Below the pieces are notes generated by a model. The model was not told the DNA's origin and searched no databases. It was given only the letters and a program-made list of their open reading frames with translations. Shown in pieces: positions 1 through 33,832 of a stretch of DNA of 33,832 bases. This DNA comes from Candidatus Woesearchaeota archaeon (GTDB lineage: Archaea; Nanobdellota; Nanobdellia; Woesearchaeales; GW2011-AR4): positions 1 to 33,832 of the forward strand of contig JACPMV010000007.1 of assembly GCA_016185845.1 (NCBI GenBank), in the 5' to 3' direction. Position 1 is the first letter of the stretch. Each line of letters opens with the position of its first letter. The translations under genes were made by a program, and so were the position numbers.

Positions 1-305
<305 letters not shown>

Positions 306-388
306 TTAAGGGTTGCGGTTTTATAATCATTACTTAGGAATAGTTAAAAGAAAAAGATTTATAAAACACATAAATTACCAATATAATA

Positions 389-1558
389 ATGGGAAGGTTA
401 GCACAATTACTGCGAGGGGAAAAATTAATTTTTTTAAGCGGTCCTTATGGTACCCAAGTTGCCGAGAGAGTTGCAAGAGACAAGGTAGAAAGACCGCAAA
501 GAGCTACCAATATTCCCGATCATAGGCATATAGGCGCAGCTTGTTCTGCACTTTTGACTGATGAAGGCCAAGCCTATTTGAGAGAAATTGCTTCGGATTA
601 TATGAAAAGTGTGCCTATGGAACAGCATATGGTTTTAGTTACACCGTCATTCAGATTAGCAAAACAAACTCTAGAGGCTGCTGCCTCCGTACGCGGGGTA
701 GATCCAAATTTGCCAAAAATGGGTCTTGAGTTATGTTTAGACTCGATAAATCTTTGCTTGGAGGAAAAACCGCAAATAAGGCCTCACGCCACTACATTGC
801 TAGCTATGTCTATTGGTCCGCCTTTTGATTGTTACAGAGGAGAAGATACACCTCCAGATGTAGATAATAAATATCTGCCTCAGGTTTTTGTCGCTGTAAG
901 ATTTAGTTATAATAAATTGGATTATCTGATGTTTGAAACTGTGCCATCACTTAGTGCTGCACTTGGCGCTGTGAATGCATTTAACCAAGCCCATCAAGGA
1001 TTAAATATTCCTGAAAGCTTGGGCAATTTTCAAAGGGTCGGTACAATTCAATATCTAGGAAATACTTTAGCCAATGTTAAGCTCTTGCATAGAGATGCAG
1101 CATTGATGTTGTGCCCAACTTATAGACCCAATACAAGAAGTTTTGAACCTATGCATCCATACATGGATTATGTAATATCACTTTGTCTTGAACAGGATGG
1201 AACTCTTAATGGAGTGCCATTGGATTCCGCGATTCAAGAAATTTTCGCAAAATCTGAAGGGCAAATTCAGCCATTGGGAATTGGTATTAATTGTAACAGC
1301 CCTGATGTTACTGAAGAAGCTTTATCTTCATTATCACCTGAAAGTCTTAGACGAGTTATTGGAATACACCCAAATGCTTCGTCGGAAAGGAATCCAAGAA
1401 ATTATGCCAATATGACACAACTTCAACAAATTAAAGTTGATGAGTATGTTCGAATTGTAAAAGGATTGGTAGAAAGATTTAATTTAAAAATAGTTGGGGG
1501 CTGTTGCGGAACTAATGAGGTTACAATGAGAGAATTACACACAGCTCTAGCCAGATAA
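389..1558 (+). CDS. Homocysteine S-methyltransferase family protein
   Basis: N-terminal LIFLSGPYGTQVAE, central GIGINCNSP and C-terminal IVGGCCGTNEVTMREL (Zn-binding GGCCGT motif). TATA-like tttataaa at about 357-364 implies a nearly leaderless transcript. Confidence 0.85.
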   Translation: MGRLAQLLRGEKLIFLSGPYGTQVAERVARDKVERPQRATNIPDHRHIGAACSALLTDEGQAYLREIASDYMKSVPMEQHMVLVTPSFRLAKQTLEAAASVRGVDPNLPKMGLELCLDSINLCLEEKPQIRPHATTLLAMSIGPPFDCYRGEDTPPDVDNKYLPQVFVAVRFSYNKLDYLMFETVPSLSAALGAVNAFNQAHQGLNIPESLGNFQRVGTIQYLGNTLANVKLLHRDAALMLCPTYRPNTRSFEPMHPYMDYVISLCLEQDGTLNGVPLDSAIQEIFAKSEGQIQPLGIGINCNSPDVTEEALSSLSPESLRRVIGIHPNASSERNPRNYANMTQLQQIKVDEYVRIVKGLVERFNLKIVGGCCGTNEVTMRELHTALAR

Positions 1559-1560
1559 AT

Positions 1561-2112
1561 TCAACTCTGCTCTTTGGCGCATCTCTCGCACAATAAAGAG
1601 CCCTTGACTTTTACAACATCCTCGACGTAAGCGCCGCAGTTCTGGCATATTGCCTCATTTTGTATCACTCTGTCGACTGGCTTTCTTTTGGCTTCCCTCA
1701 GCTCAAATTTCTCCACAAGCAGGTCGAACAGCGAAGGCTCTATTTTCAGAATGTCCTTGAGCGTCAATAATCCAACCATCTTGCCGCTGTCAACGACAGG
1801 CAGATGCCTGATGTTGGAATCCCTCATTATAATTAAAGCATCGTAAATGTCTGACTTTGGAGAAACTGTCTTCAGCCTTTTCTCCATGAAATTCTTGACC
1901 TTTTTTGTCAAGGGATTTATGCCTTTCGCAACAACCTTTCTCACAATGTCCTGTTCAGTTATAAGGCCGATGGACTTATGATCATCCTTGATTACCAAAG
2001 CGCCGACATGATTCTTTGCCATCATTTTTGAGCACTGCTCCAAACTGGCATCAGAAGTTATAGAAACAGGCTTGGTAGTCATGCAGTCGTAGACTTTGTA
2101 TCCGGTTTTCAT
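1561..2112 (-). CDS. CBS-domain pair protein with C-terminal zinc ribbon
   Basis: Two CBS-like repeats (VGALVIKDDHKSIGLITEQDIVRKV; IRHLPVVDSGKMVGLLTLKDILK) and a C-terminal CxxC..CxxC (CQNCGAY...LLCERCA). ATG at 2112 preceded by GGTG is preferred over the ORF-track start at 2121. Confidence 0.85.
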   Translation of the reverse strand: MKTGYKVYDCMTTKPVSITSDASLEQCSKMMAKNHVGALVIKDDHKSIGLITEQDIVRKVVAKGINPLTKKVKNFMEKRLKTVSPKSDIYDALIIMRDSNIRHLPVVDSGKMVGLLTLKDILKIEPSLFDLLVEKFELREAKRKPVDRVIQNEAICQNCGAYVEDVVKVKGSLLCERCAKEQS

Positions 2113-2182
2113 CAAACACACCTGAAAAAATATTTATTTTTGAAGTATATTAAGGTTTCGGAAAGGAATTTAAATTTAGAAT

Positions 2183-4096
2183 TCAATACCCCATCAGAAT
2201 CTCAACATCTTTGCCGAATATCTTCTTCAGGTCCTCAAACATTCTCTCTTTTATAGAATTCTTCTGAGGGAACTGCGTACTTGAAATTGATTTTTCCAGG
2301 TCTTCCAATGAGCTTTTTTCCATCTGGCCCAGCGAGCCGTCATCATTTATCTTTGCCCTCGTTATTTCTTTCTCTTCAGCGTCCAAATCATAAGTTATAT
2401 AAGCTTCATTGCCAAGCAGGATTACCTCGCCGAATTTGGAGCCGTGCTTCAGCCTTATCTTCACCCTTTCCAGATCCCTGACCCTTTTTCTTTGTATGTA
2501 CTCGACAAGGAATTTTATAAGCTCTGCCGACTCATGATGCAGCTTTTCTATCTCCACCTTTGACAGCTTTTTCTCGTCATAATCCTTCTTTGCTTTCATA
2601 ACTTCCTGTAAAATCCTGAGGAATTTTGACGGAACCTTGCCCTCGGAAACAAGCTTGTCTTCAAACAAGCCCGATATTTCGCTGTCTTTGGCCTTATCTA
2701 TGCCCTCAAGCCTGAAAACATCCCTGACAACAGTCGTGATTGTGTCATATATATTGAGCATTTCCTGCTCTTCCTTTATTTTCTCGATTTGCGTGAACAG
2801 CCTCTTTAGCCTTTTCAGGTATTTGTCGCTGTCCCCTATCAGCTCGTCAATCTCTTTTCCAGTGAGCTCCTTTTTCTCGCCGTGCTCTATGGATTTTCTT
2901 ATATCAACAGCCCTTTCAAGAATTTTGACGAATTTATCCTCTAGGAGTTTTTCCTTGTTCACAAAAATATCCCTCATCAGGGAGCCTGTCTCTTTTGGCG
3001 ACGGGGGAGCAACTCCGTAAAGCATCAAGGCAGCCTGGCTCGGGGTCAATAATGCATAGTAGATGTCTTCCATTCCAATTTCGTTTAATCTCAGCTGGAC
3101 TCTTCTTATCACCTGCTCGCCTGAGCCCATGAATATGTCAATTGCCTCAGGGCTTGGCTTTATCTTTCCCATCTTCAGCAGCTGCTTCCACGGCATGAAA
3201 ATGCCCCTGTCAAAAAATGGGACGCCGTCCCTAAGCAAAGTGAATATGACCGGATTTGCCTCCCTTAGCGAATCCCAGAAATCAGTCAGGATATATACCT
3301 GGATGTTAATCTTGTTTCTTATTCCCGTAAGTTCCCCTGCTTCTATGCCCATGCCGATGATAATAGCGCGCAGCTTGTCCTTTAATTCCACTCGGGTCAT
3401 CTTTTTGACATCAGTGTCATCAATAACTATCCACACGTCAATGTCGCTTGAAGAGGTTGCTTTTCCCTGCACCAAAGAGCCAGCCAAGACATAGGAAACA
3501 ATATATTTCTCGAATTTCTTCAGGACCATTGTCTTGTGGACTTCTGCAATCTTTATGGCCTGCAGCATTCCGTTGTCGTGTATCGGGGCTGATAATGCTA
3601 TAAGCTGAAGCAGTTCGTATTTTGCATCAAAGCAGTTCTGCCAGAGCTCTGACAGGATTAAAGTCTGAGGAGTAATATTAGGATCGATTTCTTTTCCGAT
3701 GCTCTGGACTATGGCAGTCAATTTGTCTTTTAATTCAAGCTTGGACATTGTCCTGCTGTCCGAGTCATCTACCAAAACAAGAACGTGGATTTTATCTTTG
3801 TCCTCCGGCTTTGGCTCTGCGGGCGGCAATGGCTGCCCCGGAGCAAGCTGCATCTGCTGCAATTGCTGCAATTCCTCCGGCTTTGGAGGCGGCATCAGCG
3901 CCATGCCCATTATGTATTTGTCAAATTTTTCAAGAACCTTCTTCTGGAATTTCTCAAGCTTGGACTTGATGGCTTTGAGCTTCTCCTGGACATCTTCAGG
4001 CAGCTTGGAAATTGCCTCTGCCTCTTTTGCCTGGACAGGAGCATTCTGCGTAGCTTCCTTATTGTCGCTGTACGGCTTTCTGTCTTTTTTCCCCAT
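2183..4096 (-). CDS. Nucleotidyltransferase-fold protein with duplicated NTase-like domain
   Basis: Second domain has AGSLVQGKATSSSDIDVWIVIDD (GSxxxG..SDID); the first domain is a recognisable but altered copy (DKIHVLVLVDDSDSRTMSKLELKDKL versus SDIDVWIVIDDTDVKKMTRVELKDKL). Confidence 0.75.
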   Translation of the reverse strand: MGKKDRKPYSDNKEATQNAPVQAKEAEAISKLPEDVQEKLKAIKSKLEKFQKKVLEKFDKYIMGMALMPPPKPEELQQLQQMQLAPGQPLPPAEPKPEDKDKIHVLVLVDDSDSRTMSKLELKDKLTAIVQSIGKEIDPNITPQTLILSELWQNCFDAKYELLQLIALSAPIHDNGMLQAIKIAEVHKTMVLKKFEKYIVSYVLAGSLVQGKATSSSDIDVWIVIDDTDVKKMTRVELKDKLRAIIIGMGIEAGELTGIRNKINIQVYILTDFWDSLREANPVIFTLLRDGVPFFDRGIFMPWKQLLKMGKIKPSPEAIDIFMGSGEQVIRRVQLRLNEIGMEDIYYALLTPSQAALMLYGVAPPSPKETGSLMRDIFVNKEKLLEDKFVKILERAVDIRKSIEHGEKKELTGKEIDELIGDSDKYLKRLKRLFTQIEKIKEEQEMLNIYDTITTVVRDVFRLEGIDKAKDSEISGLFEDKLVSEGKVPSKFLRILQEVMKAKKDYDEKKLSKVEIEKLHHESAELIKFLVEYIQRKRVRDLERVKIRLKHGSKFGEVILLGNEAYITYDLDAEEKEITRAKINDDGSLGQMEKSSLEDLEKSISSTQFPQKNSIKERMFEDLKKIFGKDVEILMGY

Positions 4097-4207
4097 AACA
4101 AACCCTTTGATTCGTGTTTTTACTAGATTTATAAATGTTTGCTTGTTTCGTACTTAACATATTTTCAATATAGTAAATAAATTTGTACCATATATCAAAC
4201 CGAAAGG

Positions 4208-4215
4208 TTTAAATA
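4208..4215 (+). promoter_or_regulatory. Archaeal BRE/TATA promoter P1
   Basis: cgaaagg + tttaaata; conserved tagtagtaacaaat about 25 nt downstream at the expected start site. Confidence 0.55.
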
Positions 4216-4233
4216 TAAGTTATATTACTTAAT

Positions 4234-4345
4234 AGTAGTAACAAATTAGCTTTTTGCGGATAACACCTCCAAGTGGTTTCGCATAAAAGCTTAGTTTCTG
4301 GAGAGGTGAGTTAAGCCAGATGATATAGATACTCCAGAAGCGAAA
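4234..4345 (+). ncRNA. Candidate structured leader or small RNA between the two promoters
   Basis: Hairpin 1 agctttttgcg (4248-4258)/cgcataaaagct (4280-4291); hairpin 2 ttctggag (4296-4303)/ctccagaa (4332-4339); CACCTC (4264-4269) complementary to GAGGTG (4303-4308). Confidence 0.4.
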
Positions 4346-4347
4346 AG

Positions 4348-4355
4348 CTTAAATA
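4348..4355 (+). promoter_or_regulatory. Archaeal BRE/TATA promoter P2, repeat of P1 at 140-bp spacing
   Basis: gcgaaaag + cttaaata followed by the same tagtagtaacaaat start-site sequence. Confidence 0.55.
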
Positions 4356-4457
4356 CAAGCGTTGTTATGGTATAGTAGTAACAAATCAAAGGTTACATCA
4401 AATTATTTTCAATAAATATTAAATATACGAGAATAAAACAAAGGGGTGGAAGGGAAA

Positions 4458-5054
4458 ATGACAGAAACACAAGGACATAGCGGACATGAACATTATGTAC
4501 ATCAGATAACTGAATTAGCTAAACCTGGAGCAAATTATAATTTAGTTAGGAAAGATATTGAAAAAGCCAGTGCTGGTTTTACAGCAAATTATCAGGCAAA
4601 ACCAACACCAAAAGGTGAAAGAGAAAAGGAATTTAATAAAGTTGCTGCGACATATGTACACAGCCTATTCGGGATTGGTTATGATGATCCATCACTAGCT
4701 GGAAATCAAGTTAAACAATGGTTAAGCAGATTACCAGAAGGTGCATTGGGCAGGATTTATGGTGCAATTGAAAGAGGGGATAAAGTAGCCATCTTAAATG
4801 AAATTAATCAAGCATGGCAAGCCCAAGCGAACAAGTTAGAAAGTATTTTGGCAGAAGTTAGGGAACAGCCTGACGAAGTAAAGCTTGCAGTCTATGGAAA
4901 CCTAGCCTCAATGTTGGGCGATGTCAATGGCTATAAAGGAAGCCCAGTCAGTGTTGCAGAAAACTTACCTGGCGCAATTTCTGGATTACAACAGAGATTG
5001 GCAGTTGCAGAAAGTGTTTCAAAAACACAAGGCGCTGGTCATTCTGTCCACTAA
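4458..5054 (+). CDS. Hypothetical protein, predicted soluble
   Basis: ORF of about 198 aa starting MTETQGHSGHEHYVHQ, preceded by a purine-rich ggggtggaaggg; the ORF-track start (4446) is a GTG four codons upstream. Confidence 0.7.
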   Translation: MTETQGHSGHEHYVHQITELAKPGANYNLVRKDIEKASAGFTANYQAKPTPKGEREKEFNKVAATYVHSLFGIGYDDPSLAGNQVKQWLSRLPEGALGRIYGAIERGDKVAILNEINQAWQAQANKLESILAEVREQPDEVKLAVYGNLASMLGDVNGYKGSPVSVAENLPGAISGLQQRLAVAESVSKTQGAGHSVH

Positions 5055-5064
5055 AGCCAGCTTA

Positions 5065-5100
5065 ATTTTTTCTTTTTTATCTTTTAATTTTTTTCTTTCT
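5065..5100 (+). terminator. T-rich archaeal-type terminator candidate
   Basis: Run ttaattttttcttttttatcttttaatttttttctttct just after the 4458-5054 ORF. Confidence 0.35.
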
Positions 5101-5119
5101 CATGGGGGTAGTATAAAAT

Positions 5120-6328
5120 ATGAACGGCTCATTTAAAATAAGCGGTCCGCATTATTTTGGAATACCGGCGTTGAATCCGGAGTTTGTCAGCCAGACTTCC
5201 AGGAATTTGGTAAAACCTGAACAAATTAAATCAGGAATTCCTGAGCCTAATACTGTAACTTTACGGCCATATAATCTAAGTATGCCGCAACTGCCTCAAA
5301 TTTTTACAGGCACTGATGGAGTTGAGTACGCTCGTGAGAAAACTTCTGGTAGAAGGTATGTTATCCCCTATTCCGAATATTTAGAACTTGGTCGAGCAAC
5401 TCAGCTTGATGATTTAGGGTTTTTGTCATGGAAAGCCACAGGCGAAAACCCCAAAGTCAGGGAAGAGGTCAGAATTCCGCAGAAAAGCGTTAATTATGGT
5501 TTAATGGAAAGCTTTGGGGAAAGGCAGTTGAAACTGCCTGAAGGCGATACTCCTGTAAACCTGTTTGTCCATGATTTTTCCTATAACGGCCCAATCAATG
5601 ATGTTGGGAGATATTCTCATCTTGTAAGAAATTTAAAGCAAACTTTGATGAATAATTATGGAACAAAAGATTTGCAAAGGCTTGCTGCTGATTTGCAGTC
5701 AAAGGGAATGCCTTTAGAGGATATCGGATGGATTGCGAGCGGACTTGTGCCAAAAAATACCATATATGGTGTAGCGCGTTTGCCTGATGGAAAAATACTT
5801 TTTGTAGGTGCGGAAGATTCGTTCGATAAAATGGTGCGGGAAGCCAGATATCATGGACTTAAAAGGGAAGATATAGAATTCCTTAGAATCGGTGAGGAAA
5901 TAACCCATATAGGAAGAAAATCTTATGATAGGTCTGTTGAAAGAATAGGGGAAGAAAAAGCAACAAAAAGGACATTAAGAGATATTGTTTTGGAAATGGC
6001 GGAAGGTGCAGATGGCAATCCAGAACTAGTAAGGCATTATTTAAAATTGGCAGAATTCATGGAAGGAGATATACGCACAACAAGAAAAAGGTACAGTAAA
6101 AGTTCATTTTCTTCAGAAGAAAATTTAGATGCAAGATTAGAAGAACCAGATGGAAAAGGCAGAGTCATCTATGCCAGAGGCAGATTTGGCAAAGATTACA
6201 GAGAAAGGGCTGCAGAAGCAGAAAAAACTGCAGAACCAGATGCAAGAAGCGATGCAAAGGCAGAGTCAGCAGAAGAGACTCCGGAACCATCTGAGCAGGC
6301 TGCAGAGCAAACGGCAGAAGCTGCCTAA
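5120..6328 (+). CDS. Hypothetical protein with E/A-rich low-complexity C-terminus
   Basis: 402-aa ORF; globular part up to about residue 335, then a Glu/Ala-rich tail; contains EEITHIGRKSYD. Confidence 0.75.
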   Translation: MNGSFKISGPHYFGIPALNPEFVSQTSRNLVKPEQIKSGIPEPNTVTLRPYNLSMPQLPQIFTGTDGVEYAREKTSGRRYVIPYSEYLELGRATQLDDLGFLSWKATGENPKVREEVRIPQKSVNYGLMESFGERQLKLPEGDTPVNLFVHDFSYNGPINDVGRYSHLVRNLKQTLMNNYGTKDLQRLAADLQSKGMPLEDIGWIASGLVPKNTIYGVARLPDGKILFVGAEDSFDKMVREARYHGLKREDIEFLRIGEEITHIGRKSYDRSVERIGEEKATKRTLRDIVLEMAEGADGNPELVRHYLKLAEFMEGDIRTTRKRYSKSSFSSEENLDARLEEPDGKGRVIYARGRFGKDYRERAAEAEKTAEPDARSDAKAESAEETPEPSEQAAEQTAEAA

Positions 6329-6356
6329 AATAATTTAGATAAAAATAATAAAATTT

Positions 6357-7193
6357 CTATTCAATACTCTCCAGATTTTTCACAACACTGGCAATGAATA
6401 TCCTCGCAAAGACAAAGCTGAAAATAAATGATATAATGGATAGAATAACAATAAAAAAATTCCTGTCAATAAAATAAGCCATTAAGAAAATAAATAAAAC
6501 TGCCAGGAGCAAGTTGATAGAGTAAACGGCAAGAATATAATGCGCTTTCCTGATGCCTACAGCTAAAGTTTTCTGAACCACCTGCTTGATTTCGCCTTTG
6601 TGCGGTAAAGCCAGAGAAATAAACATGAAATAAGCAAGAATCACTGAAAAAACCAGGAAGGGAGCATACTTGATAAAAATCTTGGAGCCCTGCAGCACAG
6701 CTTCGCTGAAGGATATGTTGAGCAATAAATAGAAGAACAGGAAAATCAGCCCAAGATAAAACAGCAAAATAGCAAGAATAATATAAAAATTTCTCATTGA
6801 TTGCTTTAAATTCAGTTTGTCAGTTATTTTATGGGTCATGCTCCACAATAGCGAAGAGAAAACCAAAATAAAAACAAAAATATAAACAAGATAGATTCTG
6901 AAATTTTCAACCACTCCGTCAAAATATTTTGTTAAAGCCGCCGGATCTTCACCAAGAATATCCTTCTGCTGCAGCACCCTTTCTGTCATCGAGGCTTCGT
7001 CAAAATTCTGCGCCGAGATGTAAGCCGACATTGACTGGGCATTTTCAAGCACTTTGGGAAGATAGGCATTGCTGACCATAAAAACAGCAGCGAAAAACCC
7101 GATTTGAATAATGACAAGCGCCAAAAGCCATGATTTGGATTTCCAAATAAGGGAAATGGATTCTTTTAGTGAAATAATGATAACACTTCTCAT
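6357..7193 (-). CDS. Six-TM integral membrane protein (distal gene of surface cluster A)
   Basis: 278 aa with about six hydrophobic segments; similar topology to the 15958-16824 product. Confidence 0.75.
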   Translation of the reverse strand: MRSVIIISLKESISLIWKSKSWLLALVIIQIGFFAAVFMVSNAYLPKVLENAQSMSAYISAQNFDEASMTERVLQQKDILGEDPAALTKYFDGVVENFRIYLVYIFVFILVFSSLLWSMTHKITDKLNLKQSMRNFYIILAILLFYLGLIFLFFYLLLNISFSEAVLQGSKIFIKYAPFLVFSVILAYFMFISLALPHKGEIKQVVQKTLAVGIRKAHYILAVYSINLLLAVLFIFLMAYFIDRNFFIVILSIISFIFSFVFARIFIASVVKNLESIE

Positions 7194-7194
7194 T

Positions 7195-10100
7195 TTAAGA
7201 AAGGCATAATGTGTTTATATCGCTTATAAATCCGGAGTGGTATTTATTGAATTCGGATATTATTGTCTGCTCGCCTTTTATCCCCTTGCCTTGCAGATCG
7301 CTTGATGACACCATATTCATATGTTGTGTCGTTAAATCTTTTGATAATTGCTTGTAGCTCCAATGCCAAGGCTCATTTTTAACGATAGCTCTGCCCTGCT
7401 CATATGGCTGGCAAAACCCGAAGTTGACAGCATTTCTGCTGAGCCAATTATAAGCAGCGACTTGTCTTCCGCTTCCACTGAAATCAGTCGGATCCACAGA
7501 ATTGATATCTACCTCTGTTCCCAAGTGATGTCTTGACAAACCTGGCACTGCCGAAAACTGCGCTACATTTTGAACTTTTTGCTGCTCACTCAATGCAGCA
7601 CCTAAAGAATCAAATTTATTATTCCAAATCCTTAATTGGTCGTCAAATGACCTATAACCAGAAATTATGTTTAGAGTTATTCCGTCTTGCTGTGCTGCCC
7701 GTTTCATTCTATCAAATGCCTGTTGCACCTCGGGCCTTAATCCTGAAATTGAACCAAGCCCGATAAAATCATTCTTTGCTGGAGATGTCGGAACAGATAC
7801 CGCAGCTGGAGATATCGCGGTGCTGGTAGATGTCTTCGGCTCTATCAGCTGAAAGCTGAACTTCTGGTCGCTTGTTGTGCCTTCTTTTCTTTCAGCGCTT
7901 TCTTTGGCGTTGCTTGTAGCCTTTATATTTCCTGTGTATATTCCTGCTGGCTTACCTACGGTGGAAAAGGTTTTGGTGAAAATATCACCAACCCCGCTCA
8001 TAAACTCGTTAAGCACCCTATTCTCGTCTGGCCCGTTTATTTCAATCTGAACATTTTTAATTCCCAATGGATGCGTTATTGTTGCAGATATTACAACATC
8101 CTCCCCTATCACTGCCCTGCTTTGAGTAATTCTAATGGGGCCAATCACCGGCTTTAGCGCTTCTGCAGGGGCGCCTTGTTTTGTAACCAGTATTTTAATC
8201 GGCGGCTGCTTTACAACTACTGGGTCATTTGTGCTGCAGTCACCAAGATCATAAGTGCCATCTTTGCGCTCTTTTATATTGTAAACCCCTATAGTGATTG
8301 TCTTTGTCTGCTGGCTGCTTGCGCTTTGCTGCTGGGGATAAATCGTTATAGTGCCTTGGGCTGACCATATACTCTTATCTGTTCCCGGATATTTTGCATC
8401 TTGTTTGAGGTAATTGACATCCTTTATTACTGCAATCACGCCTTCTTTTTCAATCCTTATTGTCTTGTCTTCCAGGATTATTTTTTCAATTATTTGTTCG
8501 CCTCTTTTTACTATTAAAACTCGCGGAGTATTGGCCTTATCATTCTCTATGTTAAGATCTGCTCTTGGCCTTAAATTCGGGAAGTGGTCTGGACCCTGCA
8601 AGTCTATGTCAAAATCGTCAATGCTTACTTTATCGTCAAGGCTATACGCTGTTTCCAGCCTTGTGTCTACTGGATTCAATTGGTCAGTAAAACTGGTTTT
8701 AATATAAACATTATTCTGATTGGCCTGCGACTCGATATCTATCGGTATTCCCGGAGTTTCGTAATTTCCCCTTCCGGTTACGCTAAGCTGAGGGGTTATC
8801 TCTATGGGGCCTATTTCGTTTATGCCGTCAAGCTCTATTTTCTCGAACTGGTCTTGTATATAATCAGGAGTTATAGAAACCCTTAGGCATTTTGGCTTTC
8901 CGGTCTTCATTACTCTTGCGCTTACGTACAAAGGTTTTCCTATCTCAAATTCAAGCTCTTCTTTTTTTGCCGTATCGGGATTCACGTCATTAATTTTAAC
9001 CTCAAGTATTTGGGCAATTCCCTTGCTTGCAAAGAAAGAAGTGCCTTCGCCGCACTTAAACACTCCGGACAATGGATCGACTGTGCAGTCCGCAATGTCT
9101 CTTGCAGTCTTGTCAGTTATCGGCCTGTAGAAAACCCCGTTTTCATGCCCAGGCGGGAAGCAGTTCTTCTGCATTTCCGGAGTTATCCTCCTGTCCGTCC
9201 TTAATGTAATTTTAAGATGGTCGTATCTGTAGGAGTCCTCAATTACATCATGATGGGCCTTGTCTGACAGTTGGTTTTGCTTGAGTCTTGTGTTGAGTGA
9301 GAAGAATGATTTTGTTTGCTCATCAGGACGATTCAAACAGTCGCATTGATTGTATGCTGTTGAGGTTCCCAAAGCGCCTGTTGCTCCGATTGAAGGGGCT
9401 CCAACAGCTCCGCAGTTTATATCATTTGGATACTGGTCTAGCTGTTTTCTGCTTACACAAGCCAATTCCACCTTATAATTCTCCAAATCGCAGCCGGGAT
9501 TTACTATCCATGAAGCCCTGTACTCGTATCTTGCCCTTAATGTGTTTGGATCTATTGTCAGGAACTCCCTTGATCTTGTAATTGGCTGCACTAAAGTTGC
9601 AAACGGCGAGGTATAAGCGGCATCTATCAAATTTCTGGCTGACAAGTCCCAGTCATAGCCGAAAGCTGCAAGGCAAACTTTTCTTGCAACTCCGCCTTGC
9701 CCAATGCCTAAAAGATTATTTAACCTTACATTTTGATATTCTTGCGACATTTCCTGCTGCGCTTCTGTTATGCCTTGAGATATTCCCTTCAAGCCTAATT
9801 TTACTTTCTCGCCAAATTGGGCTTCTCTGCCATCTGAATCATCTCCTTCATAATCCGGAGTGCAGCCATCCTGAAAGAATTTGACAAGCTGGTATAGCAA
9901 GCCGCATACATGCTGCGTGAACAATTCCTTGCAGACTCCTGCGTCAGCCCTTCCGTCTTTTCTTATGTCTATCAAACAGGTTGACATCGCAGACATTATG
10001 TTCTTGTACATGGCAATCCTTTGATTTATTCCTGTCAAATAAGCGCATTGCAGTGTTGCCGTGTCCTGCTTGAACGGATTTATCATGACAAGCTCTTCTT

Positions 10101-11799
10101 CCTTATTAAATATTTTGTAGAACAGGTTGTCCTGGCCAAAGCATGCAGGCAGGTCTCTTCCGCTAATATACCTGTTAGGGTTGTATTTCTTGTTTAGGTA
10201 GCCGATTCTGGAATACCTGTAGCTGAATTTCATGTCAGAGTAGCTTTCTGTTATTGTTTCACCTTTTTCATTAACTGATTCTTTTTGTTGCGGCGGGCTT
10301 AACGGATTTGATTTTGATTCGTGGACAATCTGGCTTTTTGGCTGCCCTGTCAGCTTAGCGAATTCTGCTTCCAATTTTTCGTCTTTGTCGTTTGGCTGGT
10401 AATAAACCTTTAAATCCGGTGTAGTCTCACCATTAATGCAGCAGCATATTTTTTTGGTATTGGGATTTGTTTCACTTACTACTTCCGGACTTAATCCCTG
10501 TCTGTAGAAACAATCCGATGTGTAGCCTTTGTCCGTTACAGTATATCCTTTTAATGACTCTTTGCCTAATTTTATGCCTTCTTTATCCGAGTCTGATTTT
10601 GCGAGCCATGCCCTGCATTGGTTGACTGTAACGCAGCCTGAAATTCTCTTGGGCTTTGGCTTTTCCTGCTCTGTTCCTTTTGGGGCAAGAACTGTGGGTT
10701 TTCCTTCTTCCATAACATATGGATTTCCATCAACATTTATGGTTGATTCCTGAACTACTTCCTTAAAGCCGCACAAATCATTGCAAGTTTGAGGCTGTGC
10801 TGTGAGGTAATAATTATCATTTATTTTCTTGACGTATATTGGCTTATCTTCCGGCCTTTGTTCATATCTCTTTAATTTGTATATGCCATTAGCTGTTAGT
10901 TGCGGCTCTTGGTCTTCAGGATATATCGTAAATACATAAAATTCTAATGGATTATCTTTTTTATATTGTATCTTAAAGCACTTTCTATCAAAAGGCTCGT
11001 GCTTGCCTGGCGTATGAAACATCTCCCTAAATTCTCCTTCTAATTTCCTACACTCTACAACTGGAACTTTCAATCCTTGCGTAGCTCCATCCTGCGCACA
11101 GGTATTTTGCGTTGTTATCTTTTTATGCAAGTCATCATCACTCTTTTTTTCAGTCCATCTGGAAGGCGTAGTGTGCCCGAATATCCTGTCGCAGCTCCAC
11201 CTCTGCCATTGGTATATGTTTTCCTCCCTCTGCCATGCCTGATATACTGCCGGGAAGCATTTTTTCAGGTCAGGGTCGCTGAAATATTTTAATTTGAGAT
11301 TCCTAAGGCTGCCTAATTGGTAGGATTGAACAACAGCTTTGGCAACAGTATTGCAATATTCATCGTCCTGATTGTTGCCGCTTGGAACCAATGCATTCTG
11401 CAATTTAAAGTTAAACTCGCTCGAAAGCTCAACCCAGTTCCTGTATATTTTCCAGACAAGATGCGCAAAGAAAGTGTACAAACATCCTATTGCAACATAG
11501 TCAATCACCCTGTCTATCTGCTCCTGGACTTTTGTTAAGGCATTGACAGACTTCTGCAGGAAATCCACAAAGTCATAAAGCATAAAATCCGGAACTACTG
11601 TCCTTGGGTCAAGCAAGGTGTTGTCAACAACGTAAGTAACTTCCTGGCATGCTGTCTGGGTTTCTCTTGCTTTTGCTACTTCACCCTTGTCATTAATAAC
11701 ATCATGGTCATATGTTATTTGAATTTTAAATGGGAATGTCATTTCGTTGTTTATTGCCTTGAAGAAGTTCTTCCAGTCATTTTCCAAAAACCTGTCCAT
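7195..11799 (-). CDS. Giant Cys-rich surface protein with C-terminal M15B (VanY-like) peptidase domain
   Basis: 1534 aa; C-terminus has SGYRSFDDQLRIW, GLSRHHLGTEVDI and NEPWHWSY (M15 Zn-ligand pattern); an upstream Ig-like segment and an N-terminal hydrophobic helix (YVAIGCLYTFFAHLVWKIY). Confidence 0.8.
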   Translation of the reverse strand: MDRFLENDWKNFFKAINNEMTFPFKIQITYDHDVINDKGEVAKARETQTACQEVTYVVDNTLLDPRTVVPDFMLYDFVDFLQKSVNALTKVQEQIDRVIDYVAIGCLYTFFAHLVWKIYRNWVELSSEFNFKLQNALVPSGNNQDDEYCNTVAKAVVQSYQLGSLRNLKLKYFSDPDLKKCFPAVYQAWQREENIYQWQRWSCDRIFGHTTPSRWTEKKSDDDLHKKITTQNTCAQDGATQGLKVPVVECRKLEGEFREMFHTPGKHEPFDRKCFKIQYKKDNPLEFYVFTIYPEDQEPQLTANGIYKLKRYEQRPEDKPIYVKKINDNYYLTAQPQTCNDLCGFKEVVQESTINVDGNPYVMEEGKPTVLAPKGTEQEKPKPKRISGCVTVNQCRAWLAKSDSDKEGIKLGKESLKGYTVTDKGYTSDCFYRQGLSPEVVSETNPNTKKICCCINGETTPDLKVYYQPNDKDEKLEAEFAKLTGQPKSQIVHESKSNPLSPPQQKESVNEKGETITESYSDMKFSYRYSRIGYLNKKYNPNRYISGRDLPACFGQDNLFYKIFNKEEELVMINPFKQDTATLQCAYLTGINQRIAMYKNIMSAMSTCLIDIRKDGRADAGVCKELFTQHVCGLLYQLVKFFQDGCTPDYEGDDSDGREAQFGEKVKLGLKGISQGITEAQQEMSQEYQNVRLNNLLGIGQGGVARKVCLAAFGYDWDLSARNLIDAAYTSPFATLVQPITRSREFLTIDPNTLRARYEYRASWIVNPGCDLENYKVELACVSRKQLDQYPNDINCGAVGAPSIGATGALGTSTAYNQCDCLNRPDEQTKSFFSLNTRLKQNQLSDKAHHDVIEDSYRYDHLKITLRTDRRITPEMQKNCFPPGHENGVFYRPITDKTARDIADCTVDPLSGVFKCGEGTSFFASKGIAQILEVKINDVNPDTAKKEELEFEIGKPLYVSARVMKTGKPKCLRVSITPDYIQDQFEKIELDGINEIGPIEITPQLSVTGRGNYETPGIPIDIESQANQNNVYIKTSFTDQLNPVDTRLETAYSLDDKVSIDDFDIDLQGPDHFPNLRPRADLNIENDKANTPRVLIVKRGEQIIEKIILEDKTIRIEKEGVIAVIKDVNYLKQDAKYPGTDKSIWSAQGTITIYPQQQSASSQQTKTITIGVYNIKERKDGTYDLGDCSTNDPVVVKQPPIKILVTKQGAPAEALKPVIGPIRITQSRAVIGEDVVISATITHPLGIKNVQIEINGPDENRVLNEFMSGVGDIFTKTFSTVGKPAGIYTGNIKATSNAKESAERKEGTTSDQKFSFQLIEPKTSTSTAISPAAVSVPTSPAKNDFIGLGSISGLRPEVQQAFDRMKRAAQQDGITLNIISGYRSFDDQLRIWNNKFDSLGAALSEQQKVQNVAQFSAVPGLSRHHLGTEVDINSVDPTDFSGSGRQVAAYNWLSRNAVNFGFCQPYEQGRAIVKNEPWHWSYKQLSKDLTTQHMNMVSSSDLQGKGIKGEQTIISEFNKYHSGFISDINTLCLS

Positions 11800-13574
11800 T
11801 CCGTCAATATATTGAATCTTGGATCTAAAAGCTCTCTTGTGCCGCAGGCTTTTTGCAGCCTAACGCTTCTTATTTGTGCATTAGCTCCTCTGCCTATATA
11901 CGTGTAATTAATATAAATGTATAGTGACTCCCCGCCTTCTGCAAGCCTCTCTGTGCTTAATAGCGGCGGGCTTTGGTATTGGGTTAAGGGTATAACATCC
12001 CAGCTTTGGTTGCCGCTCCAGCAAGTCCCTATGTTTACAGCCTGCTTTGCAAATCCCCTCTGCCCTAGTTTGTCTGTGGCAATAACAAAAATTGTGGATT
12101 TTTTTGATTCTCTTGCTTCCTTGTTAAGCTGAGTGTCTCTAAAATCCGTCACAGGAACTTCTTTTAGCCTTGTTGCTAGGGCAAATGCCGCTGCCAAATC
12201 AACTTTCTCAAACCTGAAATTTCCTTCCTTGTCTGCCGTGACAGACCTGTCTGCGCCTTCGCAGCTGCCTCCTCTCGGGCATTTTGACTCAAGCTCTTTT
12301 TCAGAAAGGTTCTGCAGCCTGTCTTCAAGTTTTTTCACGTCTGCGTCCGGGGACTTTGGAAAATTTTGGGAATCGGTTGTTCCAAATGCCTCATTGGGCA
12401 AGCCCCCCACCTCCAATGACTGCTGGTACAGGCTCAAAGGCAGCCTGTCAACAAAAAGATGGACTCTTGCATTCGGCTTTGTCTTTCCTGCAACAGTCAC
12501 TTCATTCGCGTAATTCTCATAGATGAATGCTCCTGAGCCCGGAGTGGTTATCTTCACTGTCGGCTTTTTGGTGTCCAGCTCAATGTTTTTCTCTGAAACA
12601 AAATTGTTGCCGGCCTTGTCTTCAAAAACAAGCTTGACCCTGTAATTTCCGTCGCCTTTGTCCAGCTTAACTTCAAAATTAAAGCTGTCCTTCACTTCAA
12701 CAGATATTGAAGGCTTCCTGAATTCCTCAAAGATGTCAACAGGAGGATACTGAAGATTTAAGGTTTGGCCGCCGCTTAATGTTTTTGCAGTTACAGCCTC
12801 TGATTTTTGACTTTCCTTTCCCAAAGTGTTTACTGCTGAAACCCCGTACTTGTATTCTTTATCTGAGTCAGCCAAAGCATCTATGAAAAAATTGTAATTT
12901 GCCGGCTTTGCAATTGCAATTGCAGCTGAATCCCTGTAAACAACATAATGGCTGAAGTCCTTGTCCTTTGACTGGTTCCATTTAATCTCAACGGAGTTCT
13001 GGGAGATTTTTTCCGCCTTGAGCCCTTTTATCTGCTCCGGAGCTGCTGAATCAGAGGTTAAGTCAACGAATACCTTTGCCGCAACAGGCTCGTTTACAGT
13101 GCCGCTGACGGTAAAATTGGATTTTTGCAGCAATGGCTTTATTTCTTCTAATTTTACAACAGGCTTCTCTGTATCAACAGCTACTTCAAAGATTTTCTCG
13201 TTTTTGTTATTGTCCTTGTCAGTAACCGTTATTTTTATCGTATTTGCGTCTGCCAGCTGCACCTGGTTAAAGTAGAATTTTCCGCTGCTCCCTACTTCAT
13301 TTGCTGCAAGTATTTTTTTTGGAACGCTTAAGTCATTGACAAACAGGCTGACAGAAGAGAATGCCCTTGTAGTTCCGGATATGTCTATTGTCCTCCTGTT
13401 GAAATTTGCAGGCACTGCCGCATCAATCTTGGGGATTCCTGTTCCGTCGTCTGCTATTGCCCCGGGAGCTTTGACAGGGGCTGCTTCTGCATAAGCATTG
13501 GCTGACAGGAGAGGGAGCGTTAAAACTAGCTGAATCAAGAATACAGCAATCAAATCATTAAATTTTTGCTTCAT
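11751..13574 (-). CDS. Secreted Ig-like/FN3-like surface protein (cluster A)
   Basis: N-terminal signal (DLIAVFLIQLVLTLPLLSANAYA), Ig-like repeats and an FN3-like stretch (GLKAEKISQNSVEIKWNQSKDKDFSHYVVYRD). Overlaps the downstream ORF by 49 nt. Confidence 0.75.
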   Translation of the reverse strand: MKQKFNDLIAVFLIQLVLTLPLLSANAYAEAAPVKAPGAIADDGTGIPKIDAAVPANFNRRTIDISGTTRAFSSVSLFVNDLSVPKKILAANEVGSSGKFYFNQVQLADANTIKITVTDKDNNKNEKIFEVAVDTEKPVVKLEEIKPLLQKSNFTVSGTVNEPVAAKVFVDLTSDSAAPEQIKGLKAEKISQNSVEIKWNQSKDKDFSHYVVYRDSAAIAIAKPANYNFFIDALADSDKEYKYGVSAVNTLGKESQKSEAVTAKTLSGGQTLNLQYPPVDIFEEFRKPSISVEVKDSFNFEVKLDKGDGNYRVKLVFEDKAGNNFVSEKNIELDTKKPTVKITTPGSGAFIYENYANEVTVAGKTKPNARVHLFVDRLPLSLYQQSLEVGGLPNEAFGTTDSQNFPKSPDADVKKLEDRLQNLSEKELESKCPRGGSCEGADRSVTADKEGNFRFEKVDLAAAFALATRLKEVPVTDFRDTQLNKEARESKKSTIFVIATDKLGQRGFAKQAVNIGTCWSGNQSWDVIPLTQYQSPPLLSTERLAEGGESLYIYINYTYIGRGANAQIRSVRLQKACGTRELLDPRFNILTEWTGFWKMTGRTSSRQ

Positions 13575-13686
13575 TTTTTTATTTTTTTAATATTTTTTAT
13601 TTTTGTTTATTCTCAATGTTTACTAGTTATTGAAATCGTCGTTAATGCGTTTTTCGTTATTGGGGGTTTTTTATTGGATTTTTTGT

Positions 13687-15600
13687 TCATTTTAATTCAG
13701 GAGCCGGCACTTTTTTTGAGCTTGAACCAAGTCCTGCAATAAACATAGCCTTGTCTTCTTCGCTTGCAGCTCCCTGGTAGATTACGTGGAAGACAATCTC
13801 TTGCGAGCCTTCAAGCTGCCCCTTGCTGACTTTCCATTCTCCTATGTAGCCGCCGACAATCTCTTCTTGGTCAACCAGATAAATTGTTGCTTCGTATTTT
13901 GCATCCTTTAGCGGGACTTTGAGCCTGAAATTGCCTTCTTTCGGATAGAATGCAAAGTCCTCAAATCCGGTTTCATTGCTTTTTACGAGTATTGAGGCCT
14001 TTTCATTTCCGGCAAGCTCTTCTTCAACACTTGGATCTGAGAGAAGATGCTTGACAACTTTGTAATCGGCAAATTCCTTTACAGGATTCATAAGCATGAC
14101 AAAAGATTTTCCGTCAACATCTGTCTGTATAAATTCCTGCGAATCAAGATAGCCTTCTTTTGTTCCCCTTAAAACCCCGTATACGCAGTACGGCATTATC
14201 TTTGTAATGCCTGCTGCAGCTCCCAGGCTTAGCCACTCTGTTTTTCCCAAATCGCAGTAAAACCTGCCGCATGCAAAAGTCAGATTTACGTCTTTTATGC
14301 TGTCGCCTGTCGAATTGTCAACAGTGAATATCGTTGTTTCCTTCTCGGCTTCGCCGCAGTATTCTGCTGATGAAATCTCGTCAGATGCTTCAAACAATGT
14401 TGTTCCTTTGTTTACCCTGTTCGGGGTATTGTGGTCTATATCAACCTTGAACGCAAAATTGAACTGGTATCTTGAATTTGTGTCAGTTTCCTGGTCAAGT
14501 ATTGTAGCAACAACCGGATAGCTTATATCGTATGTGAAATGCCAGACATGCAGGCAGAAAAATTTAAGCATCTGGCTGCCTTTGTCTGCATTTGATTTAA
14601 GTATTCCGTTTTGGCTTGGCCTTGCAAAGATGTCCATTGGCCAGTTGTCGTATCTTACAGACACTTTCATATTTTTGTATTTATTGCCGGGATTCTGCTC
14701 TACATCCAGCACATAATGGGACTGATAATAAGTCTGGGAATAAATTTGCCTGCCTTCAGGATTAGGGGCATATTTATTGGGATTAAAGTCTGTGCCAATT
14801 ATTTTAACATAAGGCAGGTTAAATCTCAGCAGCTCCATTATTTTCTTTTTTATTTTTGATAATTCCCATGTTTTTGCACTGCATGTAACTTCTATGTCGG
14901 TTACCGGAATATCCCGGTCCAGAGACATGAGATCTATAGTTCTCTTCTCAAGGAAATAGTCATTGTTCTCCCTTTCCATTATAAGCTTTGCAAGCCCATA
15001 CACTCTCTTGAACCTGATTGGGATAGTGTAGCCAAAATCCTCAATCTTTGCGCTGAAGCTTGCGTCTTTCGCTACTATTTCCAGAGGATATTTCATTTCT
15101 ATTGATGTATCTTCGTCATTGAAATTAATCTCTATCAAAGGATCTTTTAACTGGTTTATCTCAAATTGATTTTCAAAAGGCTCAAAATTGCTGACGCAGC
15201 CTTGCAATTCATTCCTTATGTGATTTTTCAGCTGGTCTTTTATGAAATCTTCAGGCGGGACAGCTTCAATGCCGTCATGCCACCAATATGGCATTTTGAA
15301 GCCTGACTGCGGCAGATTGGACAAATACGTCTTTGGATTGTCGTCAATGCCCGGCGGTATTCTTATATATCCTCCGCTCAGGCCGATTCTCTCCAAACCG
15401 TCTTCCGCGATTATCTTTATGCAGTTGTCCACAAATGATTTTAGAGGCGCTGCTTCCGGAGCCACAATTTCCTGTTTCGGAGCCAATTGCCCCTGGTAGG
15501 AGAAGTAGACTATGCCTCCGATTATAATCACTAACGCCATGACTATGAATAAGGTTATCTGAGACCTTGAACCTGCAAAGTATACCTCTCTTTTTTTCAT
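13687..15600 (-). CDS. N-terminally anchored surface protein (cluster A), paralogue of 24851-26992
   Basis: SRSQITLFIVMALVIIIGG anchor, KMPYWW, NFEPFENQ and YDISYPV motifs shared with the cluster B protein. Confidence 0.8.
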   Translation of the reverse strand: MKKREVYFAGSRSQITLFIVMALVIIIGGIVYFSYQGQLAPKQEIVAPEAAPLKSFVDNCIKIIAEDGLERIGLSGGYIRIPPGIDDNPKTYLSNLPQSGFKMPYWWHDGIEAVPPEDFIKDQLKNHIRNELQGCVSNFEPFENQFEINQLKDPLIEINFNDEDTSIEMKYPLEIVAKDASFSAKIEDFGYTIPIRFKRVYGLAKLIMERENNDYFLEKRTIDLMSLDRDIPVTDIEVTCSAKTWELSKIKKKIMELLRFNLPYVKIIGTDFNPNKYAPNPEGRQIYSQTYYQSHYVLDVEQNPGNKYKNMKVSVRYDNWPMDIFARPSQNGILKSNADKGSQMLKFFCLHVWHFTYDISYPVVATILDQETDTNSRYQFNFAFKVDIDHNTPNRVNKGTTLFEASDEISSAEYCGEAEKETTIFTVDNSTGDSIKDVNLTFACGRFYCDLGKTEWLSLGAAAGITKIMPYCVYGVLRGTKEGYLDSQEFIQTDVDGKSFVMLMNPVKEFADYKVVKHLLSDPSVEEELAGNEKASILVKSNETGFEDFAFYPKEGNFRLKVPLKDAKYEATIYLVDQEEIVGGYIGEWKVSKGQLEGSQEIVFHVIYQGAASEEDKAMFIAGLGSSSKKVPAPELK

Positions 15601-15704
15601 TTTAATTAATTTTATTTTTATTGAATAGTTATTTAATGTTCAGTAGTTATTGGAATTTTTAGTTAATGAGTTGTTCATTATTGAAATTTTTCTTATTGAT
15701 TTTT

Positions 15705-15863
15705 TCATTTTCCGCCTGTTTTCCTCAGGGCCTTTACATCAATCCTGTTCAGGTCAATCTCGACATAGTCCTTTTCAGTCAGGTTCATGAGCTTGACAAT
15801 ATCGGAAGGGACCCTTACAACCAGGCCGCCGCTGGTTTTTATCAGCTTTTTGGCGTATCTCAT
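15705..15863 (-). CDS. Small AbrB/SpoVT-like (swapped-hairpin) DNA-binding protein, 52 aa
   Basis: Own translation: MRYAKKLIKTSGGLVVRVPSDIVKLMNLTEKDYVEIDLNRIDVKALRKTGGK. Missed by the ORF track (<60 aa). Confidence 0.75.
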   Translation of the reverse strand: MRYAKKLIKTSGGLVVRVPSDIVKLMNLTEKDYVEIDLNRIDVKALRKTGGK

Positions 15864-15868
15864 CTTTT

Positions 15869-15885
15869 GTATATATGAAATATAC
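15869..15885. promoter_or_regulatory. Inverted repeat upstream of the AbrB-like gene, candidate operator
   Basis: GTATAT-atgaa-ATATAC just upstream of the ATG at 15863 (minus strand). Confidence 0.35.
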
Positions 15886-15957
15886 TTATTTTATATATAT
15901 TTAATATCGAAAACAATAGTTTTATATATAAATCATATATGTTATTTATAAAGTTTT

Positions 15958-16824
15958 CTATTTGGACTTGCTTATTTCTGCCGCCAATGTAGAGATGTAG
16001 TATCTTGCCAAAGCGGCGAAAATCAGAAGCAGGGGATTGGCCAGCAGCCCCACCAGCAATCCGATTGACAATTCCGGGCCTTGAGCTGCACTGAAGCCAA
16101 GAAACCCATAAATTTTTTCGGCCAATGCTGCTGAAAAAGAGTCAAGCTTTGTCAGGCTGCTTATGGAAATCGCTAAAAAAAATCCCGTAAAAATTATAAG
16201 GTAGGGCAGCAAAAACAGGCGGATTTTTGCAATGCTTAATTTAAGCGATGATTTTATTGAACTAAATCCGGGATTACGCATAAAATTGGGATACATGTTA
16301 TTTGAAAGGTAAAACCCAGTTAAGGCTGAAACAGCCATGAATGCGAAAGCATATTTTATCTCAACAATCCATGAAATTAAAAAAATAAGCGCAAGCCAGA
16401 ACCCGAGCCATGCCAGGTTAAGAGCCAGAAATTTTGAAATCAGGCTAAGATTCACCTTAACATCGGCGGTTTTTGCCCAGATTATCCCTTTTAATATGCT
16501 TGCCAAAAATATTATAGCGATTAAAAGCAGAACAAAGGAAAAGATTATCAGATAATAAAATGACTGGGTTTCCCTTGAAAGCTGCTGCGCTCTCTCGATT
16601 CCTATTGCAGTCAGGTCAGCAGGGAGGTCAAATGAGCTGATTTTTTCATTAATCCCTGCAATCCAGAAAAGAACAAAATAGCCGGACAGGATGTAAAACA
16701 AGAAGTCCAGAATAATTATCTGAATAACGTTCAAATTTATTTTTTTAAGGGAGGCTTTTAATATGCTGTAATTCCAGCTCAGGAAGTTTTGTTTTTTGGT
16801 TTTTTGCATTCTAATTATTATCAA
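15958..16824 (-). CDS. Six-TM integral membrane protein (distal gene of cluster B)
   Basis: 288 aa with about six hydrophobic segments, resembling the 6357-7193 product in size and topology. Confidence 0.75.
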   Translation of the reverse strand: MIIIRMQKTKKQNFLSWNYSILKASLKKINLNVIQIIILDFLFYILSGYFVLFWIAGINEKISSFDLPADLTAIGIERAQQLSRETQSFYYLIIFSFVLLLIAIIFLASILKGIIWAKTADVKVNLSLISKFLALNLAWLGFWLALIFLISWIVEIKYAFAFMAVSALTGFYLSNNMYPNFMRNPGFSSIKSSLKLSIAKIRLFLLPYLIIFTGFFLAISISSLTKLDSFSAALAEKIYGFLGFSAAQGPELSIGLLVGLLANPLLLIFAALARYYISTLAAEISKSK

Positions 16825-16835
16825 ATTTATTTTAA

Positions 16836-17160
16836 TTAAACTTTTCTTCGCAATTTGTCATAATCTTCTCGGGCAAGCTTGATTTGTTTTAGTATTTCTG
16901 CCAATAACCCTTTGCCCAATTCTTCATCGCCATGAACAGGGACAACTGTTAATCTTCCATCAGGATGCTTGTATCTTGCATGGCTACCGGCTTGGTGCAG
17001 TTGTCAAAAATCGCATTTATAATAATTTATTAACGATTTTTGAGCATGCTCGGAAATCAAAACAATTATTATATATTTTGTGATTTCCGACATTTTCAAA
17101 ACCCAGCTTTTCTAATATTTTGCATAATTTTCTTCCAGAAATAGGCACAAGTTTTGCCAT
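16836..17160 (-). pseudogene. hicA: hicA toxin gene interrupted by a 91-bp insertion
   Basis: 5' part MAKLVPISGRKLCKILEKLGFE; 3' part HQAGSHARYKHPDGRLTVVPVHGDEELGKGLLAEILKQIKLAREDYDKLRRKV. Removing 17002-17092 gives a 77-aa ORF with GFEKLHQAGSHARYKHPDGR. Confidence 0.85.
17002..17092. mobile_element. 91-bp nested-palindrome, MITE-like element inserted in hicA
   Basis: Terminal inverted repeats tgtcaaaaatc / gatttccgaca; internal hairpins tcaaaaatcg/cgatttttga and ggaaatca/tgatttcc; central palindrome gagcatgctc at 17042-17051. Confidence 0.65.
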
Positions 17161-17436
17161 TCATAAGTTAACCTCAATCTGCTGGAGCCCGATGAATTTC
17201 ATTTGATTATGCTCTTCCTTATCAGCTTCTAAGCACACTTGTATGGCCTCTTTGACCCTCTCCATAGCCTGCTGCACAGTTTTTCCCTGTGTGTAGCAGC
17301 CAGATATGTCTGGAACTTTAGCTACATAAATTCCATCTTCATCCTGCTCTATGAGCACCGTAAAATTTCTGATTTTTTTCTGCATATTGATATTCTTGCT
17401 CATTTTGTATATAAATCTTTTTGTTTCACCAGTCAT
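17161..17436 (-). CDS. hicB: HicB-family antitoxin
   Basis: NFTVLIEQDEDGIYVAKVPDISGCYTQGKTVQQAMERVKEAIQVCLE; directly abuts the hicA remnant. The true start may be an internal Met. Confidence 0.85.
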   Translation of the reverse strand: MTGETKRFIYKMSKNINMQKKIRNFTVLIEQDEDGIYVAKVPDISGCYTQGKTVQQAMERVKEAIQVCLEADKEEHNQMKFIGLQQIEVNL

Positions 17437-20400
17437 TCATATCCGCATCAGAGCCCTGCCTTGACTGCCGCTGGGCTTGCGTCTTTAGCGTTGTCGGCTC
17501 TCCGGAAGCTGCCTGAATCGTGTTGCAAAGCTCATTATTCTTTATCTTCCATTTTAACGGGATTTTGTCAAAGGTTATGCAGATTTTTGCGTATTCGCCC
17601 TTTGTCTCCTTAACTATTGCATTGGAGCCCATCCTGCCGAATGATGAGCCCCGGGGTATTCTTATATCTTTTTTGAACAGTTTTATGCTGCTGCCGTCTT
17701 CTCTTTTTATTAAGGCGTTTATTGTCATGTTTTCAGGCGCCCTTAAGTCATTTTCATAGTCGCCGTTCCTGACGCTGAATGTTATCTTGTAGATATAGGA
17801 AGTTGTCCCGTCGCTTAAGTTTACTATTGGCTGCGTTCTTGTTGCCTCTATGTGCGCCCCTATCTGGGCCAATCCTTGCGGCGTTTCTGCATAGGCAATG
17901 CCCTCGCTTTGGCCTTCAATGTCTTTCTCGCATATTGCGCTTGTCCAGTACTCCGTTCCAAGATACAGCCTTGAGAAAGCCTCGTCAACATCCTGCCTCC
18001 ACTTGAGCAGTTCGCTGTCGTCTATGAATAATGTCGCAAAATATCTCAGGCCCCTGAACTGGGTGAAGACTCTTTCGAAATCAGCGAAGAAATTCTGGTA
18101 TTTTTCCCTTGATGCTTCTTTTCTTTCTGCTTTAGCTAATTCATCTCTTTGGTCTTTTGCCTTATCCCTTTGGTCTTCTACTTTTGCTTCTTCAAATTGT
18201 TCTTCAATATTTTTTGAAGTTGGGTTTGCATTATCCCCGACATATTGCCCATTTTGGGCTTTTACAAATACCTTGTTATCCTTAACGTATAGATCTCGAC
18301 CTGCGCTACCTTTCTGGCCAGTAATTTTTTGATAGCCGTTTTCGTCTGGAGGCTCTAAATTCAATATATTCGTGCTTCCACCAATGCTTATGGATATCTT
18401 TCTTATAAATGGATCTTTTGTTAAATCCTCTGGGTTGGTGTATTCAACTTTAACATCTCTAACTACTCCGTTTTTGTCTTGAAATATAGATGAGGTGCTT
18501 GCTACGTCTTTGTTGTTTACATTATAGGCTATTGTGTCATATTGCCCCTGAAGATTTCCGCTGCTGTCTCTGGCACAGCCTGTTGCGTCCCTGCATGTTG
18601 TGTCTGTTACAGTTCCCTCTGGATTTCTTTGCCTTAAAGATTTTACATTATTTGTTCCTTTGACTCTTTCTTCCTGGAATATTGAGTTGTCTTCATATGT
18701 TCTGACTTCCTTTGTGCCATCTTGGCTTGTGATAGTTCGTGTGGCTATTGTTGTAGCTGGCAGCTGCCTTTGCGCTTGTTGATCTATACTTATTTCTATA
18801 TCTGTATATTGAATTAAATCCTGACCACTTTCAAATACAAACCTTAGTGCTCCATTAGACTCTTTATTTATCTCTTTGATTTTTAGTCCATTCAATGTGT
18901 CCCCCACTCTTAAGTCACTGTACTTTGTCGTAGTAGGGAGGGTCTCATAACGCGGCAAACCTCCCGGAGTTACAGATACCCTTGCCTTATCAATATCTAT
19001 ACCAAAACTTCTTGCTTCGGCAATGGCTGTAGAAACTAAAAATGCAGAACTATATGAATCTATTACTGGCACGGCTTGATAATTTGAAATTTGACTGGAC
19101 GTGAGACCTAATTCTCTCAAAGTTTTATAATTTACGGTATTGCCATTGATAGTTACTTTAGAATCATCAGTCAGAATACCAGTAAATGGAATTGAATATT
19201 GAATATCGACAGTTTGTCCCTCCCTTTTTAATTGTCTCTCAAAAATTTTTGATGTAGGTTTCCCGTCTTTGTATTCTATTGTTTCCCTAACTTTCGAGTC
19301 TATGGTTTTTAATTCGCTGTCTTGCTCTTTAGTGGCTGTAGTAACAACCTGCTGCGTTATCTCGCCGGCATTATTGAATTTATTATCTGTTCTTGTTTGG
19401 CCGATTACAGTTTTTTTGTCTGCAGCAAACTCATCTTGTATTTCGGTAACTATATTGCCTTTTGCATCTTTGATTGTAGCTTTATTTGCCCCTGTAGTAA
19501 TTACTCTTTTATCTTTTAAAGGATAATCTGTTCCTCCAGTATATTCGCCCCAGTTTATGCTTCCAACTATGTTTTTGGCAAGATCGTCTGGCAACAATCT
19601 GGTGTCTAATACTTTGTCAGATATCGTCACTTTTGTTATCGTTTTTCCATCCGGGCTGAAATCCTGAACTACCGGAATTCTTTGCTTATTTGCTCCGGTT
19701 TGAAAGGTAGTTTCGCTTGTTCTTATGTTATTTGTGAGTACTGTTGTTTTATCTTTGGTGTATAGTGTTGTAGTTGTTCCTTGAACTATTTTTATTTCAT
19801 TGGAAGACGAAAAGACTTGACTTCCAGCCTCTCTGGCAGCATCAATTGCTGCTTGGATTGCTTGCTTTTGTGACTGGCCCATACCTTCTGTATTAAAATT
19901 TTTTATGCCCTCGATATCGGTTATTTTGATAAAATTTTCAGATATCTCAATTGTCTTTGCCACCAATGTTCCAGAGTCATCTCTAACAGCGTTATTGGGA
20001 TCAATAACCACATTTCCGTATAATGAACTGGCTGCAACCCGATTGGTCGGATTAGATGGATTAATAGCAACATAATTGCCATCTGCTTGCTTATATCTTG
20101 ATATCAAGTTTCCGTGCAATGTAACATACTCAACGTCTTCAATTTTATACCTGTTCCCTCCAAGATGGGTTACTTGCAAAGTCTCTCCTTTAGGAACATT
20201 AAATGTAACTCCTTTTATGTTTGGATTCCTTGCAGAGTCGACAGCTGTGATTAAATACCTAGTCTCTAGATTTCCAAGAGGCTGGTAAACAGTCACTCCT
20301 CCGGTTTCTCTTGGATTTAATCGCCCTTGCGCAAGCGCGTCCATAATTAGTATTTCATCATCTTGTTCTAACGCATTAGGACGTTTGCCAGTAACAAACC

Positions 20401-21385
20401 CTATTTGTTCTTCGGTTAATCTCTGATTACCAAATTGGTATGTAACTGGCTGTCCTGGGGCTCCCTGCGCTGAAGTGCCAGAGCTAGCGCGTATTGCACC
20501 TCTCCTTACTGACAATTCGTCGTTATTTAGGTTAACATCTGTGAAGCGTGCATAACTATCTCCTAATGGGATTGTTTCTGTTATTTGATTTCCGTTGAAA
20601 TTAAACCTTGCATTTGGGTTTGAATTTATAGCATCCCGGATTCTTATTCCTATAAGCGATGATTGCTCTATACTGGTGGGTCGTGTTACACTTGTTAATT
20701 CAGCTAATCCCTCCCAAGTTCCAGTTCTTCTAGTGGTCATAGTTAATGTATTAGTATTACTGTTAAAAGTCCCAATTACATATTTTATTCCGCTTGCATC
20801 TTGGGTTATATGCACATATTCGTTATCATGCCCCGTATAGATATAATCTCTTCCATCACTTGCGCTGTGAAGAAATTTAGGCTGCTGTGCTGCTGCTGGC
20901 TGTGCAGCCTGCATCCCGCTTATCCCTTCCAGCCCGGTAACTTCCCCGGTAATAAAATTCCGGGATTCCTGCTGCTTTTGGGAATATTGGATTTCATCGG
21001 TTTCCTGTTCTTCGGGATATTGTATTTCTGCTGTTTCATCATAATCAGTAAACTCAATTTTTCCGTACGAATCCACCACTGCCAACCCATCAAGTCCTGA
21101 AGGGCTTTTTACTTTCAAATTCAATGGAGCATAAGAGTCAAAGCTTTCAAGATAAAACACATAGCCGTTTCTTAATTCGTACCAGCCTTCATTTAAGTGC
21201 TTCAATTCATTGAAACTGATTTCTTTTGCTGCAGGCCCTGTGAAGCTTGGCGGCTCTTCGGCAGCAACATTGGCTGTGATAGTGCCGTCAAGGTAAAAAG
21301 ATGAAGCCAATATCAGCGCTATCAATAATGTTGCAGTTGTCAGGCTGATCAGCTTTGCTGCTTTGCTTTGTTTTAGTCTTTTCAT
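17426..21385 (-). CDS. Large secreted/anchored surface protein (cluster B)
   Basis: 1319 aa; N-terminal hydrophobic signal (LISLTTATLLIALILASSFYL); long beta-rich repetitive region; coiled coil (EEQFEEAKVEDQRDKAKDQRDELAKAERKEASREKY); C-terminal SRLYLGTEYWTSAICE module. Confidence 0.75.
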   Translation of the reverse strand: MKRLKQSKAAKLISLTTATLLIALILASSFYLDGTITANVAAEEPPSFTGPAAKEISFNELKHLNEGWYELRNGYVFYLESFDSYAPLNLKVKSPSGLDGLAVVDSYGKIEFTDYDETAEIQYPEEQETDEIQYSQKQQESRNFITGEVTGLEGISGMQAAQPAAAQQPKFLHSASDGRDYIYTGHDNEYVHITQDASGIKYVIGTFNSNTNTLTMTTRRTGTWEGLAELTSVTRPTSIEQSSLIGIRIRDAINSNPNARFNFNGNQITETIPLGDSYARFTDVNLNNDELSVRRGAIRASSGTSAQGAPGQPVTYQFGNQRLTEEQIGFVTGKRPNALEQDDEILIMDALAQGRLNPRETGGVTVYQPLGNLETRYLITAVDSARNPNIKGVTFNVPKGETLQVTHLGGNRYKIEDVEYVTLHGNLISRYKQADGNYVAINPSNPTNRVAASSLYGNVVIDPNNAVRDDSGTLVAKTIEISENFIKITDIEGIKNFNTEGMGQSQKQAIQAAIDAAREAGSQVFSSSNEIKIVQGTTTTLYTKDKTTVLTNNIRTSETTFQTGANKQRIPVVQDFSPDGKTITKVTISDKVLDTRLLPDDLAKNIVGSINWGEYTGGTDYPLKDKRVITTGANKATIKDAKGNIVTEIQDEFAADKKTVIGQTRTDNKFNNAGEITQQVVTTATKEQDSELKTIDSKVRETIEYKDGKPTSKIFERQLKREGQTVDIQYSIPFTGILTDDSKVTINGNTVNYKTLRELGLTSSQISNYQAVPVIDSYSSAFLVSTAIAEARSFGIDIDKARVSVTPGGLPRYETLPTTTKYSDLRVGDTLNGLKIKEINKESNGALRFVFESGQDLIQYTDIEISIDQQAQRQLPATTIATRTITSQDGTKEVRTYEDNSIFQEERVKGTNNVKSLRQRNPEGTVTDTTCRDATGCARDSSGNLQGQYDTIAYNVNNKDVASTSSIFQDKNGVVRDVKVEYTNPEDLTKDPFIRKISISIGGSTNILNLEPPDENGYQKITGQKGSAGRDLYVKDNKVFVKAQNGQYVGDNANPTSKNIEEQFEEAKVEDQRDKAKDQRDELAKAERKEASREKYQNFFADFERVFTQFRGLRYFATLFIDDSELLKWRQDVDEAFSRLYLGTEYWTSAICEKDIEGQSEGIAYAETPQGLAQIGAHIEATRTQPIVNLSDGTTSYIYKITFSVRNGDYENDLRAPENMTINALIKREDGSSIKLFKKDIRIPRGSSFGRMGSNAIVKETKGEYAKICITFDKIPLKWKIKNNELCNTIQAASGEPTTLKTQAQRQSRQGSDADMNDW

Positions 21386-21411
21386 CTTATTGCGAAAGGT
21401 TTATTTTCATT

Positions 21412-22497
21412 TTACCTGTTTCCTGTGCTCGGTGCCGGACTTGAGGATGGTGCGGTCGCTGGTGCTGGTGCGGATTCTTCACTTTCCTCTTCTTCATCTT
21501 CTCCTAAATCCAATCTTGAGCAGTAATCCTGCCGTATCTTGAAGCCTTCCTTGTATATTCCCTGCACATTTTCCAGGACTTCGCCGGCTTTTGAGGTTAG
21601 TCTTGCAACTTCGCACGCAATAAACGCCGTGCTAGAAGTGCCAGGCGGAGCTGGGCATACATGCAAACAAGCAGCTCCAATTCCTATTCCAAGAGCTGAA
21701 AACGGATTTGACAAAGCTTCTTTTATTATGTTTGTAAAATAGTCAAATACTGCTGTGTAGGGTATTAATGCAAAAACCTCTCCCCACAGATACTTGCATT
21801 CTGCGTAATTCTTCAGATCTTCGCAGGCCTTTGCAGGCAGCCCGTCTTTGGCAACAGAATTTTCCAGGCAGTCTGCATACAGGCATTTTATCTGCCTGAA
21901 CTTTTCCAAGCCTGAGATTATGCCGGGAACACATGCAAATACGAATGCTGTGCCTAGGTTATTATTTGGATCCATATATCCGGCAAGTCCTTGCCCTCTT
22001 TTGCTAAGCTGTGTCTGTTGAGGATCATATCCTTGCCCAGGACCTGGCAAAATTTCCCCCAATGGGAGCTTATTGATCTGGCCAGTAACCCAATTCTGAT
22101 ATCTGCCCATTACGCCAGGAGCCCATTGGCAGTTGACAAAGCTACAGAATTTTCCTCCTGTGACCCAGGCAGAGTCAGCCGCAACAGCAGTGGCTTGCTC
22201 TGTCCCGCAGGATGCAGTTTTTTTTGCATAGAGAGCTGCAGCAGCTGGTGGCAGGGCTGAAACAGAGTCTGTAGCAACTGCTTCAATTATAGTTATGGTG
22301 GACCAGATGGTCACGACATTATAGATTATTCCAAACATCTGGCATATCTTCCTGGCATAAAACATAATTTTATTCAGCTGGCCTACGATCTTCATGCTCT
22401 CTCTTGCATCAGTTTTAGCATCATCTATCTTCTTCTGTATTCCCTCGTCAAACTTGCCCAAAGGCATATTGTAGAACCTTCTGTATTCCCTCGTCAA
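21412..22497 (-). CDS. Cys-rich helical surface protein (cluster B); probably the 3' part of the 22448-24703 gene
   Basis: 361 aa without a signal peptide. Its N-terminus RRFYNMPLGKFDEGIQK repeats the end of the upstream ORF because of a 46-bp tandem duplication. Confidence 0.7.
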   Translation of the reverse strand: MTREYRRFYNMPLGKFDEGIQKKIDDAKTDARESMKIVGQLNKIMFYARKICQMFGIIYNVVTIWSTITIIEAVATDSVSALPPAAAALYAKKTASCGTEQATAVAADSAWVTGGKFCSFVNCQWAPGVMGRYQNWVTGQINKLPLGEILPGPGQGYDPQQTQLSKRGQGLAGYMDPNNNLGTAFVFACVPGIISGLEKFRQIKCLYADCLENSVAKDGLPAKACEDLKNYAECKYLWGEVFALIPYTAVFDYFTNIIKEALSNPFSALGIGIGAACLHVCPAPPGTSSTAFIACEVARLTSKAGEVLENVQGIYKEGFKIRQDYCSRLDLGEDEEEESEESAPAPATAPSSSPAPSTGNR

Positions 22498-22523
22498 ACT
22501 TGCCCAAAGGCATATTGTAGAAC
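22432..22523. repeat. Perfect 46-bp tandem duplication (22432-22477 and 22478-22523)
   Basis: cttctgtattccctcgtcaaacttgcccaaaggcatattgtagaac occurs twice back to back; 46 is not a multiple of 3. Confidence 0.97.
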
Positions 22524-24703
22524 TTTATTTCAAACTCGGCAGTCTCGGTTTCAGGATTCCTTGTTACCCTGTTTCCTGACCTTGAGATGATGCTGAAAGT
22601 GCAGGTTAATTTTGCCTCATTGATCTCAAGCGGATCTTTTTTCAGGGTTATTTCCAAAAATGGCTCTGTGCTTCCCCTTTCAGTGTTGAAGCTTTTAATG
22701 CCCTGCACTATTGGCTGGGTAATCTTGCAGCTTGAAAGAGTTATCGGGCTGATGGACAAAGTTTCAATGTTCTCGGCTTTTGGCTCAAGATTTATCCTGC
22801 AATAAGTCCTTTGGTTGAACAAAGTGCCAAGCTGCCTGTCAATGCTTTTTGGCGAGCATTCGACAGAATTGCTCCAAAAGTCAGGCGTTTGCCCGGCATC
22901 CAGCTCTAAAACTGTTAATGGCTTTTCTACAATCAATTCATTCAGCGCAGGGTCGGTAAAATTAAATTTTATATTATTTGTTCCGCCTTTGGTGATTGGC
23001 TCTGAAATCCAAGTGCACTGCTGCCTGCTGCCTTCAAGCCTTTTGCACGTGCCGGGAACTTTCACAGCAGTATTTGTAAACTTTGAAAAATCAGCAGTTG
23101 CAGCTATATCATTCTCATCTGTTATATTTGCTTCAACCGCAATCTTATCTTCGAGTTTAAACAAGTCTTTGGCAGAAGCGCTTAGAGTGCCTACAGGCGT
23201 CAGGCTTATTTCATTAACTCCAGTAACCACAGGGGGAACTGCATCTACTATGACTTCAACAGGCTGCGAATCTGAAGCCTTATTGTCAAAAATATCCTCT
23301 GTGTCGGATTTTATTTGCAGAGTAGCAGTGCCTTGGGGGAAATTTATGTTCCGCCACCTGCAAGTCCAAGTCGAGTCTTTTCTGCAGCTCTCTGCAGCAA
23401 ACCTTGAGCTGCCTACATACAAAAACACATCACTGCCAATCAATCCCGTAGCTTCGTCAAAATCCACTTCAACCAGGCTGCCTGTGGGCTTTGCAAACAG
23501 CTTGTCTTTTGATGAGCCTGCTTTTATTGACTGCAAAGCAGGCCCTTTGTCGTCCAAAGCCAGCGCCTTGCTTATCGTGGCAGTTGCCTTATTGCCCAGA
23601 ACATCTGCGGCATTTATTATGATGGCTCTTGAAGAACGCAGTATTGCAGGAGTAGTGCTGGGTGTTGAAGGTGCGGCAGTTGGCGCTCCGGTAATGCTCG
23701 AGCCTGTTCCCGGATTTAAGTCAATAGCCCATCTGCATCTTTGCGTTTCGCTGTTTAGCCGCTGGCATGCCGCCCTTACAAGCTTTGCCGAAGGATTCAA
23801 AGCAGTAAGCTCAGCTGATACGCTGCCTGCATCAAGGTCATTTGCTGATATGTCAACAGATACCTCGACAGAAACGCTGGAAGGGGCGTATGTGCTTATG
23901 GCAACGCCTCTCCTGATTATTACAAAAGTTTCCGTCAAAATCCTCGGCGCTGTTGAATCCAAAGAGAACTGTAAAGATGCTTCCTGGGAAACCTGCCCGA
24001 ACTTGTCTGTTGCTTTTGCTATTATTACATTTACGCCATCATCAAATTTTTTTGCATCAAGCGTCAGCCTGTCTTTTATTGTGCATCCTTCAGTTTTCGG
24101 GTCTATTGCCTGCTTGAACGAGCCGTCTGAAGACGCAAACTCTATGCTTTTTATGCCGGAGCATCTTCCTGCGCACGAAGCCCCATTGCATGACAAATCT
24201 GTAACTTCATAATCCAGGAGAATGCTTTCTGCCGCTGAAAATGTTTCCTTTGGGGCTGATAACTGCAGAACCGGCGGCAAGCTGTCTACGGCAACAGTTC
24301 CTGCTTTTGAGTCTTCAAGCTGAGTCTTGGCCGCGTCCTTGAACAGGCTTATTACAAACTGGACAGGATTGTTGCCAAAATTCTGCTTTCCAGCAGCAGG
24401 ATATTTTAAAGTGCATACTGCAGAATTAGCCGTGCCTGAAGTAGCTGTTCCCGAAGCGCAATTGTCAAACTTTATGTTTGCGCCAAGATATACATTGTCT
24501 TTTGTTATCTGGGTTGTTGCGCTTGTTGCCTCGACGCTGAAATCAAGCGCGTCGCTTGGCCTTGCAATTCCCTCAATGCCGTCGCTGCCCTTTACAGTCA
24601 CCTTGTCTATGCCCGCATACGCGCCTGTAACATAAAAGGGAATAGTTACAACTAAAGCAATCAAAAATGACGCTATAAACTGCAGATATTTTTCTTGATT
24701 CAT
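22448..24703 (-). CDS. Secreted Ig-like surface protein (cluster B); reading frame terminated by the 46-bp duplication
   Basis: Signal sequence (YLQFIASFLIALVVTIPFYVTGAYA), Ig-like repeats; C-terminus EFEIKFYNMPLGKFDEGIQK then VLQYAFGQV and stop. Confidence 0.75.
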   Translation of the reverse strand: MNQEKYLQFIASFLIALVVTIPFYVTGAYAGIDKVTVKGSDGIEGIARPSDALDFSVEATSATTQITKDNVYLGANIKFDNCASGTATSGTANSAVCTLKYPAAGKQNFGNNPVQFVISLFKDAAKTQLEDSKAGTVAVDSLPPVLQLSAPKETFSAAESILLDYEVTDLSCNGASCAGRCSGIKSIEFASSDGSFKQAIDPKTEGCTIKDRLTLDAKKFDDGVNVIIAKATDKFGQVSQEASLQFSLDSTAPRILTETFVIIRRGVAISTYAPSSVSVEVSVDISANDLDAGSVSAELTALNPSAKLVRAACQRLNSETQRCRWAIDLNPGTGSSITGAPTAAPSTPSTTPAILRSSRAIIINAADVLGNKATATISKALALDDKGPALQSIKAGSSKDKLFAKPTGSLVEVDFDEATGLIGSDVFLYVGSSRFAAESCRKDSTWTCRWRNINFPQGTATLQIKSDTEDIFDNKASDSQPVEVIVDAVPPVVTGVNEISLTPVGTLSASAKDLFKLEDKIAVEANITDENDIAATADFSKFTNTAVKVPGTCKRLEGSRQQCTWISEPITKGGTNNIKFNFTDPALNELIVEKPLTVLELDAGQTPDFWSNSVECSPKSIDRQLGTLFNQRTYCRINLEPKAENIETLSISPITLSSCKITQPIVQGIKSFNTERGSTEPFLEITLKKDPLEINEAKLTCTFSIISRSGNRVTRNPETETAEFEIKFYNMPLGKFDEGIQKVLQYAFGQV

Positions 24704-24849
24704 TTTTTATTGCCTATTTTTATTTTATATGTGCTTAAAGTGTAGCTCTGCACAATTATGGAGTCTGCTGCCTTAATCCTGTATTTTTTAATCTCATAAT
24801 ACTCTGAAAATCTCATGATGGCCAGTTTCATTATTTTTATCAGGTTCAT
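24700..24849 (-). CDS. Small hypothetical ORF between the two large cluster B genes
   Basis: ATG at 24849 two nt after the upstream stop; 49 aa MNLIKIMKLAIMRFSEYYEIKKYRIKAADSIIVQSYTLSTYKIKIGNKK. Coding status uncertain. Confidence 0.3.
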   Translation of the reverse strand: MNLIKIMKLAIMRFSEYYEIKKYRIKAADSIIVQSYTLSTYKIKIGNKK

Positions 24850-24850
24850 T

Positions 24851-26992
24851 TTATTCGAAGCTCGGCTGCAATTCAATTGAATAGTTTGATGAGTATTCCT
24901 CAATCTTTGAAATCCTGTCAATATCCTCGACTTTTCTTTCGGTTTCCGGAACATCTGCCAATGCCATGCTTACTGCATAAAGCAATATTGTGTTTTTCTG
25001 CAAATCTTCAGGTGTTATTGTTATGTTTAGCTTTAATCCGCCTTCCGGGAATCTTTCCTGGCCGGGAGTTGAGCCTTCGCCGAAGTCAATCTTAGGTATT
25101 TTGTAGCATTCTTTTTTTACGCAAATTCCCAAGTCGATTACGCACTCGCATCTTTCCTCTTCCGGAATTACTATTTTCTCGTTAAGCATTAAACTTATGT
25201 CGGCAAAATATTTGCCAGGAGCAATCTCAAGCTCGCTTTTTTCTGACTGCTTGCCCCGGTAGCTTGCTGCTGAGAAGAATTCCAGCTCAGTTTCTTCATT
25301 GTACCTTGTTAAGCTGGCAACAGCCTGTTCTTTATCGCTTAAATCGAAAGCGGAATCAACAAATTTCCAGCCCTGAAGCGCCTTCACGACATTTTTCTTT
25401 TTCACTATAACATTTTTTGTGTAAATAGGCTGCAGCTCCAAAGTTAACGAATCATCGGTTTCAATTTGCGGATCAAACTCAATGGCCTTGCCAACATAAG
25501 ACTCCTTCAATACGTTTACAACTCCCCCGACTCCGACAGGGAAAGTATCTGACAGCAATCCGCCTTTATCTGTCGAGCCTATAAAACAGCTTTCCCCAAT
25601 CAGTGTATAGAGCACTTGGGCATTTTCCACAGGCTGTTTTGTTGCGCTGTCCAAAACATTGACTTTGACATTTCCGCTTGTCCTTATGTCGCAAAGCTGG
25701 GATCTTTCAGACAATGCCAGAATCTCCAATGGAGTAAAATTTCCTTCCATGTGCCTATTGTTCCTTATGTTGCCTTCCAGGAAGAAATTAAATGCGTAGC
25801 CTTCCCCGTTAAGCGCAAATGGATCATTTACCTCCACTAAAACAGGATATGAAATATCATAGTCAAACTTGTAATCCTGTATCCCGAAAACCGAAAGCAG
25901 GCTGTTTGCGGATGAAGGGGTGCATCTTTCCCCGTTGCAGTTCAAGTCAAAATAAACGGGCCAGAAATCAAGGTAAGAGAAGTAAGCTTCGAGATTTGAA
26001 AATGAGCTGTCCGCCACGGGCAAAATTGTTGAATCGTAAAGCCTCTGCTTCAGCTCTGAATCAAGTATATTCCTGCCGTAATTGTAAGTCCCGTCTACCT
26101 GGAACAGCTGAATATAAGAAGACAGCATTCCCGTAATCTTGTTTTTCAAATCGCTTTTTTGCCAGCTTATTGAATTGCCGAACTTGAACTGAATGTCTGA
26201 CATAGGCGGCAGCTTTTCCTTGTCAATTCCTGAAAATGCCACTATTAAATTAAGAACGTGCTTCTCGATAAAATGGTGCTTCATCTGCAGGTTCGTTATT
26301 TTGCTTGACAGCTCATAGACTTTTTCCAGGTTCACCGGAACTCTTGCGGCAAACTGGGTTATTTCAGCTTTTGAGCCTTGTACCTGCACTTCAATAGGAT
26401 ACTCAACCAAAACTGAGACGTCGCCGGAAGCTATCACAACATCGGTCTTTACGCTGCCTTTTTCTGTGACTTGGTAGCCCTGCTCCTCAAACGGCTTGAA
26501 ATTATCCAGGCATTCCTTAAATTTCTTGTCAACATATCTTTCAAGCTGCTTCTCAATGGAATTTTCAGCCTGCCTTAAGCCGGGCCTTTTGGACGAAAAC
26601 TCGCAGCTGCCCTTGCAGCTGTTTGCTGATTTCAGATACCACCAGTAGGGAATTTTCAAGTCCGAGTCTTTTGTAAAAGCGACTGCATCGCTTTCAGTCG
26701 GGTTTTGCCTTAAAGAAAATGATTCTTTGCTCAAGGTTTTGTCTGTCAGGCTTACGTATCCGCCTTGCTTGCCCAGAAGTTTTAATCCGTCAACGCTGGC
26801 TGAATAGGCGCAGTCATTTGCATAGCTCCTTATCGGATCAAACTGCAAGGGTATTTCTTCGCGGACAATTTCGATTTCCGATTCAGATGGGGTTTTGGCT
26901 TCCTTGGTGGCATAGAAGAAAATAGTTCCGCCCACTATTATTAACAGCCCGATTACCATGAAGATTGTTACCTGGGATTTTTTATTTTTCAT
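24851..26992 (-). CDS. N-terminally anchored surface protein (cluster B), paralogue of 13687-15600
   Basis: KKSQVTIFMVIGLLIIVGG anchor; KIPYWW, NFKPFEEQ and YDISYPV shared with the cluster A protein. Confidence 0.8.
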   Translation of the reverse strand: MKNKKSQVTIFMVIGLLIIVGGTIFFYATKEAKTPSESEIEIVREEIPLQFDPIRSYANDCAYSASVDGLKLLGKQGGYVSLTDKTLSKESFSLRQNPTESDAVAFTKDSDLKIPYWWYLKSANSCKGSCEFSSKRPGLRQAENSIEKQLERYVDKKFKECLDNFKPFEEQGYQVTEKGSVKTDVVIASGDVSVLVEYPIEVQVQGSKAEITQFAARVPVNLEKVYELSSKITNLQMKHHFIEKHVLNLIVAFSGIDKEKLPPMSDIQFKFGNSISWQKSDLKNKITGMLSSYIQLFQVDGTYNYGRNILDSELKQRLYDSTILPVADSSFSNLEAYFSYLDFWPVYFDLNCNGERCTPSSANSLLSVFGIQDYKFDYDISYPVLVEVNDPFALNGEGYAFNFFLEGNIRNNRHMEGNFTPLEILALSERSQLCDIRTSGNVKVNVLDSATKQPVENAQVLYTLIGESCFIGSTDKGGLLSDTFPVGVGGVVNVLKESYVGKAIEFDPQIETDDSLTLELQPIYTKNVIVKKKNVVKALQGWKFVDSAFDLSDKEQAVASLTRYNEETELEFFSAASYRGKQSEKSELEIAPGKYFADISLMLNEKIVIPEEERCECVIDLGICVKKECYKIPKIDFGEGSTPGQERFPEGGLKLNITITPEDLQKNTILLYAVSMALADVPETERKVEDIDRISKIEEYSSNYSIELQPSFE

Positions 26993-27158
26993 TTTTCTCT
27001 ATTTCATTCAGCTCTTTTTGTATCAGGTTCAAGTCATAGAGCTTTTGCTCCATCAATTCGCGGGCAAGCATGGATTTCTTTTTGCCGAGCTTTTTTGAAA
27101 CTCTCTCTAGAAGATCGTTAATTTCTTTTGAAACGGTTATACGAATTTGTATACTCAT
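26982..27158 (-). CDS. Small ribbon-helix-helix (CopG-like) DNA-binding protein, 58 aa
   Basis: Own translation: MSIQIRITVSKEINDLLERVSKKLGKKKSMLARELMEQKLYDLNLIQKELNEIEKNEK; its 3' end overlaps the ATG of 24851-26992. Missed by the ORF track. Confidence 0.75.
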   Translation of the reverse strand: MSIQIRITVSKEINDLLERVSKKLGKKKSMLARELMEQKLYDLNLIQKELNEIEKNEK

Positions 27159-27165
27159 TTTTATC

Positions 27166-27216
27166 TTAGTATAGGCTTTATGTAGCCTAAGTTTAGTATA
27201 AGTATTTAAAGTTTTC
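27166..27216 (-). promoter_or_regulatory. Promoter/operator of cluster B
   Basis: Minus-strand BRE/TATA gaaaactttaaata; palindrome TAGGCT(27172-27177)/AGCCTA(27184-27189) near the expected start site; direct repeats TTAGTATA at 27166-27173 and 27193-27200. Confidence 0.45.
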
Positions 27217-27404
27217 TATTAAAATTTAATATAATTTATGCTTAATTAAGTATAAATAAAGTATATTTATTTTTATTTTATACCTTTTTAAGGATAAAAT
27301 AAGTATATTAAAAGAATAAATAAAGGATATATAAATTTTTAATTTAATTCAATTCCCGACCATACAACAATCTTTAAATACAATAATAAAAACATAGTTT
27401 TCCA

Positions 27405-28604
27405 ATGGCCAGTAAAAAGGTGGTGGATTACATACGCGGGCTTCTGCAAAAGGGTTATGATATTTCCACAATAAAAAACACAATGCTGAAGTACGGATAT
27501 TCCAGCCAGGATATAAGCGAAGCTGTGAATGAAATTTACCATCCGACAATAAGGCACGAGATTCATCTCGGCAAAACTACAATTTTCGCATTGATATTTA
27601 TTGTATTGTCGGTAGCCGGCACCATATCCTTTTTTTATTACAATCCTCCAAAAGCCCCTTCAAATCTTCTTGACCTGAGCCTCAAGCCTGTAAAAACAAG
27701 TGCTGAAGCAGGGCAAATCATTTCATTCATCCAGGAGCTGTCAAACAAAGGATCTTCCAACAGATTTGATGTTGTCGTAAGGCAGGAAGTTATTGATTCA
27801 AGGACTTTCAAAATTGTAACATCTAAGTCAGAGTCAAGGGCAATAGAAACGTTTACCACAACTCCTGCGGAAATTGTGATTCCGGAAGATACGCCTGCCG
27901 GAGATTATATACTGAGGGTGATTGCAGAGTACGACGGCAAAAAGGCCCCTGCAACCCTCCCTGTAAAAGTGCTGCCGGCAAGAAAATTGGGATGTTTTGA
28001 CGGCATAAAAAACCAGAATGAAGCAAGCACTGACTGCGGCGGAATATGCAGGCCGTGCGAAACCCAATCGCAAGAATGCGATGATCAAAACCAATGCACT
28101 GAAGATATTCTGGAAGATGAAAAATGCGCAAACAAACCAATTGAGCCGTGCTGCGGCAACAGCCTTTGCGAGTTTGACGAGACAGAGGAAAGCTGCAGCG
28201 CAGACTGCGGGGCAATTTTGGAAATCTCGACATCAAGCTTAGATGAGATAAAAAATATAGCGCTGGCCAATCCCTCAAAAGCATTGCAGGAATGCGGCAA
28301 AATTGAAATTCCTGATCTTAGGGATACATGCATAAGCAGCATAGGGGAAGCTCAAAAAGACAAAGAATACTGCGCAAGAATACAGGGCGAAAGGATTAAG
28401 GATTTATGCTATGCAAATATAGCAAAGCTCAGCAATGACAACTCAATATGCCAGAATATATTATTTGCACCAAGAAGGGATGCGTGCTACATGAATTTCA
28501 TGATTGACAACGAGGACTATACCGTATGCGAGAAGCTTACAGACTCAAATTCCAGGTACCAGTGCGAGTCATTGAGGCAGCTGCACCAGGTAAGCCAAGG
28601 ATAA
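27405..28604 (+). CDS. Single-TM Cys-rich protein with N-terminal small helical (UBA-like) domain
   Basis: 399 aa: VVDYIRGLLQKGYDISTIKNTMLKYGYSSQDISEAVNEI, then a TM segment (TTIFALIFIVLSVAGTISFFYY), a beta domain and repeated Cys motifs. TATA ctttaaata upstream. Confidence 0.75.
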   Translation: MASKKVVDYIRGLLQKGYDISTIKNTMLKYGYSSQDISEAVNEIYHPTIRHEIHLGKTTIFALIFIVLSVAGTISFFYYNPPKAPSNLLDLSLKPVKTSAEAGQIISFIQELSNKGSSNRFDVVVRQEVIDSRTFKIVTSKSESRAIETFTTTPAEIVIPEDTPAGDYILRVIAEYDGKKAPATLPVKVLPARKLGCFDGIKNQNEASTDCGGICRPCETQSQECDDQNQCTEDILEDEKCANKPIEPCCGNSLCEFDETEESCSADCGAILEISTSSLDEIKNIALANPSKALQECGKIEIPDLRDTCISSIGEAQKDKEYCARIQGERIKDLCYANIAKLSNDNSICQNILFAPRRDACYMNFMIDNEDYTVCEKLTDSNSRYQCESLRQLHQVSQG

Positions 28605-28691
28605 ATTCAATAAAAATAATCCCAAAATGGGCTATATATTTTATATAAAATAAAAACATAACATTTAAATATTAGGTGCCTATAAGATTAT

Positions 28692-28790
28692 TTATTATGG
28701 CAAATAGCAATATGTGGGCAGATATTAGTATTCTGAATCTGATTAGGCCTGCCCATAAGACACTGGCTACAGTGTTTATGTGCTGATTGC
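28692..28790 (+). ncRNA. Candidate structured small RNA or leader
   Basis: TATA-like catttaaata at about 28662-28671; stem TGGGCAG (28715-28721)/CTGCCCA (28749-28755); perfect hairpin ACACTG-gcta-CAGTGT (28760-28775). Confidence 0.35.
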
Positions 28791-28836
28791 CGATTTTAGC
28801 GCTTAAATTTTTCTAAAACAACCGGAGGTGTTAAAA

Positions 28837-28944
28837 TTGGAGCAAAAGACCAAACTAAGTTCTGCGGAACGCGAAAAAAAATTTGTTGAAGATTTGTTAA
28901 GTGTTGATTTCAACAACCGTTCTGAAGAATCCAAGTTCAAGTAA
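28837..28944 (+). CDS. Small hypothetical ORF, 35 aa, TTG start
   Basis: Strong SD ggaggtg upstream of TTG; translation MEQKTKLSSAEREKKFVEDLLSVDFNNRSEESKFK. Confidence 0.4.
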   Translation: MEQKTKLSSAEREKKFVEDLLSVDFNNRSEESKFK

Positions 28945-29081
28945 AATGAAGAGCTATACAAAATGAGCAAACTGGAAAATAAACATTTAAATAGTAGCTG
29001 GAATTTCATCCCTTTCATGATTAGGCAAGATTATTATAGGTGCAGCTGTTGTTGCTAGAATTCTGCCATTGTTTTATTTAA

Positions 29082-29231
29082 GCGAGGGTGCCCAAGCGGC
29101 TAAGGGGAGCGGCTGCAAAGCAGCCATACGAGCTGAGAAATCGGCAATGAGTTTGCGCAATTCCCGCTTTATCATGGGTTCGAGAGATGCAAGCTACCGA
29201 TGCTTCGCATCCGGATTTCCCATCCCTCGCT
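29082..29231 (+). tRNA. pre-tRNA-Cys(GCA) with two introns (29119-29162 and 29185-29217)
   Basis: Acceptor GCGAGGG/CCCTCGC, D-stem CCC/GGG, anticodon stem AGCGG (29108-29112)/CCGCT (29164-29168), anticodon GCA at 29115-29117, T-stem ATGGG/CCCAT, U73. Removing 44 + 33 nt leaves a 73-nt class I tRNA. Confidence 0.9.
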
Positions 29232-29276
29232 TTTTTATATTTATATAAGATAAATTAAGAAAAGGTGAATGAAGAA

Positions 29277-29345
29277 ATGAAAAAAACAAAAATAAGGGGA
29301 TTTAGTGATTTAGTTGGTTATTCCGTGTGTTGCTGCTTCTGTTAG
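29277..29345 (+). CDS. 22-codon Cys-rich mini-ORF (candidate leader peptide)
   Basis: MKKTKIRGFSDLVGYSVCCCFC followed by TAG; SD-like ggtg upstream; lies between tRNA-Cys and cysS. Confidence 0.4.
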   Translation: MKKTKIRGFSDLVGYSVCCCFC

Positions 29346-29410
29346 AATTTTCAGTTAAAAATTTTTAATTTTCATTGACAATAAATAAAAAATTATTTGA
29401 GGTGCTATAA

Positions 29411-29767
29411 ATGAGTATAACAAGATATGAAAGTGCAAGAAAAGACGGAGGGTTTACTCCTGTTTATTTTGTGGATTATGGAAAGCTTAAATCTAGGGTT
29501 GGTGGCCAATCTGAAATAGATTTGGCAGATTATGTGGCTATTGCAAAAGAAATTGGAAAGGATGATGACGTGCAGGTACATTATATACACACTAATGGCC
29601 AAATAATCAGAATTTTTATTAAAGGAGGGGAATGGAAAGCAAAAAGCGCAATCCCTATAGGCACCGTACATCCTGAAAGATTTTCGCAGGTTATTCCAAA
29701 TAAAGCAGGATTGACAGAAAGTCAAGTAAACCGGGCTGTAAGAAGGACATTAAAAGAACTGCTATAA
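29411..29767 (+). CDS. Hypothetical protein, 118 aa
   Basis: gaggtg SD upstream of [29 protein letters not shown]...; no family recognised. Confidence 0.7.
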
Positions 29768-29805
29768 CAAAACAATTAAAAACAAGTGAGAAAAGGCAGT
29801 ATAAT

Positions 29806-31234
29806 ATGGTGCTTAAACTATACAACACATTAAATAGGAAAAAGGAATCATTTAAGCCAATTAAAGCCAACTTTGTGGGCATGTATTCATGCGGGCCAAA
29901 CAGGATTACTAAGTAATTCTGGGCATGCCGTCTATGATTTCGCCCACATAGGCAACTTCAGGGCTTATATATGCAGTGATATTCTTAAAAGGTACTTGAA
30001 ATACTCAGGCTTTAAAGTAAAGCACGTCATGAACATTACAGACGTAGATGACAAAACGATAAAAGGCGCAAACAAGGAAGGAATTTCTTTGAAGGAGTAC
30101 ACTTCAAGATATGAAAATGCATTCTTCGAGGATTTAAAAACATTAAACATTGACAAGGCTGATATTTTTCCAAGAGCGACTGAGCACATTCCAGAGATGG
30201 TTTCAATAATTAAAAAATTACTGAAGAATAATCTTGCCTACAAAAGCGAAGACGGCAGCGTTTATTACAACATTTCCAAGTTCAGGGGTTATGGAAAACT
30301 GTCGCATACAAAAGTAAAAGGGCTGAAGGAAGGCGCCAGGGTCAAGCAGGATTCCTATGAAAAGGGGGAAGCAAAGGATTTTGCCTTGTGGAAAGCCTAT
30401 GACAAGGAAGACGGAAATGTAGTTTGGAAAACTGAGATTGGCGATGGAAGGCCCGGATGGCATATTGAATGCTCGGCAATGTCCATAAAGCATTTAGGCG
30501 AGCATTTTGACATACATGGGGGAGGTGTTGACTTGATATTTCCCCATCACGAGAATGAAATTGCTCAGAGCGAGGGCTCTACAAAGAAGAAATTCGTAAA
30601 TTACTGGTTCCACAACGAGCATCTGCTTGTGAACGGGCAGAAAATGTCTAAGTCATTGGGGAATTTCTACACTTTAAGGGATTTATTGAATAAAGGCCAG
30701 AATCCAAAGGCAATAAGGTATTTGCTGTTGTCCGCTAATTACAGGGTTCAGCTTAATTTTACTGAAGAAGCTGTAAAAGCTGCTGAACATGCAGTGCAAA
30801 GGCTGAATGATTTCATGATAAAGCTAAAGGAAGTGAAGAATAGCAGTGGCAATAAGAATATTTCAAAATTAATCGATAAAGCCAAAAATGAATTCCAGAA
30901 AGCAATGGATGACGACCTGAACATCAGCGCTGCTTTGTCCCATATTTTTGAGTTTGTCAAGGAAATAAATACCCTGATGATGGAGAATAAGATTGGGAAA
31001 GGCGATTCCAAAAAAATAACTGATTTGATGCACGATTTTGACAAAGTTTTAGGAATTCTTGAAGAGAAAGAGGAAAAGCTGCCGGCAGAATTAAAGAAAT
31101 TGATTGATGAAAGGGAAAAGGCAAGGAAAGAAAAAGATTTTACGAGAGCGGACAGGATAAGAAATGAACTGAAGGAAAAAGGGATAGTTCTTGAGGATAC
31201 TAAAGACGGGATTAGGTGGAAGAAAATAAGTTAA
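29806..31234 (+). CDS. cysS: Cysteinyl-tRNA synthetase, interrupted by a 28-nt BHB intron (29900-29927)
   Basis: Exon 1 [31 protein letters not shown]-; exon 2 [23 protein letters not shown]...GWHIECSAM...[19 protein letters not shown]...KMSKSLGNF. Spliced length is 467 codons including stop. The ORF track starts at 29873 in the unspliced frame. Confidence 0.93.
29900..29927 (+). other. 28-nt BHB intron in cysS pre-mRNA
   Basis: Inner helix CAGGATTAC-taa-GTAATTCTG; 5' bulge AAA; central helix GGCC/GGCA (3 pairs plus one mismatch); 3' bulge TGC. Cutting after the second nt of each bulge yields TGC GGG CCA ACC GTC TAT GAT = CGPTVYD. Confidence 0.88.
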
Positions 31235-31238
31235 AAGA

Positions 31239-32348
31239 TTAGCGATCCATTCTAGATAAATTATGTTCAGCTTCATGGCTTGAAATTGGCGTACCCCTAT
31301 AATCTGCTTCAAGAACATTACCCGCAACTGACGGACTTAGCCTTAATAAAATAGAATCGTCTCTTGTCCTACTTCTTGAATTAAATTTTATATTAGGTAA
31401 TCTCATTTGGTGTGTTGTAACAAAAACAAATCCTCCATTAGGAGAATGCGTATAATCTAATTCCAAATGCCTTTCCAACTCCAAAAATTTTTCGACGGGC
31501 AGCCTTTTTTGATCTAATGCGTTAACAATATCTTTATCTAGGAAGTATATTCCCACATTTTGTCCAATAACAAAAACTCCATGATCCATCAAATCGGCCA
31601 ATGATCTGCCATCGGCATCAATGCTATTTTGAATAGTAAGTGCTTCATTTAGTCCATAGCTAGTTAGGACTTTAGAGCTCTGCACTCCAAATCTAGCGGT
31701 GAAATTAGCAACTAGTGCTTCGGAATCTCCACTTGAGGATTGTCTTTTTAGTAAACCATAGAATATTTTATTTACATCAGGTTGATAAATCCCATTCCTT
31801 GCCAAATGTGGCTGAAGATTTGAGTATGCTCTAATCGCTTCTTGTATATTACGAGCACTATAAAAAGATACGATATCATCTGCAATTCCATAATTAATCC
31901 CGATACCAGCTAACCTTCCAGACAAAGACAATTGGGCCGGAGTTAGCTCAGAATAACTATCTTGGCTCGGCTGAGAAACATTTTGAGGGAATGTATCGTC
32001 TCTAGGTTCTAATTCGTATCCTATTAGATTTGTTAGTCTAATGCTCCCATGTTCAGAGCGTCCTTTAGGCGATTTAAGTTCTTTTAGCAGTACTGTATCA
32101 TGGCTTGATTTAGCTAACTCATAAAGTTCTCTTCTATTAGCAATCGCACTTCTTTCATTTCTGCGCCATGAATGTTTGCTTGACTGCCTTCTCCTTACTT
32201 TGCCACTAAAAGGAACATAAATAGTGGTAGTGGGGCCAAAAGTTTGTTGAATTCGCATATCTCTTCGAAATTTGGCAGAATCATGTTCAACAGCCAATTC
32301 CAAATCACCAAAATCTCCAGAATGTCCATTTCCGTTTGAGTTATTCAT
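31239..32348 (-). CDS. Hypothetical protein
   Basis: About 369 aa from MNNSNGNGHSGDFGDLELAV (the ORF-track start is at 32363); no family recognised. Confidence 0.65.
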   Translation of the reverse strand: MNNSNGNGHSGDFGDLELAVEHDSAKFRRDMRIQQTFGPTTTIYVPFSGKVRRRQSSKHSWRRNERSAIANRRELYELAKSSHDTVLLKELKSPKGRSEHGSIRLTNLIGYELEPRDDTFPQNVSQPSQDSYSELTPAQLSLSGRLAGIGINYGIADDIVSFYSARNIQEAIRAYSNLQPHLARNGIYQPDVNKIFYGLLKRQSSSGDSEALVANFTARFGVQSSKVLTSYGLNEALTIQNSIDADGRSLADLMDHGVFVIGQNVGIYFLDKDIVNALDQKRLPVEKFLELERHLELDYTHSPNGGFVFVTTHQMRLPNIKFNSRSRTRDDSILLRLSPSVAGNVLEADYRGTPISSHEAEHNLSRMDR

Positions 32349-32409
32349 AAAAAGCCTCCACAAGTTCCATATAAACTACTAATTTTTAATTACACATATT
32401 TAAACATTT

Positions 32410-33832
32410 CTAAAACTCAACCTCAATCTCTAGGTCCTGCACTGTCGTCCTGCCTCGTGTGGGCTCGAAAGCAATCTGCTCTGCCGATGTCGCTGCCTTT
32501 ATCTCCGCTTCGACAGAATCAAAGTCCTTTTCCTCGACTTTTGACCTTATTATCAGCTTCTTAACCGGATACTTCAGTGATTTCTGGTTTTCGGTTTTCT
32601 TCTTCCTGGCAAACTCTACAACTGCAACGACAAAATCTCCGATGTGCTCTGCATGCTCATCAATTATGTTTAAGTCTGGCCATTTTGTGAGATGGATGCT
32701 TTTTGCTGTTTCATATTTTTTATAATATAATTGATATAACTCCTCTGTTATGAACGGCATTATCGGAGCCATCAGTTTTATTATTGTAAGCAATGAATGG
32801 TATAATGTGTATTGCGAGGACAATCTTGCTTCTTTGCCCCTTGTGCCTGCATTGTACAGCCTGTCTTTTGCAAGCTCAAGATAATTGTCGCAGTAAGTGT
32901 GCCAAAAGAATGTCTCTGTTTCCAGCTTGGTGTGCATGTACTCGTAATTATTAAAATTCTCGGTTGCTGATTTTACAACTTTGCTTAATTTTGACAATAG
33001 CCATCTGTCAACCGGCTCTAATTTTGCTGGCTTGTCAAATTGATAGTCGGCAAGGTGCATAAAGGCAAACTTTGAAGCATTCCAGATTTTTGTTATGAAC
33101 TTGCTTCCTGTAACCAAGTCTTTTTCCTGGAACGGCAAGTCATCTCCGAGCCTTGAGCCTGCTGCCCAGAACCTCAAAGAGTCTGCAGAATATTTCTTAA
33201 CCATTTCCCTTGGATCAATTATATTCCCCTTTGATTTTGACATTTTCTTGCCGTGCGGGTCCAAAGCCCAGCCGGAAATCATCACATTATTCCATGGAAC
33301 TTCTTTGTGGTGGAAATAGCTCTTTACAACAGTGTTGAAAAGCCAGAAAGTTATTATATCGTGGGCTTGAGGGCGAAGGCTCATCGGATGGAGTTTTTTC
33401 TGCAAAGCCTTGTCTTCAAACAATCCAATTGCAATATCGGGAGTTAGAGAAGAAGTTGCCCATGTGTCCAAAACATCTTTTTCCCCTATAAACTCACTAG
33501 AGCCGCACTTGCATTTCTTGTTCGGCTTATCCGCTAACGGATCAACTGGCAATTGCTTTTCATCTGCAAAGATTATTTCGCTGCATTTCTTGCAGTACCA
33601 TACCGGAATCGGGACTCCAAAATGCCTCTGCCTTGATATGTTCCAGTCCCACTTTAATCCGTTAATCCAGTTTTCGTATCTTGAGCGCATATGCTCAGGA
33701 TGCCATTTTATCTTTTTTCCATATACTACAAAATCATCCTTCAAGTCAAGATATTTGATGAACCACTGCTCTGTTGTCAGGATCTCGATGTCTGTCTCGC
33801 ATCTTTCATGGACATTAACGACATGCCTTATC
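32410..33832 (-). CDS. valS: Valyl-tRNA synthetase, C-terminal part (truncated by window edge)
   Basis: VNVHERCETDIEILTTEQWFIKYLDLKDD, RQRHFGVPIPVWYC, KKMSKSKGNIIDPREMV, and an anticodon-binding domain. The frame is open to the window end. Confidence 0.93.
   Translation of the reverse strand, partial: IRHVVNVHERCETDIEILTTEQWFIKYLDLKDDFVVYGKKIKWHPEHMRSRYENWINGLKWDWNISRQRHFGVPIPVWYCKKCSEIIFADEKQLPVDPLADKPNKKCKCGSSEFIGEKDVLDTWATSSLTPDIAIGLFEDKALQKKLHPMSLRPQAHDIITFWLFNTVVKSYFHHKEVPWNNVMISGWALDPHGKKMSKSKGNIIDPREMVKKYSADSLRFWAAGSRLGDDLPFQEKDLVTGSKFITKIWNASKFAFMHLADYQFDKPAKLEPVDRWLLSKLSKVVKSATENFNNYEYMHTKLETETFFWHTYCDNYLELAKDRLYNAGTRGKEARLSSQYTLYHSLLTIIKLMAPIMPFITEELYQLYYKKYETAKSIHLTKWPDLNIIDEHAEHIGDFVVAVVEFARKKKTENQKSLKYPVKKLIIRSKVEEKDFDSVEAEIKAATSAEQIAFEPTRGRTTVQDLEIEVEF

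What the first reader, a model, noticed from the sequence alone, without database searches (positions are those of the whole stretch)
29082..29231. tRNA-Cys(GCA) with two BHB introns, one in the T-loop at 59/60
The 150-nt gene resolves to a 73-nt class I tRNA-Cys with U73 after removal of two introns. Intron 1 (29119-29162, 44 nt, position 37/38): outer AGCGG/CCGCT, central CTGC/GCAA (one mismatch), bulges AAA and TTC. Intron 2 (29185-29217, 33 nt, position 59/60): outer ATGGG/CCCAT, perfect 4-bp central TTCG/CGGA with one G-U pair, bulges AGA and TTT, inner GATGC/GCATC; it leaves the T-loop TTCGAGT. T-loop introns are non-canonical, are best known from some Crenarchaeota, and are easily missed by annotation pipelines.
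Basis: partly seen in the sequence, partly recalled or inferred. Interest (0 to 1): 0.85.

Follow-up and report, generated by a model that had tools for sequence, protein, structure and literature searches.

The report
Two-intron tRNA-Cys in a Woesearchaeon
The window holds the only cysteine tRNA gene found in this tiny archaeon's draft genome, broken by two introns, one of them in the T-loop; its relatives carry none to four introns in the same gene, and the ordinary-position intron hides a conserved kinked RNA fold that nobody seems to have described there.

Summary
29082-29231 is a tRNA-Cys(GCA) with bulge-helix-bulge (BHB) introns at 37/38 (44 nt) and 59/60 (33 nt). The spliced 73-mer is a complete cloverleaf with U73. 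ARAGORN and Rfam miss the unspliced gene. It is the only tRNA-Cys found in an 81%-complete draft genome, lies upstream of cysS, and is conserved. The organism is a woesearchaeon (DPANN).

T-loop introns at 59/60 are already on record, so that part is a new member of a known kind. Among 29 tRNA-Cys genes of the GTDB family, 10 have the T-loop intron, and 20 order-wide copies show covarying BHB helices.

Three things go beyond the finding. (1) The gene carries 0-4 introns at five sites; two relatives have four, where the literature read here says up to three. (2) The 37/38 intron, in this window too, holds a conserved kink-turn: 40 of 54 introns across the order, shuffles at most 6, 0 of 39 at other sites. 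(3) In relatives, every 8/9-intron gene (21/21, against 1/21 without) has a leader segment complementary to the 3' acceptor strand. Only one endonuclease gene, alpha-type, was found per genome. Nothing is shown at the RNA level.

The parts
29082..29118 (+). exon 1, mature nt 1-37 (acceptor 5' strand, D arm, anticodon GCA)
   Evidence: spliced cloverleaf; conserved in relatives
29119..29162 (+). intron 1, 44 nt, position 37/38
   Evidence: BHB with outer AGCGG/CCGCT, central CTGC/GCAA (3 of 4), inner GCAG/TTGC
29120..29124 (+). GCAGC segment of intron 1, complementary to exon nt 31-35 (29112-29116), at a fixed distance from the kink-turn in the genus
   Evidence: role inferred
29130..29150 (+). 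kink-turn in intron 1: GA / C-stem GCTGA-GAAA-TCGGC / bulge AAT / GA
   Evidence: 40 of 54 order-wide 37/38 introns have it (shuffles mean 1.8, maximum 6; 0 of 39 introns at other positions); for coordinates
29163..29184 (+). exon 2, mature nt 38-59
29174..29182 (+). 5' strand of the T-loop BHB: outer ATGGG (49-53) and central TTCG (54-57)
   Evidence: (MFE of the isolated arm is this BHB)
29185..29217 (+). intron 2, 33 nt, position 59/60 (T-loop)
29207..29223 (+). 3' strand of the T-loop BHB: inner GCATC, central CGGA, bulge TT^T, outer CCCAT
29218..29231 (+). exon 3, mature nt 60-73 with U73
29873..31234 (+). cysS, cysteinyl-tRNA synthetase, 453 aa, about 640 nt downstream; the order tRNA-Cys then cysS is kept in relatives
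   Evidence: PF01406 E 1.8e-108, DALR_2, CysS_C; coordinates in relatives

Best explanation
29082-29231 is the functional, apparently sole tRNA-Cys(GCA) gene of a woesearchaeon. Its transcript folds two bulge-helix-bulge motifs, each built on a mature stem and each placing the cut between nucleotides 6 and 7 of a 7-nt loop (37/38 in the anticodon loop, 59/60 in the T-loop). The single alpha-type splicing endonuclease found in these genomes cuts both, and a tRNA ligase (probably RtcB, not searched here) joins the exons. The two motifs do not compete, so no order of removal is needed. Intron 1 also carries a conserved kink-turn that L7Ae probably binds. Shown: gene structure, conservation, covariation of the BHB helices, kink-turn conservation, presence of EndA, L7Ae and fibrillarin genes. 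Inferred: cleavage, ligation, L7Ae binding and any role of the kink-turn.
For: Spliced 73-mer is a complete tRNA-Cys. The isolated T-arm folds as the BHB at its MFE, -17.4 to -17.5 kcal/mol, z -2.67. One tRNA-Cys per genome by covariance model. 29 family members carry the gene with 0-4 introns that splice to near-identical 73-74-mers. Covariation in 20 T-loop introns: outer and inner pairs change together (inner pairs 1-3: 17, 17 and 18 of 20 paired against 7-9 in shuffles). tRNA-Cys lies upstream of cysS in nearly all relatives. EndA with PF02778 + PF01974, closest to N. equitans 3iey_A and M. jannaschii 1a79, one copy per relative. L7Ae and fibrillarin present.
Against: No RNA data. The genome is a draft (81% complete, 60 contigs), so a second tRNA-Cys could lie in the missing part. 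The full unspliced MFE (-57.6) does not show the anticodon BHB: a hairpin GGCTGC-AAA-GCAGCC competes, and the structure forced to hold both BHBs is -52.8. The 37/38 central helix is imperfect here (3/4) and 2/4 in some relatives. The two PF01974 hits in G000 lie on short contigs and are near-identical, so they may reflect mixed strains.
Confidence: 0.95

Rival explanations
1. Only intron 1 is a true intron; the T-loop insertion is a tolerated insertion or marks a decaying pseudogene, and the real tRNA-Cys lies elsewhere.
For: The genome is incomplete; the T-loop intron is absent from close relatives such as L049 (G015) and L048 (G002).
Against: No other tRNA-Cys in G000. Exons are intact and almost identical to those of relatives without the intron. 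Ten family members have T-loop introns of largely different sequence, all with the same BHB geometry and covarying helices, which decay would not produce. Other tRNAs of the same genome, Leu (L081, L082), show the same.
Confidence: 0.03
2. Assembly or binning artefact: insertions made by the metagenome assembly, or a contig foreign to the bin.
For: Metagenome-derived draft; two near-identical EndA copies on short contigs suggest some strain mixing.
Against: Independent assemblies of other species carry the same gene, intron positions and upstream element. The neighbouring cysS is 75-81% identical to that of most same-genus genomes.
Confidence: 0.01
3. The kink-turn in intron 1 makes it a box C/D-like guide RNA for 2'-O-methylation of tRNA-Cys (predicted C32 by the fifth-nucleotide rule), as the tRNA-Trp intron does for its own tRNA in Haloferax.
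For: Conserved GA / stem / RAT / GA kink-turn with covarying stem. GCAGC lies at a fixed spacing upstream of the GA on the 5' side while the 3' side varies in length in the genus. L7Ae and fibrillarin are present. Intron-encoded C/D RNAs are known for tRNA-Trp and N. equitans tRNA-Met (PMC7994747, PMC3491384).
Against: Only 5-6 bp of guide pairing; no full box C (RUGAUGA) or box D (CUGA) consensus; no second C'/D' pair; the guide-like segment differs outside the genus. A purely structural role, or a role in splicing, fits as well.
Confidence: 0.2

Closest known systems
Archaeal non-canonical BHB tRNA introns at 59/60 (Marck and Grosjean 2003, Sugahara 2008, reviewed in PMC4090602)
   Same: Same position, same 4-bp central helix with two 3-nt bulges, same multi-intron habit
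   Different: Woesearchaeota with only one alpha-type EndA gene found; in the tRNA-Cys set the non-canonical sites are the strict ones (central 4/4 in 18/20 at 59/60, 17/18 at 8/9, 14/14 at 30/31) while 37/38 is relaxed (9/50)
Three-intron tRNA genes of Pyrobaculum (PMC4390854, PMC4090602)
   Same: Several introns in one gene at scattered sites
   Different: Two relatives here carry four (L021/G007 and L073/G010); the papers read here say 'up to three' (PMC8450103, PMC4390854)
Box C/D guide RNA encoded in the tRNA-Trp intron (Haloferax) and the tRNA-Met intron of N. equitans (PMC7994747, PMC3491384)
   Same: tRNA intron with a kink-turn and a segment complementary to its own exon
   Different: Single, hairpin-capped kink-turn with D-like before C-like order; boxes degenerate; short complementarity; in tRNA-Cys
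Alpha-type EndA: homotetramer of M. jannaschii (1a79); alpha subunit of N. equitans (3iey_A)
   Same: Two-domain alpha protein, RVAHS catalytic region with following lysines, no insertion relative to 1a79 in the catalytic domain
   Different: Long N-terminal extension; serves a genome with many non-canonical introns, which the literature links to (alpha beta)2 and epsilon2 enzymes (PMC6379350)

Membership tests
tRNA-Cys(GCA) | Cloverleaf of 73-74 nt with GCA anticodon, U8, T-loop TTCRANN, discriminator U73 | tested here: met
tRNA-Cys(GCA) | Charged with cysteine; used in translation | not testable with these tools
   cysS is adjacent; no RNA or protein data
BHB intron (59/60) | 4-bp central helix flanked by two 3-nt bulges, outer exon helix and inner intron helix | tested here: met
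BHB intron (37/38) | Same motif on the anticodon arm | tested here: met
   outer 5, inner 4, central 3 of 4 (relaxed); not in the unconstrained MFE
BHB intron | Excised by EndA and exons ligated | not testable with these tools
   EndA gene present; ligase not searched
Kink-turn | Tandem GA/GA with a 3-nt bulge next to a canonical stem | tested here: met
   40/54 introns, covarying stem
Box C/D guide RNA | Boxes C (RUGAUGA) and D (CUGA) | tested here: not met
   only the GA/RATGA core is kept
Box C/D guide RNA | Second C'/D' pair | tested here: not met
   introns mostly of 36-60 nt with one kink-turn
Box C/D guide RNA | Guide of about 8 nt or more matching a target at D+5 | tested here: not met
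   sequence: 5-6 bp to nt 30-35
Box C/D guide RNA | L7Ae and fibrillarin in the genome | tested here: met
Homotetrameric (alpha4) EndA | One alpha-type gene, no beta gene | tested here: met
   (one copy per relative over the cut-off)
Homotetrameric (alpha4) EndA | Tetramer of identical subunits | not testable with these tools
   no oligomer prediction run

The most novel reading that the evidence does not exclude
The 37/38 intron of tRNA-Cys in Woesearchaeota is not passive: it is a small L7Ae-bound kink-turn RNA, a degenerate permuted relative of C/D guides, kept across the order to act in tRNA-Cys maturation. In the same set, genes with an 8/9 intron use a leader-encoded decoy strand that holds the 3' acceptor strand until splicing frees the true 5' strand.
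Probability: 0.35. Interest if true: 0.8.

Novelty: new variant of a known kind. Interest (0 to 1): 0.6.

Why it matters
One essential single-copy gene shows 0-4 introns at five sites within one family, so gain and loss of tRNA introns can be followed among close relatives. These genomes seem to manage with a single alpha-type endonuclease, and nearly all non-canonical sites in the tRNA-Cys set keep a perfect 4-bp central helix; that makes the proposed coupling between endonuclease type and intron type directly testable. A conserved kink-turn in the intron would give a tRNA intron a positive function.

Tried and rejected
(2) A first automatic solver for BHB introns mis-spliced several relatives; replaced by spliced alignment to a mature tRNA-Cys profile. 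Even so, some genes of distant families (L166, L167, L174-L176, L183, L185, L190-L193, L196, L203) are poorly parsed and are not used for claims about position, except that L167 is one of the 20 rows of the 59/60 table. (3) The idea that the leader copy of the acceptor strand is itself exon 1, with one large intron reaching to A9, was rejected: it would give no U8 in most genes, and the downstream copy fits the 3' strand better in L053, L059, L064, L248 and L249. (4) The idea that the leader hairpin is a further BHB intron: no register gave a good central helix by hand. (5) C32 methylation by intron 1: kept only as a rival, because boxes and guide length fail. (6) Paper searches for 'four introns' in archaeal tRNA and for kink-turns in tRNA introns found no prior report, but subscription papers and supplements were out of reach, and the Asgard paper PMC11291895 reports multi-intron tRNAs without a maximum in its text.

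Full report
What was checked. The gene at 29082-29231 is exactly as described. Exons 29082-29118, 29163-29184 and 29218-29231 join to a 73-nt tRNA with seven acceptor pairs, five anticodon-stem pairs, five T-stem pairs, a 3-bp D stem, U8, anticodon GCA, T-loop TTCGAGT and U73; ARAGORN calls the spliced form tRNA-Cys(gca). Neither ARAGORN nor Rfam at gathering score sees the unspliced gene. RF00005 finds 13 tRNAs at E 0.001 in the whole 1.11-Mb draft, and a looser search exposes further tRNAs broken by introns.

Where it is. Same-genus genomes found by a tRNA-Cys pattern are all titled Candidatus Woesearchaeota, so the window comes from a DPANN archaeon. The covariance model R1 finds one tRNA-Cys in G000, at this locus. 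cysS lies 640 nt downstream, and comparing coordinates shows tRNA-Cys just upstream of cysS in nearly every relative, also where cysS is a divergent version (about 47% identical).

Is the T-loop intron real? Ten of 29 tRNA-Cys genes in the family have a 59/60 intron and the rest do not. Intron sequences differ widely, yet the geometry is constant: TTCG or TTCA of the T-loop pairs with CGAA, CGGA or TGAA at the intron's end, bulges are 3 nt, and the cut leaves a 7-nt loop. In 20 such introns over the order the T-stem and inner helix change together: inner pairs 1 to 3 are paired in 17, 17 and 18 of 20 genes against 7-9 in shuffles (shuffles do not correct for relatedness). The window's T-arm alone folds into this BHB. 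The same genome has T-loop introns in two tRNA-Leu genes (L081, L082) and by eye in a tRNA-Pro (L089).

How it likely works. The two BHBs use mature stems as outer helices (anticodon stem, T-stem), so both can form on a folded precursor and neither needs the other removed. The precursor's unconstrained MFE prefers a hairpin GGCUGC-AAA-GCAGCC over the anticodon BHB (-57.6 against -52.8 kcal/mol with both BHBs forced), so intron 1 may have to refold before cutting. The genome's EndA has the N-terminal and catalytic domains, is closest to the N. equitans alpha subunit and the M. jannaschii enzyme, and relatives have one such gene each. A beta subunit like that of N. equitans would probably have been seen, since this alpha protein finds 3iey_B at E 6e-14. 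The literature gives broad specificity only to (alpha beta)2 and epsilon2 enzymes (PMC6379350). In the tRNA-Cys genes, non-canonical sites nearly all have a perfect central helix (18/20 at 59/60, 17/18 at 8/9, 14/14 at 30/31) while 37/38 is perfect in only 9 of 50. That fits an enzyme which needs strict motifs except at 37/38, where relaxed motifs on full-length pre-tRNA can be cut (reported for A. fulgidus in PMC6379350). This is inference; note also that the spliced-alignment score gave a bonus to good central helices, at every position alike.

Beyond the finding, 1: intron number. Across the family tRNA-Cys carries introns at 8/9, 21/22, 30/31, 37/38 and 59/60, from none (L046, L047) to four (L021 in G007; L073 in G010). 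Both four-intron genes splice to ordinary 73-mers. Reviews and tRNAscan-SE 2.0 state up to three per archaeal tRNA (PMC4390854, PMC8450103). The 30/31 motif uses nt 23-28 and 31-33 and the 37/38 motif uses 27-35 and 39-43, so they cannot coexist and 30/31 must go first; the 8/9 motif uses nt 1-6 and 10-11 and cannot coexist with the acceptor stem.

Beyond the finding, 2: the kink-turn. Intron 1 contains GA-GCTGA-GAAA-TCGGC-AAT-GA (29130-29150). The pattern GA, stem, loop, stem, NAT, GA occurs in 40 of 54 tRNA-Cys introns near 37/38 of at least 25 nt from the order, in 0 of 39 introns at other positions, and in a mean of 1.8 (maximum 6) of 54 shuffled introns. A looser form without the NAT rule, against dinucleotide shuffles, gave 39 of 54 against a mean of 11.8 and a maximum of 25. 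The first stem pair is GC, GU, UA or AU in different species. It also appears by eye in introns of tRNA-Phe (L088), tRNA-Ser (L091) and perhaps tRNA-Tyr (L008) of this genome. In the genus, GCAGC, complementary to exon nt 31-35, sits at a fixed distance upstream. This resembles a single C/D kink-turn in permuted order, but box C, box D, a second box pair and guide length do not meet the C/D definition. L7Ae binding is likely; function is open.

Beyond the finding, 3: leader decoy in relatives. Every gene with an 8/9 intron for which a leader was available (21 of 21) has, 10-52 nt upstream of G1, a 5-7-nt segment that pairs with the 3' acceptor strand; 1 of 21 genes without an 8/9 intron does; shuffled leaders reach this in 4.8% (Fisher 8e-11, not corrected for phylogeny). 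The segment follows the acceptor sequence (GCGAGGG, GCGGAGG, GCGGGGG), and in L252 it pairs by Watson-Crick where the mature strand has a G-U. Since the 8/9 BHB takes up nt 3-6, the segment may hold the 3' strand until splicing is done. The window gene has no 8/9 intron and no such segment.

Verdict. The finding is true and precisely described. The T-loop intron is a new member of a known kind; the gene as a whole, with its kink-turn intron and its relatives' four-intron forms, is a new variant.

Noticed in passing
L053, L059, L061, L063-L071, L073, L021, L247-L253 (leaders of tRNA genes with an 8/9 intron): A leader segment complementary to the 3' acceptor strand accompanies every 8/9-intron gene examined (21/21) and 1 of 21 others (L258); a hairpin often separates it from G1. 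Possible decoy strand that lets the 8/9 BHB form.
   Followed up: partly
L021:1431-1679 and L073:1501-1698: tRNA-Cys genes with four introns (8/9, 30/31, 37/38, 59/60) that splice to normal 73-mers.
   Followed up: yes
window 29015-29058: Element tcatgattaggcaagattattatag...gttgttgctag upstream of tRNA-Cys, conserved in many same-genus genomes; promoter, leader or small RNA unknown.
   Followed up: no
L081, L082, L089 (own genome): tRNA-Leu(UAA), tRNA-Leu(CAA) and a tRNA-Pro with T-loop introns; the first two found by script, the last by eye.
   Followed up: partly
L088, L091, L008 (own genome): Kink-turn-like segments also in introns of tRNA-Phe, tRNA-Ser and perhaps tRNA-Tyr; a wider class of kink-turn introns is possible.
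   Followed up: no
L074:1501-1656, L243: tRNA-Gly(UCC) genes in relatives with long T-loop introns.
   Followed up: no
L054:1501-1655: tRNA-Cys whose 37/38 intron carries a tandem copy of exon-intron sequence (GGGAGCGGCTGCAAAGCAGCCATACGAGCTTTTCAAGC), perhaps an intron caught growing by duplication.
   Followed up: no
L009, L010 (G000 contigs C16, C44): Two near-identical EndA genes on short contigs; probably strain mixture in the draft genome rather than two subunits.
   Followed up: partly
G019, G020, G023, G025, G026, G028, G031, G033: A divergent cysS (44-50% identical) sits at the same place downstream of tRNA-Cys, as if the synthetase gene had been swapped in place.
   Followed up: no
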